From positions 25,417-89,416 of the forward strand of contig QHUS01000048.1 in the NCBI GenBank assembly GCA_003222035.1: 64,000 bases of DNA, in the 5' to 3' direction. The stretch's first letter is position 1. Every line of letters starts with the position of its first letter. Made by a program: the position numbers and the translations under genes. Positions 1 to 64,000 of this stretch are shown here, piece by piece. The notes beneath the pieces are model-generated. The model was not told the origin of the DNA. It made no database searches and saw only the letters and a list, made by a program, of their open reading frames with translations. This DNA comes from Gemmatimonadota bacterium (GTDB lineage Bacteria > Gemmatimonadota > Gemmatimonadetes > Gemmatimonadales > GWC2-71-9).

Positions 1-44
1 GGCATGCCGTGCCCCCAGCGCGGGCGGCGGCGGTGCCGGCGTGA
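1..44 (+). CDS. 3' end of an upstream gene (partial)
   Basis: A reading frame enters from the left edge and stops at a TGA whose GTGA overlaps the start codon of the next gene. Only 13 codons are visible, rich in Ala, Pro and Arg, so no function can be read. The 4-base GTGA overlap is the join used throughout this window between co-transcribed genes, which is the only support. It would be the first visible member of the ATP-grasp/GNAT/KamA unit. Confidence 0.3.
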   Translation, partial: HAVPPARAAAVPA

Positions 45-1060
45 AGATCGCGATCCTGTTCGACCCCGGGGCCGCCGACTGGACACCCGAGGACATCCGC
101 GGCGTCATGAAAGCCGTGGACGAGATCGGCACGATCTTCGGGACGAAGGGGCACAAGATCCGCAAGATTCCGGTCCGCCACGACATGCGCTGGTTCCAGA
201 CGGCGCGACGGGCGGACCTCGTCTTCAACCTGTGCGAGGGTGTGCACGGCAAGAGCGAGTGGGAGGAACACGTCGTCGGGACGCTCGAGTTTGCGGGCAT
301 CCCGGTCACCGGTGCGAGCCTCTGGACGCTCGCCGCGTGCCGGCGCAAGCCGATCGCCAACTCCCTGCTGCAGCAGGCCGGGCTTCCCATCCCCCGCTGG
401 ACGGTGGCACAGGGGAAGATCGACGACGCGTTCCCGTTGCCGGCCATCGTCAAGCCGGCGGCCGAGGACGCGAGCGCCGGGGTGGACCGCGGGTCCGTGG
501 TCAGCGACCGCAAGACGCTGCGCGCCCGGGTGGCGGCGATGACCGAGCAGTTCGACGAGGTGCTCGTCCAGGAGTACGTCGGCGGCCGCGAGTTCAACGT
601 GGGGTTCGTCGGAAACCGGGTGCTGCCGATCGCGGAGATCGACTTCAGCCGCATGCCCGAGGGCGCGTGGCCGATCCTCACCTACGCGGGGAAATGGGAA
701 ATCGGGTCCCCGGACGATCTGGGGAGCGTGCCCGTCTGCCCCGCGGCCGTCCCGCAGAAGCTCGCCGATCGGCTCGTCCGGATCGCCGACCTCTCCTGGC
801 GCACGATGCAGGGAAAGGGCTACGGGCGCATCGACCTCCGGCTCGACGACGCGGGACGGCCCTGGGTGCTCGAGGTCAACCCCAATCCCGACCTGAACGA
901 CGACGCCGGCCTGTCGCGCATGGCGAAGGCCGCCGGCTGGGACTACGCGGAGCTGGTGCGCCGGATCGCCGAGGTGGCACTCCGCGAAGCGCAGGGCGCC
1001 AAGGCGGCGCGTGAGCTGCTCGCTCCGTCCCGTCGGCCGCGCGCAACGCGGACCGCTTGA
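41..1060 (+). CDS. D-Ala-D-Ala ligase-like ATP-grasp protein
   Basis: The 339-residue protein looks like an ATP-grasp carboxylate-amine ligase related to D-alanine-D-alanine ligase. Such enzymes make an acyl-phosphate and join it to an amine. Seen in the sequence: an N-terminal Rossmann-like start, a central VLVQEYVGGREFNVGF segment typical of the ATP-grasp subdomain, and a C-terminal Mg-site motif of the form VLEVNPNPDLN. The start is a GTG overlapping the previous stop. It is followed with overlap by a GNAT acetyltransferase and then KamA. That context argues against cell-wall Ddl and for ligation of an unusual amino acid such as beta-lysine; the substrate is an inference. The last 20 residues are Arg-rich and lie where the next gene overlaps. 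Confidence 0.85.
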   Translation: MKIAILFDPGAADWTPEDIRGVMKAVDEIGTIFGTKGHKIRKIPVRHDMRWFQTARRADLVFNLCEGVHGKSEWEEHVVGTLEFAGIPVTGASLWTLAACRRKPIANSLLQQAGLPIPRWTVAQGKIDDAFPLPAIVKPAAEDASAGVDRGSVVSDRKTLRARVAAMTEQFDEVLVQEYVGGREFNVGFVGNRVLPIAEIDFSRMPEGAWPILTYAGKWEIGSPDDLGSVPVCPAAVPQKLADRLVRIADLSWRTMQGKGYGRIDLRLDDAGRPWVLEVNPNPDLNDDAGLSRMAKAAGWDYAELVRRIAEVALREAQGAKAARELLAPSRRPRATRTA

Positions 1061-1482
1061 GCGACTCACGGCGGCCACCGGCCTGTTTCGGCCGGACGAG
1101 GTCGCCATCGCGGTGGAGCTACTCGACGAGGCGCTCGCCGGAGACGACGACTACCGCTTCGTCGGCGCGTATACGGACGACGCACTCGTCGGATACGCTT
1201 GCTGGGGGCCCACGCCGGCGACCACCGGCACCTTCGATCTCTACTGGATCGTCGTCGACGCGGCGCGTCAGGGAGCGGGCATCGGGACCCAGCTCCTGCG
1301 CGCCGTCGAGGCCACACTGACGGCGGAAGACGGACGCCTGATCGTCGTCGAGACGTCGTCCCGTGCCGCGTACGCGCCCACCCGCGCGTTTTACGAGCGG
1401 CGCGGCTACACCCAGGCGGCCCGGCTCCCGGGCTACTACGCCCCCGGCGACGACCTGGTGATCTACCTCAAGGATCTGACGC

Positions 1483-1511
<29 letters not shown>
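1011..1511 (+). CDS. GNAT-family N-acetyltransferase
   Basis: This 166-residue protein carries the GNAT acetyl-CoA signature: beta-4 ending in LYWIVVD, followed by the pyrophosphate loop RQGAGIGTQLL around residues 90-100, then a late AFYERRGY motif. The GTG start lies 50 bases inside the preceding gene, and its end overlaps kamA by 29 bases, so the three are probably translated together. In archaea and some bacteria KamA (AblA) works with a GNAT enzyme (AblB) to make N-epsilon-acetyl-beta-lysine. This protein is shorter than the AblB proteins I recall, so that match is only suggested. Confidence 0.83.
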
Positions 1512-2589
<1,078 letters not shown>

Positions 2590-2595
2590 GCTCTT

Positions 2596-2612
2596 CGCCG
2601 CCTGTTGCGGCG
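2596..2612 (+). terminator. GC-rich hairpin after kamA
   Basis: A perfect 6-bp stem (CGCCGC paired with GCGGCG) with a 5-base loop begins 7 bases after the kamA stop. No T-run follows, so it is at best a weak or Rho-assisted terminator. It separates the KamA unit from the peptidase gene. Confidence 0.25.
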
Positions 2613-2726
2613 GCGCCACGTTTGGTGCGTGCCACGCCACATTTTCGCCCCTCCGTGCCCAAGAACACCCTATCGCTCTCGGGAGCGCGCTCCATGCTTC
2701 CGAAGTCGGCAACAGGGACGACTCCC

Positions 2727-5165
2727 ATGAGCAAGCCGTCGTTGATCTCGCTCGCCGCACTGCTGTCGCTCTGCTGCACCGTGCCGATCAGGGCGCAGAC
2801 GAGTAGGGCCACCAGACCGGGACCCGGGACGGTCGATCACCTCGCCGCGGACCGCTACGACCCGGTCCTCGAGGGTTTGCGGAGCATGACGGCGGGGGAG
2901 CGGGCCGCCCCCGTCCGGAACCTCACCCTACGACGCGACGTCATCACATTCCACCTGGAAGACGGGATGCTCGTCCTCGCGACGCCCGTCGCGGGCCGCA
3001 CGGTCGGCGCGACGTTCGTGGGACGCGGCTCCATCTCGTTCACGCCTCCGCTCGCGATCGAACGCGTGGAGCTGCTGCGTCTCCTTGGGGACTCCACCGT
3101 GCAGGCACAAATCTCGGCGGCCGCCTTCGTGTTCACCGATTCCACGCTGGCGGAGCTCCAGCGACAGCTCGAGTTCGCTCCCCTCCCGCGCCCCGTCGCG
3201 AGCCAGGCGTCCGGCGTTCTCGGAGACGCCGTCGAACACCTGGTGGATGGCCGTCGGGTGGTGCAACCCACTCTGATGACGGCACTGCTGGACGGCGAGA
3301 CCAACGGGTTCTTCTACGCCTACGTCAAGCGCGTGCAAGGCGAAAACCTGATGTTCGTGGTCGACCCAGAGGACGAAGAGCCGGTCATGCTCCTCCGCGC
3401 CGGCCGTGAGGGAGAGAAGATTCAAGTTCTGTCCGAGTTTCAGCGCGCCGAAGACCTGCCAGATACCATTCGCGCGGAGCCGGGGCGGCGTAACGCGCTC
3501 AAGCTCGGGGCGTACGAGATTGACGCGACCGTCGCCAAAGGGCTCGGGTTTGCGGCCACGGCCACGGTCCGGTTGACGGCACGCCGGGATGGGACGCACT
3601 GGGCCCGTTTCGATCTGCTCTCCGACCTGGCCGTGGACTCCGTGCGAGCGGACGGAGGCCGGGCCGCGACGTTCTTCCGCCCCAACAAGACGTCGGAGTT
3701 CTGGGTTCGCATCGACCCCGCGCTGCGCGCGGGAGACACGCTCGCCCTACGCGTCGCGTATCACGGCGACCTCGTGGGCTACACGTCGATCACGCAAAAC
3801 ATCACCCGCCATTGGCCAATGTCGGCCAGGGGCGATATCCCAGGAACGCCCGACAAGTGGTTGTACGTGAAGTCCTGCTACAGCTGGTTCCCCCGCTACG
3901 GAGGGCAAGCCGCGAGTGTGGACATCACGTTCCATACGCCGAAACGGTACCGTCTCGCGAGCATCGGCCGGCTACTGGATTCCCACCCCCAGGGTGACGC
4001 GGTGACGTCGCACTGGGCCACGGTACGGCCCACCGATCAGGTGTGCTTCAGTCTGGGCGAGCTCGACGAATTCGAAATCCACGACCCGCGTATTCCGCCG
4101 GTCACCGTCCACACGAACGGCGACGCGCATCGCCAGCTCGACCAGTTCTTTTTGACGCTGCAGAAGCAATTCGACGGGGCGCCGTTTTGGTCGCGCTTCG
4201 TCTCCTCGCGCTCACCCGAGCAGGAGGTGGGTGGCGACGTGGCGAACAGCCTCGCGTTCTTTACCCGCATCTACGGTCCGCCGTTGTTCGATCGCTACTA
4301 CGCCGCCGAGATCCCGTTCGCCTACGGGCAGGCATTCCCGGGGCTCATCTACCTGCCGGTGTGGACGTTTCAGGCGATGAGCGACAGCGGGTACGACGAG
4401 ATCCTCCGCGCCCACGAGATGGCCCACCAGTGGTGGGGCATCGGGGTCGACCCCGCAAGCTACCGGGATCGCTGGTTGTCGGAGGGGTTCGCCGAATTCT
4501 CCGGGCTGTGGTACATGCAGCTGGTCCTCGGGGACAACGAGAAGTTCTTCCGACACCTCAAACACTGGCGCCGGGAGATTCGCGGGCGGCGCGACGCCGC
4601 GCCTCCGCTCGGCATCGGCTGGCGGGCGGAACAGCTGAATGCCCGGGACTCGAGGCTCACGACGTATTACAAGGGAGCCTGGGTGCTGCAAATGCTGCGG
4701 AACCTCATGCTCAACTTCCGTACCATGCAGGAGGACGCGTTCATCGCGACAATGCGGGATTTCTATGGCCAGTTTCGCGGCCGCCGGGCGTCGACGCGGG
4801 ACTTCCAACGCGTGGTCGAACGTCACGTGGGGACGGACATGACCTGGTTCTTCGACGAGTGGGTCCGCGGCACCGCGATCCCCAGGTATGTCTTCTCGTG
4901 GCACGCCGAGCGCGGCGAGGGCGCCCAAGCCGGGCATTACGCGCTGCGGATGCGCATCCGGCAGGAGGACGTGCCGCGGGAGTTCACGATGCCGGTCCCG
5001 ATCGAGATCACGTTCACCGACACGACGATGCACGCGTGGGTACGCGTGGAGGTGACCGGAACAGTGAGCGAGCTGACTCTCGATCTCCCGGCCGAGCCCA
5101 AGCGGCTCGAGCTCAATCCGCTGGAGTCGGTGCTCGCCGACGTGAAAGAGGAGAGTTGGAACTAG
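2727..5165 (+). CDS. Secreted M1-family zinc metallopeptidase
   Basis: This is a gluzincin aminopeptidase-like protein. The zinc site reads HEMAH at residues 563-567, with the third ligand E586 eighteen residues later in a WLSEGFAEF motif, exactly the M1 spacing. I chose the ATG at 2727 because it starts a clear signal peptide (MSKPSLISLAALLSLCC, then Ala-Gln); upstream in-frame ATGs would put about 35 polar residues before it. The result is 812 residues, with a long N-terminal beta-rich region before the catalytic domain. The usual M1 exopeptidase motif GxMEN is not evident; a FPGLIYLP segment lies where it is expected. Free-amino-terminus specificity is therefore uncertain. Its stop overlaps the convergent regulator gene by CTAG. 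Confidence 0.9.
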   Translation: MSKPSLISLAALLSLCCTVPIRAQTSRATRPGPGTVDHLAADRYDPVLEGLRSMTAGERAAPVRNLTLRRDVITFHLEDGMLVLATPVAGRTVGATFVGRGSISFTPPLAIERVELLRLLGDSTVQAQISAAAFVFTDSTLAELQRQLEFAPLPRPVASQASGVLGDAVEHLVDGRRVVQPTLMTALLDGETNGFFYAYVKRVQGENLMFVVDPEDEEPVMLLRAGREGEKIQVLSEFQRAEDLPDTIRAEPGRRNALKLGAYEIDATVAKGLGFAATATVRLTARRDGTHWARFDLLSDLAVDSVRADGGRAATFFRPNKTSEFWVRIDPALRAGDTLALRVAYHGDLVGYTSITQNITRHWPMSARGDIPGTPDKWLYVKSCYSWFPRYGGQAASVDITFHTPKRYRLASIGRLLDSHPQGDAVTSHWATVRPTDQVCFSLGELDEFEIHDPRIPPVTVHTNGDAHRQLDQFFLTLQKQFDGAPFWSRFVSSRSPEQEVGGDVANSLAFFTRIYGPPLFDRYYAAEIPFAYGQAFPGLIYLPVWTFQAMSDSGYDEILRAHEMAHQWWGIGVDPASYRDRWLSEGFAEFSGLWYMQLVLGDNEKFFRHLKHWRREIRGRRDAAPPLGIGWRAEQLNARDSRLTTYYKGAWVLQMLRNLMLNFRTMQEDAFIATMRDFYGQFRGRRASTRDFQRVVERHVGTDMTWFFDEWVRGTAIPRYVFSWHAERGEGAQAGHYALRMRIRQEDVPREFTMPVPIEITFTDTTMHAWVRVEVTGTVSELTLDLPAEPKRLELNPLESVLADVKEESWN

Positions 5166-5854
5166 GCGCCTGGTTCGGCGAGCAGTCCGGTGCGCAGCGC
5201 GAAGCGCACGAGCTCCGGTCGCTGGGAGAGCCCCAGCCGATCCTTCAGCCGGGCACGGTGCTCGTCCACCGTGCGGGGGCTCAGCGCCAGCCGCCGGGCG
5301 ATCTCTCTCGAGCTGTACCCCAGGGCCAGTAACCCCAACACCTGGCGTTCGCGTGCGCTGAGCCGATCCGCCGCCACCCGCTCGTCGTCGAGCTCACCCA
5401 CCCTCCGGTACCGCTGCAGCACTACCAAGCGGGCCGCGTCCTCGTCCAGAAAGAGCCGGTCTTCGACCACGGTGTGAATCGCGCGTGTCAGGTCGTCGAT
5501 GGGGGCGATCTTCCGCATGAAGCCGCTCGCGCCGGCCTCGAGCGCATCGCACAGCTGCGTTTCCTGGGGCAGCGCGGTCAGCACGAGGACCTTGGTGCCG
5601 AGACCCAGTGCGACGATGCGACGCGTGGCTTCGATGCCGCCGCTCCCCGGCATCGCCAAGTCCATGAGGACGACGTGCGGTCGCGTGGCCTTGGCCAGCG
5701 TCACGGCTTCACTGCCGCTGCCAGCCTCGCCGACGATTACAAGATCGGACTCCTTCTCGAGCAACGCGCGCAGGCCTGCCCGCACGACCGTGTGATCGTC
5801 CGCGAGAATCACCTTGATGAGCCGCCGCCCGGCGGCGGCGCCCGGCCTGAACAC
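5162..5854 (-). CDS. LuxR/NarL-family response regulator
   Basis: The 230-residue protein has a receiver domain followed by a LuxR-type helix-turn-helix. The acidic pocket is D19-D20, the phospho-acceptor D65, with T93 and K115 at the usual switch positions. The HTH carries LSARERQVLGLLALGYSSREIA and a recognition helix SPRTVDEHRARL. I chose the GTG at 5854 because a GGAGG lies 8 bases upstream; a later GTG at 5812 lacks a ribosome site. No partner kinase is adjacent. An 11-bp direct repeat sits 52-73 bases upstream and could be its own binding site. The stop overlaps the convergent M1 peptidase gene through CTAG. Confidence 0.9.
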   Translation of the reverse strand: MFRPGAAAGRRLIKVILADDHTVVRAGLRALLEKESDLVIVGEAGSGSEAVTLAKATRPHVVLMDLAMPGSGGIEATRRIVALGLGTKVLVLTALPQETQLCDALEAGASGFMRKIAPIDDLTRAIHTVVEDRLFLDEDAARLVVLQRYRRVGELDDERVAADRLSARERQVLGLLALGYSSREIARRLALSPRTVDEHRARLKDRLGLSQRPELVRFALRTGLLAEPGA

Positions 5855-5905
5855 CGCGACAACCTCCCTCCAGACCCGCTCTCTGCACGGGTAGCATGTT
5901 CCGTA

Positions 5906-5927
5906 CCCAGTCGGAACCCAGTCGGAA
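5906..5927. promoter_or_regulatory. Tandem 11-bp direct repeat in divergent promoter region
   Basis: CCCAGTCGGAA occurs twice back to back between the divergent response regulator and alcohol dehydrogenase genes. An 11-bp period puts both copies on one face of the helix, as for dimeric activators. Binding by the neighbouring LuxR-type regulator is an inference. Confidence 0.45.
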
Positions 5928-5975
5928 GAGTTGCGCGGCTGCAACACCGCGCACCTGCCCGAAGTAGTTTTCCGC

Positions 5976-6965
5976 ATGCGAGCGATGCTGCTCGACGCGC
6001 CGCGTCGGCCCCTTCGGCTCAGCGCCAGCGCCACCCCGCCCCCCGAGCCCGGCCCGGGCCAGGTGCTTGTCGCCGTGAAGACATGTGGCGTGTGCCGCAC
6101 CGACCTGCATGTGCTCGACGGCGAGCTGCCGCATCCCAAGCTGCCGCTCGTCTTGGGCCACGAGATCGTCGGCACGGTCGAGCGCGTCGGCGCGGGCGTG
6201 GACCGGTTCACGGGGGGGCAGCGCGTCGGCGTCCCGTGGCTGGGCTGGACCTGCGGTGAATGCCGCTACTGCCGCGCCGGTCGCGAGAACCTGTGTGATG
6301 GCGCGCGCTTCACCGGCTACCTCATCGACGGCGGGTACGCCGAGTACACGGTCGCCGATGCGCGGTTTTGCTTCCCAATCCCGGACGGCTACGACGATCT
6401 CGGGGCGGCGCCCCTCTTGTGCGCCGGCCTGATAGGGTACCGGGCGCTCGTCGCCGCCGGGGATGCGGAGCGGCTCGGGCTCTACGGCTTCGGCGCCGCG
6501 GCGCACATCGTGGCGCAAGTGGCGCGACATCAGGGACGGCGTGTCTTCGCGTTCACGCGCCCGGGCGACGACCAGGCGCAGCAGTTCGCGCGCCGGCTCG
6601 GCGCGGCATGGGCGGGAGCATCGGATGCCCAGGCCCCCGAGCCCCTCGACGCCGCCATCATCTTCGCGCCCGTCGGCGCGCTGGTGCCGGCAGCGCTCCG
6701 CGCGGTCGCGAAGGGTGGAACGGTCGTCTGCGCGGGGATTCACATGAGCGACATTCCGTCACTCCCCTATGAGCGGCTTTGGGAGGAGCGCGTGCTCCGG
6801 TCCGTCGCGAACCTGACCCGCAGGGACGGCGCGGAATTCCTGGCGCTGGCTCCCAGGGTGCCCGTGCGGACCGAGGTGGAGGCGTACCCGCTCGAGCGGG
6901 CGAACGAGGCGCTGGAAAAGCTGCGGGCGGGAACAGTCCGGGGAGCTGCGGTCCTACAAGTTTGA
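5976..6965 (+). CDS. Zinc-dependent alcohol dehydrogenase
   Basis: This 329-residue member of the medium-chain dehydrogenase family oxidises alcohols or reduces aldehydes with NAD(P). Catalytic zinc ligands are visible at C37 (CGVC) and H62 (GHE). The structural zinc set is C93, C96, C99 and C107. The cofactor loop is GFGAAA, less regular than GxGxxG. I started at the ATG at 5976 (MRAMLLDAP), where family similarity begins; an ATG 45 bases earlier adds unrelated residues. Its 3' end runs directly into an inverted heptad repeat. Confidence 0.9.
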   Translation: MRAMLLDAPRRPLRLSASATPPPEPGPGQVLVAVKTCGVCRTDLHVLDGELPHPKLPLVLGHEIVGTVERVGAGVDRFTGGQRVGVPWLGWTCGECRYCRAGRENLCDGARFTGYLIDGGYAEYTVADARFCFPIPDGYDDLGAAPLLCAGLIGYRALVAAGDAERLGLYGFGAAAHIVAQVARHQGRRVFAFTRPGDDQAQQFARRLGAAWAGASDAQAPEPLDAAIIFAPVGALVPAALRAVAKGGTVVCAGIHMSDIPSLPYERLWEERVLRSVANLTRRDGAEFLALAPRVPVRTEVEAYPLERANEALEKLRAGTVRGAAVLQV

Positions 6966-7077
6966 ACGCGGAACGCGGAAGGCGGAACAGATCGCGCGAG
7001 TCCTGAACCGGACGGCCGCCATCGACGATCGAACCGTCCCATCAGTTCCGCGTTCCGCGCTCCCCGTTCCGCGTTGT
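6964..7077. repeat. Inverted pair of GAACGCG heptad repeats
   Basis: The left arm (6964-6991) is four 7-bp units, GAACGCG, GAACGCG, GAAGGCG and GAACAGA. The right arm (about 7045-7077) carries the same kind of units on the opposite strand. About 55 bases separate them. The pair lies between two convergent genes and could fold into a long hairpin that ends both transcripts. Confidence 0.6.
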
Positions 7078-7078
7078 C

Positions 7079-8065
7079 TCAAGGCAGCTGCCAGATCTCC
7101 ACCCGGTTCCCCGTGAAGACGGGGATCAGCACGCGCCGGCGCTTGCCGTCGAAGCCGATGTCCGCGGGGCTGGGCACACCCGTGATCACCTTCACTTCCT
7201 GTCCGGACTCGTAGCTCGAGACCGTCGAGTCGGCCCAGCTGGACACTAGGATCCGGTTGCCGACGATCTCGACGCCGTCGAACCCGCCCGGACCCTTGGC
7301 GATCACGCTGGGGGCCTTGTCGCCCGGCTTCCACGCGAGCACGGCGCGCCCGCCGAATTGCACGACGATGAACCGTTTGCCCACCGAGTCCAGGGTGATG
7401 CCGTTGGGCCGACCCAGCGTGTCACCGCGCACCGCCACCGTCACCTGCCGGTCCGGCGCGATTCGGAAAATCCGATCGGGGCCGGGGTGCAGCACGTTGC
7501 CGACGTCGTCGAATCGGATGCCCGTATCCGTGATGTAAAGCGCGCCGGTCTGAGCGGTCGCGATGTCGTTCAGGAACACCGCTCCCAGGCCGGCGAGGCT
7601 CACCGTGTCTCGGGGCACCCCGGACTTCGCGTCGAAGGCACGGACCACGTCGATGTCCGCGACCCACAATGTGTCGCCGCGCAGCGCCATCCCCTTCGGC
7701 GCATTGAGCGTGACGCCGCTGTGCCCGCCCTCGACGAACTTGAGGTTTTCGACCGCGCCGTCCGGCCGCACGCGACTGATGAAGCCGTTGTTGTCCTTGG
7801 CCGTCGGCCCGCCGTTGATGTTCGAGACGAAGTAGATGTCTTGCGCCGGGTCGTACAGCACCGACTCGGGGGTGAGGAACCCTTCCACGACGCCGACCTT
7901 GGTCGCGCCGGGACTCGGCAGTGGCGCGGGTGGCGTCGGCTGCGCGACGGGCGCCACCGGCGTCGTGTCCGTCACGGACGTGTCGGCCTGGCGCTGCGCC
8001 GAACGCCGCTCCATCGGCGGGCAAGCGGCGCCGAGGACGGCGAGGCAGAGGACAGTCCCTCTCAT
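7079..8065 (-). CDS. Secreted SMP-30/gluconolactonase-like beta-propeller protein
   Basis: The 328-residue protein begins with a signal peptide (MRGTVLCLAVLGAAC), possibly a lipoprotein with C15 as acceptor. A Pro/Ala linker follows, then a six-bladed beta-propeller pattern of the SMP-30/NHL kind, with repeats such as NGFISRVRPDGAVE and GRPNGITLDSVGKRF. Family members bind Ca or other divalent ions and include lactonases, but no catalytic set is certain here. A GGAGG lies before the ATG. The start overlaps the stop of the damaged gene upstream (TCAT on the plus strand), so EF-G, the remnant and this gene may share a transcript. Confidence 0.83.
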   Translation of the reverse strand: MRGTVLCLAVLGAACPPMERRSAQRQADTSVTDTTPVAPVAQPTPPAPLPSPGATKVGVVEGFLTPESVLYDPAQDIYFVSNINGGPTAKDNNGFISRVRPDGAVENLKFVEGGHSGVTLNAPKGMALRGDTLWVADIDVVRAFDAKSGVPRDTVSLAGLGAVFLNDIATAQTGALYITDTGIRFDDVGNVLHPGPDRIFRIAPDRQVTVAVRGDTLGRPNGITLDSVGKRFIVVQFGGRAVLAWKPGDKAPSVIAKGPGGFDGVEIVGNRILVSSWADSTVSSYESGQEVKVITGVPSPADIGFDGKRRRVLIPVFTGNRVEIWQLP

Positions 8066-8483
8066 TGGTGTTCCTCCTCTTCGGCTCCTGCCTTGATGTG
8101 CCGCAGCACCCGCCGGTGGATCGCCGTGACCAGGCGGTCGGCGGGCAGCGTCCAGTAGCTCTGCGGAAACATGTCCAGCACGTACCGCGTGCGCCCCTCC
8201 AGGCGGGTGCGGTGGCCCGGCAGCGCAATGAGTCGAAACTCCCCCTGGGTCGCTCGGAAGTACCCGTCCAGGTGCGGCGGGTTCACTTCGCGGTACGGGC
8301 TCCACTCGCGCATCGGGGGGCCTGCGCGGAAGATCCACTCGTCAGGCTCGGGCAGGTCGGGGAACGCAACGACGTGGTGTCGTACTTGAGCAGCATCAGG
8401 CCCGCGCCGTGCGGCAGGTCGGTGCGCCGGTCGACCGGATCGCGGAAGGAAAACCAGAGGCGCAGCCAGCGCCTCTCGCTCAC
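8062..8483 (-). pseudogene. SRPBCC-family membrane protein gene with internal deletions
   Basis: The GTG at 8483 overlaps the EF-G stop, and the last codons overlap the next start. Yet the 422 bases between are not a multiple of three and read in two frames. The first frame gives WLRLWFSFRDPVDRRTDL and a start of a membrane helix (GLMLLKY). A second frame then gives VVAFPDLPEPDEWIFRAG, PPMREWSPY and PHLDGYFRATQGEFRL. From memory, relatives place several membrane helices and part of an SRPBCC fold between these pieces. The simplest reading is two internal deletions that left only the ends. An assembly error is possible. Confidence 0.6.
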
Positions 8484-10576
8484 GCCTTCGCCTCCTCCAG
8501 CTCTTTCTTCCGTACCTCGGCGACCTTCTGCGCCGCGTCGGGCGGGACCTCCTGGTACACATGAAACTTCGAGCGGTACGTGCCGCGGCCGTGCGTGATC
8601 GAGTGCAGCGTGGTGGCGTAGCGGTCCAGCTCGGCTTCGGGAACGAGCGCCTTGATCTTGACCTGGCGGCCCGCAGGCTCGGTGCCCAGGATCTGGCCGC
8701 GGCGCGACGAGAGATCGCCCATCACCGCGCCCTGGTAGTCGTCGGGTGTCCACACGTCGAGCTCGAGAATCGGCTCCAGCAGCACGGGCCGGCAGTTCGG
8801 GCTGACGTTCCGGAAGGCCAGGATGCCGGCCATCTTGAACGACATTTCGTTCGAGTCCACGTCGTGGTAGGAGCCGTCGTACAGCTCCGCCTTGAAATCG
8901 ACGACCGGGTATCCCGCCACCGGCCCGCGGGCCGCGGCCTCCTGGACCCCGCGCTCGACCGCCGGGATGTACTGTCGCGGGATCACGCCGCCCACGATCT
9001 CGTCCACGAACTGGAAGCCCGATCCCCTGGGCAGCGGTGCGATGCGGATCCAGCAGTCACCGTACTGACCGCGGCCGCCGGTCTGCTTCTTGTGCTTCCC
9101 CTGGCCCTCGGCGCGGGCCTTGAACGTTTCGCGGTACGCGATCTTCGGCTTGCCGATCACGGCGTGCACCCCGAACTTGCGCGCCAGCCGCCCCACGATG
9201 ATCTCCAGGTGCCGCTCCCCCAGACCGCGGATCAGGGTCTGCGACAGCTCGCCCGAGTACTCGTGCTGGAACGTCGGGTCTTCCTCATGCAGCTTGTGCA
9301 GGCCGGTCGAGAGCTTTTCCTCCTCACCACGCTGTTTCACCTCGATCGCCTCGGTGATCACCGGCTCTGGGAACGGGATCTTGGGGAGCACGATGGCCCG
9401 GTCCTTGGTCGACAGCGTGTCGTTGGTGTGGGTGTCACGGAGCTTGGCGACGACGCCCATGTCCCCCGCGTGCAGCTCGGCGATCTCGAGTCGCTCCTTG
9501 CCGACCGTGACGCACAGGTGGTTCAGCTTCTCGACCGCCTCGCGCGGCGCGTTGTAGACGTCCTGGCCATTTCTCACGGTGCCGGAGTACAGCCGGAAGT
9601 AGGTCACGTCCCCCACATGCGGCTCCGAAATCGTCTTGAACACCTGCGCCACGAACGACGCCGCGTCCTCGGGCCTCAGGGTCACCCGCTCGGCGCTGCC
9701 CCAACGCTGCGCCTCCACGGGCGGCCGCTCGTTCGGCGCGGGTACCAGCTCGACGAGCTTCGACAGCAGGGCCCGAGTCCCGAAGGTGAGCTCGGCGGCG
9801 CCGCAGAACAGGGGGAAGAGCTCCCCCTTGAGCATGCCCGCCTTCATCGCCGCGATCGCCTCGTCCCGCCCGATCTCCTCCCCGCCGAGGTATCGCTCGA
9901 GCAGCGTGTCGTCCGTTTCAGCGATGCGCTCGATCAGCTCCTTCGAGTACCGCTCGAAGCGCTCTTGGTACTCGGGTGGCACGTCGACCTCGTCGTACTC
10001 GCCGGCCTTGGTTCCCTTCTTGTACATGTGACACTTCTTCGAGAAGAGATTGACGATCCCGTGGAATTCGGGCCCCTCACCGACGGGGATCTCGACCGGG
10101 ATCACCTTGGGGGTGAGCCGGTCCTTGACCTGCGTGTAGACCCTCTCGAAGTTCGCGTGCTCCTTATCCATGAGCGAGACAAAGAACAGGCGCGGAATGC
10201 CCCGCTGCTCGCAGTAGTCCCACACCTTTTCCGTGCCCACCTCCACGCCGCCCGTCGCCGACACGACCACTACGGCGCCGTCGGCGGCGTACACGCCCGC
10301 CAGTGCTTCGCCCGTGAAGTCGAGATAGCCCGGGGTGTCGATCAAGTTGAGCTTTACGTCCATCCATTCGGCGACGGCGAGGGCGAGGTTGATCGAGTAC
10401 TTGCGTTCGATTTCGTCCGGGGTGTAATCGGTAAGGGCGGTGCCGTCTTTCACGGATCCGTGTCGCTTGCTCGTGCCGGCCACGAACGCGAGGGCGTCGA
10501 CCAGTGACGTCTTGCCGCTCGCGCCGTGGCCCACGACCGCCACATTGCGGATCTCCGGTGTCTTGTACACGCGCAT
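8480..10576 (-). CDS. fusA: Elongation factor G paralogue (EF-G2-like)
   Basis: This 698-residue translational GTPase has all five EF-G domains. The P-loop is GHGASGKT at residues 16-23, in place of AHIDAGKT found in canonical EF-G. G2/G3 motifs follow as YSINLALAVAEW and DTPGYLDF. The domain IV tip and domain V end (THGRGTYRSKFHVYQEVP) are present. The variant P-loop marks the second EF-G clade (EF-G2 of Thermus and mycobacteria), whose role in translocation or recycling is less settled. No other ribosomal gene is nearby, unlike the str-operon copy, so it is probably a paralogue of the main EF-G. Confidence 0.92.
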   Translation of the reverse strand: MRVYKTPEIRNVAVVGHGASGKTSLVDALAFVAGTSKRHGSVKDGTALTDYTPDEIERKYSINLALAVAEWMDVKLNLIDTPGYLDFTGEALAGVYAADGAVVVVSATGGVEVGTEKVWDYCEQRGIPRLFFVSLMDKEHANFERVYTQVKDRLTPKVIPVEIPVGEGPEFHGIVNLFSKKCHMYKKGTKAGEYDEVDVPPEYQERFERYSKELIERIAETDDTLLERYLGGEEIGRDEAIAAMKAGMLKGELFPLFCGAAELTFGTRALLSKLVELVPAPNERPPVEAQRWGSAERVTLRPEDAASFVAQVFKTISEPHVGDVTYFRLYSGTVRNGQDVYNAPREAVEKLNHLCVTVGKERLEIAELHAGDMGVVAKLRDTHTNDTLSTKDRAIVLPKIPFPEPVITEAIEVKQRGEEEKLSTGLHKLHEEDPTFQHEYSGELSQTLIRGLGERHLEIIVGRLARKFGVHAVIGKPKIAYRETFKARAEGQGKHKKQTGGRGQYGDCWIRIAPLPRGSGFQFVDEIVGGVIPRQYIPAVERGVQEAAARGPVAGYPVVDFKAELYDGSYHDVDSNEMSFKMAGILAFRNVSPNCRPVLLEPILELDVWTPDDYQGAVMGDLSSRRGQILGTEPAGRQVKIKALVPEAELDRYATTLHSITHGRGTYRSKFHVYQEVPPDAAQKVAEVRKKELEEAKA

Positions 10577-10628
10577 GGGCGCAGGTCACTCCGGCAGGGG
10601 GTGAGGAGAATATGAACCGACAGGGAGG

Positions 10629-10722
10629 AAGACGGCTAGGCAGACGCCTAGGCGGGTAGCCGCCGAGTGGCCTCGGCGACTCAGCGTCTACCTTGCCCTC
10701 TGTCCGTCTGCCACGTCTGCCG
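10629..10722. repeat. Degenerate short repeats, inverted pair at MFS gene end
   Basis: Left of the MFS stop, AGACGGCTAGGC and AGACGCCTAGGC stand in tandem (12-bp period). On the other strand, at 10684-10722, GGCAGACGTGGCAGACGG occurs, also with GCAGACG cores. The right copy overlaps the last codons of the MFS gene. It may serve as that gene's terminator and resembles the other paired repeats in this window. Confidence 0.4.
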
Positions 10723-11887
10723 CTCGGTGCTCGACGGTCGGCACTCGCAGGCACGCCACTCCCCCCAGCGCCATCATCGCTCCCGCCGCCAAGAACGCCG
10801 CCGGGCGCGACACATCGTATACCTGTCCCATGACGAGCGGCCCGAGCAGGCGGCCCAGGGCCGCGAGGGCCTGCGCCGCCCCTAGCACCGTCCCCTGTTC
10901 AGTGGGGTCGGCGAACACCGACACCAGTCCGGTCGCGGCGGGTCCGAAGATGCTGTTCGAGAACGCGAGCACCGCCGTCCACCCGTACAGCGCGGCGCTC
11001 GAGCGCAACCCCGGAACCAGCGCGATAGTGGCCGCCATGCCGAACGCGCCCAGAATCAGCAGCACGCGCTCGCCGAAACGCCGGGCGAGCTTGCCGAACG
11101 CGTATCCCTGCACGATCGCCGCCGTCACCCCGATCACCGTGAAGAACCATCCGAGCTGCTGCTCCCGCCAACCAAACGTCACACCGGCCCAGAGGGGCAG
11201 CGCCACGGTGTAGCCCGAGAACGCGAACGGCGCGAGCGCCCAGGCGATCATGAGCGGCGCGAGCCGCGGGTTTCGGATCGCCTCGCCGATGTGCGAGAAA
11301 TCCCACAACTCCCGCTCCGTGCGATGCTCGGCTTGAAGCGACTCGGGAAGCACGACGTACGCCGATACGAAGTTGGCGAGCGACAGCCCCGCCGCCACGA
11401 GCCCGGGGGCCGCCGGCCCGAGGTAGTGCGCCGACAGCCCGCCGATCGCGGGGCCGATGATGAACCCGAGGCCGAAGGCGGCCCCGATGATCCCCATCCC
11501 GCGCGACCGCTCCGCCGGCGACGTGATGTCCGCCATGTAAGCCTGGGCTGCGGAAATGTTGCCGCCGGCGAATCCCGAGACGACCCGCGCGAAGAACAAC
11601 ACCACGTAGGAGTGTGCCGCGGCGAACAGCACGTATCCGAGCGCGTTCACGAGCATCGTCGCGAGGAGGATCGGGCGGCGGCCGATGCGATCGGACGTAC
11701 GACCCAGGATTGCTGTAGCCACGAACTGCATGGCCGAGAACACGCCGAGCAGGGCGCCCAGTCCGAGTCCCCCGGCGCCAAAGCGCTGCGCGTAGTAGGG
11801 CAGGATCGGGATGATGATACCAAACCCGATCAGGTCGATCAGCACCGTGAAGAAAATGACCGCAACGCGCGAGCGCGTGGTCGGCAT
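10688..11887 (-). CDS. MFS transporter, TetA/multidrug efflux type
   Basis: The 399-residue protein has twelve predicted membrane segments and the drug:H+ antiporter signatures. These are FGIIIPILPYY in helix 1, motif A GRTSDRIGRRPIL between helices 2 and 3, and GFIIGPAIGG in helix 5 (motif C, typical of efflux antiporters). It should sit in the inner membrane and expel a small organic compound; the substrate cannot be read. The C-terminal tail after VACLRV is polar and partly encoded by a short-repeat element. It is divergent from the Rieske-flavodoxin gene, 41 bases away. Confidence 0.9.
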   Translation of the reverse strand: MPTTRSRVAVIFFTVLIDLIGFGIIIPILPYYAQRFGAGGLGLGALLGVFSAMQFVATAILGRTSDRIGRRPILLATMLVNALGYVLFAAAHSYVVLFFARVVSGFAGGNISAAQAYMADITSPAERSRGMGIIGAAFGLGFIIGPAIGGLSAHYLGPAAPGLVAAGLSLANFVSAYVVLPESLQAEHRTERELWDFSHIGEAIRNPRLAPLMIAWALAPFAFSGYTVALPLWAGVTFGWREQQLGWFFTVIGVTAAIVQGYAFGKLARRFGERVLLILGAFGMAATIALVPGLRSSAALYGWTAVLAFSNSIFGPAATGLVSVFADPTEQGTVLGAAQALAALGRLLGPLVMGQVYDVSRPAAFLAAGAMMALGGVACLRVPTVEHRAADVADGQRAR

Positions 11888-11928
11888 AGAGGCTAGAATC
11901 TACACCCCCCTGGAGGAGCGGGTGCGGT

Positions 11929-13047
11929 ATGACCACCTGGCATCGGCTCGGCAGCAAGTCGGAGCTGCTCGAACGCGTCCCGTTTTCGGTGAAGGTCGAT
12001 CGTCATTCGGTCGCCGTCTTCTTCCACGACGGCCGGTTCCGCGCGATCAGCAACGTCTGCAACCACAAAGGCGGTCCACTGTGCGAGGGACGGGTGCGCG
12101 GTGAATTCGTCATGTGCCCGTGGCATGCGTGGGAATACAGCGTGATCACGGGCAAGGGACCAGAAGGCTTCGACGAAGAGCAGGTTCCCGTGTTCGCGGT
12201 GGAAGAGCGCGCGGATGGCGTATATGTGGAAACGCCGCCGGTCATGCCGCGCAAGCTCATCAAGCACAAGCCCTCCCACCTGCTCGAGCCGCACCCCAAG
12301 CCCGCCGGCGCCCCGCCGCGCGTGCTGGTGCTCTCGACCACGGCGATGGACGACGTCAACCCGCGCTTTTCCACGTCGGACGCGTTGCTCGAGCACGCCG
12401 TCGACCGGGCGAAGCGCCGCGGCGCCGACGTCCAGTTCATCAAGTTGCGCGACCTGAAGTTCCGGCATTGCGAGGGGAACTACTCCAAGGCCGCCCACGC
12501 CTGCACCTGGCCGTGCGCCATCACCGAGCGCGACCCCGAGGATCAGCTCACCCCCGTGTACGAGGGCCTGGTCCACTGGGCCGACGTGGTGATCATCGGC
12601 ACACCCATCCGCTGGGGGAATGCTTCGTCGCTCTACTACAAGATGATCGAGCGCCTGAACTGCGTGCAGAACCAGGTCACGATCCACAATCGGGTGCTGA
12701 TCAAGAACAAGGTCGCCGCGTTCATCATCACCGGTGGGCAGGACAACATCCAGGCCGTGGCGGGCGCAATGTTCACCTTCTGGGCGGAGCTCGGCTGCGT
12801 ATTTCCCCCCTTCCCATTCATCGCGCACTCGCGTGGCTGGGACGCCGAGGATATGCAGAACAACGTCCGGCAGGTGAAGATGAGCGACACACTCAAGGAA
12901 GCCGCCTTCGAGCTACTCGACAGGGCGCTCGACTTCTGGACCATCATCGACCGCCATAAGGCCGAGATGGACAAGCCTATGGAGCGGGCGGGGCGCAAAG
13001 CGAACACGCTCCCGGAGCCTGACGAGATCGCGGAGATCGCGGTATGA
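11929..13047 (+). CDS. Rieske [2Fe-2S]-flavodoxin/FMN reductase fusion protein
   Basis: Two redox domains lie in one 372-residue chain. Residues 1-100 form a Rieske ferredoxin with cluster ligands C44 and H46 (CNH) and C63 and H66 (CPWH). From about residue 108 a flavodoxin-like NAD(P)H:FMN reductase fold begins (PRVLVLSTTA), followed by EGNYSKAAHACTWPC, IIGTPIRWG and an ITGGQDN loop. The fusion suggests electrons pass from flavin to iron-sulfur centre, or the reverse, for a partner oxygenase or reductase not encoded nearby. The stop overlaps the next start by ATGA. This is a soluble cytoplasmic protein by sequence. The pairing is visible; the electron path is inferred. Confidence 0.87.
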   Translation: MTTWHRLGSKSELLERVPFSVKVDRHSVAVFFHDGRFRAISNVCNHKGGPLCEGRVRGEFVMCPWHAWEYSVITGKGPEGFDEEQVPVFAVEERADGVYVETPPVMPRKLIKHKPSHLLEPHPKPAGAPPRVLVLSTTAMDDVNPRFSTSDALLEHAVDRAKRRGADVQFIKLRDLKFRHCEGNYSKAAHACTWPCAITERDPEDQLTPVYEGLVHWADVVIIGTPIRWGNASSLYYKMIERLNCVQNQVTIHNRVLIKNKVAAFIITGGQDNIQAVAGAMFTFWAELGCVFPPFPFIAHSRGWDAEDMQNNVRQVKMSDTLKEAAFELLDRALDFWTIIDRHKAEMDKPMERAGRKANTLPEPDEIAEIAV

Positions 13048-13478
13048 GCCGGCGTCTGGAGCTCGCCCAGGCCTACGAGAAGGCGCTGTTCGCGGGAGAC
13101 CGCGCCCGCGTCGCCCAACTGTTTTCCGATGACATCGTCTACTGGGTCGCCGGCGGCCCGCGCATCGGCGGCGAGTGGCGGGGGCGCGAGCGCGTGCTCG
13201 ACGCCCTCTGGAATCGGGAGGCCGGCCTGGGCCCCGGCGATTGGGTCTCCGAAGACGTGTGGCGCGAGTGGTACGACGCGGACGATCGCGTGATCGTGGA
13301 GATCCGCGAGCGCTCCTGGCTCAAGAGCCGCCCTAAAGACGTGATGGACCTGCGCACCTGCGTGGTGATCAGGCTCACCAGCGACGCGATCGTCGACCTG
13401 CGAGAGTACACCGACAGCCACATCTATGAGGAGTTCGCGCGCCGGCACCGCGCCGAGTTGCCGAAGTTCAGAACGTGA
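13044..13478 (+). CDS. NTF2/SnoaL-like protein
   Basis: This 144-residue protein resembles the NTF2 fold: an N-terminal helix (LAQAYEKALFAGDRARVAQLFSDD), a YWVAGGPRIGGEWRGRERVLDAL segment split here into helix and turn, then beta strands ending in VDLREYTDSH. Family members are isomerases, lactonases or dimer subunits with a hydrophobic pocket. No catalytic set is certain. It overlaps the Rieske-flavodoxin gene by ATGA, so the two are co-translated. It may bind the substrate or partner of that redox protein. Confidence 0.75.
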   Translation: MSRRLELAQAYEKALFAGDRARVAQLFSDDIVYWVAGGPRIGGEWRGRERVLDALWNREAGLGPGDWVSEDVWREWYDADDRVIVEIRERSWLKSRPKDVMDLRTCVVIRLTSDAIVDLREYTDSHIYEEFARRHRAELPKFRT

Positions 13479-13546
13479 GGTGCATCACGGGTTTAACGCC
13501 CCGGGTCGCCTAGCGTCTCACCTCCGAACCTCAACCGGGACGATAT

Positions 13547-13954
13547 ATGCGACGTTGCATCGCTCTCTTCGCCGTGCTGGCCTTCGCCACGAGCGCGCCT
13601 GCGCTCTTGTCCGCCCAGGACTCCGGCGAGGTCAAGCAGGACCGCAAGGAAGTCCGTCACGACCGCCGCGACTTGCGCGGCGACCGCAAAGACATCCATC
13701 AGGACAACCGGGACATCCGCCAAGATCGGCGTGATATCCGTCAGGATCGCCGCGACATTCATCAGGACGTGAAGGACGGCGACCTGAAGGACGCGCGCCA
13801 AGACCGCCGGGACCTGCGGCAGGACCACGGCGACGTGCGGGAGGATCGGCGCGACCGGCGGCACGACGAGCGCGATAAGCGCTCGGATCGACGGGACCTG
13901 CGGCAGGACAAGAAAGACCTGCATCAAGGCGAACCCAAAGACAGTACGAAGTAA
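13547..13954 (+). CDS. Secreted highly charged heptad-repeat protein
   Basis: After a clear signal peptide ending near LLSAQ, almost the entire 135-residue protein is a 7-residue repeat of the type DRRDIRQ. Variants such as DRKDIHQ, DNRDIRQ and DRRDLRQ run about fourteen times. Asp, Arg, Lys, His and Gln dominate and hydrophobics appear once per heptad. This predicts a single long alpha helix stabilised by i to i+4 salt bridges, or a thin coiled coil, outside the cytoplasm. Many codons differ between units while the residue pattern stays, which supports coding. I recognise no characterised family. Similar low-complexity secreted proteins occur in other soil bacteria. Confidence 0.8.
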   Translation: MRRCIALFAVLAFATSAPALLSAQDSGEVKQDRKEVRHDRRDLRGDRKDIHQDNRDIRQDRRDIRQDRRDIHQDVKDGDLKDARQDRRDLRQDHGDVREDRRDRRHDERDKRSDRRDLRQDKKDLHQGEPKDSTK

Positions 13955-13971
13955 GGCAGGCAAGGCAACTT

Positions 13972-15198
13972 CTAGCTTATGATGTCCTGCTTTCTGTCAC
14001 GCCGTCGTGCTATCCAGTACAGTGGAATCGCGAGTACTAGCGTGAGCCCGCTCCCGACCCATGCCTGCCCAATCGAGCGCGCCCGCGCGACCGCGCCCCA
14101 CACCGACTGCCCGATCACCCCGCCCGTGCTCGCGAACATCGAGTCGAGCGAAATGATCGTCGCCCGCTGCGCCGACGGGATGTGGGCGTTGAGGTACGCC
14201 TGCTTCACGGGCATCGCGAGCCCGATGGCCGCGCCGTACAGCAGGTAGAGCGACACGACGACGAAGAAGTTCGTCAACAGGCCGCACAACACGATGAGCA
14301 CCACCTGCGCTCCCACCGACACCATCAACAGGCCCGTACGTGTCCGGACGACCCGGGACAGCGGCGCGACGAGGACGTTCCCCGCGATGAGACTCAGGCC
14401 CACGAGCGAGCTGATGACCCCATCCACCCACACGAGGTCGCGTCCCAGCAAGTCGAGGAAATAGCGCTGCCAGCTGTAAAACCCGAAAATCATGAAGCTC
14501 ATCGAGACGAGCGACGCGAGCATCACGGGTCGCACCACGGGATGGCTCAGGCCGTAGCGCAGCCCCTCGACGAACACTCGCTGAAGCTCCTCCGGCACAC
14601 GTCGCAGCTCCAGGGCGCGAGGGGTGTAGCCCAGCTCCGGCATTTTGAACCACGCGAGGGCGAAGAGCGGCACCACGATGGCGGCGCGCACGAGGTACGG
14701 GATGTCGAGGCGGATCTGGCCCAACAATCCGCCGCCGATCGTGCCAAGCAGCATGCCGCCCCCGAAAAACATCTGACCCCGGGCGAATACCCGCTCGAGC
14801 GGTCCGGTGTAGCCCGTGGCCTTCAGCGCGTCTACCAACCAGGCGTCCACGGCCCCCGTGTAGAACGTGTAGCCCAGCCCGAGGAACACGGAGACCCATG
14901 CGAATGCCCAAAAACCCCACCCTCGCCACGCGATCGTCACGTACAGGAGCGTCGTGATGAACAGCGTGACGAGACACAGCAGCAGCGAGACCCGTCGTCC
15001 CACTGTGTCCGCGATCACGCCGGTGGGAATCTCGAACACCATCGAGCCGAGCGTGAACGCCGCGTTCGTCAGAAGCACCTGCTGGATGTCGAGCCCCGCG
15101 TGCATCTTGAAGAGCGTGTCGATCCCCCAGATGAGGGACATCGCCAGGTTGAAGAGCCCGGTGATCGCGTAATACGTGCGTATGATGCTCCCGCTCAT
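13972..15198 (-). CDS. MFS transporter
   Basis: The 408-residue protein has about twelve hydrophobic segments and an MFS motif A-like loop (GVIADTVGRRVSL). The ATG at 15198 overlaps the stop of the DMT gene. It is the last gene of a six-gene minus-strand operon that begins with an EgtD-like methyltransferase and contains an OpuB-type importer. Its substrate is unknown. Early residues IIRTYYAITGLFNLAMSL place the first helix right at the start. Confidence 0.87.
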   Translation of the reverse strand: MSGSIIRTYYAITGLFNLAMSLIWGIDTLFKMHAGLDIQQVLLTNAAFTLGSMVFEIPTGVIADTVGRRVSLLLCLVTLFITTLLYVTIAWRGWGFWAFAWVSVFLGLGYTFYTGAVDAWLVDALKATGYTGPLERVFARGQMFFGGGMLLGTIGGGLLGQIRLDIPYLVRAAIVVPLFALAWFKMPELGYTPRALELRRVPEELQRVFVEGLRYGLSHPVVRPVMLASLVSMSFMIFGFYSWQRYFLDLLGRDLVWVDGVISSLVGLSLIAGNVLVAPLSRVVRTRTGLLMVSVGAQVVLIVLCGLLTNFFVVVSLYLLYGAAIGLAMPVKQAYLNAHIPSAQRATIISLDSMFASTGGVIGQSVWGAVARARSIGQAWVGSGLTLVLAIPLYWIARRRDRKQDIIS

Positions 15199-16052
15199 GC
15201 CGCCACGACCTGAGTATCGGTCCACGACTTGAGCGCGGTCGCCGTGAGTATGACAATGCTTCCGAGCAGAGCCAGCGGGCCCGGGGTCTCGCCGTGCGCG
15301 AGCCAGGCCCATACGGGGCTCAGCACCGGCTCGACCAGGAGATATAACGACGCCTCGAGGGCCGGCACGCGCGTGATGGCGCGGGACAGGAACACGTAGG
15401 CCAACCCGAGCTGAAACACGCCCAGATAAATCACGATCAGCCAGTCGACGGACCGGCCCGCCGCGAAGGGAAGCGCGCCCGGCAGGCACACGAGAAACAC
15501 CATCAGGTTACCGCACGCCGCCGCGGCCGCGATCGGCCCGTGGTCTGCGCCTCCGTCGCGGGCCAGCCACCGGTAGCCCGTCACCGTGAATGCCCAGGCG
15601 ACCGCGCTGCCGGCCGCGAGCACGTTGCCGAGAAAGGGATCGGGTGCGGTGACGAAGTGTCGCTGTCCCCCGACGAACAAGAGCGCCAGGCCGACGGCCA
15701 GCACGGCCATGAACCGCAAGTCCGCGGCGCGCACGCGCTCGTGCAGGAGCCACGGCGCCAGGGCGACCACGAACAGGGGGTTGGTCGCCTGGAGGAAGAC
15801 GGTGTTGGCCGCGGTGGTCAATTTGTTCGCGAACACGAACAGGAGGCCCGCCGCGGCGTACGCCACGCCCACGAGCGGGACACGCCAGCTCCAGCGGGCC
15901 CTGGCTTCGGGGATCAGAGCGAGGATCGCGAGCATCGCGACGAGGGCTCGGACCGCCGCGATCTGCCACGCGCTGAACGCGGACCATTTGATGGCCGCGC
16001 CGGCCGTCGAGAAACACGCGGCGGCGAGTACCAGCTGCAGGCGAGCCTTCAC
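15195..16052 (-). CDS. EamA/DMT-superfamily permease
   Basis: The 285-residue protein has ten membrane segments in two EamA repeats. The first half contains FVFANKLTTAANTVFLQATN, a typical RhaT/RarD-like motif, and the second contains LEASLYLLVEPVLSPVWAWL. Family members are mostly exporters of metabolites or amino acids. The GTG at 16052 overlaps the stop of the binding-protein gene, and the end overlaps the MFS gene. It may export a product made from the imported quaternary amine, but no sequence evidence names a substrate. Confidence 0.9.
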   Translation of the reverse strand: MKARLQLVLAAACFSTAGAAIKWSAFSAWQIAAVRALVAMLAILALIPEARARWSWRVPLVGVAYAAAGLLFVFANKLTTAANTVFLQATNPLFVVALAPWLLHERVRAADLRFMAVLAVGLALLFVGGQRHFVTAPDPFLGNVLAAGSAVAWAFTVTGYRWLARDGGADHGPIAAAAACGNLMVFLVCLPGALPFAAGRSVDWLIVIYLGVFQLGLAYVFLSRAITRVPALEASLYLLVEPVLSPVWAWLAHGETPGPLALLGSIVILTATALKSWTDTQVVAA

Positions 16053-16918
16053 GGGCGCGGCGCCTGGAGCCAGTCCCGCGCGATCCCGGCGATGTCCTTG
16101 TGCTCGACGTCCGCCAGGGCGTTGAGCCGACGCATCTCGGCGTCCGTGATCCGCCCGGCGAGCAGCGCGAGCGCCGTGCCGACCTCGGGGTGCGCGTCGA
16201 GCACCGCCTGCCGTATCACGGGCGCGGCCTCGTACGGCGGGAAGTAGTGCCGGTCGTCCTCGAGAACAACCAGGTCGAGCGCCTCGATCTGACCGTCCGT
16301 CGAGTTGCCGGCGATCACGTCCACCTTCCCTTCCGCCAGCGCGCGGTACGTCAAACCCAAGTCCATCGCAGTGGGTGGCGCGCTGAACCGCAGTCCGTAC
16401 GCGTCCGCCAGGCCGCGGAAGCCGTCGGCCCGCTCCAGAAACTCGTATCCGAATCCCGCCTTCCAGCGGGACGCCACACGCGCCAGATCGGCGATGCGCG
16501 TAAGGCCGTACCGGGTTGCGTCGCGGCGTCGCACCGTGATGGCAAACGTGTTGTTGAAGCCGAACGGCTTGCCCCACGTGAGCCCGAAGCGCCGGGCATA
16601 TTCGGCGGTGACCGCGCGCCGCACGCTGTCCGCGTCGTGCGCCGGCGGAAACTTGAGGACCGCCGTGTACGCAGTCCCCGTGTACTCGACGTACAGGTCG
16701 ATCTGACCGGACGTGATCGCGTGATGACACACGAACGTTCCGCCCAGATGGAACCGCCGCTCGACCGGCAGCCCGGTGCGCCGCTCGATCTGCTGTGCCA
16801 CGATCTCCCCGAGCAGGTCGGACTCGCTGAAGTTCTTCGAGCCCACAACGATCCGGTCGGCGCGGCCGCACCCCGCGAGCAGCGTAGCGACGAAGACGAT
16901 TGACTGTCCGACCGTCAT
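16049..16918 (-). CDS. OpuBC/OsmX-type substrate-binding lipoprotein
   Basis: A lipoprotein signal ends in LAGC, with acylated C17. The mature part is an OpuAC/OpuBC fold that binds glycine betaine, choline, carnitine or related quaternary amines. Family features include VVGSKNFSESDLLGEI at the N-terminus, an LYVEYTGTAY segment, and a GNSTDGQIEALDLVVLEDD region. It is 289 residues, usual for the family. It is the third gene of the ABC set and overlaps both neighbours by four bases. Related EgtU proteins bind ergothioneine, which matters because an EgtD-like enzyme opens this operon. Confidence 0.9.
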   Translation of the reverse strand: MTVGQSIVFVATLLAGCGRADRIVVGSKNFSESDLLGEIVAQQIERRTGLPVERRFHLGGTFVCHHAITSGQIDLYVEYTGTAYTAVLKFPPAHDADSVRRAVTAEYARRFGLTWGKPFGFNNTFAITVRRRDATRYGLTRIADLARVASRWKAGFGYEFLERADGFRGLADAYGLRFSAPPTAMDLGLTYRALAEGKVDVIAGNSTDGQIEALDLVVLEDDRHYFPPYEAAPVIRQAVLDAHPEVGTALALLAGRITDAEMRRLNALADVEHKDIAGIARDWLQAPRP

Positions 16919-17553
16919 TTTCCCCGCCACGCGAGCCTCCGCTCCGCCAACCCCAGCAACCCGTCCGCCGCGAGCGCCATCAGGGCCGCGGGGAGCGCTC
17001 CGGCGAGGATCAGCGTGTCGTCCACAACGGCCACCCCGCGAAAGATGTAGACGCCGAGACCGCCGGCCCCGATCGCGGCCGCGATCGTCGCGGTGCCGAC
17101 GCTGACAACGGTGGCCACCCGCACGCCCGCCAAGATCACGCCGAAGCCGAGCGGCAGCTCGACCTGGGTGAGCAGCTGCCAGTCGGTCATGCCCATCCCA
17201 CGCCCCGCCTCGCGCACGGCGGGGTCGACACCCGCGATCCCCGTGTACGTGTTGCGCACGATGGGCAGGAGGGCGTACAGCACGAGCGCGACGATGGCCG
17301 TCGATGCCCCGATCCCGCCGATGAAGGGAAGCGGGATGAGGAAACCGAACAGCGCGAGACTCGGCACGGTCTGGAACACGTTCGCGAGCCCGAGCACGGG
17401 CCGCTGCCATGCAGGCCGCCGCGTGAGCACGATGCCGAGGGGAATGCCGAGCGCGAACGCCAGGAGCGTCGAGACGGCGACCAGATACAGGTGCTGGGCC
17501 ACGAGTCCCAAGACTTCCTGGGCGTTGCGGGCGTAGAAGGCCAAGAGACTCAT
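16915..17553 (-). CDS. OpuB-type ABC transporter permease
   Basis: This 212-residue inner-membrane permease has about five to six helices. The EAA loop reads REAGRGMGMTDWQLLTQVELPLG, where the ATPase docks. An N-terminal AQHLYLVAVSTLLAFALGIP segment is typical of OpuBB/ProW. The ATG at 17553 is the first methionine before a membrane-compatible sequence. It lies 28 bases after the ATPase stop and overlaps the binding-protein gene. A single permease gene implies a homodimer. Confidence 0.9.
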   Translation of the reverse strand: MSLLAFYARNAQEVLGLVAQHLYLVAVSTLLAFALGIPLGIVLTRRPAWQRPVLGLANVFQTVPSLALFGFLIPLPFIGGIGASTAIVALVLYALLPIVRNTYTGIAGVDPAVREAGRGMGMTDWQLLTQVELPLGFGVILAGVRVATVVSVGTATIAAAIGAGGLGVYIFRGVAVVDDTLILAGALPAALMALAADGLLGLAERRLAWRGK

Positions 17554-17581
17554 GGCCCGCCCCGTGCGCGGCTGAAGCCGC

Positions 17582-18346
17582 TCATGCCGCCGCCATGAAC
17601 GCCCTGCACTCCGGGTGGTCCGAGCGCCGGAACTCCTCCGGCGTCCCGAGGAACGCGAGTCGCCCCTCGTGCATGAGCCCGATGCGCGTCCCCAGACGCA
17701 GGCCCTCGCGCACATCGTGCGTCACGAAGACCATACCCTTGCCGAGTCGACCCTCGAGCGCCTGGAACTCGCGCTGCAGCTCGACGCGCGTGATCGGATC
17801 GAGCGCCCCGAATGGCTCGTCGAGCAGCAACAGCGGTGGATCAGCGGCGAGCGCGCGCGCGACTCCCACGCGTTGGCGTTGGCCTCCCGAGAGCTCGTGC
17901 GGGTACCGCGCCGCAAACCGCTCCGGGTCGAGACCCACGAGCGTCAGCAACTCGCGCACTCGCGCGGCGATGCGCGGCGGCGGCCACCCATCGAGCCGCG
18001 GAACGAGTCCCACGTTCCGCTCCACCGTGAAGTGCGGGAACAGCCCCACCTCCTGGATCACGTAGCCGATCCGGCGCCGCAGCTTCGTCGCCGGCACGTC
18101 AGCCGCCCGTTCCCCCGCGACGCGCACGTCGCCGGCGGTGGGCTCGAGCAACCGGTTGATCAACTTCAGTGTGGTGGTCTTGCCCGACCCGCTGCGCCCC
18201 AGCAGCACGAGCGTTTCGCCGGCGCCGACCGTGAACGACACGTCCTGCACGAGGGCGCGCCCGCCTTCCCGCCCCCGTCCCCCGTCCCTCGTCCCCCGTC
18301 CCGGCAGCTCGTAACTGAGCCCCCGTACCTCCAGGGCGGCCGTCAC
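17582..18346 (-). CDS. OpuBA/ProV-type ABC transporter ATPase
   Basis: The 254-residue ATPase contains Walker A (GRSGSGKTT), a Q-loop in VIQEVGLFPH, the signature LSGGQRQRVG and Walker B (LLLLDEPFGALD) with a following H-loop. It lacks the C-terminal CBS domains seen in osmosensing ProV/OpuA, so direct ionic-strength sensing is not expected. Residues 15-30 are an unusual Gly/Arg/Asp stretch (GRGTRDGGRGREGG) encoded by GTCCCCC-type heptad DNA repeats. This stretch falls between the first beta strands, a tolerant loop. The GTG start overlaps the EgtD-like stop. Confidence 0.9.
   Translation of the reverse strand: MTAALEVRGLSYELPGRGTRDGGRGREGGRALVQDVSFTVGAGETLVLLGRSGSGKTTTLKLINRLLEPTAGDVRVAGERAADVPATKLRRRIGYVIQEVGLFPHFTVERNVGLVPRLDGWPPPRIAARVRELLTLVGLDPERFAARYPHELSGGQRQRVGVARALAADPPLLLLDEPFGALDPITRVELQREFQALEGRLGKGMVFVTHDVREGLRLGTRIGLMHEGRLAFLGTPEEFRRSDHPECRAFMAAA
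18277..18304. repeat. In-frame heptad DNA repeat inside the OpuBA gene
   Basis: Four 7-bp units follow each other on the plus strand: GTCCCCC, GTCCCTC, GTCCCCC and GTCCCGG. Read on the coding strand they are GGGACG-type units and encode the Gly/Arg/Asp loop near the protein start. The family normally has only a short loop here, so an insertion or expansion is likely. Confidence 0.6.
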
Positions 18347-19281
18347 GTCCGACCGGCCAGAACCATGAGAAACCGCTCGTCATCGCTCACGCCTTGCCAC
18401 CGCGCGGCGAGACCTGCATCGGAGAGAATCCGGAGGAACGTATCGGCGGCGTACTTGTACGAGTGGTTCATGGCGACCCGCTCCCCCCGCTCGACGCGCA
18501 TGGCTTCGCCGCCCATGGATGCCTCGACGTCGCGGGCGGCGCGGAAATGCTTGGGGATCAGGTGGAGGCCCGGCAGGCGGGGGTCGTCCGCCGCGCCGAA
18601 GACGAGCTCGCCATCCGTATCCCGAATGCCGACGGCGTTGAGCGGCGCCCACGCGAAACGACGGTTCAGCGGATTGTCATAGCCCGCGACCGTGGTGTCG
18701 CCGGCGTAGATCTCCCCGTCGACGAGCAGCACGTCATCCGGCCGGAGCAGTCGCGCGAGCTCCCGCGCCTCCGCAATGGGATCGAACGCGCCGAGGGTGT
18801 TGCCGATCAGCAGGATGAGGCGCCGTGGGGCTTCGGGCTCGGCAGCGAGCGCCGCCAGGTGGGCGGGCTTGGTGAAGTCAGCCTTGATCCCCTGCGCGGG
18901 GAAGCCCGCGCCGAGCGCGCCCGCGCACGCCATCTCGAGCAGCGCCTGGCTCGTGTCGACGGGGACGTAGGACACGCGCAGACCGCGCTCGCGCAACGCC
19001 TCGAGCAGGAGGAGGTCCTTGTCGCCCTGCCCCGCGCCGAGGCTCACCACCTCGAGAGGGGCGACCGGCAACAGCCGCGCGAGATCGGCGCGGGCGCGTG
19101 CCATGAGAGAGCGTGAGCGCACGAAGTTGCGGTACGCGCCGTCCGAGCAAAGGGCCAGCCACGCGCGCACCGACAGCGGGAACCAGTAGAAGAATTTCTC
19201 GGGGAGACGGCGCTCCCCAAACGCGCGAACAAACTCGTCAGCGAGATCGTTCTCGGTGAGCAGCGCCTGAATCGAGATCAT
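18343..19281 (-). CDS. EgtD-like histidine N-alpha-methyltransferase family protein
   Basis: The 312-residue protein matches the histidine-specific SAM methyltransferase family: VSLGAGQGDKDLLLLEAL for SAM binding, YVPVDTSQALLEMA, ADFTKPAHL, and LILLIGNTLGAFDP. EgtD trimethylates histidine to hercynine, the first step to ergothioneine. The substrate region here (VAGYDNPLNRRFAWAPLN) keeps the YD-P core, but other contacts differ, so the substrate is open. I chose the ATG at 19281; a TTG 39 bases upstream is possible. Its stop overlaps the OpuBA GTG. It is divergent from the Cys-His precursor peptide gene, so it could instead act on that peptide. No EgtB or EgtC is visible. Confidence 0.83.
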   Translation of the reverse strand: MISIQALLTENDLADEFVRAFGERRLPEKFFYWFPLSVRAWLALCSDGAYRNFVRSRSLMARARADLARLLPVAPLEVVSLGAGQGDKDLLLLEALRERGLRVSYVPVDTSQALLEMACAGALGAGFPAQGIKADFTKPAHLAALAAEPEAPRRLILLIGNTLGAFDPIAEARELARLLRPDDVLLVDGEIYAGDTTVAGYDNPLNRRFAWAPLNAVGIRDTDGELVFGAADDPRLPGLHLIPKHFRAARDVEASMGGEAMRVERGERVAMNHSYKYAADTFLRILSDAGLAARWQGVSDDERFLMVLAGRT

Positions 19282-19301
19282 GCAGGGTTGAGAGTTACTG
19301 G

Positions 19302-19330
19302 TTGACGGGTTCGACGGCAACCCGTAGCAT
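19302..19330 (+). promoter_or_regulatory. Sigma-70-like promoter for the RiPP operon
   Basis: TTGACG (19302-19307) and TAGCAT (19325-19330) are separated by 17 bases, close to TTGACA-N17-TATAAT. A start near 19337 would give a leader of about 39 bases before the precursor ATG. It lies in the 94-base gap to the divergent EgtD-like gene. Confidence 0.4.
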
Positions 19331-19375
19331 TCTCCGAACGGCCGTCCTTACTGATTCCTAGTCGAAGGAGGATGT

Positions 19376-19468
19376 ATGCAGATCGTCGAGACGCAGGAAC
19401 TCGTCCCCAGCTGTCATCGTCCCGAAATCGTCGAGACGGCGGAGCTGGTACCTACCTGCCACTCCTAA
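19376..19468 (+). CDS. Putative RiPP precursor peptide with two Cys-His repeats
   Basis: A 30-codon gene follows a strong AGGAGG (19366-19371) with 4 bases to the ATG at 19376. The peptide is a duplicated 15-residue unit. The first copy carries QIVETQELVPSCH and the second EIVETAELVPTCH, putting Cys-His at residues 13-14 and 28-29. Comparing 13 codon pairs, six differ only silently, three change to other residues (Q/E, Q/A, S/T) and four are identical; this argues for selection on the peptide. An aldo/keto reductase with a PqqD-like tail and a DUF692 (MNIO) enzyme follow at once. MNIO enzymes modify Cys in precursor peptides (MbnB, TglH). I know no family matching this peptide, and leader and core are not distinct. 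Confidence 0.72.
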   Translation: MQIVETQELVPSCHRPEIVETAELVPTCHS

Positions 19469-19479
19469 CGGAGCGGTCG

Positions 19480-20604
19480 ATGCGCCCGGGGGCCCGGATT
19501 GACGTCGGGCCCCCTTCGCGTTTTCTGGCGCCCGGACCCCGCCTCGGCTTCGGGGCGTGGGCGATCGGGGGAACCGACTGGGGTAGAGCCGGTGACGACG
19601 CCGATCGCCTCGCGACCGTCTGCTATGCGCTCGAGCGCGGCATCACCTTCTTCGACACGGCGCCCGCCTATGGGGACGGCGCTTCCGAGACCCTGCTCGG
19701 CCGGGCACTGCGCTCGGACCGCGCACGCGTCACCATCGCGACCAAGGTAGGCCCGCGTGACGACCCGAGGCGGTCCCTCGAGGCGTCGCTGCGGCGCCTG
19801 GCGACCGAGTACGTCGACCTGCTCCAGTTACACGAGACGCTGAGCGACTGGGAGCGGCAGCTCGAGCAGCTCGTCACACTGCAGCATGAAGGAAAGGCGC
19901 GGGCGGTCGGCCTGTGCAACGCGACGCATCGCCAGCTCGCGCGGGCGCTCGAGATCGCACCCCTCGCCGCGTACCAGGGTCCCTACAACGTGATCGATCG
20001 CGACGTGGAGCAGCGAGAGTTGCCGCTGTGCCGGGACCGGGGGCTCGCGTTTCTCGCCTATCGGCCCCTTGCCTCGGGGTTGCTCACCGGCAAGTACGAC
20101 GCGCCGCCGGCCTTCCCGGAGAACGACCATCGGCGCAAGCTCTATTGGTTCAAAGGAAGAGAGTTCGAGCGCCGACGGGCCGTGGTGGCCGGGCTGCGCC
20201 CGCTGGCACAGGATCTCGACCTGCCGCTCGCCGCACTCGCGCTCGCGTGGCTGCTGGCGCAGCCCGGCGTTTCCATCGTGCTGGCGGGTGCCCGCGGCAA
20301 GGCGCAGGTTGATGACAATCTCGCTGGCACCCGACCCCTGGCACCTGAAACCGTGTCGCGCATCGACGCCCTCGTCACCGCGACATTCCGGCTCCCACGT
20401 GCCACGGAGACGGTCCGGCAGCGGGCCGCGGCCTGGGGGGAGCGCGAGCGGTTCGTGGTCGAGCGGCTGGATGGACGGGCGAGCGCCGAGGCGGTGGCGG
20501 CCGCCTGGACCGACCGTGGCGGGGTGCCAATGGTTGCCGCGCAGGTCAAGGTGTTTTGTGACCAACTCGCCGAGCAGGGGTTAGTAGTAACAGACACCGC
20601 GTAA
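19480..20604 (+). CDS. Aldo/keto reductase with C-terminal PqqD-like domain
   Basis: Residues 20-305 are an aldo/keto reductase TIM barrel with the complete tetrad D59, Y64, K89 and H118, and a late NADPH region (IVLAGARGKAQVDDN). After it comes an extra 65-70 residues ending LDGRASAEAVAAAW, then VKVFCDQLAEQGLV. This has the helix and hydrophobic spacing of a PqqD-type winged helix, the RiPP recognition element that binds leader peptides. That assignment is by pattern, not search. I started at the ATG at 19480, 11 bases after the precursor stop and preceded by GGAG; an ATG at 19372 in the same frame would read through the precursor in the wrong frame. Likely role: redox tailoring of the precursor. 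Confidence 0.85.
   Translation: MRPGARIDVGPPSRFLAPGPRLGFGAWAIGGTDWGRAGDDADRLATVCYALERGITFFDTAPAYGDGASETLLGRALRSDRARVTIATKVGPRDDPRRSLEASLRRLATEYVDLLQLHETLSDWERQLEQLVTLQHEGKARAVGLCNATHRQLARALEIAPLAAYQGPYNVIDRDVEQRELPLCRDRGLAFLAYRPLASGLLTGKYDAPPAFPENDHRRKLYWFKGREFERRRAVVAGLRPLAQDLDLPLAALALAWLLAQPGVSIVLAGARGKAQVDDNLAGTRPLAPETVSRIDALVTATFRLPRATETVRQRAAAWGERERFVVERLDGRASAEAVAAAWTDRGGVPMVAAQVKVFCDQLAEQGLVVTDTA
19488..19514 (+). terminator. Strong hairpin just after the precursor gene (attenuator candidate)
   Basis: GGGGGCCCG (19488-19496) pairs perfectly with CGGGCCCCC (19506-19514) around a 9-base loop, and TTCGCGTTTT follows. It begins 20 bases after the precursor stop, inside the first codons of the reductase gene. 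Such a hairpin could stop most transcripts or protect the upstream mRNA, so that precursor exceeds enzyme. Confidence 0.4.
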
Positions 20605-20614
20605 CGGACGACGG

Positions 20615-21403
20615 ATGACGCAGGTCACGATCGGGGCGTTCTACAACCCCCACCTGGGCAAGGAATTGGCGCAGGCGGATGGCATCGACCATCTCGCAAT
20701 GGCCGACCCGCCGGCGACTGCCGATCCGTGGTGGCCAGCCATCCGCGAGCGTTACACGCTGCTGCTGCACGACTATTTGGGGCAGCTCTCCGAGCCGCTC
20801 GACGAGCGCTCGATACAGCGCGCTCGCGGGCTGGCGGAGCTGTACCGCACGCCCTGGGTGGCCGAGCACTTCCAGTGCCTGCACACCGAGGACGGTCGCT
20901 ACAACCTCAACTACGTCTTCCCGCCGCTCTATACCGAGGAGTTTCTCGACCGCTTTGTCCGCAACGCGAACGCGCTCAAGGGCCGCCTCGACCAGCCGCT
21001 CGTTATGGAGAACATCCCGGGCTTCTTCGACGTCAAGGCAAGCCAGATGCTCGAGCCGGTGTGGCTGCGTCGGTTCTTCGAAGCGACGGGCGTCGGCTTC
21101 CTACTCGACCTGCCGCACGTCTGGCTGGAGGCGCACTACCACGATATTTCGCCGCGGCGCTGGCTCGTAGAGTTCCCCCTCGATCACGTGGTGGAGCTAC
21201 ACGTCGCGGGTGTCGAGCACGACCGGGATCTCGACGGTCCCTGGATCGCGCCCGCCGAGCCGTCGGATGAAATGCTCGACTTCGCCGCGTATGCGGTGAC
21301 CCGGTGTCCGCGGGCGCGCGCGGTCACGTTCGACGCGTTCTCCCCCTCGTTGACCGCCGAGGTCCTCCTCCGAAGCGTCGAGCGGATTCGAGGAGCGCTG
21401 TGA
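20615..21403 (+). CDS. DUF692-family multinuclear iron oxidative enzyme (MNIO)
   Basis: The 262-residue protein follows the DUF692 TIM-barrel pattern: LLHD (H52), VAEHF (E84, H85), VMENIP (E132), LLDLPHVW (D165, H168), ELHVAGVEHD (H196, E201, H202) and VTFDAF (D240). These positions match the iron ligands of MbnB and TglH, though D240 stands where an acidic WD/WE pair is usual and H168 where Asn is common. MNIO enzymes use two or three irons and O2 to remodel Cys or Asp/Asn in precursor peptides, usually with a partner protein. The Cys-His precursor lies 1.2 kb upstream in the same operon and a partner-like protein is two genes downstream. The end overlaps the next GTG. Confidence 0.85.
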   Translation: MTQVTIGAFYNPHLGKELAQADGIDHLAMADPPATADPWWPAIRERYTLLLHDYLGQLSEPLDERSIQRARGLAELYRTPWVAEHFQCLHTEDGRYNLNYVFPPLYTEEFLDRFVRNANALKGRLDQPLVMENIPGFFDVKASQMLEPVWLRRFFEATGVGFLLDLPHVWLEAHYHDISPRRWLVEFPLDHVVELHVAGVEHDRDLDGPWIAPAEPSDEMLDFAAYAVTRCPRARAVTFDAFSPSLTAEVLLRSVERIRGAL

Positions 21404-22599
21404 AAGCGATCGCCTTGCTGGTACTACTGCTGCAGGTAGAGGTTGTAGTGCCCGCGGGCACGCGCATTCCGATCCGCTTCGTACAACGCATCACGAGCGG
21501 AAGAGACACGGTCGGCAGCGAGGTGCTGGTGCAAACGGTGGGGGCGGTGGTGCAGGATTCCTGCACGATCATCCCGCCGTACCTGCGCGCGAAGGGGCGG
21601 ATCGTTCTCTCAAAAGGCGGAGGGCGGTTCGGCCGCCATGGCCAGCTGGGGCTGGAATTCGACTCGCTGGAGATCCGTCGCGGGCGCTGGGTCCCCATCT
21701 CAGGTGTCCTCGACACGCTCGAGTACGCCCATCCGGGGACGCTCACGGATTCCGGGTTCGTGTCCAGCGGAAAGATGTCGGTCGGCGGCGTCGGCAAGAA
21801 GCTCGTGCCCGCGGGCGTTGCGGTGGCGGCGGACTTGGCTGCTGTCCCGGTGGCCGTGATCGGGGGCGTTTCGCTCGCGCGTCGTGGGCCCCCAATGCGC
21901 ATTTTCGTAGGGGAGCTCGGCGGCATCCGGCTCACCGAACCGCTCGTCTGGGCGAGCACGGAGGCGTGCCAGCCCGTGGCTCCGCACGCGGAGACGGCGG
22001 TGTTACCGGACCTGCCAACCTTCATGCCCCGCTCGGAGAACCGTACCGGGACTGTGCTGGGCGACCCCTTCAACGTGCTGTTGCTCGGCACGGCCGGGGA
22101 GATCGACAGCGCGTTCCGGGCCGCTGGCTGGCTCCCTGCCGACAAGCGATCGGTGCTCACGGTGACGCGTGAGATCACCGCCGCGATCGCGAGCCGACCA
22201 GCCAACACGGCGCCCGTGAGCACGCAATACTTCGATGGGCGACCGCAGGAGCTGGCGTACGAGCTCCCCGGACCGAACGTCCGGATTCGTCATCACATCC
22301 GGATCTGGCAGCTGGACAGCCTGTCCCACGTCTGGGTCGGCGCGGCGAACAAGGACGTTGGCGTGATCTTCAAGCCCTGGGAACCCGAGGCCACTCACCG
22401 CATCGAGCCGCACGTCGATTGGGAGCGGGACCGGATCGTGCACGACCTCGAGGCCAGCGGCTGTGCCGACTTGCTGGACTACAAGAGCCTCCCCGGCGCC
22501 ATGACCGAGGGACGCAATGTTTCCGGTCAGAAGCTCTTCTCGGACGGGCGAACCGCTGTGGTGCGCCTGCGATCGTGTAACGACCCGGAAACCCCGTGA
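21400..22599 (+). CDS. Secreted protein with LssY_C-like domain
   Basis: A signal peptide (MKAIALLVLLLQVEVVVPAG) starts this 399-residue protein. An N-terminal beta-rich half follows, with two cysteines that could pair. Residues about 225-375 match the LssY C-terminal domain: DPFNVLLLGTAGEIDSAFRAAGW, then TAPVSTQYFDGRPQELAYE, VWVGAANKDVG and HVDWERDRIVHDL, read as separate segments. The function of LssY_C is unknown; it sometimes follows PAP2 phosphatases. The GTG start overlaps the MNIO stop and the end overlaps the partner gene. That placement inside the RiPP operon suggests an exported accessory factor or binding protein for the product. Confidence 0.76.
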   Translation: MKAIALLVLLLQVEVVVPAGTRIPIRFVQRITSGRDTVGSEVLVQTVGAVVQDSCTIIPPYLRAKGRIVLSKGGGRFGRHGQLGLEFDSLEIRRGRWVPISGVLDTLEYAHPGTLTDSGFVSSGKMSVGGVGKKLVPAGVAVAADLAAVPVAVIGGVSLARRGPPMRIFVGELGGIRLTEPLVWASTEACQPVAPHAETAVLPDLPTFMPRSENRTGTVLGDPFNVLLLGTAGEIDSAFRAAGWLPADKRSVLTVTREITAAIASRPANTAPVSTQYFDGRPQELAYELPGPNVRIRHHIRIWQLDSLSHVWVGAANKDVGVIFKPWEPEATHRIEPHVDWERDRIVHDLEASGCADLLDYKSLPGAMTEGRNVSGQKLFSDGRTAVVRLRSCNDPETP

Positions 22600-23375
22600 C
22601 CGGCGGCCGGACCGACCGGGCCTTGCAGGACGACGTGATCCGCGCCCTGTCCGACGCCCGGTACCGCGCGTCGGCTGAATGGCGCCGCCGTGCGCTCGCG
22701 GACCCCGACCGGGTGGAGCGGTACGCGCGCTTTCTGGCGCGACACTTCTACTACGAGCGTGCCGTCCACTTCTTCAAGTACTCGCGCGCGCTCGCGCGGG
22801 TGACCGGCCGTCGACCCGAAGCCGCTCTCACGAGCTCGGCGTTCGACGCTCTGCTCCCCACCCTCGTGCTCGGCAGCCGGGAGACCGCTGCCGCGGTCGC
22901 ACGAATCGTCGTTGCGTACCTCGGGGCCGGACCCGCGGTGGTGCCGTATCTGCCAGATCTGCTGCGCTACGAGGAAGCGATGATGGTGGTGGAAGCGGGG
23001 TCCCGGGTGTGGCGGGACGGAGGGAATGGGGACGACGGAAGAGGGAGGGGCGTGGCTCCGCGGACAGTCGAGGGTACGGTGCTATTGGAGCTGGCGTACG
23101 ACCTTCCCGCGGTCCTGCCCAAACTGCTGCAGCCCTGGATGGACGTACCGCCGGCCCCCGAGCGGCCTATTAAGCTGCTCGTCGCACGATCGCCACACGG
23201 GCGGGTCGCCGTGGCCCGCAGCGACGAGAGCGTGGCGGCGGTGATCGAGCTTGCGGACGGCAAGCGGACGCTCCAGGACCTCGCCACCGATGCCCGACTG
23301 GACCTCCCCACACTCGAAGCGACGGTCAAGAACCTCGTCGAGTTGGGTGCCGTCCGGTTCTCGACCGGAAGTTGA
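22596..23375 (+). CDS. Putative MNIO partner protein
   Basis: The 259-residue protein has an all-helical N-terminal half (DRVERYARFLARHFYYERAV, then LLPTLVLGSRETAAAVARIV and YLPDLLRYEEAMM). This resembles the HvfC/DUF2063 and MbnC style of MNIO partners that bring the precursor to the enzyme. The C-terminal 55 residues (ADGKRTLQDLATDARLDLPT, then VKNLVELGAVRF) look like a small winged helix. Both assignments are by pattern and not certain. A Gly/Arg/Asp loop near residues 140-153 is encoded by a heptad DNA repeat. The GTG start overlaps the LssY_C stop. A lone hypothetical protein unrelated to RiPPs remains possible. Confidence 0.65.
   Translation: MTGGRTDRALQDDVIRALSDARYRASAEWRRRALADPDRVERYARFLARHFYYERAVHFFKYSRALARVTGRRPEAALTSSAFDALLPTLVLGSRETAAAVARIVVAYLGAGPAVVPYLPDLLRYEEAMMVVEAGSRVWRDGGNGDDGRGRGVAPRTVEGTVLLELAYDLPAVLPKLLQPWMDVPPAPERPIKLLVARSPHGRVAVARSDESVAAVIELADGKRTLQDLATDARLDLPTLEATVKNLVELGAVRFSTGS
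23014..23055. repeat. In-frame heptad DNA repeat inside the partner gene
   Basis: About five degenerate 7-bp units of GGGACGA type follow each other (GGACGGA, GGGAATG, GGGACGA, CGGAAGA, GGGAGGG). They encode a Gly/Asp/Arg loop. The same unit type interrupts the OpuBA gene, on the opposite strand. Confidence 0.5.
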
Positions 23376-23376
23376 C

Positions 23377-23739
23377 GTGGAGGTTCAGATCTTCGGAGTG
23401 AGAAAGAGCGCCGACACGCGCGCCGCGCTCCGCTTTTTTGCCGAGCGCCGGATCAGGACACATTTCGTGGATCTGAACGAGCGGGCGGCATCGGTCGGCG
23501 AGCTGCGGCGCTTCGCCACGAAGTTCGGCGCGCAGGCGCTGATCGACCTCGAGGGCAAGCGCTTCGCCGAGCTGGGCCTGAAATCGGCGCAGCTCTCGGA
23601 GGAGCGCTGGCTCGAGCGCCTCAGCGTGGAGCCGCTGCTCCTCCGCATGCCCCTCGTGCGCCACCAGCAACAACTCACCGTGGGCCCGGCGGAAGAGAGC
23701 TGGCGCGCATGGGTCGCCGCCACGCGGACGCCCGCATAG
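23377..23739 (+). CDS. ArsC/Spx-family protein lacking the catalytic cysteine
   Basis: This 120-residue protein has the ArsC thioredoxin-like fold pattern: VQIFGVRKSADTRAALRFF, then THFVDLNER, LIDLEGKRFAELGL and LLLRMPLVRHQQQLTVG. The usual CxxC or Cys near residue 11 is replaced by KSAD, so it cannot work as a thiol arsenate reductase. It may bind a partner as Spx does, or be a structural paralogue. The GTG at 23377 begins one base after the partner-protein stop. The next gene starts 32 bases downstream. Confidence 0.7.
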   Translation: MEVQIFGVRKSADTRAALRFFAERRIRTHFVDLNERAASVGELRRFATKFGAQALIDLEGKRFAELGLKSAQLSEERWLERLSVEPLLLRMPLVRHQQQLTVGPAEESWRAWVAATRTPA

Positions 23740-23771
23740 CTTCCGTACCTGTCCCATCCCCGGAGCGGCTC

Positions 23772-24227
23772 GTGACCCCCAAGTACGAAAGCGCCGATTT
23801 GCTGCTCAAGCTCTACGACCTGCGCCGTGAGCCGGTGTTGCGCAAGGCCCGCGCGTGGTTCCGCGCGCAGTTCGCGCCCGGCAGCGCGCAGGAGATACTG
23901 ACGTTGTATCGCGGAAAAGCCAGCGCACCCTATCGCATGGTGACGACCTACTGGAACATGGCTGCCGCGCTTGTGCTGCACGGTGCCATCGATGAGCATA
24001 TGTTCGCCGACGTGAACGGCGAGCACATCATGGTGTATGCGAAGATCCAACCGTTCATCGGTGAGCTACGTGCCGCATTCAACAACCCCGGCTACCTCGA
24101 CAAGCTGGAAGAGCTGATCCTGCGGATGCCCGACGCCCAGGCGCGCCTCGCGCGGTTCCAGCGACACGCGCCGTCCCAGAAGGCGGCGTCGAAGCGCCCC
24201 CCCCCCTCTCCCCGGAGGGCCGCATGA
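23772..24227 (+). CDS. Conserved hypothetical protein (DUF-type)
   Basis: I do not recognise a characterised family. The 151-residue protein is mostly helical, with KYESADLLLKLYDLRREPVL and a TYWNMAAALVLHGAIDEHMF segment. The end is Pro/Arg-rich. The GTG at 23772 has GGAGCGG six bases upstream; an ATG at 23709 would overlap the previous gene. The end overlaps the DinB gene by ATGA. Position suggests co-transcription from the upstream operon. Confidence 0.65.
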   Translation: MTPKYESADLLLKLYDLRREPVLRKARAWFRAQFAPGSAQEILTLYRGKASAPYRMVTTYWNMAAALVLHGAIDEHMFADVNGEHIMVYAKIQPFIGELRAAFNNPGYLDKLEELILRMPDAQARLARFQRHAPSQKAASKRPPPSPRRAA

Positions 24228-24751
24228 CCGCCACCGCGATTCCCCGGCCCGCCGCCACCGAGCACTCACCGTATTACGCGACCTACATCACCAAAGTCCC
24301 CGACGGCGACGTGCTCAAGATGCTGGAAGAGCAGCGCCGCGAGACGCAAGCGCTGCTGGCAGGCGTGTCCGACGCCAAGGCCCTGCACCGGTACGCGCCG
24401 GGCAAGTGGAGCGTCAAGGAGGTGATCGGTCACCTGTCGGACACCGAACGGGTGTTCTGTTACCGCGCGCTGACCTTCGCGCGCGGCGACGAGACCGCGT
24501 TGCCGGGCTTCGACGAAAAGGGCTGGACGCCTGCGGGGCGGTTCGATGGCCGTTCCCTCATGGATCTCGCCGGCGAATTCGACGCCGTGCGACGCGCGAC
24601 GATCGCGCTGTTCTCGGGGATGGACGCGGAAGCGCTGGCGCGTCGCGGGACGGCCAACAAGAACCCGATCACGGTCCGCGCGCTCGCGTGGATCATTGCC
24701 GGGCACGAACGTCACCACGTCGCGATACTGCGCGAGCGCTACCTGGCATGA
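24224..24751 (+). CDS. DinB/YfiT-family putative metal-dependent hydrolase
   Basis: The 175-residue four-helix-bundle protein shows the DinB histidine pattern: H70 in VIGHLSDTERVF and a late GHERHHVAILRER motif. These three histidines normally bind a divalent metal. Family members include thiol S-transferases using bacillithiol or mycothiol, and DNA-damage-induced proteins of unknown activity. Both ends overlap neighbours by ATGA, so it belongs to the operon that runs to the MaoC gene. Confidence 0.87.
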   Translation: MTATAIPRPAATEHSPYYATYITKVPDGDVLKMLEEQRRETQALLAGVSDAKALHRYAPGKWSVKEVIGHLSDTERVFCYRALTFARGDETALPGFDEKGWTPAGRFDGRSLMDLAGEFDAVRRATIALFSGMDAEALARRGTANKNPITVRALAWIIAGHERHHVAILRERYLA

Positions 24752-25800
24752 CGCCGGCGAGCTTCCTGCTCGTCGCCGCCCTGGCGGCGCAGGGAGACAC
24801 CGCCAGCTTCGTGGTCAACGACTTCCGGTTCGCGAGCGGCGAGACGCTCCCGCGGCTCCGGTTGCACTACCGGACGCTGGGACATCCCCGGCGCGACCCC
24901 GCGGGCGTGGTCCGCAACGCGGTGTTGATCCTGCACGGCACGGGCGGATCGGGCGGCCAATTCCTGTCACCGCTGTTCGCCAGCGAGCTGTACGGCTCCG
25001 GCCAGCCGCTCGACACCACGGCGTATTACGTCATCTTGCCGGACAACATCGGGCACGGCCGCTCCTCCAAGCCTAGCGACGGATTGCACGCCCGCTTCCC
25101 GCACTACGCGTATGCGGACATGGTGGCCGCTCAGTACCGGCTGGTCGTCGAGGGGCTGCGCGTGAACCACCTGCGGCTCGTGATGGGCACGTCGATGGGC
25201 TGCATGCACAGCTGGCTCTGGGCCGAGCGGTATCCCGACTTCATGGACGGGGTGGTGCCTCTCGCCTGCCTGCCGACACAGATTGCCGGGCGGAACCGGA
25301 TGTGGCGGCGCATGCTCATCGATGACATCCGGACCGATCCAGATTGGAAAGGCGGCGAGTACACCACCCAACCACGCGGGCTGCGCGCGGCGCTCCAACT
25401 CCTGTTTACCGCGGGCAGCGCCCCGCTGGTGCAGCAGCGCGTCGGTCCCACCCGCGACTCGGCGGATGCCTACATCACCAACTGGCTCGATACGCGGTTC
25501 GCCCAGACGGACGCGAACGATCTCCTATACCAGGTGGACGCCTCACGCGACTACGATCCGAGCGGCGCCCTCGACCGCGTCAGGGCCCCCGTCCTCGCCA
25601 TCAACTCTGCCGACGATTTCATCAACCCGCCGGAGCTCGGCGTCATGGAGCGGTTGATTCCGAAGGTGCAGGGCGCCCGCTATGTGCTCATTCCAACGAG
25701 CGACCGCACGCGGGGGCATGGGACCCACACCGCAGCCGCCGTGTGGAAGGAGTACTTCACGCCGTTCCTGACCGGGCTGGAGCAGCGGCCCGCCCTATGA
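24748..25800 (+). CDS. Alpha/beta hydrolase, MetX-like, probably exported
   Basis: The 350-residue protein matches the homoserine O-acetyltransferase-like branch of alpha/beta hydrolases. The nucleophile is S149 in GTSMGC. The acid lies in NSADDFINPP and the His in a GHGTHTAA motif near the end. An oxyanion HGTGGSGG precedes. A short hydrophobic start (MTPASFLLVAALAAQGD) suggests export, unlike true MetX, so an esterase or hydrolase role is more likely. It overlaps both neighbours by ATGA. Confidence 0.87.
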   Translation: MTPASFLLVAALAAQGDTASFVVNDFRFASGETLPRLRLHYRTLGHPRRDPAGVVRNAVLILHGTGGSGGQFLSPLFASELYGSGQPLDTTAYYVILPDNIGHGRSSKPSDGLHARFPHYAYADMVAAQYRLVVEGLRVNHLRLVMGTSMGCMHSWLWAERYPDFMDGVVPLACLPTQIAGRNRMWRRMLIDDIRTDPDWKGGEYTTQPRGLRAALQLLFTAGSAPLVQQRVGPTRDSADAYITNWLDTRFAQTDANDLLYQVDASRDYDPSGALDRVRAPVLAINSADDFINPPELGVMERLIPKVQGARYVLIPTSDRTRGHGTHTAAAVWKEYFTPFLTGLEQRPAL

Positions 25801-26222
25801 GCGTGACGGCGGGACAGAGGGCACGACGCAGCCTCACCCTCACGGCCGACCACGTGAAAACCTTCGCGCAGCTCACGGGCGACTACAATCCGCTCCACTT
25901 CGACCCGGAGTTCGCGGGCCGGACGAAGTTCGGCAAGCTGGTCGTGCAGGGCGGGCTGACCACCGGGCTGCTGCATGCGCTGGTCGCCATGGACCTTCCG
26001 GGGCCGGGCTCCGTGTTCCTGAGCCAGAACTGGAAGTTCGCGGCACCGGTGTTCATCGGCGACACGATTACCGCGGAAGCCGAGGTGGTGAGCGTCCATC
26101 CGACGAAGCCGGTCTATCAGTTGCGGATCGACGTGAAGCGGCAGACCGGCGAGACGGTGCTGGAGGGAGAGGCCTGGTGCTACCGGTTGGCGCCTAGCGG
26201 TACCCCGCCGCCTGGAGACTGA
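25797..26222 (+). CDS. MaoC-family (R)-specific enoyl-CoA hydratase-like protein
   Basis: The 141-residue hotdog-fold protein carries the hydratase dyad D29 and H34 in a GDYNPLHFD motif, followed by GKLVVQGGLTTGLLHAL. Members hydrate trans-2-enoyl-CoA or act as thioester dehydratases. The length suits a single hotdog (PhaJ type). It overlaps the hydrolase gene by ATGA and runs 29 bases into the convergent ABC exporter gene. Confidence 0.88.
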   Translation: MSVTAGQRARRSLTLTADHVKTFAQLTGDYNPLHFDPEFAGRTKFGKLVVQGGLTTGLLHALVAMDLPGPGSVFLSQNWKFAAPVFIGDTITAEAEVVSVHPTKPVYQLRIDVKRQTGETVLEGEAWCYRLAPSGTPPPGD

Positions 26223-28080
26223 ACAGCTCGGCGTACAACCCGCCCCGGGCGACCAGCTCTTCGTGCGTTCCGTGGTCCACGAGCTCGCCACCTTGCAGAA
26301 CCAGGATCCGGTCCGCCATCCGCACGGTCGAAAAACGATGGGAGATGAGCACGGCCATCCGTCCCTTCGTCAGCTCGGCGAACCGCAGGAACACTTCATA
26401 TTCCGCGCGCGCATCGAGGGACGCGGTCGGCTCGTCCAGGATCAGCACCTGTGCGTCGCGCATGTAGGCGCGCCCCAGCGCGATCTTCTGCCACTCGCCC
26501 CCCGACAGCTCCACCCCACCGTCGAACCTCCGCCCGAGCATCTGGTCGTAGCCTTTTTCGAGGCGCGAGGCCACCGCGTCGGCGAGACTGCGACGCGCGG
26601 CCTCCCGCACGCGCCCGTCGTCCTCCAGCGCCTCGACCTGACTGACCCCGATGTTCTCCTTCAGCATGAAATCGTAGCGCACGAAATCCTGGAAGATCAC
26701 GCCGATGTTCTTCCGCAGGCTGGTCAGGTCGTAGTCCCGCAGGTCGACGCCGTCCAGCAGGATCCGGCCTTCGTCCGGGTCGTACAGTCGCGCCAGGAGC
26801 TTGACGAGCGTCGTCTTCCCAGCCCCGTTCTCGCCCACCAGCGCGATCCGCTCCTCGGGCTCGAAGGTGAAAGTGAGATGTCGCACCGCCCAGCGGTCCG
26901 AGCCCGGGTACCGAAAGCCGACGTCGTGAAACTCGAACCCCCGGCGAATGGGCACGGGCACGGGACGCGCTCCCGGCTGGGACGTCACTCGCGGCTGGAC
27001 GTCGAAGAACGTGAACAGGTCCGACAGATACAGGCTCTGCTCGAACACTTGCGACAACGAGAGGAGAATCCGCTGGATCAGGTCGCGGCTCTGCCGGAAC
27101 GACCCCGCCAGGAACGTCAGCGCGCCGATCGTGAACCGGCCCAGTACGGTCAAATAGATCGTCACGGCGTAGGCGCCGTAGTAGCCGAGCGTGCCGAGCG
27201 TGACGAACACGGTGGACACGACGTTCCGCTTGATCGCCAGACTCTTGTTGGCGTCGTAAAACTCGTCGGAGAGCCTGGCGTACCGGCCCACCAGGAAGCT
27301 GGACAGGTCGAACAGCTTGACCTCTTTGGCCATCTCGTCGGAGGCGCCCGCGTAGCGCAGGTAGTCGAGCAACCGCCGCTCCGGCGTCCATTGGAACAGG
27401 AGCGAGTAGCCCAGCGCCGCGTAGTGTGTCTCGCCGAGAAACGACGGCACGACCGCCACCACCAGGAGGAGCAACAACCAGGGGAGCTGCACCGCCAGCA
27501 CGGCTGCGAGGGAGATGAGCGTGACGAGGTCCTGCGCCGTGGACAGCAGCAGCGCGACGAGCCCGATCCGCCCCACCGTCTGGCGGCGTGCCCGCTCCAG
27601 GTGGTCGTACGTCTCGGCATCCTCGTACTGCGCGAGGTCGAGCGTCGCGGCGTGCTGCATGAGTCGCACACTGATACGGTTCGAGAACAGATCGCCGAGC
27701 AGGCTCTCGAACAGCGACGAGAGGCGCGCCAGGCCTTCGCCCCCGACGGCGATGGCGAGCTCGAGCCCCACGAGGCCGCCGAGTGACCACCAATCCACGG
27801 TGCCCCCGCTCGCGCGCACCTGTATGCCCGCGATCACGCCGTCGATGATGAGCTTGCCGATCCACAGGACCGCGAGCGGGACGAACGAGCGGACGGCACG
27901 CAACGCCAGGATCGCGATGGTGTAGCCACGGTGGGTCTGGTATACGAGCTGGAGAAGGGGCGGCACGTACTTCAGGGCCTGCAGCCGCTCCGACCAGGTG
28001 GGCGGCTTGCCGTCGGACCCGCCGAGCGGGCTACGGGCGCGCGGCATGAGGCCGTGTGGAATGAAGCGGGGGACGGTCAC
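26194..28080 (-). CDS. ABC exporter, fused membrane and ATPase domains
   Basis: The 628-residue half-transporter has six N-terminal membrane helices and a C-terminal ATPase. Motifs are Walker A GENGAGKTTLVKLL, the signature LSGGEWQK (Gln of LSGGQ changed to Glu), Walker B VLILDEPTASLD and H-loop LISHRF. It should dimerise in the inner membrane and export a lipid, peptide or drug. The GTG at 28080 has AAGG upstream; an ATG at 28047 is an alternative. It is divergent from the DUF1800 gene, 43 bases away. Confidence 0.92.
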   Translation of the reverse strand: MTVPRFIPHGLMPRARSPLGGSDGKPPTWSERLQALKYVPPLLQLVYQTHRGYTIAILALRAVRSFVPLAVLWIGKLIIDGVIAGIQVRASGGTVDWWSLGGLVGLELAIAVGGEGLARLSSLFESLLGDLFSNRISVRLMQHAATLDLAQYEDAETYDHLERARRQTVGRIGLVALLLSTAQDLVTLISLAAVLAVQLPWLLLLLVVAVVPSFLGETHYAALGYSLLFQWTPERRLLDYLRYAGASDEMAKEVKLFDLSSFLVGRYARLSDEFYDANKSLAIKRNVVSTVFVTLGTLGYYGAYAVTIYLTVLGRFTIGALTFLAGSFRQSRDLIQRILLSLSQVFEQSLYLSDLFTFFDVQPRVTSQPGARPVPVPIRRGFEFHDVGFRYPGSDRWAVRHLTFTFEPEERIALVGENGAGKTTLVKLLARLYDPDEGRILLDGVDLRDYDLTSLRKNIGVIFQDFVRYDFMLKENIGVSQVEALEDDGRVREAARRSLADAVASRLEKGYDQMLGRRFDGGVELSGGEWQKIALGRAYMRDAQVLILDEPTASLDARAEYEVFLRFAELTKGRMAVLISHRFSTVRMADRILVLQGGELVDHGTHEELVARGGLYAELFSLQAAGYR

Positions 28081-28123
28081 GAAACCTTAACTTCCCACTG
28101 GGACGGTTCGTCAATATAACCGC

Positions 28124-29764
28124 ATGAAACCCTATGTCGTGGCGTATCTCGGCGCATTGGCGGCGGTTCCCGCCGGCCTCAGGTGCCAGCAGCCGGGCCT
28201 CACCTCGCAGGACTCCGCCTTCCAGGCCTTGAACCGCCTGGCGTACGGACCGCGACCCGGCGAGGTGACGCGCGTGGCCGCCGCTGGTGTGATGCAGTGG
28301 ATCGACCGGCAGCTCTCGCCCGACCGGATCGACGACGACGTGCTCGCCCAGCGGGAGCGCCAGTTCACCCTCCTCGACTATGACCGCGGCGACCTTGCGG
28401 CGATGTACGCCGAGGCGCAGCGGGAACGGCGCGACCGCAAGCAATCGGCAGCGCAGCAGGACACCACGCCGACCCCGACGCAGCGCAAGGGCAGGCGCCT
28501 CGCGGGTGAATTCGCGGATCTTGCCGTCGTCCGCGCGGTCCTCTCGGAGCGCCAGCTCTACGAAGTCATGGTGGACTTCTGGTTCAATCACTTCAACGTC
28601 TACCTGGCGAAGGGCGCCGACCGGTTTCTCACCCCCGATTACGTCGAGCACACGATCCGCCCCCACGCGATGGGCAAGTTCGCGGACCTTCTGATCGCGA
28701 CCGCCAAGAGTCCCGCGATGCTCTTCTACCTCGACAACTGGGAAAGCGTCGCGCCGGGCGCAACACCCCCTGCGGCCACACGGATGGGCGTCCGACCGTT
28801 CTTCGGCCGTCGGCCCCTCCTGTTTGCGCCGCCGGGTGACCCGGCCCGCATGGATTCCCTGCGTCCGCGAGCGGCCGCGCGACAGGCGAAGGGCCTCAAC
28901 GAGAACTACGCCCGCGAGTTGCTCGAGCTGCACACCCTCGGCGTGGACGGGGGATACACGCAGCAGGACGTGATTGCGGTCGCCCGCATCTTCACCGGCT
29001 GGAGCATTCGCCGTCCCCAACGGGGCGGCGACTTCGAGTTCCACGACTGGGCGCACGACAGGGGCGAAAAGCAGGTGCTGGGTGTCACCTTTCCGGAGGG
29101 CCACGGGATGGACGAGGGCATCCGACTCCTGAAGATGCTCGCGAGTCACCCAGCGACGATGCATCACGTCAGCCGGCAGCTGTGCCAACGGTTCGTCAAT
29201 GACGATCCACCGGACGGCTGCGTCGACGACGCTGTAGCCGCGTGGAAGCGCTCCGACGGCGACATCCGCGAGGTGCTGCGCGCCATCTTTCACGGCCCCG
29301 ATTTCTGGGCGCCGGAAAACGTGCGAGCCAAGGTCAAGAGCCCGCTCGAATTCGTCGCCAGCGCCGCGCGCGCCGTCGGCGCCGAGCCCGATACGTCGCC
29401 CCGCCTGGCGCAAGTCGTCGCGCGGCTCGGTGAGCCCCTGTACCTGCACGTCGCCCCCGACGGATACCCCGAGCGGGAGGACGCATGGGTGAACAGCGGC
29501 GCGCTGCTCGATCGCATGAACGCCGCCGTCGCCCTCGCGGCCGGCAAGCTCCCGGGCCTCACGGTCAATCTCGACGCCTTCCCATCCGGGCTCGACACCG
29601 AGCAATTGATCGGCGCGGTCGACGCGCAGATCTTGGGTGGGAAGATGACCGAGAACTCCAAGCGAGTGGTGAGAAACCAGCTGTCGGATATCGGCGATCC
29701 CGTGCAAGCGCGTGCCCTCGCCGTGGGTCTGGCGATCGGGGGACCGGAATTCCAAAGACAATGA
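28124..29764 (+). CDS. DUF1800 family protein
   Basis: This 546-residue exported protein matches DUF1800: LNRLAYGPRPGEVTRVAAAG near the start, VDFWFNHFNVYL, a GLNENYARELLELHTLGVDG signature, and a long LASHPATMHHVSRQL region. The biochemical role is unknown. It nearly always precedes a DUF1501 gene, as here. A short signal-like N-terminus (VVAYLGALAAVPAGLRC) is present, possibly a lipoprotein with C23. Confidence 0.9.
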   Translation: MKPYVVAYLGALAAVPAGLRCQQPGLTSQDSAFQALNRLAYGPRPGEVTRVAAAGVMQWIDRQLSPDRIDDDVLAQRERQFTLLDYDRGDLAAMYAEAQRERRDRKQSAAQQDTTPTPTQRKGRRLAGEFADLAVVRAVLSERQLYEVMVDFWFNHFNVYLAKGADRFLTPDYVEHTIRPHAMGKFADLLIATAKSPAMLFYLDNWESVAPGATPPAATRMGVRPFFGRRPLLFAPPGDPARMDSLRPRAAARQAKGLNENYARELLELHTLGVDGGYTQQDVIAVARIFTGWSIRRPQRGGDFEFHDWAHDRGEKQVLGVTFPEGHGMDEGIRLLKMLASHPATMHHVSRQLCQRFVNDDPPDGCVDDAVAAWKRSDGDIREVLRAIFHGPDFWAPENVRAKVKSPLEFVASAARAVGAEPDTSPRLAQVVARLGEPLYLHVAPDGYPEREDAWVNSGALLDRMNAAVALAAGKLPGLTVNLDAFPSGLDTEQLIGAVDAQILGGKMTENSKRVVRNQLSDIGDPVQARALAVGLAIGGPEFQRQ

Positions 29765-29950
29765 CGGTAGAGGGCGGGAGAGGCCGGTAGAGGTACCAGA
29801 GGAGGGAAGCGATGTCGATTTCGAGACGAGTATTCGTGAAGTCGGGCGGCTTGGCTCTCGTGAGCTTCGGCCTCGATCCGCTGTTCCTGGCCCGCGCTGC
29901 GTTCGCCTCCTCCCGCCCTCTCCCGCCCTCTCGCGCCCTATCCCGCCCTA
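29765..29950. repeat. 10-bp tandem repeats, inverted pair around the DUF1501 start
   Basis: At 29765-29804 stand units CGGTAGAGGG, CGGGAGAGGC, CGGTAGAGGT and ACCAGAGGAG. At 29911-29950, inside DUF1501, four units follow with perfect 10-bp period: TCCCGCCCTC twice, TCGCGCCCTA and TCCCGCCCTA. The second set is the reverse-strand counterpart of the first (both contain AGAGGGCGGGAGAGG-like sequence). The pair could fold across the DUF1501 ribosome site. Confidence 0.55.
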
Positions 29951-31074
29951 TTCTCGTCTGTCTCTTCCAGCGCGGTGCCGTGGACGGACTCAACATGATC
30001 GTTCCGCACGGCGACCCGCTCTACTACAGCGAGCGCCCCCGGATCGCGGTGCCCCGGAGCGACGTCGTGGATCTGGATGGCTACTTCGGCCTGCATCCGC
30101 GCCTGGCGGCGCTGAAGCCGCTGTGGGACGAGAAGAGCCTCACCGCGCTCCATGCGGTCGGCTCGCCAGATGCGACCCGCAGCCACTTCGATGCCCAGGA
30201 CTACATGGAGTCGGGCACGCCGGGGGTGAAGGCGACCAGCGACGGCTGGCTCAACCGCTACTGCCAGCACGACCGCGAGCACGAGAACACGCCGTTTCGC
30301 GCTGTGGCGTTCGGCCCGCAACTGCCCCGCATCCTGGCGGGAAGCGCGCCGAGCCTTGCCATCGAGGATCTCCAGGCGTTCGGCATGCGCGGCCCGCAGC
30401 CGGCCGGGCGCGACCGGCTCACTCGCGCGTTCGAAGAGCTCTACGCCGGTTCGGCGACGGGCCTGCTCTCGACGTCATCCCGTGAGGCCTTCGAGGCGGT
30501 CCAGACCCTCAAACGCCTGGATCCCGCGCAGTACCGTCCGGCGGACGGCGTCGACTACCCGCGCGGCAGGCTCGGCAAGGCGTTGCTCGAGATCGCGCAG
30601 CTGATCAAGGCCGACGTGGGCCTGCAGGTGGCGTTCGCCGACGCGACCGGCTGGGACACGCACGTGAATCAGGGAGCGAGCGAAGGGCAGCTCGCGGCGC
30701 GGCTCGACGAGCTGGGCCTGGCGCTGGCCGCGTTCGCGCGAGATCTGGGCGCCCGCATGCGGGACGTCGTGGTATGCACCATGTCGGAGTTCGGGCGTAC
30801 GGTGCGAGAGAACGGAAACTCCGGCACCGACCACGGGCACGCGACGGCGATGCTCGTGCTCGGCGGCCCCGTGAACGGGGGAAACATGCTCGGCAAGTGG
30901 CCGGGACTCGATCCCGCGCAGCGCTTCGAGGGCCGGGACGTCGCGGTGACGACCGACTTCCGCGACCTGTTCGCCGAGCTCGTGTCGCGTCACCTCGGCG
31001 CGCGCGACCTCGGCGCCATTTTCCCCGGGTTCACCGCCGATCAGGCGCGCTTCCCGGGGGTGATCAGGGCATAA
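29812..31074 (+). CDS. DUF1501 family protein, Tat-type signal
   Basis: The 420-residue protein begins with a twin-arginine-like signal (SRRVFVKSGGLALVSFGL) and matches DUF1501, a sulfatase/phosphatase-fold family: LVCLFQRGAVDGLNMIVPHG, then TRSHFDAQDYMESGTPG, TDWG-like DATGWDTHVNQG, and TMSEFGRTVRENGNSGTDHG in separate segments. Partnership with DUF1800 is conserved but unexplained. An in-frame 10-bp DNA repeat encodes the SRPLPPSRALSRP stretch after the signal, so that part is poorly conserved by nature. The end overlaps the convergent dsbA-like gene by 34 bases. Confidence 0.9.
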   Translation: MSISRRVFVKSGGLALVSFGLDPLFLARAAFASSRPLPPSRALSRPILVCLFQRGAVDGLNMIVPHGDPLYYSERPRIAVPRSDVVDLDGYFGLHPRLAALKPLWDEKSLTALHAVGSPDATRSHFDAQDYMESGTPGVKATSDGWLNRYCQHDREHENTPFRAVAFGPQLPRILAGSAPSLAIEDLQAFGMRGPQPAGRDRLTRAFEELYAGSATGLLSTSSREAFEAVQTLKRLDPAQYRPADGVDYPRGRLGKALLEIAQLIKADVGLQVAFADATGWDTHVNQGASEGQLAARLDELGLALAAFARDLGARMRDVVVCTMSEFGRTVRENGNSGTDHGHATAMLVLGGPVNGGNMLGKWPGLDPAQRFEGRDVAVTTDFRDLFAELVSRHLGARDLGAIFPGFTADQARFPGVIRA

Positions 31075-31598
31075 ATCGCGGCGACCAGAGTCTCCTCGTC
31101 CCACGCGCCGTCGTACCGGACCCCGTTGATGAAGAACGTCGGGGTGCCGTTCACGCCGCTCCGCACGCCGCTCCGGAAGTCTTCCCGCACGCGCGGCTCA
31201 TACACGCGCCCGACCAGCTCGGCCCGGAATCGCTCGACGTCGAGACCGAGGTCGCCGGCATACTCGATCAGATACTCGTCGTCCAGCGCGAACTGGCGCT
31301 CGAACAGCCGGTCGTGCATCTCCCAGAACCTGCCCTGCGCTCCCGCCGCTTCGGCCGACTCGGCCGCGCGCTGCGCATGGGGATGGCTCTCGCGCAGCGG
31401 GAAGTTGCGGAACACGAAGCGCAGCTCGTTCCCCACGCGCCCCTGAACGGCTTTCACGATCGGGTAGGCGCGCCCGCAATGAGGACATTCGTAGTCACCG
31501 TACTCGACGAGCGTGACCGGCGCGTTGCTCGGACCCCGGACGTGGTCCCGTTCGCCGACTGGGAGCGTCAGATGCCCGCCGGCCCTGCGTTCCGTCAC
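31041..31598 (-). CDS. DsbA-like thioredoxin-fold protein
   Basis: The 185-residue protein has the DsbA/DSBA_2 fold with active site C38-P-H-C41 (DYECPHCGRAYP). A cis-Pro loop GVNGTPTFFING near residue 155 completes the site. Unlike periplasmic DsbA, no signal peptide is seen with the GTG start at 31598, so it may be cytoplasmic (FrnE/2-hydroxychromene type) or the start may be longer. The start overlaps the peroxiredoxin stop by GTGA. It follows HtrA and peroxiredoxin in one operon, suggesting oxidative-stress repair. Confidence 0.87.
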   Translation of the reverse strand: MTERRAGGHLTLPVGERDHVRGPSNAPVTLVEYGDYECPHCGRAYPIVKAVQGRVGNELRFVFRNFPLRESHPHAQRAAESAEAAGAQGRFWEMHDRLFERQFALDDEYLIEYAGDLGLDVERFRAELVGRVYEPRVREDFRSGVRSGVNGTPTFFINGVRYDGAWDEETLVAAIYALITPGKRA

Positions 31599-32098
31599 GT
31601 CGCCGTGCTCTGCGGAGCGAGCGCCTCCAGCGCCTGCAGAATCCCATCCGCGCCGGGATTGACGCTCAGCGGCGACACGTAGCTCCAACGGATGATCCCG
31701 TCGCTATCCAGAACGAAGAGAGCCCGCTCCGAAACTCCCTCGCCCTCGCGATACGCGCCGTAGCGCCGCGAGACCTCCCCCTTGGGCTCGAAGTCGGAGA
31801 GCAGCGGAAAATGGAGATTGCGGCGCTGCGCGAACTCCGCGTGGCACCATACGCCATCTACGGAAACGCCGAGCAGTTGAGCGCCGTATCGCGCAAACTC
31901 CTCGAGCACCTCGTTATAGAGCGTCAGCTGATCCCCGCACACCGGGCTCCAGTCCGCCGGATAGAACGCCAGAATGACCGGCCGGCCGCGGTAGTCATGG
32001 AGCGAGATCGTCTGACCCGGCGCGCTACCGAGCGTGAAGTCGGGCGCCGGTGTCCCGACCGGGAGCGCGCCCGTCGCGACCCGATGCGTGTCGGTCAT
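31595..32098 (-). CDS. Peroxiredoxin (AhpC/TSA family)
   Basis: The 167-residue enzyme reduces peroxides through Cys54 in FYPADWSPVCGDQLTLY; the usual PxxxTxxC has S for T at residue 51. A second Cys, C85, could resolve. Length and SDFEPKGEVSRRYGAY fit the BCP/AhpE type. It overlaps the HtrA-like gene by ATGA and the dsbA-like gene by GTGA. Reduction may come from the adjacent CPHC protein. Confidence 0.9.
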   Translation of the reverse strand: MTDTHRVATGALPVGTPAPDFTLGSAPGQTISLHDYRGRPVILAFYPADWSPVCGDQLTLYNEVLEEFARYGAQLLGVSVDGVWCHAEFAQRRNLHFPLLSDFEPKGEVSRRYGAYREGEGVSERALFVLDSDGIIRWSYVSPLSVNPGADGILQALEALAPQSTAT

Positions 32099-33099
32099 TT
32101 GGGTTCCTGTTCCAAGTTAGCTCGCGTCCCGGACTCTTCCGGGACGATCGGCAACTCCAGCCGGTCGGCGCGGCGCAGCACGACGATCGTCGTGGGCGCG
32201 CCGATCCGCTCGGTGACGAGCAGGCGATGCAGGTCGTCGATGCCCGACACGCCGTGCCCGTCGAAGGCGACAATAATGTCCCCCGCGGCGAGACCCGCCC
32301 GCGCCGCCGGGCTGTCCGGCTCCACCCCCGTGACCAGCACACCGCTCTTCGCCTCTACCCCGAGCGCCCGCTGCGCGAGCCGCAGCAGAGGCACGTGTTG
32401 ACCGGCCACGCCGAGTCGCCCGCGGCGGATCCTGCCGTGGCGCATGAGCTGGCCGGTGACGACCTTGGCCGTATTGATCCCGACCGCAAAGCAGATCCCC
32501 TGGGCAGGGAGGATCACCGCGGTGTTCACCCCGATCACGCGGCCGCGACCGTCCACCAGGGGCCCGCCCGAATTGCCCGGGTTCAAGGCGGCGTCGGTTT
32601 GGATCACATCATCGATGAGACGCCCCGTGACCGCGCGGAACGAACGACCCAGGGCGCTCACGACACCGGCGGTCACGGTACTCTGGAACCCGAGGGGGTT
32701 ACCGATCGCCACGACGAGCTGGCCGACCCGCAGCCCTGCCGAGTCTCCCAGCTCCGCGGCGGCGACCGACTGCGGCTCGGCCCGCAGCACCGCGAGGTCG
32801 GTGTCGGGATCGTCGCCCACCAGCTCGGCGCGCACACGGCGCCCGTCGCCGAACGCGACGTCGACCTGCGTCGCATCGTGGACCACGTGGCTGTTCGTGA
32901 GAATGAACCCGTCGGGCGTAAACACGAATCCCGAGCCGTGACCGGGAACCTCTCGCGTCGCGCGTCCCCGCCGCTCCACCCGACGCCGCATTTCCACACT
33001 GACGACCGCCGGACCAACTCGCTCCGCCGCCCCCGTCACCGCCTCTGAGTAGGCATCGAGCGCCTGCTCGTCGGAGACGAGCGTGATATCCGCATTCAT
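32095..33099 (-). CDS. HtrA/DegQ-like serine protease with one PDZ domain
   Basis: The 334-residue protease has the trypsin-like triad H71, D101 and S177 (NPGNSGGPL). A single PDZ domain follows at about residues 235-320 (GVLVTGVEPDSPAARAGL, then GDIIVAFDG). No signal peptide or anchor precedes, which is unusual for periplasmic HtrA. It may be cytoplasmic, or the N-terminus may be misassigned. GGGAGG lies 10 bases before the ATG. It heads the operon with peroxiredoxin and DsbA-like protein, divergent from an SDR. Confidence 0.9.
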   Translation of the reverse strand: MNADITLVSDEQALDAYSEAVTGAAERVGPAVVSVEMRRRVERRGRATREVPGHGSGFVFTPDGFILTNSHVVHDATQVDVAFGDGRRVRAELVGDDPDTDLAVLRAEPQSVAAAELGDSAGLRVGQLVVAIGNPLGFQSTVTAGVVSALGRSFRAVTGRLIDDVIQTDAALNPGNSGGPLVDGRGRVIGVNTAVILPAQGICFAVGINTAKVVTGQLMRHGRIRRGRLGVAGQHVPLLRLAQRALGVEAKSGVLVTGVEPDSPAARAGLAAGDIIVAFDGHGVSGIDDLHRLLVTERIGAPTTIVVLRRADRLELPIVPEESGTRANLEQEPK

Positions 33100-33174
33100 G
33101 AAGTCGAGGCCTCCCTTCTATCTAGAGATCAACACCACCGGGTTCCCCGCCGAGGCGTGATATATTTCCGGCGT

Positions 33175-33888
33175 ATGGATCTAGCGGGCTCCCGCGCTGT
33201 GGTGACCGGTGCGACGGAGGGGATCGGTCGTGCCACCGCGTTCGCTCTGGGACAGGCCGGCGCCAAGGTCGCCGTCTGCGCCCGCACCGAAGCCAACGTA
33301 CACGCCACCGTCCGCGAGCTGAAAGCCGCGGGGATCGACGCCATCGGCATGCCGTGTGACGTATCCGACCCGGCGTGCGTGGACGCGTTTGCGGCATTCG
33401 TGATCAGCGAGCGCGGGACGCCGCAGGTCCTGGTGAACAACGCCGGGATCGGCCGGTTCAACCCGCTCGTGGATTTGTCATTGGCGGACTGGGACGACAC
33501 GATGGGAGTGAACGTACGCTCGCTGTATCTGGTGACGCGGGCGTTCCTCAAGGGGATGCTGGACGCCGGGACCGGCACCATCGTGAATATCGCCTCGCTC
33601 GCGGGCAAGAACGGCGTGGAGGGCGGAACCGCCTACTGCGCGTCCAAACACGCCGTGCTCGGCTTCTCGAAGGCCCTCATGCTCGAAGTGCGCAAGCGGG
33701 GGGTGCGCGTCGTGGCGGTCTGCCCGGGATCGGTCGCCACCCCGTTCGCGGAGAAGGGGGCGCGGGTGCGCCACAACCGGGATCGGGTGCTCATGGCCGA
33801 AGACGTAGCGCACGCAGTGCTTGCGACGCTGACGGCCTCGGATCGGGCGATGATCTCGGAGCTGGATATTCGGCCGACGAATCCTTAG
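33175..33888 (+). CDS. Short-chain dehydrogenase/reductase
   Basis: The 237-residue SDR has the cofactor motif TGATEGIG (11-18), NNAG at 88-91 and the catalytic set S141, Y154 and K158. An R in CARTEAN suggests NADPH. The C-terminal part is close to classical 3-ketoacyl reductases, but no substrate is implied by context. The ATG at 33175 follows a GATATATTT -10-like sequence in the gap to the divergent protease gene. The stop lies in a bidirectional hairpin. Confidence 0.9.
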   Translation: MDLAGSRAVVTGATEGIGRATAFALGQAGAKVAVCARTEANVHATVRELKAAGIDAIGMPCDVSDPACVDAFAAFVISERGTPQVLVNNAGIGRFNPLVDLSLADWDDTMGVNVRSLYLVTRAFLKGMLDAGTGTIVNIASLAGKNGVEGGTAYCASKHAVLGFSKALMLEVRKRGVRVVAVCPGSVATPFAEKGARVRHNRDRVLMAEDVAHAVLATLTASDRAMISELDIRPTNP

Positions 33889-33923
33889 CAGCGACGTTGC
33901 GTGACGCCTTTGCGAGGCTGCTA
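33886..33923. terminator. Bidirectional hairpin between convergent genes
   Basis: TAGCAGC (33886-33892, including the SDR stop) pairs with GCTGCTA (33917-33923, including the OmpA stop) around a 24-base loop. The stem is built from both stop codons. No T-run follows on either strand, so termination strength is uncertain. Confidence 0.35.
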
Positions 33924-34877
33924 GGGCTGATCTCTCAGTTGAATCCGGTTGTTCTTCGCCCTTCCCTCCGGCGTGTCGTTGCTCACGATCGGTTGATCGG
34001 GTCCGATGCCCACCGTCGTCAGGCGGTTCGCCGCGATGCCCTTGGAAATGAAATAGTCGCGTACCGCGTCCGCCCGTTCCTTGGACAGCCGGATGTTCGC
34101 ATCCCGGCTGCCGACGTTGTCGGTATGCCCTTCGATCAACACGCGCAGATCACCGCGCTCGCGGAGCCTGACGATCGCGCGATCGAGCGGGGCCTGCGCG
34201 CTCAAGGCGAGCTTCGCGGTCCCGGGCAAGAACGTGACGCCCTCGAGGACCAGGGCCGCCGCCACCGGCGCCAAGGCGGGCGATACCGGTTTCGCCTGCG
34301 TAGTGTCCTTCACCGGTGGCGTCGGCGCTTCCTCTTTACGGGGCCCGGCACCGAGCAACAGGCTGACACCGGCCTGGAAGGCGTAGTGCAGGTTCGGGTC
34401 GGCAGCGACCGCCTGGTCGAACATGTAATCCGCCAATGCTTCGCCACGCAACGCGAAGCGGTTGCCCATACGGATCCGCAACCCGGCCACTCCTCCGATC
34501 CCGTTTTCACTCGCGCTCAATCCGTTACTGAAGCTGTTGTACGCATAGCCGCCGCCCAGCACCAGGGCCAGGCGCGACCCCAGCACGACGTTGCCCATGA
34601 ACCGGATGTGCACAGGGACGTGATCCACGTCGGCACTGGTGGCCTTGATCGTGGTGGGGACGAAGCCGCCATCCGCTTCGATCGACCAGTTGTCGGAAAA
34701 GAACCACCCCAGCCGCCCCCCGAACCCCGTGCCATCGTCCAGACCGATGTCGGTGTCGTAGACACTGTAGTGGGCAAACGCGCCAAGCTCGAGCGTCCCA
34801 CGGCGCTGTGCGTGCGCCGGGACGAATGCCCCAGCCATCGTTGCAATGATGAGCACGAAGGGTCGTGTCACAGACAT
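33921..34877 (-). CDS. OmpA-family outer-membrane protein
   Basis: The 318-residue protein has a signal peptide ending near HAQ, an eight-strand barrel (residues about 25-185, with GTLELGAFAHYSVYDTDIGL), a Pro/Ala linker and an OmpA domain from residue 205. The peptidoglycan-binding motif is EGHTDNVGSRDANIRLSKERAD split here for reading; D and R of this motif bind diaminopimelate. It anchors the outer membrane to the wall. It is divergent from a large secreted protein, with a perfect palindrome between them. Confidence 0.9.
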   Translation of the reverse strand: MSVTRPFVLIIATMAGAFVPAHAQRRGTLELGAFAHYSVYDTDIGLDDGTGFGGRLGWFFSDNWSIEADGGFVPTTIKATSADVDHVPVHIRFMGNVVLGSRLALVLGGGYAYNSFSNGLSASENGIGGVAGLRIRMGNRFALRGEALADYMFDQAVAADPNLHYAFQAGVSLLLGAGPRKEEAPTPPVKDTTQAKPVSPALAPVAAALVLEGVTFLPGTAKLALSAQAPLDRAIVRLRERGDLRVLIEGHTDNVGSRDANIRLSKERADAVRDYFISKGIAANRLTTVGIGPDQPIVSNDTPEGRAKNNRIQLRDQP

Positions 34878-34946
34878 GGGCGCTCTCTCCTCTGTTCGGG
34901 GCAGCGTCGCGGAGTCGCACGATGCGCAGGGGGCCGCCAGGCTGGC

Positions 34947-34966
34947 AATACGCCCTTAGGCGTATT
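34947..34966. promoter_or_regulatory. Perfect 20-bp palindrome in divergent promoter region
   Basis: AATACGCC and GGCGTATT flank a CTTA centre. It lies 70 bases upstream of the OmpA start and 40 bases upstream of the GPW-protein start, a good position for a shared operator or a divergent-transcript hairpin. Confidence 0.55.
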
Positions 34967-35005
34967 CCGGCTCCCGCACGCTGAGGCGAGGATTACATTC
35001 GAGCC

Positions 35006-37099
35006 ATGTCCGCATTGACCAGGGCAGTTGCCGGCGGTATGACACCGCTACTGCTGTGCACGTCTGCGCTACGCGCGCAGGACTACAGCTGGCCGCGACA
35101 GATCGCGGTGTCCGCCGGCACCATCGTGCTGTACCAACCCCAGGCCGAGAAGCTCATCGGCAACGAGCTGACCGCGCGGGGAGCCATCGCGCTCAAGGTG
35201 ACCGGCCGAGCCGATCCGATCTTCGGCGCCATGTGGATGACGGCCACGGTCGACGTGGATCGCGACTCCGGGATCGTCTGGCTCACGAATCTCAAGGTCA
35301 CGCGAGTGCGCTGGCCTGACGCAAAGCCGGAGCAGCAGCAGCGGTTCACCCAGTTCGTCGAGTCGGACTTCCCCACCACCGGGTTTCGCACCACCCTCGC
35401 GCGGTTTCAGGCGAGCCTGGCGTCGGCAGAGGCGGAGCGCACCCACACCGAGGGGCTGAAGGCCGACGCGCCGAAGATCGTCTTCGTCGAACAGCTCGCC
35501 GTGCTGCTGCTATACGACGGCGAGCCTCGGACGAAGCCGATCGAGAACACCGGCCTCGCGGTCGTGATCAACACGCCCTTCGGGGTGATAAAGGACACGG
35601 CCAGCGGCACCTACTGGCTGGGAGGGGGCAAAAAGGTCTGGTACTCGGCGACGGATGCCAAGGGCCCGTGGACAGCTGGGGGCACGCCGCCGGACGACAT
35701 CTTGAAGATGGCGCCGGCGGACACCGCGTCAGCGCGAGCAGACACGTCGACCGCGCGGGCAGACACCTCGCCACACCCGCCCCCGCCAGTGATCGTGACC
35801 GCGACGGAACCGACCGAGCTGGTGGTCACGCAAGGTCCACCCAAGTGGCAGACGACCGCCGGCGGCAAGCTGCTCTACGTGGAAAACACCGAGACGCCAT
35901 GGATCCGAGAAACCGAGGGGCAGTATAACTACCTCCTCATCGCGGGACGGTGGTTCCGCAGCTCATCCACCCTGGGGCCGTGGAGCTCCGTCCGGGCAGA
36001 CTCGCTCCCTAAGGCGTTTCAGGACATCCCGGCCGAGTCCCCGATCGGCGGCGTCCGGAGCTCGGTCGCGCTCACCGTGGAAGCCCAAGACGCGCTCCTC
36101 GATCTCGAGATCCCGCAGACGACCGCAGTGCAGCGCAGCAAGGCGACGCTGACGGTGAAGTACGACGGCGAGCCCAAGTTCACCGACATCGCGGGCACGT
36201 CGGTGGCGTACGCCGTCAACACGCAATCGCAGGTGCTACGGGTGGCCGGCGCGTACTTCGCGTGCGACAACGCCGTCTGGTTCAAGTCCTGGAGCCCGCA
36301 GGGGCCTTGGACGGTCGCCGACAGCATCCCCAAGGCCGAGATCGGCAAGATCCCGCCCAGCTCTCCGGTCTACAACCTGACCTTCGTGGATGTGTATGGC
36401 TCGACTCCCGACGTCGTGTATGTGGGTTACACGCCGGGGTATACGGGGTCCTACGCCTACTACGGCGTCCCCGTCTACGGCACGGGCTACTACTATCCGC
36501 CGTACGTGGGCCCGACCGTGTACTACCCGTACCCCGTGACGTACGGCGTGGCCGTGAGCTACAACCCCTATACGGGTTACGGCATGGGTGCAACATGGGC
36601 CACGGGGTTTTTCGCCTTCAGTGTCGGCTTCGCGATCGGTAACAGCCACAATTACTATCCGGCGGGCGGCTACCGCAGCTGTTTCAACTGCACGGTCAAC
36701 GTGAACCGGGGAAACAACAACGTCAACATCGGGAACTCGGCCGGCGGTGGTAACCGGCAGCGGCCCGGGAACAGACCATCACAGCAGCCCGCCAACTCGA
36801 ACTTGTACAATCGTCCGGAGAACAAGGCCCGCACCGCGAACCACGGGAGCCGGGATGCCGCGGCGGGTCAACGCGGGGCCAATCAGACGGCGCGCGGCTC
36901 TAACAACGTGTTCGCCGACCCCAACGGCGGCGTCCATCGCCGCACGCAGAACGGGGGGTGGGAATCGCGCCAGGGCGGCGGCTGGTCGCAGGACCGGTCG
37001 GCCGGCAACCGGGGGATGGAGCGCGAGTATCAGGCGCGACAGCGCAGCTCAACCCGCTCCTCCGGCGGTGCTCGCGGAGGCGGAGGGCGCCGCCGGTAG
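35006..37099 (+). CDS. Large secreted protein with three GPW repeats
   Basis: I do not recognise a characterised family, though such proteins are sometimes labelled carbohydrate-binding family V/XII. The 697-residue protein has a short signal (ending LRAQD). Three similar segments end in GPW at about residues 225, 330 and 434 (KKVWYSATDAKGPWT, RWFRSSSTLGPWS, AVWFKSWSPQGPWT). Residues 455-540 are Tyr/Gly/Pro-rich with a possible membrane strand (ATGFFAFSVGFAIG). The last 150 are Asn/Arg/Gly-rich and probably disordered. It may be an adhesive surface protein. The histidine kinase begins 4 bases after its stop. Confidence 0.76.
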   Translation: MSALTRAVAGGMTPLLLCTSALRAQDYSWPRQIAVSAGTIVLYQPQAEKLIGNELTARGAIALKVTGRADPIFGAMWMTATVDVDRDSGIVWLTNLKVTRVRWPDAKPEQQQRFTQFVESDFPTTGFRTTLARFQASLASAEAERTHTEGLKADAPKIVFVEQLAVLLLYDGEPRTKPIENTGLAVVINTPFGVIKDTASGTYWLGGGKKVWYSATDAKGPWTAGGTPPDDILKMAPADTASARADTSTARADTSPHPPPPVIVTATEPTELVVTQGPPKWQTTAGGKLLYVENTETPWIRETEGQYNYLLIAGRWFRSSSTLGPWSSVRADSLPKAFQDIPAESPIGGVRSSVALTVEAQDALLDLEIPQTTAVQRSKATLTVKYDGEPKFTDIAGTSVAYAVNTQSQVLRVAGAYFACDNAVWFKSWSPQGPWTVADSIPKAEIGKIPPSSPVYNLTFVDVYGSTPDVVYVGYTPGYTGSYAYYGVPVYGTGYYYPPYVGPTVYYPYPVTYGVAVSYNPYTGYGMGATWATGFFAFSVGFAIGNSHNYYPAGGYRSCFNCTVNVNRGNNNVNIGNSAGGGNRQRPGNRPSQQPANSNLYNRPENKARTANHGSRDAAAGQRGANQTARGSNNVFADPNGGVHRRTQNGGWESRQGGGWSQDRSAGNRGMEREYQARQRSSTRSSGGARGGGGRRR

Positions 37100-37103
37100 A
37101 GTC

Positions 37104-39029
37104 ATGCTTGACCCCATTCGGAGGCTACTAGCGGAAGCCGGCAAGGCCAAGCAGACCCGGGCCTTCTGGCAGGCGGCAACCGACATCCTGAGCGAGTGGG
37201 CCGGCGGCGCCCGGGTCCACCTCAGCTACAAGGGCCTGAACGAGTCGGGCAGTATCGAGGCCGGCACCCCCGGCAAGGACGGTGAGACGTTCCTCACCGA
37301 CTATCATGACGCCGAGGGACGGCATGTCAGCGCGCGCTTCGAGGGACTTCCCGCCGGGACCCCCGGCGACGTGCTGCGCTCGGGCGTCGAGATCGCGACG
37401 CACCTCGCGGTCATGGTGGCGCGACGCAGCGGGCTCGAGCGTGAGCGCCGGCTCGGCACCTTTCTGGTCGAGCTCTCGCGCTGGCTCCTGGCGGCGCCCG
37501 AGCGCGAGCTGCTGTTGCGCTACACCCTGCAAAGCGTCACGAGTCTGGTCGACGCGCAGGGCGCCTACGTCGTGCTGCGCGCCGCGGACCAGGGTATGCT
37601 CCGAGTCGCGTCGACGGTCGGACAATGCGCCGAGTTCGATGTCGCCGAGATCCCTATCGACGCGAGCGTGACGGGCCGCGTCATCCAGACGGGCGAGCCA
37701 CTCCTGACCGATAACATCCTGAAGGAGGCCGGTGCCCGGAGCGACCTTTCGCCCTCCGGAACGGCGCGCGCGGCCATGATCGCCCCGCTACGCACATCGA
37801 GCGGGGTCGCTGGAGCCGTCGGCGTCGTGCGCTACGTGAGGCCCGGCTCGGAGGAGCCACCCCCCTTCACCCTGCTCGAGCTCCAATATCTCACCGCGGT
37901 GGCGGCCTACATCGCGGGGGGACTCGAGTTGTCGGAGGCCGTCAGCGGCGCCCGCGCCGCCGCCGAGCGAGCGCATGCCATGGTAGATGGGAGCCCCCTG
38001 CCGATGGCACTGGTGGATCGGAGCGGCCGTGTGCAGCAGCTGAACCAGGCGGCGTGCCGGCTGCTTGGGATCGCCTTCGAAGGGCAGGCGCTCGGGACCC
38101 ACCTCGAGGCACTCGGCCTGTCGCCCAGCGAAATGTCGCTGCACCTGGTCCTCGCCCGGCCCCGCGACGGCCACCCGTGGCACGGTCGGGTGCTCGTGAC
38201 GCAGCCGTCCGGCGACCGGCGTATCTGCGACTGCACGATCACCGGCTTGTCGGGCGTCGGACCGGACAGCCTGCTGGTGGCCCTGTACGACCGGACCGAT
38301 GAGCTGCGCGCCCAGCGCGAGCTGATCGCGCGCGAGAAGCTCGCGACCGTCGGCGAGATCGCGAGCGGCGTGGCGCACGAGGTGAACAACCCGCTCGCGG
38401 CCATTCGCATGGAGGCGGAGCTGCTCGGCCGCGCCAGCAAGGACCCCGAAACGACCACCACGGCGGCGACCATAACGCGCGAGGTGGACCGCGCCGCGCG
38501 CATCGTCCGCAGCCTGCTCCGCTTGGCGCGCCGCGCCGACACCACCCCGACTCGCGTGCAGGTGAACGACCTGGTGCACGACGTGGCGGAGATCCGCCAA
38601 CGTGTCCTGCGCGCCGAAAGCATCGAGTTTCGCACCTCGCTCGACCATGCCGCGCCCCCCGTCCTGGGGCTGGGGCAGGAGCTGCAGCAGGTGGTCATCA
38701 ATCTCGTGACCAACGCGGAGTACGTCGTGCGTGGCCGGAAGCCCGCCATCATCCAGCTGCGCACGCTGGCGCGCGAGGGATGGGTCCGGCTGACCGTCGA
38801 CGACTCGGGACCCGGAGTTCCCCGGGAGATCCGCGGCCGGATCTTCGATCCGTTCTTCACGACCAAGAGCCCCGACGAAGGCACGGGCCTGGGCCTTGCC
38901 ATCTGCCAGCGGGTGGTGACCGAGGTCGGAGGGAAGATCTGGCTGGAGGACTCGGACCTCGGGGGCGCGAGGTTCGTGGTCGAGCTGCCGGCAGCGCCGG
39001 AGCCCGTAGAGGCGTCGACGATCGGCTGA
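37104..39029 (+). CDS. GAF-PAS sensor histidine kinase
   Basis: The 641-residue kinase has a GAF domain (about 125-270), a PAS domain (about 290-400), HisKA and HATPase. The phospho-histidine is H425 in GVAHEVNNPLAAI. ATP-lid motifs include VINLVTNAEYV, DDSGPGVPREIRGRIFDPFF split here, and GTGLGLAICQRVV. No membrane helix is seen, so it should sense a cytoplasmic or small-molecule signal through GAF/PAS. The ATG at 37104 has only 4 bases to the previous stop, linking it to the surface protein gene. No response regulator follows; the orphan receivers elsewhere in the window are candidates. Confidence 0.9.
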   Translation: MLDPIRRLLAEAGKAKQTRAFWQAATDILSEWAGGARVHLSYKGLNESGSIEAGTPGKDGETFLTDYHDAEGRHVSARFEGLPAGTPGDVLRSGVEIATHLAVMVARRSGLERERRLGTFLVELSRWLLAAPERELLLRYTLQSVTSLVDAQGAYVVLRAADQGMLRVASTVGQCAEFDVAEIPIDASVTGRVIQTGEPLLTDNILKEAGARSDLSPSGTARAAMIAPLRTSSGVAGAVGVVRYVRPGSEEPPPFTLLELQYLTAVAAYIAGGLELSEAVSGARAAAERAHAMVDGSPLPMALVDRSGRVQQLNQAACRLLGIAFEGQALGTHLEALGLSPSEMSLHLVLARPRDGHPWHGRVLVTQPSGDRRICDCTITGLSGVGPDSLLVALYDRTDELRAQRELIAREKLATVGEIASGVAHEVNNPLAAIRMEAELLGRASKDPETTTTAATITREVDRAARIVRSLLRLARRADTTPTRVQVNDLVHDVAEIRQRVLRAESIEFRTSLDHAAPPVLGLGQELQQVVINLVTNAEYVVRGRKPAIIQLRTLAREGWVRLTVDDSGPGVPREIRGRIFDPFFTTKSPDEGTGLGLAICQRVVTEVGGKIWLEDSDLGGARFVVELPAAPEPVEASTIG

Positions 39030-39038
39030 GCCGACCGG

Positions 39039-39404
39039 TCAGTGCTCGAGGATGCGCGTGCGATACAGGGACAGCACGACCAGACCCGACCCGCCGAGCG
39101 CGAAGAGCAGCGCCGTGAGCCGCCAATCGAACGCGAAGCGCGTCGCGCCGATGACCGCGGCGACCAGCCAGGCGGCGCTCGCGAGATAGCCCAGGACCAC
39201 GACTTCCTTGCGGGCCATCAGGATGCCGAACACGTAGCCCCAGCTGAAGCCGCACACGGCGAGGAACATCACGCCGTGCGGAATCTTGCTCGGGTCGATG
39301 AGGTTGAGGCCACCGGCGAAGAAGCAGAACAGTCCAAGCACGGTGTAGCTCGCGAGGTGCAGGGCGAGCGGAAGGGGGACGGTGCCCATGCGGTTGAAAG
39401 TCAT
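39039..39404 (-). CDS. Small four-helix membrane protein
   Basis: I do not recognise a family. The 121-residue protein has four hydrophobic segments (LHLASYTVLGLFCFFAGGL, then FLAVCGFSWGYVFGILMA, LGYLASAAWLVAAVIG and LTALLFALGGSGLVVLSLY). A short basic end follows. It lies between the convergent kinase and a heptad repeat element and has no clear partner. Confidence 0.65.
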   Translation of the reverse strand: MTFNRMGTVPLPLALHLASYTVLGLFCFFAGGLNLIDPSKIPHGVMFLAVCGFSWGYVFGILMARKEVVVLGYLASAAWLVAAVIGATRFAFDWRLTALLFALGGSGLVVLSLYRTRILEH

Positions 39405-39420
39405 AGTGGAGAAAAATATG

Positions 39421-39490
39421 GTACTGGGTACTGGGTGCTAGGTGTTGGCTCGTCTCCCTCTAACGCCCGGCAACCAGTACTTAGTGCCGC
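39421..39490. repeat. Inverted pair of GTACTGG heptad repeats
   Basis: Four 7-bp units read GTACTGG, GTACTGG, GTGCTAG and GTGTTGG (39421-39448). About 20 bases on, at 39469-39490, the opposite strand carries related units (AGTACTG, GTTGCCG). Together they could form a stem between the membrane gene start and the GNAT gene. Confidence 0.55.
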
Positions 39491-39505
39491 CTTAGATTCC
39501 CCGCC

Positions 39506-40012
39506 ATGCAGGCCACGCGCACGTACCTGCAGCTCTCGAGCCCCGGCCAGTTCCAGCCGGCGTTCGGCGATTTTCCGGATATCGCCATCGAGCACGTGCC
39601 CCAGCCGGCGCCCGAACTGTACCGGGAGTGCTACCGCACGGTGGGCGAGGCATATCACTGGCGCGACCGGTGGGAGTGGACCGACCAGCAGATCCGCGCG
39701 CACCTGGCCCAACCGGAGATCACGCTTCACGTCGCCCGGCACCGGAACGGGGGCCCGCTGGCCGGATGGTACGAGCTGCGGCGCGTGCCCGAAGACCACT
39801 CGGTCGAGATCGCCTACTTCGGGCTGTCCCCCGGGGCGATCGGTCGCGGGCTGGGCAAGCACCTGCTCTCGTGCGCCGTGCGCGACGCCTGGGCCTTGGC
39901 ACCGGCGCGCGTGTGGCTCCACACCTGCACCCTCGATCATCCGCACGCGCTGCCCAACTACCGAAAGCGGGGGTTCGTCGCGTACAAGACCGAACACTAT
40001 GAAGTGACGTGA
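39506..40012 (+). CDS. GNAT-family N-acetyltransferase
   Basis: The 168-residue protein has the GNAT core: VEIAYFGLSPGAIGRGLGKHLL gives beta-4 and the acetyl-CoA loop (RGLGKHLL) near residues 113-120, and NYRKRGFVAYKTEH is the usual late motif. The N-terminal 45 residues are extra. The acceptor cannot be read. It starts just after the repeat element and lies upstream of a small membrane protein and aconitase. Confidence 0.85.
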   Translation: MQATRTYLQLSSPGQFQPAFGDFPDIAIEHVPQPAPELYRECYRTVGEAYHWRDRWEWTDQQIRAHLAQPEITLHVARHRNGGPLAGWYELRRVPEDHSVEIAYFGLSPGAIGRGLGKHLLSCAVRDAWALAPARVWLHTCTLDHPHALPNYRKRGFVAYKTEHYEVT

Positions 40013-40030
40013 GGCTGTTAGATTTCCCTC

Positions 40031-40419
40031 GTGACCTTCCCCCCGCCGCACTTCACGCTCTCGCGGACGCACAAGCTGATCATCGCGGCCGTGTTGATCG
40101 TGCCGGTCGTCGGGTTCGGCCTGTACACCTGGGGGGCGCTCACCTGGAGCTACTCCAAGGGGGAGCGCGCCGGCTACGTCCAGAAGTTCTCGAAGAAAGG
40201 GTGGATCTGTAAGACCTGGGAGGGTGAGTTGGCCCTGGTATCGATACCAGGAACGATGTCGGAGAAGTTCTTGTTCACGGTACGAAACGACTCCATCGCG
40301 GCGCGCGTGAACGAGACCATGGGCAAACGGGTCGCGCTCGTGTACCACCAGCACGTGGGCATCCCGACGAGCTGCTTCGGTGACACGCAGTACTTCGTGG
40401 TGGGTGTAAAGAGCGTGGA

Positions 40420-40423
<4 letters not shown>
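40031..40423 (+). CDS. Small single-pass membrane protein
   Basis: This 130-residue protein has one N-terminal membrane segment (LIIAAVLIVPVVGFGLYTWG). A soluble part follows with three cysteines and an ALVSIPGTMSEKFLFTVR motif. Similar small proteins accompany house-keeping genes in related genomes, but I know no function. The GTG start is 18 bases after the GNAT stop and the end overlaps acnA by ATGA, so it is co-translated with aconitase. Confidence 0.65.
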
Positions 40424-43188
<2,765 letters not shown>

Positions 43189-43203
<15 letters not shown>

Positions 43204-43683
43204 GCCGCCGATCGCCCGGACCCGCGCTTCGAGCGCCAGTCCGTCGAGCTTCTCGAGCGGCAGCGCCAGCAACAGATCGATCCGCCGGCTGAGCAGGACG
43301 AACGCGTCGCGAAACGCCCGCCGCTTCACCGCGTCGTCGCCTCGGACCTCCGCTGGATCGGGCATGCCCCAATGAGCCAACACCGGCTGACCCGGAAATA
43401 TTGGGCACGACTCCTTGGCACGGTCGCATACCGTGATCACGCAGTCCCACGGCTCGCGCTCCAAGCTATCGACCGACCGGGGCGGATGACCTGCCCACGG
43501 GACTCCGTGGTCACGCAGGGTGTCGATCGCGTACGGATTGACCTGCGCAGCTGGGTGGGATCCCGCGCTTTCGGCGTGGAACCGCCCCCCGCTCTTCGCG
43601 TTGAGCAACGCCTCCGCCATCTGGCTCCGGGCGGAGTTGCCCGTGCACAGGAAGAGCAGGCGAACCGGACGCGGCTTTTTCAC
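43189..43683 (-). CDS. arsC: Arsenate reductase, low-molecular-weight phosphatase type
   Basis: The 164-residue protein has the LMW-PTP signature C13-TGNSA-R19 (CX5R) and a late MPDPAEV acid loop. This is the thioredoxin-coupled ArsC fold, reducing arsenate to arsenite. The usual later Cys pair is seen only partly (C at ITVCDRAKESCP). The GTG at 43683 overlaps the arsM stop by four bases; an upstream in-frame ATG at 43722 would lie deep in arsM. Adjacent arsM and arsR make arsenic the clear context. Confidence 0.9.
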
Positions 43684-44480
43684 ACCGGCTTGGTTGCGCG
43701 GATGAACGCGCCCATCACGCAACCGCTCACCTCACGTGCCAGGACCTCGGCATCGAGTCCGGCGCCTTCGAGAAACGCGCGCGCGTCCTCGAACTGATAG
43801 ATCCGGGTCGGCTCGATGCCCACATTCTTGAAGCCGTTCGCCTGGAGCAGCGCGGTGAACTCGTCTTCGGTGAGAGCTCCTGCCACGCACCCGACCCACA
43901 ACTCCATGTTGCGACGGACCGCGACCGGAAGCTCGCCCCGGACGACGACGTCCGACACCGCGAACCGACCTCCTGGCTTCAGGACGCGGTACGCCTCTGC
44001 GAGCACCTTCCGCTTGTCGGCGGCGAGGTTGATCACGCAGTTCGAGATGATGACGTCGACCGAGGCGTCCGGGAGCGGAATCCGCTCGATGTCCCCTTTC
44101 AGGAACTCGACGTTGGAAACGCCCGCCTTGCGCTGGTTCTCGCGCGCCAGAGCCAGCATCTCGTCGGTCATGTCCAGGCCATAGGCCTTCCCGGTGGGTC
44201 CCACGCGCCGCGCCGAAAGCAGGACATCGATCCCGCCGCCGGAGCCGAGGTCGAGCACCACCTCCCCCTCATGGAGCTCCGCCAGGGCCGTGGGATTGCC
44301 GCAGCCGAGTGATGCCAGGACCGCGCCTTCAGGGAGGACGGCGGTTTCCGTGGCGTCGTACAGCTTGGAGCTGATCGGATCGCAGCCGCAGCCGCAGCCG
44401 CCACGTTCGCCCCCCAGGACTTGCAGCGCTGCCTCGCCGTATTTCTGCTTGACCGTCTCCTTGATCTGTTCACCGCTCAT
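43680..44480 (-). CDS. arsM: Arsenite S-adenosylmethionine methyltransferase
   Basis: The 266-residue enzyme methylates arsenite to less toxic volatile forms. The three conserved As-binding cysteines are C60 (SLGCGNP), C148 (SNCVINL) and C198 (GCVAGAL). The SAM motif is [23 protein letters not shown] run near residue 29-33 adds a metal-binding start. The ATG at 44480 has GGAG 9 bases upstream. An ArsR-type operator lies 17-32 bases upstream of its start, so arsM has its own control. It overlaps arsC. Confidence 0.92.
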
Positions 44481-44496
44481 GATCTCGTTCTCCCTT

Positions 44497-44512
44497 ATCA
44501 ACGAATCTTGAT
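44497..44512. promoter_or_regulatory. ArsR operator in front of arsM
   Basis: ATCAA-CGAATC-TTGAT is a perfect 5-bp inverted repeat with a 6-base centre, the usual ArsR/SmtB pattern. An identical arm pair lies in front of arsR. It sits between the arsR stop and the arsM start. Confidence 0.62.
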
Positions 44513-44533
44513 GTGTTAGCGACAAAAAAAGGC

Positions 44534-44860
44534 CTAACTGCAGCATGCCCGTTCGCAGCTCCCGGCGTGCTTCCCCGGCTTCACGGCGGATGCGAACTCG
44601 GCGATTTCGTCGAGGGCCGCGCGATTCACCGTGTAATAGACCCAGCGGCCCTCGCGCCTGTCGGTCACGAGCCCGGCATCCTTCAAAGTCTTTAGATGAA
44701 ACGACAGGCGCGACTGGGCGGCGCCGAGCACGTCCTGCAGCTCGCACACGCAACGCTCGCCGTGCGACAAGAGCCGCACGATCTCGAGTCGTGTCTCGTC
44801 CGAGAGCGCGTGGAACCAGCGGGCTGCCAGCCGATTGTCGGGAAGGGTGGCCGTGGACAT
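44534..44860 (-). CDS. arsR: ArsR-family arsenic-responsive repressor
   Basis: The 108-residue winged helix has the metal site ERCVCEL (C37, C39), the alpha-3 pair of ArsR that binds As(III), and a recognition helix AAQSRLSFHLKTLKDAG. Four more cysteines lie near the end (CERACC), as in some ArsR proteins with a third ligand. The ATG at 44860 follows a palindromic operator; a GTG two codons upstream is possible. It should repress itself and arsM/arsC until arsenite binds. Confidence 0.9.
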   Translation of the reverse strand: MSTATLPDNRLAARWFHALSDETRLEIVRLLSHGERCVCELQDVLGAAQSRLSFHLKTLKDAGLVTDRREGRWVYYTVNRAALDEIAEFASAVKPGKHAGSCERACCS

Positions 44861-44871
44861 GACCACAATAT

Positions 44872-44887
44872 ATCAAGATACGTTGAT
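44872..44887. promoter_or_regulatory. ArsR operator in front of arsR
   Basis: ATCAA-GATACG-TTGAT has the same 5-bp arms and 6-base spacing as the site before arsM. It ends 12 bases upstream of the arsR start, right for autorepression. Confidence 0.66.
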
Positions 44888-44897
44888 GCGTCAAGCA

Positions 44898-45431
44898 TCA
44901 ATGCGACTCATGGGGCTGCATCATCTGACGGTGCTGCTGCATCCATGCCTGCATGGAATCGGCCCAAACTTTGACCTTGGTGCGCTGCCCGTCGGTGAGC
45001 ACCGCCTTCGCCTGGACTGCGGAGACGAGCGCCAACCAATGCGCCTTGCCCATAGCGGCGTGGGCAGCCTCGAAGTGGGTCTTCAGCGCGACCGTATCGG
45101 GCGTGGCACCGGCGGCGGCCTCCTGTACAGCCTGCACGTGGCCCTTCGCTTCCGCCATCGCGGCGTTCTGCCCGGTTTGGACGCCGTTGCGCAGCGTGCT
45201 GAGCCGCGCGATCTGGTCGTTGGTGAGGCCCAGCGCCTCCTTGCGGGCGAGCAGGTGCTGCGGCGTGTACAGCAGGACGTGCATCATCGGACCCATCATG
45301 TCCTGGAAACCCATCGGGTCACCCATCTGACCCATGGGTCCGGGCATCATGGGGCTCGGCTGCTGGCCCGCGAGCGGCGAGAACCATCCCCCTGCGAGCA
45401 CCAGCGCGGCGAAGAATGGCTTGGCGTCCAT
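44898..45431 (-). CDS. Spy/CpxP-like secreted Met/His-rich protein
   Basis: The 177-residue protein has a signal peptide (ending SPLAGQQ) and a helical mature part with two LTxxQ-like motifs: LGLTNDQIARLSTL and VLTDGQRTKVKVW. These mark Spy/CpxP periplasmic chaperones. The N-terminus is Met/Gly-rich (MMPGPMGQMGDPMG) and the C-terminus is His/Met-rich (QQHRQMMQPHESH), which suggests copper or other metal binding. It lies next to the ars genes and is divergent from an outer-membrane barrel. GGAGG lies upstream. Confidence 0.66.
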   Translation of the reverse strand: MDAKPFFAALVLAGGWFSPLAGQQPSPMMPGPMGQMGDPMGFQDMMGPMMHVLLYTPQHLLARKEALGLTNDQIARLSTLRNGVQTGQNAAMAEAKGHVQAVQEAAAGATPDTVALKTHFEAAHAAMGKAHWLALVSAVQAKAVLTDGQRTKVKVWADSMQAWMQQHRQMMQPHESH

Positions 45432-45506
45432 GAGTATTTCCTCCTTTTCCCAATACTAACTCGGAGACCGAAGGTGCGAGCCTTGCCGCTCGGGACCTGA
45501 AACGGG

Positions 45507-46640
45507 ATGTTCCGGCCTGTGCTTCGACCGATCGCGTGGATACGGGCCTCGGCGGCGCTCGACGTGCTGGCGTTGACGCTGGCGGGCGAGGTCTGTGGGC
45601 AGGGCAGCTCGGACGCATGGCGACCGCGGACCACGCCGCTGCTCGGGATCAGCTATTCGCCGGACATCGAGCTGGTCATCGGGGCCGGGATTGTCCATAC
45701 GCGGTACGGGTTTCGCGCACTGCCGCCGAGCACGCGGCTGCGTGCCGAAGCGGCGTACGCAACCGGCGCCCGCACCTACCGGGTGGACATCGCCGTCGAG
45801 TTGCGTCGGCCCGGCCCGCCGACGGTCTACAACTTCGAGCTGCACGCGTCGGGACTCGACCTCACTCGCTTCTACGGCGTTGGCAACGAGTCCGACGGTT
45901 CGCAGCCCGACAGCGTGTACCGGGTGCGACAGCAGCAGGTCCTGCCCCTACCCTCGATCACCACGCCGCTCGCGCCACGACTCCGGCTCACGGCCGGGCC
46001 GCTGCTCAAGTATTCCCACACACGCGACGACCCGTGGACTCTCCTGGCCACGACCGGGCCGTACTACGGGGCGGGGGATTTCGGGCAGGTCGGCCTCCAC
46101 ACGCGCATCGACCTCGATACGCGCGACAACGGAGCCGCCGCCGCCCATGGCGCGCGGGTGACCGTCGCGGGCCAGTGGTATCCGGCGGTGTGGAGCGTCG
46201 TGGACCCGTTCGGCCGGATCTCGGCGCAGGCCTCGACCTACGCGTCGGTCGGCGACCCTGCAACGGCCACGCTCGCGGTGCGCGCGGGCGCGGCTGCCGT
46301 CAGCGGCGGCGCTCCGTTTCAGGAGCTCGTCTACGTGGGAGGCGCGACGACGGTCCGGGGGTACGCCGAGCAGCGGTTCGCCGGACGCCAGGGCGCCTAT
46401 GCCAACGCCGAGCTGCGCCTCCTAGCCGACCGCGCCTCTGTGGGCGACATTGGCATCCTCGGGCTGGCAGACGTGGGACGGGTGTGGACCCCAGGCGAGT
46501 CTTCGGACGTCTGGCACGCCGCCGCGGGGGGCGGTCTCTGGTTCGCGTGGCGCCACCGGCGGGACAATACGGTCTCGATCGTGGCGGCCAGGAGTCCGGA
46601 GCGGACCGGAATCTACGTTCGCGTGGGATTCCTGTTCTGA
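45507..46640 (+). CDS. BamA/TamA-type surface-antigen barrel protein
   Basis: The 377-residue protein has a signal-like start and about sixteen amphipathic strands ending in an aromatic residue (VGFLF), the outer-membrane barrel signal. The VYVGGATTVRGYAEQRFAG motif resembles the VRGY loop of Omp85 proteins. POTRA domains are missing, so it is barrel-only (bacterial surface antigen). Substrate unknown; it may move or insert a surface lipid or protein. Confidence 0.75.
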   Translation: MFRPVLRPIAWIRASAALDVLALTLAGEVCGQGSSDAWRPRTTPLLGISYSPDIELVIGAGIVHTRYGFRALPPSTRLRAEAAYATGARTYRVDIAVELRRPGPPTVYNFELHASGLDLTRFYGVGNESDGSQPDSVYRVRQQQVLPLPSITTPLAPRLRLTAGPLLKYSHTRDDPWTLLATTGPYYGAGDFGQVGLHTRIDLDTRDNGAAAAHGARVTVAGQWYPAVWSVVDPFGRISAQASTYASVGDPATATLAVRAGAAAVSGGAPFQELVYVGGATTVRGYAEQRFAGRQGAYANAELRLLADRASVGDIGILGLADVGRVWTPGESSDVWHAAAGGGLWFAWRHRRDNTVSIVAARSPERTGIYVRVGFLF

Positions 46641-46719
46641 CCGCGAACTCCCGGCCAGGGCGCGGCGTATACAACTTGGCGGTAACTTCCGGACCCACGG
46701 GCCCAACAGGAGCATACGC

Positions 46720-47241
46720 ATGCGGATTCCTCTGCTCGGTGTCATCGTCTCGCTGTCGTCGGCTTGCGTCGCTCCGACGCCGGGCGCCGTCCAGCATGTG
46801 CCGGAGCCCGTCGCCACACGCTTCATCAATCCCGGGACGCTCGCGGCGCTTCCAGGGTTCACCCACGCCGTGCGCATCGGCGCGACGCTGTACGTGTCGG
46901 GTGAGATCGCTCTCGACAGTACCGGCGCGCTCGTCGGCGCCGGCGACCTCGGCACCCAGGCGGCGCAGGCCTTCGCGAACCTCACGACGGTGCTGCGGAT
47001 CGGCGGGGCGACGCCGGCGGACGTCGCCAAGCTCACGATCTACGTCGTGAACTACGCTCCCGGGGATCTCGAGCGGATCCGCGACGCGGCGCCCGACTTC
47101 TTCGCGCGCCGCAGCCCACCGGCCGGCATCATGGTCGGCGTGCAGTCGCTTCCGCAACCGGGGTTGCTGATCGCCGTGGACGCGACCGCGGTGGTGCGCG
47201 CGATGATCCTGCCCCGTGACCAGCACCCGGAGCCGCGGTAG
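46720..47241 (+). CDS. RidA/YjgF-family exported protein
   Basis: The 173-residue protein carries the RidA (YjgF/YER057c) fold: GTLYVSG-like ATLYVSGEIALD, then AAQAFANLTTVLRIGGATPADVAKL and VGVQSLPQPGLLIAVDATAVV with segments of the imine-deaminase site. The usual catalytic Arg is in a PPAGIMVGV context and not certain. A short hydrophobic start with C16 (LSSAC) suggests export, which is unusual for cytoplasmic RidA. AGGAG lies 8 bases before the ATG. Confidence 0.85.
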   Translation: MRIPLLGVIVSLSSACVAPTPGAVQHVPEPVATRFINPGTLAALPGFTHAVRIGATLYVSGEIALDSTGALVGAGDLGTQAAQAFANLTTVLRIGGATPADVAKLTIYVVNYAPGDLERIRDAAPDFFARRSPPAGIMVGVQSLPQPGLLIAVDATAVVRAMILPRDQHPEPR

Positions 47242-47242
47242 G

Positions 47243-48406
47243 TCACTTCGCCACGAGCCCCGAGAAGAACGGCAGCGCGATCGACACGGCGATCAGCAGG
47301 ATGATGATCCACTCGAGGAGCTCCATCCGCAGGGATGCCGCCCGGTCCGCCATCTTGCCGTAGATGCCGTCGAGCGTCTGTAGCTTGCGGGAAATGCTCA
47401 CGTCCCATTCGGCGAGATGGAACCGGCGGGACACGAGGCCGTACACCCGCGTGAGGTACTGCTCGCCGATCAGCTTGAGGGCGTTGGTCACCTGCTCGAA
47501 CAGGACCGCGGCTTCGAGCTGCAGCCGTCCCAGGCGGCGGAGCGCCGGCCCGTAGGCACTCGGGAGGTAACGGCGCGTCCCGCGCCATTGGCCGAGCAGG
47601 TCGTACGCCCGCTCGAGCGCCTCGTCGAGCTGCGAGTCGAGGAATCGCATCTCGAGTAGCTGCGTGTTCGCGAACTCGATCACCGCCCGCACGTCTTCCC
47701 CTTCGGTGTCGAACAGCAGGGTCACGTCGGTGTCGATGAGCGTCGCGTCGTTCAGCCCGAACGACAGCCGCGATTCGAGCGCGTCGCTCACCTCCTGCTG
47801 CGACAGCGTACGGGACTCCGCCCGCAGCACCTGGGCCACCGTCTGGGCGTGCTCCGCCCACAGCACCGCCGCCTCGACCGGCTCGGTAAAGGCCTCGATC
47901 TGGAACACGACGTAGTCCTCGACGAAGTGGGCGAGGCGGGAGCGGATCGCGGCTTCGCCCAGCGTCTCCACCAGCTGTTGCACTCGGCGGCGCGAGTCCG
48001 CCTGCAGCAGCTCATGGCCGTAGAGGGCGGCGCTGAGGGCCGGCAGCCCCGTCAGCGGCCCATGGAGGGGAATGCCGTAGCTCACCGACACGGCGCCGAA
48101 GTCATACAGCACGAACTCCACGAATGGCGCCGTTTGGGGTCCCCCTTCACCGACGGCCAGCGGCTCGGCCGCGTCGGTGACGCGCAGCGGTGCGGGGTCG
48201 TACTCGAAAAACGCGGGGGCGCGCCGCTTCTGCTTGACGGCCAGCCGTTCGGTGGCGCTCGCGAGGCGGCGCTCCGCCGCCGCGAGGTCGATGGCATGCG
48301 CCACGTCGTACGCGAACAAGACGTAACCGGTGCCTTGGGCGATCGTGGGAACGGCCATGCGGAAATCCCCCCCCTCCTCCCGAACGCTCGCCCCCCCGGG
48401 CGTCAT
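47243..48406 (-). CDS. RMD1/DUF155 family membrane protein
   Basis: The 387-residue protein matches the RMD1/DUF155 family: an N-terminal segment with [19 protein letters not shown], a long helical middle (LEARLERAYD-type regions such as [14 protein letters not shown]), and a single C-terminal membrane helix ([21 protein letters not shown]). In yeast Rmd1/Rmd8/Sad1-interacting proteins this family links organelles; the bacterial role is not known. I used the GTG/ATG join at 48406 that overlaps SulP by ATGA; an ATG at 48358 after a GGAGG run is also credible. Confidence 0.85.
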
Positions 48407-50112
48407 TGCGCCAGGCCGCCCTCTTTCTCCCGCGCCACGGTGGGGATGGCGAACGTCGGCCGGGCCATTTCGGGTAGGCCGAGATGCGAGCGCGCGCGGT
48501 TCAACGCGTCATCGATGTTCCCGTGCACGTTCTCCTCCCCCATTTCGTCGTACAGTCCCGAGCGCTCGATCGCCACGAGTGGCTGTGTGTGCACATCGGA
48601 CAGCAGCACGAGGGTGCCGTCCCGGCGGCTGCGGCGGATCAGGTCACGCAGGGCATGCAGGCCGGTCGAGTCCATGGCCGGCACGTGGCGCATCCGCAGG
48701 ATCAGGACCTTGGGCTTCCCCGCGATGCGACTCAGACGCTCCTTGAAGGTCTCGGCGGCGCCGAAGAAGAACGGCCCGGTGATCTCATACACTTCCACCC
48801 CCTCGGGCACCACGCGCCGCCGCACGGCGTTGGGGTCACGCTCGAAGTCGTCCACTGGATCGCGGAATTCGTGGGTCAGCGCGCTGATGTTCGTCACCTC
48901 CGCCATACGCCGCATGAAGAGAAAGGCCGCGAGCACCATGCCCACCTCGATCGCGACCGTGAGGTCCCACAGCACGGTCAGAAGGAACGTGGTGAGCAGC
49001 ACTGCCACGTCGCTCTTCGGCGCCCGAAACTCGGCCAGGAAGGTGCGCCACTCACTCATGCTGTACGCCACGACGACGAGGATCGCCGCGAGCCCCGCCA
49101 TCGGGATGAGTCCCGCCCAGCGGCCGAAGAACAGCGTGATCAGGAGCAGCGTCATCGCGTGCGTGATGCCGGCGACGGGCGTCCGCCCGCCGTTCTTCAC
49201 GTTGGTCGCCGTGCGAGCGATGGCGCCGGTCGCGGGAATGCCGCCGAACAACGGCGACGCGATATTGGCGATGCCCTGGGCCACCAGCTCCATGTTGGAG
49301 CGATGCCGGCCGCCGATCATACCGTCCGCCACCACCGCGGAAAGCAGCGACTCGATGGCGCCCAGCAGAGCGATCGTGAACGCCGCGCCCGCGAGGCTGG
49401 GGAGCTGGTGCATCGAGATCGCCGGAAGCGCGGGCGCCGGCAGCGACGCATTGATGACACCGAACCGGCTGCCGATCGTTTCCACGGGCAGGTGAAGCAG
49501 CTGTACCGCCGCCGTCGCGGCGATCAGGGCGACGAATGGGCTGGGAATGCGCCGACTGACGCGGGGCCAGACGACAATGATGGCGAGGGTCACGGTTGCG
49601 ACGAGCACCGCCCAGACATTCACCACGCCGAGATGGGCGGCGAGCGCGCGCCACTTGGGGACGAAATCCGCGGGCACCGGCCCCATCCGGAGACCGAGGA
49701 AATCTTTCACCTCGTTGGAGAAGATGATGACGGCGATCCCACTCGTGAAACCGATGGTGACGGGGTAAGGAATGAACTTGATGGCAGCGCCCAGCCGCGC
49801 CACCCCGAAGCCGACGAGGATGAGGCCGGCCATGAGCGTGGCCATCGCGAGGCCGTCCACGCCGTGGCGCTGGACGATCGCGTACACGATGACGACGAAC
49901 GCCCCCGTCGGCCCGCCGATCTGCACGCGCGAACCGCCCAGCGCCGAGATGAGGAATCCCGCGACAATCGCCGTGAACAGGCCGCGCTCGGGGCCGACCC
50001 CGCTGGCGATCGCGAAGGCGATCGCCAGGGGCAATGCCACAATGCCGACGATGACACCCGCCACCAGGTCGGCTAGAAACTGCTCGCGGGTGTACCCCGC
50101 GAGCGTGGTCAC
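48403..50112 (-). CDS. SulP-family anion transporter with STAS domain
   Basis: The 569-residue protein has the SLC26/SulP membrane domain ([36 protein letters not shown]) and a C-terminal STAS domain (about 430-545, with [18 protein letters not shown] and a conserved Ser/Thr). It may carry sulfate, bicarbonate or dicarboxylates. The GTG at 50112 is the first usable start after an in-frame stop; a CTG upstream would add LDRLVPKLV, which relatives have. It overlaps the RMD1 gene by ATGA. Confidence 0.9.
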
Positions 50113-50183
50113 GAGCTTCGGGACGAGCCTGTCCAGAACCCCTGCGCCGGTCAGCGACGCAGGAATCTAAGAGGCTGGTGGCG

Positions 50184-50627
50184 CTACCGGGCCAGCCCCA
50201 GGAGCTGGTCGAGCGAGAACGCCCCACCGCCCGTCACCAGCAACGCTGCGAGGGCGCCGAGCATGACCAGGTGGTACTCGAACCCCTCTCCTTTGGCCTG
50301 CCCGGACCAGTTCATGAAGAAGCCGTGTGGCCGATGCACGAGCACCACCGCCCCCACCATGACCCCGGCGAGCAACAGCGCCACCACCCGTGTGCCCAGG
50401 CCGAGCACCAACAGGAGCGGGCCCACCGCCTCGGCGAGGATCCCGATCCACCCCGCTACGGTCGGAACGCCCAGGCTTCTGAAGTGCTGCAGCGTCCCCG
50501 AGGGACCGTAGCCGCCGAACCATCCGAACAGCTTCTGGGCGCCGTGCGGAAACATCACCCCGGCCACCGTGAGGCGCAGCAGGAGTCCTGCAACATTGCC
50601 GGTGGTGTGGAAGATGAGATTGGACAT
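50184..50627 (-). CDS. DoxX-family membrane protein
   Basis: The 147-residue four-helix protein carries the DoxX pattern: LLLRLTVAGVMFPHGAQKLFGWFGG, then GILAEAVGPLLLVLGLG. Family members include CatD, which is repressed by MarR-type quinone sensors. The ATG at 50627 has GAGG four bases upstream. A perfect inverted repeat lies just before it and a MarR regulator is divergent, so redox or quinone control is likely. Confidence 0.88.
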   Translation of the reverse strand: MSNLIFHTTGNVAGLLLRLTVAGVMFPHGAQKLFGWFGGYGPSGTLQHFRSLGVPTVAGWIGILAEAVGPLLLVLGLGTRVVALLLAGVMVGAVVLVHRPHGFFMNWSGQAKGEGFEYHLVMLGALAALLVTGGGAFSLDQLLGLAR

Positions 50628-50637
50628 GCCACCTCGC

Positions 50638-50659
50638 ATTATCTAGAAATAGAGATAAT
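50638..50659. promoter_or_regulatory. MarR-type operator between DoxX and MarR genes
   Basis: ATTATCT and AGATAAT form a perfect 7-bp inverted repeat with an 8-base centre. It starts 11 bases before the DoxX start and lies 56 bases before the MarR start. Its AT-rich form stands out in this GC-rich DNA. Confidence 0.6.
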
Positions 50660-50714
50660 TTACATCGAACAATCAATAAACCCACTGTCCCGCTCGCGGG
50701 TTCCTGGAGGCGAA

Positions 50715-51161
50715 ATGCCACGAGACGTGCCGTTACACCTGTGGGTGGTGCTCGCGCGGGCCTTCGATGCCGTGGAGCGCCACTCCCGGGCCAGCATCAC
50801 CCGCTTCGGGCTGGGCACTACCGAGTTTGGGGTGCTGGAAGTGCTGTACCACAAAGGCGAGCTGCCGGTGTGCGAAGTGCAACGCCGGATCCTGGTGGAG
50901 TCGTCGAGCACGACCTACGTCGTGGACAAGCTCGTGAAACGCGGCCTGGTGCGGCGGCGCCCCGATGAGACCGACCGGCGCTCCGTGCGGCTGGACCTCA
51001 CCCCGGCGGGACGACGCCTCATCCAGCGCATTTTTCCGCCGCACGCTCAAGCGATGCGGCGCGCCGTCGCGGCGCTGCCGCCGCGCGAGCAGGCACAGGC
51101 CATCCGGTTACTGCGGGAGCTGGGCTTGGGAGCGGCGCGACGGCTCAAAGAAGAAATCTGA
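50715..51161 (+). CDS. MarR-family transcriptional regulator
   Basis: The 148-residue winged helix has a MarR pattern: SITRFGLGTTEFGVLEVLYH, then VCEVQRRILVESSSTTYVVDKLVKRGLV and the wing RRRPDETDRRSVRLDLT read in parts. One Cys (residue 53, PVCEV) near the DNA-binding helix could sense oxidants or quinones as in YodB. GGAGG lies 5 bases before the ATG at 50715. Divergent DoxX is the expected target. Confidence 0.9.
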   Translation: MPRDVPLHLWVVLARAFDAVERHSRASITRFGLGTTEFGVLEVLYHKGELPVCEVQRRILVESSSTTYVVDKLVKRGLVRRRPDETDRRSVRLDLTPAGRRLIQRIFPPHAQAMRRAVAALPPREQAQAIRLLRELGLGAARRLKEEI

Positions 51162-51163
51162 CG

Positions 51164-51742
51164 TCAATGGAACGTCACACCGAGAGCGAAATCCACGACG
51201 TTCTGCCGCCACTGCGTACGCGCGGTCCCGACCCCCGCTTCGTTCACGTTCCCGACCCCACCGTACATGTACGTAACGACAGGGGTGAGTGAGACGGCGC
51301 GCCCGAGCGGAATGTCGTAGCCCACGCCCCCCGTTAACCCCCAGCCGACGCCGTCGAAGGAAGGCGCGGAATTCACATAGTAGCTCGAGAAACCCACACC
51401 GCCGGTCACGAACAGTCCGCTCGCTGCGACGGGATAGACGGAGAGCGACGTCGTGACGTTGGCCATGCTTTCGGTGACGACGCCGTCGTCACGCCACCAG
51501 CCGTTGAGCGCCACGCCGAGCCGCAGGTTGGGGTTCGGTGTGCCGCCGAGCTTGAGGAATCCGGTGACGCCCTCGACCCGAGGGCCGGAGCCGCATTGGT
51601 CGCACGTCACGTTGGAGGAGCCGTACCCCAACCCGAATCCCAGCCAGAAGCCCTCGCGGCGGTGGGAGTACTGCGCCTGCGCGGCCGCAGCCGCGCAATT
51701 GAACGCCGCGACGAAGACGATGACTCGCGCTGCCCGGTGCAT
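51164..51742 (-). CDS. Small outer-membrane barrel protein (paralogue 1)
   Basis: The 192-residue protein has a signal peptide and about eight amphipathic strands. Strands include GFWLGFGLGYGSSNV, GGVGYDIPLGRAVSLTPVVT and an aromatic end (VTFH). Sequence motifs REGFW-GFG-GYGS and KLGGT-NPN-G recur in the next gene, so the two are tandem paralogues. Two cysteines (TCDQCG) lie in a predicted loop. No specific function is visible. It starts 3 bases from the MarR stop, convergent. Confidence 0.7.
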   Translation of the reverse strand: MHRAARVIVFVAAFNCAAAAAQAQYSHRREGFWLGFGLGYGSSNVTCDQCGSGPRVEGVTGFLKLGGTPNPNLRLGVALNGWWRDDGVVTESMANVTTSLSVYPVAASGLFVTGGVGFSSYYVNSAPSFDGVGWGLTGGVGYDIPLGRAVSLTPVVTYMYGGVGNVNEAGVGTARTQWRQNVVDFALGVTFH

Positions 51743-51859
51743 GGGGCCTCCCCGACGGGTGACGGCCGGGGGTCAGGCGAGTTCCGTGCCGCACGCTGCG
51801 AGCACACCCCCGATCAGGGGGTGTCCTCGCCCGCGGTCAGGCGTCCGCCTACCGACGCA

Positions 51860-52450
51860 TCAATGGAACGTGAGGCCGAGACTGAAATCGAAGACCGCGT
51901 GTTTCACCGACGGAATCCCGGCGCCGGTGCCGCTCGGGCTCAGATCGCCGTCCGAGCCCCAGTAGACGTTCCCGGTGGGGGTGAGCGAAATCATGCGCCC
52001 GATGCGGATGTCGTATCCCAGCCCGCCGAGCAGGCCGAACCCGTTCGTCTGAGTGGACCGTCCGCTTTCCGAGAGCCGGAAGACGGCCCAGCCGACGCCT
52101 CCCTTCACGAAGAATCCGGATTTCGCGGCGGGGTACAGGTATACCGCAACGGAGGCGTTGCCCACGTCCTCGGTCAAGTCCGAGACACTCTTCACCCAGC
52201 CGTTGAACTCACCTCCCAACAGCACGTTGGGATTCAGGGTCCCGCCCAATTTGATGTAGCCCGTCGCGGAACCGCCCTTCGCACTGTCGGCGAACGAGGT
52301 GCCCGAGGACGACAGAGAGGCCGACCCATAGCCGAACCCGAACCCGATCCAGAAGCCCTCACGCGTCTGCGGCTTCTGAGCCCGCCCACTCACGACCGCT
52401 CCGGCCGCGAGGAGGGCGACGATGCCGAGTACCCGAGTGACCGCATGCAT
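51860..52450 (-). CDS. Small outer-membrane barrel protein (paralogue 2)
   Basis: The 196-residue protein has a signal peptide (ending GRAQ) and strand motifs shared with the neighbouring paralogue: REGFWIGFGFGYGSA, KLGGTLNPNVLLGGEFNGW and an FSLGLTFH end. The ATG at 52450 follows AGGAGGGG; an upstream ATG would add an unrelated N-terminus. Expression may be separate, because 117 bases lie between the two genes. Paralogue 1 has CxxC in the loop where this one has Ser. Confidence 0.7.
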   Translation of the reverse strand: MHAVTRVLGIVALLAAGAVVSGRAQKPQTREGFWIGFGFGYGSASLSSSGTSFADSAKGGSATGYIKLGGTLNPNVLLGGEFNGWVKSVSDLTEDVGNASVAVYLYPAAKSGFFVKGGVGWAVFRLSESGRSTQTNGFGLLGGLGYDIRIGRMISLTPTGNVYWGSDGDLSPSGTGAGIPSVKHAVFDFSLGLTFH

Positions 52451-52592
52451 AACCCCTCCTGTTGGGAACGCTCCAAGGTGGCGGGCAGGGCCGGAAAGGC
52501 ACAATCCAAGGGCGCCGGGGCCGCCGGAGTGGGCTAACCTGACTTGATGGGATGGGACCTGTCCCGTGCATCAGACGCACGATTGCCGCGAC

Positions 52593-52607
52593 GGCACGCG
52601 GTATGCT
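52593..52607 (+). promoter_or_regulatory. Sigma-54-like promoter for glnK-amt
   Basis: CGGCACGCGGTATGC matches TGGCAC-N5-TTGC at most positions, with GG at 52593-52594, exactly ten bases, and GC at 52605-52606. CGTGC/GCACG, an inverted repeat at 52565-52581, lies just upstream and might bind an activator. A competing TTGACA-N17-TAGCTT (52663-52691) would leave almost no leader. Nitrogen control by sigma-54 and NtrC is common for this gene pair. Confidence 0.4.
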
Positions 52608-52698
52608 CTGTACGGCTATCGACTGACTGATACTGAATTCATGCATTTCGTGCACAGTTGCGTTGACACTACACATCCGAGGGGATAGCTTGTCCAAC

Positions 52699-53121
52699 AT
52701 GAAACTCATCACAACCATCGTGAGGCCCGAACGGCTGCCCGAGGTCAAGGCGGCCCTGTTCCAGGCCGGCGTCACCGGGATCACGCTCAGTCGCGTGAGC
52801 GGCCACGGGGGCGAGCAGGAAATCGTGAGCCAGTACCGCGGCACGACAGTCGTCATGGAGTTCCACGAGAAAGTGAAGATCGAGATGGTGTGCTCGGAGC
52901 CATTCGTCGAGCCATGCATCAAAGCCATCCTCGCCTCCGCGCGCACCGGAGAAGTGGGTGACGGCAAGATCTTCGTCCAGTCAATTGAGCGGGTGATCCG
53001 AATCCGCACGGGCGAGCTCGACACCGCCGCGCTCACCGCGGTGAACGCCGACCAGGTGCAGCGCGCCGCGCTGGCGAGTGCACAACACGCCGGCGCGGTC
53101 GCGGGGGAGGAGGAGTCATGA
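52699..53121 (+). CDS. glnK: P-II nitrogen regulatory protein GlnK-like
   Basis: The 140-residue protein aligns with GlnB/GlnK without gaps. Kept are Y46-R47-G48, the B-loop TGEVGDGKIFV at 83-93 and VIRIRTGE. The T-loop uridylylation site Y51 is V51, and residues 38-40 are GEQ rather than RQK/R. So it cannot be modified by GlnD at Y51. A 28-residue C-terminal tail (after about residue 112) is extra. It overlaps amt by ATGA, the normal GlnK-AmtB pair, so it should still block the channel in response to ADP/ATP and 2-oxoglutarate. T49 is a possible alternative phosphate site. Confidence 0.88.
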   Translation: MKLITTIVRPERLPEVKAALFQAGVTGITLSRVSGHGGEQEIVSQYRGTTVVMEFHEKVKIEMVCSEPFVEPCIKAILASARTGEVGDGKIFVQSIERVIRIRTGELDTAALTAVNADQVQRAALASAQHAGAVAGEEES

Positions 53122-54446
53122 ACGCCGCGGTCTCGGCAGGCGATACCGCCTGGGTCCTCACATCCACCGCGTTGGTGATGGTGATGACCGTCGGCCTGGC
53201 GTTCTTCTATGGCGGCTTGGTGCGCCCGAAGAACGCACTGAACACCATGATGATGAGTGTGGTCGCGCTGGGGGTGATCAGCGTGCAATGGGTCCTGGTC
53301 GGCTACTCGATCGCCTTCGGGCACGGCACGCCGTGGTGGGGTGGCCTCTCGTGGCTGGGCTTCAAGGGTGTGGGCGTCGATCCCGATCCCGCCTACGCGG
53401 CCACGATTCCGCTGCAGGCGCACGCCATGTTCCAGCTGATGTTCGCGATCATCACGCCGGCGCTCATCTCCGGCGCGATCGCGGAGCGGATGCGGTTCCG
53501 CTCTTACGTCGTGTTCCTCGTCCTGTGGTCGACGTTCGTGTACGATCCGCTGGCGCACTGGGTCTGGGGCGCGGGTGGGTGGCTGCAGAAGCTCGGCGCG
53601 CTCGACTTCGCGGGCGGTACCGTCGTGCACATCAGCTCGGGAGTCTCCGCGCTCGTCGCCGCGGCCATGCTGGGGGCCCGCAAGGACTTCAAGCGCACGG
53701 CGATCGTGCCGCACAACGTTCCGCTGGTGCTGCTGGGCGCCGGCCTGCTGTGGTTCGGCTGGTTCGGGTTCAATGCCGGATCCGCTCTCGCAGCGAACGG
53801 CTTAGCGGCGCTCGCCTTCACCAATACCAACACGGCGGCGGCCGCGGCACTCGTCACGTGGGCCCTGGTCGATTTCCTCCGCTCCGGCAAGGTGACGGCG
53901 GTCGGCGCCGCGACAGGGCTCGTCGTCGGCCTGGTGGCGATCACACCGGCGTCCGGCTATGTGACGGCGCAGGCCTCGCTCGCGATCGGTATCGTGGCGG
54001 CCTTGATCAGCTATACCGCGATCCAGATTCGCTCGCGGACCAGGCTCGACGACTCCCTCGACGTGTTCTCCTGTCACGGGCTCGGGGGAGCCGCGGGCGC
54101 CCTGCTGACCGGCGTGTTCGCCACCAAGCTGGCGAACCCCGCCGGTGGTGACGGCTGGCTGGCCGGTAATTTCGCTCAGATGGGTGTGCAGCTCGCGGCC
54201 GTGCTGGCGACCGTGGCGCTCGCCGTGGTCGGCACCGTCGTGATCCTGGGCTTGGTGCAGGCGACGCTCGGCGCCAGGGCGGGCGTGCGCGAGCAGCTCT
54301 CCGGCCTCGATTTGAGCGAGCACGGCGAAGAAGCCTACTTCGGCGAGCAGGGGGCGACCCCTTCGCCCGGCGTGGCGCTCGGCCAGGGCGTGATCGTCTC
54401 GGCCGCAGCCCCCGAACCGTTGAAGGCGGCGGCCGGCGCGACCTAG
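53118..54446 (+). CDS. amt: Ammonium transporter
   Basis: The 442-residue protein has eleven membrane helices of the Amt/Rh type. The twin histidines are in GTVVHISSGVSAL and FSCHGLGGAAGAL, and the ammonium site region has AGGTVV. An N-terminal FFYGGLVRPKNALNTMMMS motif is typical. It should be a trimer in the inner membrane, controlled by the upstream GlnK. Its stop shares CTAG with the convergent carbamoyltransferase gene. Confidence 0.94.
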   Translation: MNAAVSAGDTAWVLTSTALVMVMTVGLAFFYGGLVRPKNALNTMMMSVVALGVISVQWVLVGYSIAFGHGTPWWGGLSWLGFKGVGVDPDPAYAATIPLQAHAMFQLMFAIITPALISGAIAERMRFRSYVVFLVLWSTFVYDPLAHWVWGAGGWLQKLGALDFAGGTVVHISSGVSALVAAAMLGARKDFKRTAIVPHNVPLVLLGAGLLWFGWFGFNAGSALAANGLAALAFTNTNTAAAAALVTWALVDFLRSGKVTAVGAATGLVVGLVAITPASGYVTAQASLAIGIVAALISYTAIQIRSRTRLDDSLDVFSCHGLGGAAGALLTGVFATKLANPAGGDGWLAGNFAQMGVQLAAVLATVALAVVGTVVILGLVQATLGARAGVREQLSGLDLSEHGEEAYFGEQGATPSPGVALGQGVIVSAAAPEPLKAAAGAT

Positions 54447-56197
54447 CGCCGGCTGACCAGCCGGTTTTCGAGGAACAGGAACTCGATCCCGGTTCCGAGG
54501 AAGGTGTCGAGGGCCTCGCGGGGCGTGTTCACGATCGGCTGGCCCTTCACGTTGAAGCTCGTGTTGAGGACCATCTCACGCCCCGTGGTCCTCCCCACCG
54601 CCTTGAGCAGTTGGTGGAACTCGCGGTTGTCAGCAGCCGCGACCGTCTGCACGCGCGCCGATCCGTTGACGTGCGTGATGGCCGGCAGTTGCTGCCGGAA
54701 TTGCTCCCGGACGTTCACCGTCATGATCATGAAGGGCAGCTCCGTTCGGGGCGCCACCTCGAACCAGCGGTCAACCTCCTCGATCGACACGGCCGGCGCG
54801 AACGGCCGGAACGCCTCGCGCATCTTCACCATGGCGTTGATGCGGTCGCGCATCTCGGGATGGCCGGGATCGGCCAGGATGCTGCGGTGTCCGAGCGCTC
54901 GGGGGCCAAACTCCATGCGGCCGCGATACCACGCCACCACCCGCCCATCCGCGATCAGGCGGGCGGCCCGGGCGCAGGCTGCGTCCAGCGTATCGAACGG
55001 CTCGACATGCACCCGGTCGCGATACTGCGCCAGGGCGCCGTCGATCTCGGCCGGCCCATAGCCCGGCCCGAGAAACGGCACCGGGAATCGCTCGTTCCGA
55101 ACTTCGCCCGCGAGCGCCGCGCGCTGCAGCGCCGCACCGAGCGCGCTGCCGTCGTCCCCCGCTGCGGGCTGCACGTAGATCTCGTCGAACGTCCCCGAGC
55201 AGAGCAGCCTTCCGTTGGCCGTGCAGTTCAACGCGACCCCCCCGGCCAGCGCCAGTCGCCGTTCCCCTGTCGCGGTGGCGAAGTGCCCGCACAGATGCAG
55301 CATGGTCCGATCGAGACAGGCCTGGAGCGCAGCCGCCACGTCGCGGTGCACGTCGGTGATTTCCTCGTCCGGCCGCCGCGGTGGCACCAGGTGTTGGGTC
55401 AGATGGGCCCGCGCCGCGAGGTAGTGCTCCCGCTCCTCGCGCGTGCGGTTCGCGCGTAGCAGCGGAATCCGGATGGCGCCGTCGGGCCCCAGTTCGACGA
55501 CCTCCTCGAAAAAACGGCGGAACCGCTCGGGGTCTCCGTACGGGGCGAGCCCCATGATCTTGTATTCGTCGGCGTTGAAGTCGAAGCCGAGGTGGAGCGT
55601 GACCAGCGAATAGAGCACGCCGATGGAGTCGTGTGCGGCAATCTGCGCGATCCGGTCCAGCCGACCCCCGCGCGCCCGGTATACCGTGACGCTCTGCACC
55701 TCGCCCATGCCGTCGATGACGACAACGAGGCAGTCGTCCCACCCCGACGTGTAATACGCGCTGGCGGCGTGGGCCAAGTGGTGGCCGACGTGATGGACCC
55801 GTTCCGTGGGGAACGCCGGGAAGTCGCGCGCCAGCAGCGCGAGTAACGCTCCACGCGAGTAGACCTGGCGGTACAGGTCGCGGGACACCGGGTCGACCGC
55901 GTACACGCTGCGGAACGGCGCGTAATCGAACCCATGCGCGATCTCGTCCACCTCTTCGATCGCGAGTCCGGCCTCGGCGAGGCAGTAGGCGATCGCGCCT
56001 CGGGGGAAATCACCGGTATGCTTGCGCCGGCTGATCCGCTCCTCCGCGACGCCCGCGACCACGGCGCCATCCACGACCAGCACGGCGGCCGAATCGTGGC
56101 CCTGCGAAACTCGATACTCTCGCTCGTCGAGGTTCGGCCAATGCGCGCGCTTGAAGGGGATTGAGCCTTCGAATCCGCTGATGCCGAGAATCTTCAC
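54443..56197 (-). CDS. NodU/CmcH-family carbamoyltransferase
   Basis: The 584-residue enzyme transfers a carbamoyl group from carbamoyl phosphate to a hydroxyl, via carbamoyladenylate. The N-terminal Kae1-like domain has the metal-binding HHVGHHLAHAASAYYTS (H135-H143) and GHDSAAVLVVDG. The C-terminal YrdC-like part has GRMEFGPRALGHRSILADP split here. Length fits the O-carbamoyltransferases of antibiotics and Nod factors. The GTG at 56197 is divergent from the LLM-adenylation-ACP operon, with a palindrome between. It probably decorates the product of that operon. Confidence 0.9.
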   Translation of the reverse strand: MKILGISGFEGSIPFKRAHWPNLDEREYRVSQGHDSAAVLVVDGAVVAGVAEERISRRKHTGDFPRGAIAYCLAEAGLAIEEVDEIAHGFDYAPFRSVYAVDPVSRDLYRQVYSRGALLALLARDFPAFPTERVHHVGHHLAHAASAYYTSGWDDCLVVVIDGMGEVQSVTVYRARGGRLDRIAQIAAHDSIGVLYSLVTLHLGFDFNADEYKIMGLAPYGDPERFRRFFEEVVELGPDGAIRIPLLRANRTREEREHYLAARAHLTQHLVPPRRPDEEITDVHRDVAAALQACLDRTMLHLCGHFATATGERRLALAGGVALNCTANGRLLCSGTFDEIYVQPAAGDDGSALGAALQRAALAGEVRNERFPVPFLGPGYGPAEIDGALAQYRDRVHVEPFDTLDAACARAARLIADGRVVAWYRGRMEFGPRALGHRSILADPGHPEMRDRINAMVKMREAFRPFAPAVSIEEVDRWFEVAPRTELPFMIMTVNVREQFRQQLPAITHVNGSARVQTVAAADNREFHQLLKAVGRTTGREMVLNTSFNVKGQPIVNTPREALDTFLGTGIEFLFLENRLVSRR

Positions 56198-56256
56198 GGC
56201 GCGGGATGGTGGCAAGAAGCGTACGCGGTGAGAGCGTCGGTAAGGAGAGTGCAGAC

Positions 56257-56274
56257 TGTGGCGTGGGTGCCACA
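56257..56274. promoter_or_regulatory. Palindrome between divergent biosynthetic genes
   Basis: TGTGGC and GCCACA flank a 6-base centre, in the 176-base gap between the carbamoyltransferase and the monooxygenase operon. The spacing of half-sites suits a dimeric repressor controlling both directions. Confidence 0.4.
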
Positions 56275-56373
56275 CCAGCCGGGCAAGGTGGAGCGGTCGA
56301 GCGAGAGCCCGGTTCTTGCGGACGAAGGGGCGAATCGCGTTTGCAACGTGCCCACGTTCTCGAGCGAGGTCGA

Positions 56374-57399
56374 ATGACCGGCCGATTGCGCGAAACCGGG
56401 TTGAAAGTCTTCGCGACCTGCCCGCCGTCGTATACCGCCACACCCCGGATCTATCTCCGGGACGTCCTCGAAGTCGCGCGCTGGAGCGAGGCGGCCGGGT
56501 GCGAAGGAATCCTGATCTATACCGATAATGGGCTCGTGGATCCGTGGCTGATCGCACAGGAGATGATCACCCACACCGAACAGCTCTGCCCGCTCGTGGC
56601 GGTACAGCCGGTCTACATGCATCCCTATGCCGTGGCGAAGGTGGTCGCTTCGCTGGGATTCCTGCACGGCCGGCGGATATATCTCAACATGGTCGCGGGG
56701 GGCTTCAAGAACGACCTCGAAGCGCTCAACGACCCGACGCCCCACGACGAACGCTACGCCCGGCTGGTCGAGTATACGACGCTCATCATGGATCTCCTCA
56801 AGGGGGCCGGGCCTGTGACCCTCGACGGGCGGTATTACCGGGTGGCGAACCTCAGGATGACGCCGCGGCTCGAGCCGAAGCTCCTACCCGGCGTGTTCGT
56901 GTCGGGATCGTCGGACGCGGGGCTGGCCGCGGCACGAGAGCTCGGCGCGCTCGCGGTGCGTTATCCCAAGCCCGTCGTCGAGTACGAAGCGGCGCCGCCG
57001 CCGGACGCAGCCGCACTCGGAATCCGGATCGGCATCATCGCGCGCGAAGACTCGCATGATGCGTGGACGGTCGCGCGGCAACGCTTCCCGGACGACCGGC
57101 GTGGACAGCTCACCCATCAGCTCGCAATGAAGGTGTCAGACTCCGAGTGGCACAAGCAGCTCTCGAAGTTGGGGGAGACCGCGGCCGGTGAAGAGCAGCC
57201 GTACTGGATGGTCCCGTTCGAGAACTACAAGACGTTCTGTCCGTATCTGGTGGGGAGCTACGACCGCGTGGCCGACGAGGTCGCGCGGTACGTGGGAGTC
57301 GGTTACAAGACCATCATCCTGGACGTACCGGCGAGCCCGGAAGAGCTGGAGCACATCGGCGTCGTGTGTGAGCGCGCGGCCGAGCGCGTGACCCTGTGA
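56374..57399 (+). CDS. Luciferase-like (LLM) flavin monooxygenase
   Basis: The 341-residue protein is a bacterial-luciferase-like TIM barrel: LEVARWSEAAGCEGILIYTDNG, then VAVQPVYMHPYAVAKVVASLG and RRIYLNMVAGG. These features match SsuD-like FMNH2-dependent monooxygenases. No flavin reductase is beside it. The ATG at 56374 has GAGG upstream; the frame is open for 56 more codons but those residues are atypical. It overlaps the adenylation gene by GTGA, so it probably oxidises a carrier-bound amino acid, as other LLM enzymes in NRPS clusters do. Confidence 0.88.
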   Translation: MTGRLRETGLKVFATCPPSYTATPRIYLRDVLEVARWSEAAGCEGILIYTDNGLVDPWLIAQEMITHTEQLCPLVAVQPVYMHPYAVAKVVASLGFLHGRRIYLNMVAGGFKNDLEALNDPTPHDERYARLVEYTTLIMDLLKGAGPVTLDGRYYRVANLRMTPRLEPKLLPGVFVSGSSDAGLAAARELGALAVRYPKPVVEYEAAPPPDAAALGIRIGIIAREDSHDAWTVARQRFPDDRRGQLTHQLAMKVSDSEWHKQLSKLGETAAGEEQPYWMVPFENYKTFCPYLVGSYDRVADEVARYVGVGYKTIILDVPASPEELEHIGVVCERAAERVTL

Positions 57400-59000
57400 G
57401 TCGCCTGTTGCAGCAGCTGGTCAGCGCGCAGGCCGATCGGCGGCCCGACGCCGGCGCGCTGGTGTTCAAGCGGGAGCGCCTCACGTACGGGGAGCTCGAG
57501 CGGGCGAGCAACCGATTGGCACATCTTCTCAAGGCGGCCGGCTGCGCGCGCGGCGATCGCGTCTGCCTGCTGACCCCCAAATCGCCTGCCGCGATCATCG
57601 CGATCCTCGGCGTGCTCAAGGCCGATGCCGTGTACGTGCCGCTCGACCCCGGCAGTCCCGTCCCCCGACTCGAAAAGATGATCGCCTCGTGCGACACCCG
57701 TTGCATCCTCGCGAGTGGGGCCGTGGGCCCGACGGTCGAGGCATTGTTCGCCCTCCCCGGGTTCGGGGCGACGCACGCAGTCGGCTGGGTCGGAACGGAC
57801 GAGCCGCCGGCGGGCGTCCACGCGGAGTTCACGCGGGACGATGCCGCGTCGCAGCCCACGACGCCCCCGCCGAGCGCGAACGGACCGCAGGACCCCGCGC
57901 ACATCCTGTTCACATCGGGCTCCACCGGAACCCCCAAGGGTGTGGTCATCACGCACGCGAACGTGCGGGCGTTCATCGAGTGGGCGGTTGGGTACTTCGG
58001 CACGGTGCCCACGGATCGGATCTCCGGTCATCCGCCGCTCCACTTCGACCTCTCCACGTTCGACATGTTCGGTACGTTCCTGGCGGGCGCGGAGCTGCAC
58101 CTCATCCCGCCGGAGCTGAACCTGCTGCCGCACAAGCTCGCGGACCTGATTCGCAGCGCCGAGCTGACGCAGTGGTTCTCGGTGCCATCCGTGTTGAACT
58201 ACATGGCGAAGTTCGACGTCGTGAAGCACGGCGACTTTCCCGCCCTGCGGCGTGTCCTGTGGTGCGGGGAGGTCTTCCCGACGCCCCCCCTGATCTACTG
58301 GATGGAGCGGCTGCCGCACACGTCCTTTACTAACCTGTACGGTCCAACCGAGGCGACCATCGCGAGCAGCTATTACACAGTGCCGTCATGCCCCTCGAAT
58401 GAAGACGAAACGATTCCCATCGGGCAGGCCTGCGCGGGCGAGGAGCTGCTGGTCCTCGACGAGGCGCTGCAGCCCGTGCCTCCCGGCGAGGTGGGCGATC
58501 TGTACATCCGGGGTGCCGGGTTGAGCCCGGGGTACTGGCGCGACCCGGAGAAGACGCGGAGCGCATTCCTCCCCTACCCCGGCGGCACGGACCCGGGAGA
58601 CCGGATCTATCGGACCGGCGACCTCGCGACGCTGGGCCAGGACGGGCTCGTCCGCTTCTTGGGGCGCGCCGACTCGCAGATCAAGACGCGGGGCTACCGT
58701 GTGGAGCTGGGGGAGATCGAGGCGGCGTTGCACGCGCTCGGGACGCTGCGGGAATGCGCCGTGGTCGGCGTGCCGAGCCAGGACTTCGACGGCGTCGCCA
58801 TCTGCTGCGCGTATGCGCCCGGTGCCGACGCAGACATGTCCCCGGCGGCGCTGCGCGAGGCGTTGGCGCGCGCCCTTCCGCCGTACATGCTCCCGTCGCG
58901 CTGGCTCACCTTCCCCGAGCTGCCCAAGACCACGAACGGGAAGATCGACCGCCGGCGCCTCAAGGAGCTGTTCGCACCCGACGCCGTCGTCGCCCGATGA
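57396..59000 (+). CDS. Stand-alone amino-acid adenylation enzyme (NRPS A domain)
   Basis: The 534-residue protein has the NRPS adenylation motifs: A3 LFTSGSTGTPKG (171-182), A4 HFDLSTFDMF (216-225), A5 NLYGPTEATI, A7 YRTGDLA, A8 GRADSQIKTRGYRVELGEIE and A10 TTNGKIDRRRL with the catalytic Lys. Asp at the 235-equivalent position in A4 is kept, which normally binds the alpha-amino group, so an amino acid is likely. No condensation or thioesterase domain is present. It is sandwiched by GTGA and ATGA overlaps between the LLM enzyme and a carrier protein, so it should load that carrier. Confidence 0.92.
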   Translation: MSRLLQQLVSAQADRRPDAGALVFKRERLTYGELERASNRLAHLLKAAGCARGDRVCLLTPKSPAAIIAILGVLKADAVYVPLDPGSPVPRLEKMIASCDTRCILASGAVGPTVEALFALPGFGATHAVGWVGTDEPPAGVHAEFTRDDAASQPTTPPPSANGPQDPAHILFTSGSTGTPKGVVITHANVRAFIEWAVGYFGTVPTDRISGHPPLHFDLSTFDMFGTFLAGAELHLIPPELNLLPHKLADLIRSAELTQWFSVPSVLNYMAKFDVVKHGDFPALRRVLWCGEVFPTPPLIYWMERLPHTSFTNLYGPTEATIASSYYTVPSCPSNEDETIPIGQACAGEELLVLDEALQPVPPGEVGDLYIRGAGLSPGYWRDPEKTRSAFLPYPGGTDPGDRIYRTGDLATLGQDGLVRFLGRADSQIKTRGYRVELGEIEAALHALGTLRECAVVGVPSQDFDGVAICCAYAPGADADMSPAALREALARALPPYMLPSRWLTFPELPKTTNGKIDRRRLKELFAPDAVVAR

Positions 59001-59260
59001 CGACCACCACCCCGCTCGCGTCGATCCAGGCCGAGGTCGCGGCGATCTTCGCCCGCGACCTGCACATCGACGTGCCCGCACCCGACACCGATCTGCTGAC
59101 GACGGGGCGACTCGACTCGATCGGAATGGTGGAGCTGCTGCTGCAGCTCGAGAACCATTTTGGTGTACGGGCCGAAATGGATGACCTGGAGATCGATCAC
59201 TTCCGGTCCATTGCCGCGATCGCTTCCTTCATTACGACACGCCACAACGCCGACCGCTAG
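58997..59260 (+). CDS. Acyl/peptidyl carrier protein
   Basis: The 87-residue helical protein has the 4'-phosphopantetheine site S41 in GRLDSIGMVELL. Negatively charged helix 2/3 residues are as usual for carriers. It overlaps the adenylation gene by ATGA and ends the operon. It should hold the activated amino acid for oxidation and transfer. No phosphopantetheinyl transferase is in the window; a genome copy must serve. Confidence 0.9.
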   Translation: MTTTTPLASIQAEVAAIFARDLHIDVPAPDTDLLTTGRLDSIGMVELLLQLENHFGVRAEMDDLEIDHFRSIAAIASFITTRHNADR

Positions 59261-59307
59261 GCCGGTGAGAGCAATCACCGAGCCCCACGCCCGGCGCGGG
59301 CGCGGCC

Positions 59308-59691
59308 CTAGGAGGGCGCGCCTCCTGGTCGCACGAGGCTAGCGACGAGCGCCGCCAGCTCCGCGGCTTCGAACGGCTTGCTGATGAACTGATCGGCCCC
59401 CAGGGCCAGGGCGTGCCCGCCGACATCGATGGCCCCGGCCTGCTTCGTGCCTGAGATCGCGACGATCTTGACGCCCGGCCACTCGCGACGCAGCCGTCCG
59501 ATCGTCTGCAAGCCGCCCTGCCCGGGCATGAAGATGTCCACGATCACGACATCCGCGGCACGGCGCTCGTACGCGCGCACGCCGGCGTCGCCATCGGCAG
59601 CCTGCCGGACCTCGTGCCCGGCGTGCTCGAGATGCTTCGTGAGAGACTGCCTGAGAGTAACGTCGTCGTCGATGATCAGGACGCGAGCCAT
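59308..59691 (-). CDS. Single-domain response regulator (CheY-like)
   Basis: The 127-residue receiver has D8-D10, the phospho-acceptor D52, S80 and K105 (FISKPF). It has no output domain. It could accept phosphate from the orphan GAF-PAS kinase at 37.1-39.0 kb or act as a phosphate sink. It is convergent with the carrier-protein gene and divergent from a small membrane protein, and shows no operon link. Confidence 0.9.
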   Translation of the reverse strand: MARVLIIDDDVTLRQSLTKHLEHAGHEVRQAADGDAGVRAYERRAADVVIVDIFMPGQGGLQTIGRLRREWPGVKIVAISGTKQAGAIDVGGHALALGADQFISKPFEAAELAALVASLVRPGGAPS

Positions 59692-59789
59692 TGGCCTTGT
59701 GCCTCGGTTCGCTCTAATATCTCCACGCTGGGGTTCAACTAGAAGGGCGAGCAGCCAGTCGCTCTCACACCCAACGCGGGAGATTCACT

Positions 59790-60341
59790 GTGGAAGAGGT
59801 CGCGCGGTCGCCGTTTTCCGCCTGGGAAAGCTTCTACGTCATCATCGGTTCTTCGGCGGCGGCGTTGACCGGTCTGCAGTTCGTCGTGGTCGCGTTAGGG
59901 GCCGAGGCGCGCGCCATGAAAGCCCCGTCGCTCGAAGCCTTCGGCACACCGACGATCGTGCATTTTTGCGAGGTGCTGCTCGTCTCGGCGATCCTCAGTG
60001 CGCCCTGGCAAACGATGGACGGCCCGGGGCTCGCGCTCACCCTCTGTGGCGCCGGCGGGGTGGCGTACACGGTGGTGGTCATCCGGCGCGCGTGGCGACA
60101 AAAGGGGTACGCCCCCGTGCTCGAGGATTGGTTGTGGCACGCCGCATTTCCGTTCGTCGCCTACGCCGCCTTGTTGACGGCGGCGTTCTTCATCGAAGGC
60201 GATCCGCACTCGTGCCTTTTCGTCATCTCGGCGACCGCGCTGTTCCTGTTGTTCATCGGCATTCACAATGCGTGGGATGCGGTCACGTACGTCGCCGTCC
60301 TGAAATCGGAGGAACGGGACGAGCCCACGACCCACCGGTAG
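59790..60341 (+). CDS. Small membrane protein
   Basis: I do not recognise a family. The 183-residue protein has about five hydrophobic segments (ESFYVIIGSSAAALTGLQFVVVALG, then LALTLCGAGGVAYTVVVI and FPFVAYAALLTAAFFI with a LFVISATALFLLFIGIH end). The N-terminal part resembles other small regulator-linked membrane proteins. The GTG start has no strong ribosome site. Function unknown. Confidence 0.7.
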   Translation: MEEVARSPFSAWESFYVIIGSSAAALTGLQFVVVALGAEARAMKAPSLEAFGTPTIVHFCEVLLVSAILSAPWQTMDGPGLALTLCGAGGVAYTVVVIRRAWRQKGYAPVLEDWLWHAAFPFVAYAALLTAAFFIEGDPHSCLFVISATALFLLFIGIHNAWDAVTYVAVLKSEERDEPTTHR

Positions 60342-60382
60342 CAGCCTCAGAGCGAACCGCTCCGCGCGGCGCTGTCTCCGAC

Positions 60383-61024
60383 TTACTTCGGTACGATTCT
60401 CAGGTTGGCGAAATCACCGCCGGAGCCGTTGCCCACCCACAGACCGACCATCCCGTGTCCCCGGTGGCTCAACTCCGTGACCACGAGGCTCGGCGCCGTC
60501 GCATCACCCACCCAGACGCTCACCTGCGAATCCGCGACGACGACGCGCGCATGGAACCAGCCGTTCGGGTCCGGTGCCGGACTCACCGCCTTTTCGTACA
60601 CTCCCGGGCGCTCGTCCCGCAGTTTCTGCCACGTGTAGGTCGGGTGCGCGATGTATTGGACGGCGTGCGCATGTCGAGTCGAGTCTGCGGCGCGGAAGTT
60701 GAACGGACGGAAATAGATCGCGTCGTACGTGGTGCTATCGAGGCCGTGAAATGCCACGCCCAGGAAGCTCTGCTGCTGGACGTCCTTCCCGCGTACGTCC
60801 AGCTCGATCGTGCCGTTGGCGAACTCGACGCCCTGCACGTACGCCACGCCTTCGCCGGCGCCCTCGGTCAAACGCACACCTTTCCGCGCGCCGTCCGTGA
60901 GCCCACCCACGGTGCGGTTGAAGACCCGCAGGCCTTCAGGGTCGAGCGTCCTCTGCTGGCCGGCAACGGCCGAGGCGGTGACGAGGGCAGCTAGCATGGA
61001 CAAGACGGAAACACGTTGTCTCAT
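60383..61024 (-). CDS. Secreted LamG/DUF1080-like beta-sandwich protein
   Basis: The 213-residue protein has a signal peptide (ending AVAGQQ) and a concanavalin A-like beta-sandwich pattern: GVEFANGTIELDVRGKD, then FLGVAFHGLDSTTYDAIYFRPFNF and GMVGLWVGNGSGGDFANL. Such folds include DUF1080 and family 16 glycosidase relatives. Catalytic Glu residues are not evident, so carbohydrate binding is more likely than cleavage. The ATG at 61024 begins the signal; a codon upstream is in frame but less typical. Confidence 0.72.
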   Translation of the reverse strand: MRQRVSVLSMLAALVTASAVAGQQRTLDPEGLRVFNRTVGGLTDGARKGVRLTEGAGEGVAYVQGVEFANGTIELDVRGKDVQQQSFLGVAFHGLDSTTYDAIYFRPFNFRAADSTRHAHAVQYIAHPTYTWQKLRDERPGVYEKAVSPAPDPNGWFHARVVVADSQVSVWVGDATAPSLVVTELSHRGHGMVGLWVGNGSGGDFANLRIVPK

Positions 61025-61164
61025 AATCGCACCGTTCGTTGAGGCGCCGGTCGTAGGGGAAAGGTCACGTTGTCCCAAACGTGGCGTTGGACGTAGGGAT
61101 CAACGTCGGTGATACGAATCGGCGTGGAAGTGTGTTTCAGCATGAAGTGGTACGCGTTGTCGCC

Positions 61165-62313
61165 TCACCGGGGCGGCGCATCACGGCACGCCTGCGCCAC
61201 CTCGCTGGGGAGTGTCGTCGCCATCTCGGCCGTCACGGCGCCGATTCCCCACGTGTTCGCGATCACGGCGACCGCGATTTCATCATCGGGGAAGACGTAG
61301 AGCGCGGACTGCACGCCGACGAACGCGCCGTTGATGTGTACTCGCTTCCTGCCGGCCGAATCGGGGTTCACGAACCACCCGAGACCCCAGTTCGTCCCAC
61401 CGGCGGTCCCGCGGATCTCCGACTGGACGAGTCGGAGCGCACCCGGCGAGAGGCGCCCCGGGCGCATGACGGCCTGGCCAAACCGCACGAGATCCTCGGC
61501 TGTCGTGAGAATGTTGCCGCCGCCCATGTTGTAGCTGTAATCGAAGTCGGGCACGCGCCGCAGCTCGGTGGAAGGGGCATAGGTGATCGGATCGTTGAAC
61601 GCGTAATGGCGGACACGGCGCTCGACGACGTAGCGAACGTCGTCAAACCGGGTGTCGCGCAGCCCGAGCGGGCGAAAAATCAGATCGGCGACGACCGTGG
61701 CGAACGGCCGGTGCGTGGCCGCTTGAATCGCGGCGGCTATGAGATTGTAGCCGTAGCTCGAGTAGTGATAGGCACGACCCGGCTGGTCGACGAGGGAATC
61801 GCCGGCCACCATCGCCACCACGTCCATGACGTCATTCACGTGCCGGGCGAGGAACTCGGCCGTCCTCTCGGCGGGGCGGTAGTGCCGTACGCCACCGAGA
61901 TGCGCGGCGAGGAGACGCAATGTGATGGAATCGCTGCCGGGCGGATGATAGGCCGGCAGGTACCGCTGGATCGGCGCATCGAGATCGATGACACCGGAGT
62001 CGGCGAGGATCGCCAGCGTCGTGCCCGTGAACGCCTTGCCGGTACTGGCCACCGTGAAGAGCGAGCGCGGCGTGACCGGGACGCGATGCTCGAGATCGGC
62101 GAAGCCCAGCCCTTCGGAGTAGACCAGTCGGCCGTGATGCATGATGGCCGCCGACAGCCCGACGTTTCGCTCCTTCTCCTGCATCGTTTGGAGCAACCGC
62201 CGGATCGCCGGTCCGGCCTCAGTGCACGTGTGCTCGCGAGCTTGCGCATTGAGACCGCGCGACGCGCACGTCACGGCAAGACTCGCCACTAGCGTACGTC
62301 CCAAAGGCGACAT
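61165..62313 (-). CDS. Secreted serine hydrolase, beta-lactamase class C-like
   Basis: The 382-residue protein has a signal peptide and the class C/DD-peptidase fold: nucleophile S90 with K93 (STGK), YSS at 184-186 in the YxN position, and a late HINGAF in place of KTG. These features mark serine esterases and D-aminopeptidases as well as beta-lactamases. Antibiotic resistance should not be assumed. The ATG at 62313 begins the signal; an in-frame ATG 30 bases upstream is also possible. Confidence 0.88.
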   Translation of the reverse strand: MSPLGRTLVASLAVTCASRGLNAQAREHTCTEAGPAIRRLLQTMQEKERNVGLSAAIMHHGRLVYSEGLGFADLEHRVPVTPRSLFTVASTGKAFTGTTLAILADSGVIDLDAPIQRYLPAYHPPGSDSITLRLLAAHLGGVRHYRPAERTAEFLARHVNDVMDVVAMVAGDSLVDQPGRAYHYSSYGYNLIAAAIQAATHRPFATVVADLIFRPLGLRDTRFDDVRYVVERRVRHYAFNDPITYAPSTELRRVPDFDYSYNMGGGNILTTAEDLVRFGQAVMRPGRLSPGALRLVQSEIRGTAGGTNWGLGWFVNPDSAGRKRVHINGAFVGVQSALYVFPDDEIAVAVIANTWGIGAVTAEMATTLPSEVAQACRDAPPR

Positions 62314-62391
62314 TGCACCCCCATCGTTCGGTGAGCCGACCATTCTAGGCCGCTCGGGCTTGCGCCCCGGGGGTTGAGATGGGTGGTGTGG

Positions 62392-62811
62392 CTAGTTGGT
62401 TGTCCCGCGGAACCGCAGCGCGTCGAGCGGCACCGGGGCCCACTGCTCCGTGCGGATGAGCGCTCCGACGAGGGCGCCCAAGCCGGCGCCGCCGACGACG
62501 ATCCCTGCCCGATACAGCCGACAATTCTCGGCGTAGTCACCGGACCCGGTGCAGGCGTTGCTGTCCGGGCTGAAGAGGATCGCCCCGACCACAAAGGCGA
62601 CGGCGCCGCCGACGGCGAGGCCGAGGAGGGCGTGCCCATGCTCACCGCGGGACGAGTCGACCTGAGTCACCAAGTGCCGAGGTACCACCCATCGCTGGCC
62701 CGACCCCGCGAGGAGGATGCGCTGGTCTTGCGACAGCATCTGAGCCCCGGCACTGGCCGGGAGGAGCTGCAGCAGAGCGCCGAGGACGGAGACAGGGAGG
62801 TTGAGACGCAC
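62392..62811 (-). CDS. Small secreted/membrane hypothetical protein
   Basis: The 139-residue protein has a signal peptide (MRLNLPVSVLGALLQLLPASAGA) and one or two Gly/Ala-rich membrane segments: ALLGLAVGGAVAFVVGAILF and AGIVVGGAGLGALVGALI, like glycine-zipper helices. Two cysteines between them could pair. I know no function. It lies between the serine hydrolase and tRNA-Cys, both minus strand. Confidence 0.65.
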   Translation of the reverse strand: MRLNLPVSVLGALLQLLPASAGAQMLSQDQRILLAGSGQRWVVPRHLVTQVDSSRGEHGHALLGLAVGGAVAFVVGAILFSPDSNACTGSGDYAENCRLYRAGIVVGGAGLGALVGALIRTEQWAPVPLDALRFRGTTN

Positions 62812-62836
62812 GGTTCGCTCCTCGCAGCCGACTGAG

Positions 62837-62908
<72 letters not shown>

Positions 62909-63015
62909 GTGGGGTTAGAAAATGGCTAGAACACTGAGCTTTCTCAACCCACCGCGACCAGGCGCTTCCACGGGCCGGACAACTGAGGGCACTTTTGGGG
63001 GCAGTTTCGTGGCAT

Positions 63016-63171
63016 TCAGGCTCTCCGAAGGTTCGCCCTCGCCGCCGCCGCCCTAGCCTCTCGCTCGCGATCCAACTCGCCGGTGAGGCTCGCCGCGACC
63101 TTCGCCGCGTCCTCCGCAAAGTAGGCCTCCGGTGCGTGCTTCATGTACCTCGCGCGGCCTGTGGCAGCGAT
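63016..63171 (-). pseudogene. C-terminal remnant of a tyrosine recombinase/integrase
   Basis: About 50 codons on the minus strand encode ARYMKHAPEAYFAEDAAKV, then AASLTGELDREREARAAAA, ending in LRRA and a stop at 63016. The RYMKHAPEAYF stretch closely resembles the end of phage-type integrases after the catalytic Tyr. No start codon or catalytic domain remains upstream; the residues before are not integrase-like. The rest of the 379-base gap (62909-63287) shows no other gene. Proximity to tRNA-Cys supports an old integration. The identification is by eye only. Confidence 0.5.
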
Positions 63172-63287
63172 CGGCACCTCTACGCTCCACTGAGCCGGAG
63201 GGTTGCTGTGCGAGTTCAGGGGAAGCTCGGACGATTTTGACAGTGACTAGGTTGCAAGCCGCCGACAATTGAGCGAGAGCTTGCGAA

Positions 63288-64000
63288 CTACTCGTAACGC
63301 AAGGCCACCATTGGATCGACGCTAGAAGCCCGGCTCGCGGGAAAGTAGCAGGCCATTAGCACAACAATTCCCAGCACTCCCGCGACACTGAGAAATATTG
63401 TCGGATCGTATGGTCCGACCTCAAATAACATGCTGCGCATGAATCGCACGAGTATGAATGCGGCCACTAGTCCCGCGCCGCCGCCAACTGCTCCCCATTT
63501 GATTCCGTAGCCCAGGAATGACTTCAGGATGCGTTGACGCGGTGCCCCAAGAGCCATCCGTACGCCAATTTCGTGCCTGCTCTGCGCGACTGTGTACGCC
63601 AATACGCCATAAACTCCTACCGCAGCTAGGAGAAGCGCGATTCCTGCAAACACAGACAGGAGCACGGCGGGCAGTCGAGTCTGGGAGGTGGACGCAGAAA
63701 CGATTTCTCCCAACGTCTGAACTTTGTAAATCGGAAGGTCAGGGTCGAGACTGTTGAGCTCCCCACGGATTGCATTCACGAGTTGCTGAGGTTCAGAACT
63801 CGTGCGAACGACCAACGTCATCGAACGGAGGTCGGCCCACAACCCGAACGACTGCTCTGTGTACAGGAAGTACAGTTCAGGCTTTGTCGGTTTACCCGAA
63901 CCTTCGTTCTTGATGTCGCTCACAATTCCAACAACTGTAAGCCAGGGAGCGTCTGGTTTGAGCCTCAGCCGCTTCCCAATAGCATCCTCTTCCGGCCAGA
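63288..64000 (-). CDS. ADOP/MacB-type ABC transporter permease (5' end outside window)
   Basis: The last 237 codons of a permease with three membrane helices are visible: LLSVFAGIALLLAAVGVYGVLAYTVAQ, then a MALGAPRQRIL loop, and VAGVLGIVVLMACYFPASRAS. The periplasmic part has WPEEDAIGKRLRL and PWLTVVGIVSDIK, typical of MacB/FtsX-like ADOP permeases common in Acidobacteriota and Gemmatimonadota. It continues beyond the right edge. Two 60-base lines I counted are 50% and 52% G+C, against 67% in an acnA line, so it may be acquired. It is the first gene beyond tRNA-Cys and an integrase remnant. Confidence 0.88.
   Translation of the reverse strand, partial: WPEEDAIGKRLRLKPDAPWLTVVGIVSDIKNEGSGKPTKPELYFLYTEQSFGLWADLRSMTLVVRTSSEPQQLVNAIRGELNSLDPDLPIYKVQTLGEIVSASTSQTRLPAVLLSVFAGIALLLAAVGVYGVLAYTVAQSRHEIGVRMALGAPRQRILKSFLGYGIKWGAVGGGAGLVAAFILVRFMRSMLFEVGPYDPTIFLSVAGVLGIVVLMACYFPASRASSVDPMVALRYE

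What the first reader, a model, noticed from the sequence alone, without database searches (positions are those of the whole stretch)
19376..23375. Putative new RiPP system: duplicated Cys-His precursor, aldo/keto reductase, MNIO and partner
A 30-residue gene with a strong ribosome site encodes two 15-residue units ending in Cys-His. Directly downstream, without large gaps, come an aldo/keto reductase with a PqqD-like tail, a DUF692/MNIO enzyme with its metal-ligand pattern, an exported LssY_C protein and a partner-like helical protein. MNIO enzymes remodel Cys in peptides (MbnB, TglH). The combination with an aldo/keto reductase and this repeat peptide is not one I know. It suggests a doubly modified Cys-His product, possibly a metal chelator. 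The product chemistry is an inference.
Basis: partly seen in the sequence, partly recalled or inferred. Interest (0 to 1): 0.95.

Follow-up and report, generated by a model that had tools for sequence, protein, structure and literature searches.

The report
Peptide pathway using cysteine or selenocysteine
Neighbouring bacterial genes encode a 30-residue peptide with two Cys-His units beside a predicted iron enzyme, its likely partner, a predicted methyltransferase and a predicted betaine importer, which together likely turn it into a small modified product; in three relatives the cysteine codon is a UGA followed by a hairpin, predicted to insert selenocysteine, so their product would contain selenium.

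Summary
In detail: a 30-aa ORF with two Cys-His units, an aldo/keto reductase, an MNIO (PF05114), an LssY_C protein and an MNIO partner lie in one run at 19376-23375. The precursor is conserved: whole in 25 of 27 homologous loci from Gemmatimonadota and Acidobacteriota, with two to four P[T/S/A]CH units, and under purifying selection. Three things change the picture. (1) The reductase is not core: absent from one Gemmatimonadota and all seven Acidobacteriota loci. (2) The cluster reaches further: a divergent EgtD-like methyltransferase accompanies all 25 whole precursors, with a betaine-type importer behind it in 15 loci; in one acidobacterium everything forms one co-directional run. (3) In three Acidobacteriota genomes the Cys codon is UGA, followed by a hairpin fitting the bacterial SECIS model; all three carry tRNA-Sec and SelA. 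Best reading: MNIO and partner oxidise Cys or Sec beside His, and a freed piece is methylated to a betaine-like compound. The chemistry is inferred. Sec-encoded RiPP precursors are already reported for a radical-SAM system (SbtM, selenobacteriocin); I saw no report of one with an MNIO.

The parts
19376..19468 (+). precursor peptide gene, 30 aa, two 15-residue units each with Cys-His
   Evidence: sequence; conserved in relatives; purifying selection
19480..20604 (+). aldo/keto reductase with a C-terminal, possibly RRE-like tail; optional
   Evidence: PF00248 E 1.2e-60; PqqD 17.6 bits, below cut-off; AF2 of the tail pLDDT 90.8, no PDB match at E<=0.001
20615..21403 (+). MNIO (DUF692) enzyme of a distinct clade
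   Evidence: PF05114 93.1 bits; TglH, 3bww and MbnB in the PDB by profile; clade members 53-86% identical to the queries, next MNIOs 34% or less apart from one 53-residue stretch at 39%
21400..22599 (+). LssY_C-domain protein with a signal-like N-terminus (read from the sequence); optional
   Evidence: PF14067 E 2.4e-39; in 9 of 27 loci
22596..23375 (+). MNIO partner protein (PME-type-2-like): helical domain plus RRE-like domain
18343..19281 (-). EgtD-like SAM methyltransferase (Methyltransf_33), divergent from the precursor
   Evidence: PF10017 E 4.1e-23; with all 25 whole precursors of the scan; EgtD structures by profile
17582..18346 (-). ABC ATPase of a quaternary-amine (ProV/OpuB-type) importer
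   Evidence: TIGR01186 260.3 bits, below its cut-off 326.6
16915..17580 (-). ABC permease of the same importer
   Evidence: TIGR03416 E 1.1e-26, below cut-off
16049..16918 (-). substrate-binding lipoprotein, OpuBC/EgtUC family
   Evidence: PDB: acetylcholine and nicotine sensor proteins E about 1e-59, EgtUC E 3e-51, OpuCC/OpuBC E 3e-49
15195..16025 (-). DMT-type permease, neighbour; role unknown
   Evidence: TIGR00950 E 8.6e-18, below cut-off
13972..15200 (-). MFS transporter, neighbour; stays behind the methyltransferase where the ABC genes are absent or moved (L018, L019)
   Evidence: labelled PAP2like; gene start approximate
19302..19330 (+). sigma-70-like promoter match before the precursor
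   Evidence: 9 of 12 positions; shuffles mean 0.0; a consensus match only
19488..19515 (+). strong hairpin at the 5' end of the AKR gene
   Evidence: folds of window, L013 and L003, z -1.8, -1.8 and -3.2; not scored as a terminator

Best explanation
This is a RiPP-type gene cluster in which the MNIO iron enzyme with its partner likely oxidises the Cys, or in some relatives a predicted UGA-encoded selenocysteine, that stands beside His in each unit of a ribosomal peptide, after which a freed piece would be N-methylated by the EgtD-like methyltransferase and taken up again by the betaine-type importer. Steps: (1) shown by sequence: the precursor carries one to four P[T/S/A][C/UGA]H units, two here. 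(2) Inferred from homologues: the partner's RRE-like domain holds the peptide and feeds the Cys/Sec to the MNIO irons. (3) Inferred: MNIO oxidation at Cys/Sec; a 5-thio- or 5-selenooxazole is one concrete candidate, since other MNIOs make 5-thiooxazoles and the radical-SAM enzyme SbtM converts both Cys and Sec peptides by loss of four hydrogens. (4) Inferred: in Gemmatimonadota the AKR reduces an intermediate carbonyl. (5) Inferred: proteolysis (no protease gene assigned) frees a small carboxylate-bearing product. (6) Inferred from the retained EgtD carboxylate clamp: the methyltransferase methylates its amine to a betaine. (7) Inferred from family: the OpuB/EgtU-type importer recovers the betaine. 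The likely use is as a redox or metal-handling small molecule with sulfur or, where Sec is inserted, selenium.
For: Conserved precursor: whole in 25 of 27 loci of the genome-contig scan, N/S 0.73 against 3.52 expected in Gemmatimonadota and 0.67 against 3.49 in six of the seven Acidobacteriota Cys-type loci. Methyltransferase in 25 of those 25, divergent. Co-occurrence in a 394-genome draw: 17 genomes have this MNIO (E<=1e-110, next best genome 6e-20) and 18 this methyltransferase (E<=1e-28, next best 1.5e-17): the same 17 plus G027, whose contig ends inside the AKR and which has the precursor. Importer: directly behind the methyltransferase in 15 of 27 loci; co-directional MT-ATPase-permease-SBP-precursor-MNIO-partner in L074 and ATPase-permease-SBP-precursor-MNIO-partner in L075; next to the MT in another orientation in G301. 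Partner has the TglI/NGO1945 fold. UGA at the Cys codon in all 3 L074-type loci held, each followed by a hairpin fitting the bSECIS model (model read in passages of PMC13188914); tRNA-Sec with anticodon tca 3 of 3, SelA above cut-off 3 of 3, SelB 2 of 3, SelD with in-frame UGA 2 of 3. Methyltransferase keeps the EgtD carboxylate contacts Tyr56, Tyr206, Ser284 (11 of 11 sequences aligned; roles from passages of PMC8593015). 5-Thiooxazole by MNIOs: PMC12668002, passages. SbtM: PMC11002830, section 14 read whole.
Against: No product, mass shift or Sec insertion was observed. The importer is not seen near L018, L021-L027 or, within 10 kb, L076. An importer does not obviously belong to a producer. 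The methyltransferase fails EgtD's cut-off (69.4 bits against 290.9) and has lost Asn166 (Ala in 11 of 11) and Glu282 (Asn or Ser in 11 of 11). No protease was identified. The UGA type rests on three related precursors. G753 (L076) has no SelB or SelD hit over cut-off (1.9-Mb assembly). Sec machinery does not separate the types: most Cys-type genomes have it too. In Gemmatimonadota the last unit is CHS or CHA, so its His is not C-terminal. Synthetic Sec in the TglA peptide inhibits TglHI (PMC9016710, passages), so Sec is not automatically an MNIO substrate.
Confidence: 0.42

Rival explanations
1. Captophorin/bufferin- or methanobactin-like metal chelator: MNIO turns each Cys into a thiooxazole or oxazolone-thioamide (Sec into the selenium analogue), with His as extra ligand; the peptide stays whole and binds copper or another metal, and methyltransferase and importer only accompany it.
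For: The largest MNIO groups make 5-thiooxazole peptides tied to copper (PMC12668002, passages; PMC12452194, abstract and sections 13, 17, 18). Repeated Cys-His units suit metal binding. NCBIfam: BufB 84.7 bits for the window's MNIO and 95.8, its best, for the L074 MNIO.
Against: All bufferin/ApyH/HvfB scores are far below their cut-offs (310, 400, 360). The partner is not of the DUF2063 type that goes with 5-thiooxazole. The precursor has no hydrophobic signal stretch. Metal binding explains neither the methyltransferase co-occurrence nor a single Sec unit.
Confidence: 0.3
2. The methyltransferase and ABC genes form an unrelated osmolyte operon that is a mere neighbour; the RiPP system is precursor, MNIO and partner alone.
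For: The importer looks like ordinary choline/betaine importers and is not seen near L021-L027. A divergent position does not need a shared pathway.
Against: The methyltransferase tracks the MNIO in 25 of 25 loci and 17 of 17 genomes (related genomes, not independent events), lies behind the partner in the same direction in L076 and in one co-directional run in L074. This is strong for the methyltransferase, weaker for the importer.
Confidence: 0.15
3. The UGA in L074-L076 is a plain stop: those peptides end in LVPT and the hairpin is incidental, so there is no selenocysteine.
For: No peptide was measured. In the same three loci 30 of 829 UGA triplets (the three themselves included) have a hairpin of 7 or more pairs at -9 kcal/mol or better, and 4 of 25 Cys-type loci have one of 6 or more pairs at -7.5 or better.
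Against: UGA replaces Cys exactly, with PT before and His plus a stop after it, in three genomes; 3 of 3 hairpins have G in the first two loop positions, spacing 19-24 and 7-9 pairs, with a paired C-G to A-U change. The same rule applied to five known Sec genes (SelD) accepts 4 of 5, missing that of G544 at -6.9. Sec machinery is present. The MNIO clade has its own signature, IPRYF in 62 of 63 proteins against 0 of 53 and 0 of 120 in the other lists.
Confidence: 0.1
4. The methyltransferase acts on the peptide itself (Cys thiol, His imidazole or C-terminal carboxylate) rather than on a freed amino acid.
For: Asn166, which holds the amine of free histidine in EgtD, and Glu282 (imidazole side, recalled) are lost in 11 of 11 sequences.
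Against: The carboxylate clamp is kept, which internal residues cannot use; it would fit the C-terminal His of Acidobacteriota and UGA-type precursors only.
Confidence: 0.3

Closest known systems
Selenobacteriocin / thio(seleno)oxazole RiPPs (SbtM, TIGR04081)
   Same: RiPP precursor with an in-frame UGA and a Sec insertion element directly behind it; the enzyme takes Cys and Sec peptides (PMC11002830 section 14; table row in PMC13188914; original paper not held).
   Different: Radical-SAM-SPASM enzyme and SGUG motif with two Sec there; MNIO plus partner and one PTUH unit here. The L074 precursor matches no NCBIfam model.
Captophorins: bufferins, oxazolin, fontiphorin (BufB/FonB, DUF2063 partners)
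   Same: Gene order precursor-MNIO-partner; Cys motifs, repeats.
   Different: No signal stretch, no EGKCG, partner without a DUF2063 hit, equivalog cut-off not met.
Aminopyruvatide system (ApyH/ApyI)
   Same: Best NCBIfam matches of the window's MNIO (99.1 bits) and partner (24.9 bits).
   Different: Both far below the cut-offs (400, 200); ApyH acts on a C-terminal Asp (recalled; PMC10635010 seen only in a search listing), here the motif is Cys-His.
3-Thiaglutamate/pearlin system (TglHI)
   Same: Partner fold closest to TglI; MNIO aligns to TglH; a scaffold peptide that yields a small molecule.
   Different: Cys is encoded, not added by a PEARL; EgtD-like methyltransferase and importer. Synthetic Sec inhibits TglHI, whereas relatives here appear to encode Sec.
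Ergothioneine/selenoneine pathways (EgtD, EgtU)
   Same: EgtD-like methyltransferase with kept carboxylate clamp; importer family of EgtU.
   Different: EgtD cut-off not met, Asn166/Glu282 lost; a ribosomal Cys/Sec-His peptide and an MNIO in place of EgtB or SenA (the last two recalled).

Membership tests
MNIO (PF05114) | Pfam gathering score | tested here: met
   93.1 bits against 25
MNIO (PF05114) | multi-iron centre and oxygen-dependent activity | not testable with these tools
   several His/Glu/Asp columns shared with TglH and 3bww are invariant in 13 sequences; which of them bind iron is recalled
ApyH / BufB / HvfB equivalogs | NCBIfam curated cut-offs | tested here: not met
   window 99.1/400, 84.7/310, 48.2/360 bits; L074 82.1, 95.8, 61.6
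MNIO partner, PME-type 1 | DUF2063 Pfam signature | tested here: not met
   no hit above cut-off
MNIO partner, PME-type 2 | fold related to NGO1945/TglI without the DUF2063 signature (definition from PMC12452194 section 18) | tested here: met
Bufferin precursors | N-terminal Sec signal peptide | tested here: not met
   read from the sequence, no hydrophobic stretch; no predictor run
Pearlins | PEARL enzyme adds the Cys | not tested
   Cys is encoded in the precursor; no PEARL search was made
Selenobacteriocin (TIGR04081) | NCBIfam model | tested here: not met
   no NCBIfam family at E<=1 for the L074 precursor with UGA as Sec
EgtD (TIGR03438) | equivalog cut-off | tested here: not met
   69.4 (window) and 57.2 (L074) against 290.9 bits
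EgtD | carboxylate contacts Tyr56, Tyr206, Ser284 | tested here: met
   Y50, Y201, S274 invariant in 11 of 11
EgtD | Asn166 and Glu282 | tested here: not met
   Ala 11 of 11; Asn or Ser 11 of 11
Quaternary-amine ABC importer (OpuBC/EgtUC) | homology of the binding protein | tested here: met
   E 3e-51 to EgtUC, 3e-49 to OpuCC/OpuBC
EgtU (ergothioneine-specific) | ergothioneine-specificity residues | not tested
   no alignment to EgtUC was printed
Bacterial selenoprotein gene | UGA aligned with Cys and bSECIS (loop 3-9 nt, G in first two, spacing 16-37, at most -7.5 kcal/mol) | tested here: met
   3 of 3 UGA precursors; -12.4, -10.1 and -12.1 kcal/mol with 5-nt loops
Bacterial selenoprotein gene | tRNA-Sec, SelA, SelB, SelD in the genome | tested here: met
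   met in full in G544 and G527; G753 has tRNA-Sec and SelA only
Bacterial selenoprotein gene | Sec found in the peptide | not testable with these tools
   needs expression or 75Se labelling
RRE/PqqD-like tail of the AKR | Pfam PqqD cut-off or clear fold match | tested here: inconclusive
   17.6/23.4 bits; hhalign to the partner's C-terminal domain probability 19%, E 0.0012; Foldseek TruD E 0.4, lasso B1 E 2.7

The most novel reading that the evidence does not exclude
A ribosomal route to sulfur- and selenium-containing histidine betaines: a Cys-His or Sec-His peptide is the scaffold, the MNIO joins the chalcogen to the neighbouring imidazole, the product is released, N-trimethylated by an EgtD relative and recovered by an EgtU-type importer. 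This would be an ergothioneine/selenoneine-like pathway built by RiPP logic, with the first iron-oxygenase enzymes that work on genetically encoded selenocysteine.
Probability: 0.12. Interest if true: 0.95.

Novelty: new variant of a known kind. Interest (0 to 1): 0.82.

Why it matters
If Sec is inserted, the MNIO family, known for Cys chemistry, has a selenium branch with its own clade (63 protein clusters), beside the radical-SAM thio(seleno)oxazole system already reported. It gives a natural Cys/Sec pair of substrates for one enzyme family, a direct handle on the MNIO mechanism, where synthetic Sec so far acted as an inhibitor of TglHI. The linked EgtD-like methyltransferase and betaine importer suggest a small-molecule product rather than a peptide chelator, which is testable with a few genes. 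Such precursors escape annotation: they are 27 to 46 residues long in all loci but L020, and may carry an in-frame UGA.

Tried and rejected
AKR as core enzyme: rejected; L028 (and L043, the same contig) has precursor then MNIO directly, and L021-L027 have no AKR. AKR tail as proven RRE: left inconclusive. LssY_C as core: rejected, 9 of 27 loci. Viral contigs: no relative. Plasmids: 298 records, all under 60% identity, the ten listed at 28-32%. Sec machinery as a yes/no marker of the UGA type: not discriminating; SelB above cut-off in 25 of 28 handles, tRNA-Sec over 64 bits in 25 of 28, Cys-type genomes included (the 28 handles are 27 genomes, G306 and G396 being one). More UGA loci: the classes of G544 (38 genomes) and G753 (41) and a 327-genome phylum draw that overlaps one search gave no new one. 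Rfam on L074-L076: nothing above threshold; no covariance model was built from three sequences. First fold of the hairpins used ill-placed stretches, cutting that of L075 (z -2.1, -0.3, -2.6); one search replaced it. Script 67 used a wrong SelD motif and printed nothing; one search replaced it. Ergothioneine specificity of the binding protein could not be judged.

The check showed this to be wrong: SbtM/selenobacteriocin. I therefore lowered interest (0.88 to 0.82), the best explanation (0.45 to 0.42) and the novel case (0.15 to 0.12), and raised the thiooxazole-chelator rival (0.25 to 0.3). What stays: no held paper with MNIO and EgtD; selenoprotein with MNIO gave 3 unrelated papers; the table of 119 selenoprotein families in PMC13188914 (section 7, parts 1 and 2 of 3 read) names no MNIO-linked precursor; the rows listed showed none. 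Most subscription papers, all figures and supplements were not seen; Fig. 5b of PMC12452194 might contain this MNIO cluster. PMC12257519 was looked at in passages.

Full report

2. The precursor is real. A scan of GTDB genomes gave 27 loci with a close MNIO (57-86% identity; 20 Gemmatimonadota, 7 Acidobacteriota). The precursor is whole in 25 of 27; L010 begins inside it and in L016 none was found. Units: two in the Gemmatimonadota loci, four in L020, three in L021-L027; the start codon of L020 is uncertain. Codon changes are mostly silent (nonsynonymous/synonymous 0.73 against 3.52 expected for 17 distinct Gemmatimonadota sequences; 0.67 against 3.49 for L021-L026). A search with an Acidobacteriota precursor found 11 predicted proteins of the kind, a few of them altered at the end.

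3. What belongs to the cluster. By gene mapping over the 27 loci: the partner lies behind the MNIO (or behind LssY_C) in 25, the contig ending first in L007 and L027. The AKR is full-length in 17 of 20 Gemmatimonadota loci, partial in L016 and L020, absent in L028, and absent in all 7 Acidobacteriota loci. LssY_C is in 9 of 27. Upstream and divergent, 18343-19281 encodes a Methyltransf_33 protein of the EgtD family; it is present in 25 of the 25 loci with a whole precursor, in L027 with one gene between. In a 394-genome draw of the class, 17 genomes have the MNIO clade and 18 the methyltransferase clade, the same 17 plus G027, whose contig ends inside its AKR and carries the precursor.

4. The importer. 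Behind the methyltransferase, on the same strand, lie an ATPase, a permease and a binding lipoprotein of the quaternary-amine family. They stand directly behind it in 15 of 27 loci, all Gemmatimonadota (in L002 only part of the ATPase is on the contig), elsewhere in L019, and are not seen near L018 or L021-L027. In the acidobacterium L074 the order is methyltransferase, ATPase, permease, binding protein, precursor, MNIO, partner, all in one direction; L075 shows ATPase, permease, binding protein, precursor, MNIO, partner up to its contig end; L076 has precursor, MNIO, partner, methyltransferase and no importer in the 10 kb fetched. In G301 the ABC genes lie next to the methyltransferase in another orientation. 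The link therefore survived rearrangement in separate lineages.

5. UGA in place of Cys. In L074, L075 and L076 the precursors read MKKSLERKAVDEGVVVVEKANLVPT-UGA-H-stop, MTELREVLLDEVLLDVVERENLVPT-UGA-H-stop and MQEELKAQEEILPLEAVVEQKNLVPT-UGA-H-stop, against LVPTCHS in the window. L074 and L075 match NCBI proteins named as Acidobacteria MAGs (contig lengths 75114 and 4446); G753 comes from the phylum draw around an Acidobacteriales genome. Downstream hairpins: CCCGGCT-GGTTC-AGCCGGG at spacing 24, CCCGGCT-CGTAG-AGCTGGG at 24, GAACCGGCT-CGTGT-AGCTGGTTC at 19. They fit the published bSECIS limits (passages of PMC13188914). Controls: at 7 or more perfect pairs and -9 kcal/mol or better, 30 of 829 UGA triplets in these loci match (the three included), at the loose setting 67 of 829; 4 of 25 Cys-type loci have a hairpin of 6 or more pairs at -7.5 or better, two of them a repeat-like element. 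The same rule accepts 4 of 5 SelD genes with in-frame UGA; that of G544 itself falls short at -6.9. The three precursors are related, so these fractions should not be multiplied. tRNA-Sec with anticodon tca is present in all three genomes and in the window's own, SelA in 3 of 3, SelB above cut-off in G544 and G527, SelD with an in-frame UGA in G544, G527 and the window's own genome. G753 shows neither SelB nor SelD above cut-off; it is only 1.9 Mb. The L074-type MNIOs form a set of 63 protein clusters at 63% or more identity to L074 (120 rows listed of 819); 62 of 63 carry IPRYF, against 0 of the 53 further rows and 0 of the 120 rows listed for the window's MNIO. Only three of these have a visible precursor, so that the whole clade is Sec-type is a prediction.

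6. Methyltransferase site. EgtD holds the carboxylate of histidine with Tyr56, Tyr206 and Ser284 and its amine with Asn166; Glu282 is named among the important residues (passages of PMC8593015). In the alignment of 11 family members the three carboxylate contacts are invariant, Asn166 is Ala in all, Glu282 is Asn or Ser in all. So the enzyme probably binds a carboxylate-bearing compound that is not free histidine. This is an inference from sequence.

7. Mechanism. I take the MNIO-partner pair to oxidise the Cys or Sec beside His. A 5-thio- or 5-selenooxazole is a concrete candidate: the captophorin MNIOs make 5-thiooxazoles (PMC12668002, passages), and the radical-SAM enzyme SbtM takes four hydrogens from Cys and Sec peptides alike, with a thiooxazole shown for Cys (PMC11002830, section 14). 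Against it, those MNIOs pair with DUF2063 partners, and the partner here is of the other type. The AKR, where present, would reduce a carbonyl intermediate; a small piece would be freed, methylated and recovered by the importer. Only the anatomy is shown; the exact reaction, the cut and the methyltransferase's substrate are open. The bold version, chalcogen transfer onto the imidazole to give ergothioneine/selenoneine-like betaines, rests on the Cys/Sec-His adjacency together with EgtD and EgtU relatives, and has no direct evidence. TglHI is inhibited by a synthetic Sec substrate (PMC9016710, passages), so a natural Sec substrate would need an adapted enzyme; the IPRYF change may be such an adaptation.

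8. Known or new. MNIO RiPPs are a known kind, and none of the NCBIfam MNIO equivalogs is met. Sec-encoded RiPP precursors are also known: selenobacteriocin with SbtM (the original paper is not held). The landscape paper PMC12452194 (abstract, sections 13, 17, 18 and a term search) has no word beginning with gemmatimonad, acidobacteri, egtd or methyltransferase in its main text; its figures and supplements were not seen. The selenoprotein table of PMC13188914 (parts 1 and 2 of section 7) names no MNIO-linked precursor, and searches listed none. The combination MNIO, Cys/UGA-His units, EgtD-like methyltransferase and betaine importer is what I have not found described. I rate it a new variant of a known kind, with a small chance of something categorically new.

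Noticed in passing
G000:C10:8563-9489 (about 16 kb before the window start on the same contig): The window's own genome has a full selD with one in-frame UGA and a hairpin TGGCGCA-GGTCT-TGCGCCA downstream, so it is a likely Sec user although its precursor is Cys-type.
   Followed up: partly
window 19488-19515, L003, L013: A strong hairpin lies at the 5' end of the AKR gene in the three loci folded; it may set the ratio of precursor to enzymes.
   Followed up: partly
L020 2117-2380: The AKR is reduced to an early part running into its last residues: an internal deletion or an assembly fault.
   Followed up: no
L024 and L025, just after the precursor: Both carry a GTAGAGACG-type inverted repeat directly behind the precursor, which looks like a small repeated element.
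   Followed up: no
L024, L025, L026 downstream of the partner: A superoxide-dismutase-like gene follows the cluster in these Acidobacteriota, a possible redox link; named from recall of the sequence start.
   Followed up: no
window 24224-24751: A DinB_2-family gene follows the cluster here and in several Gemmatimonadota loci; role unknown.
   Followed up: no
L074 8578-8616: A hairpin with a T run (AAGGACCCTC...GAGGGTCCTTTTTTT) lies between the UGA precursor and the MNIO, terminator-like by eye.
   Followed up: no
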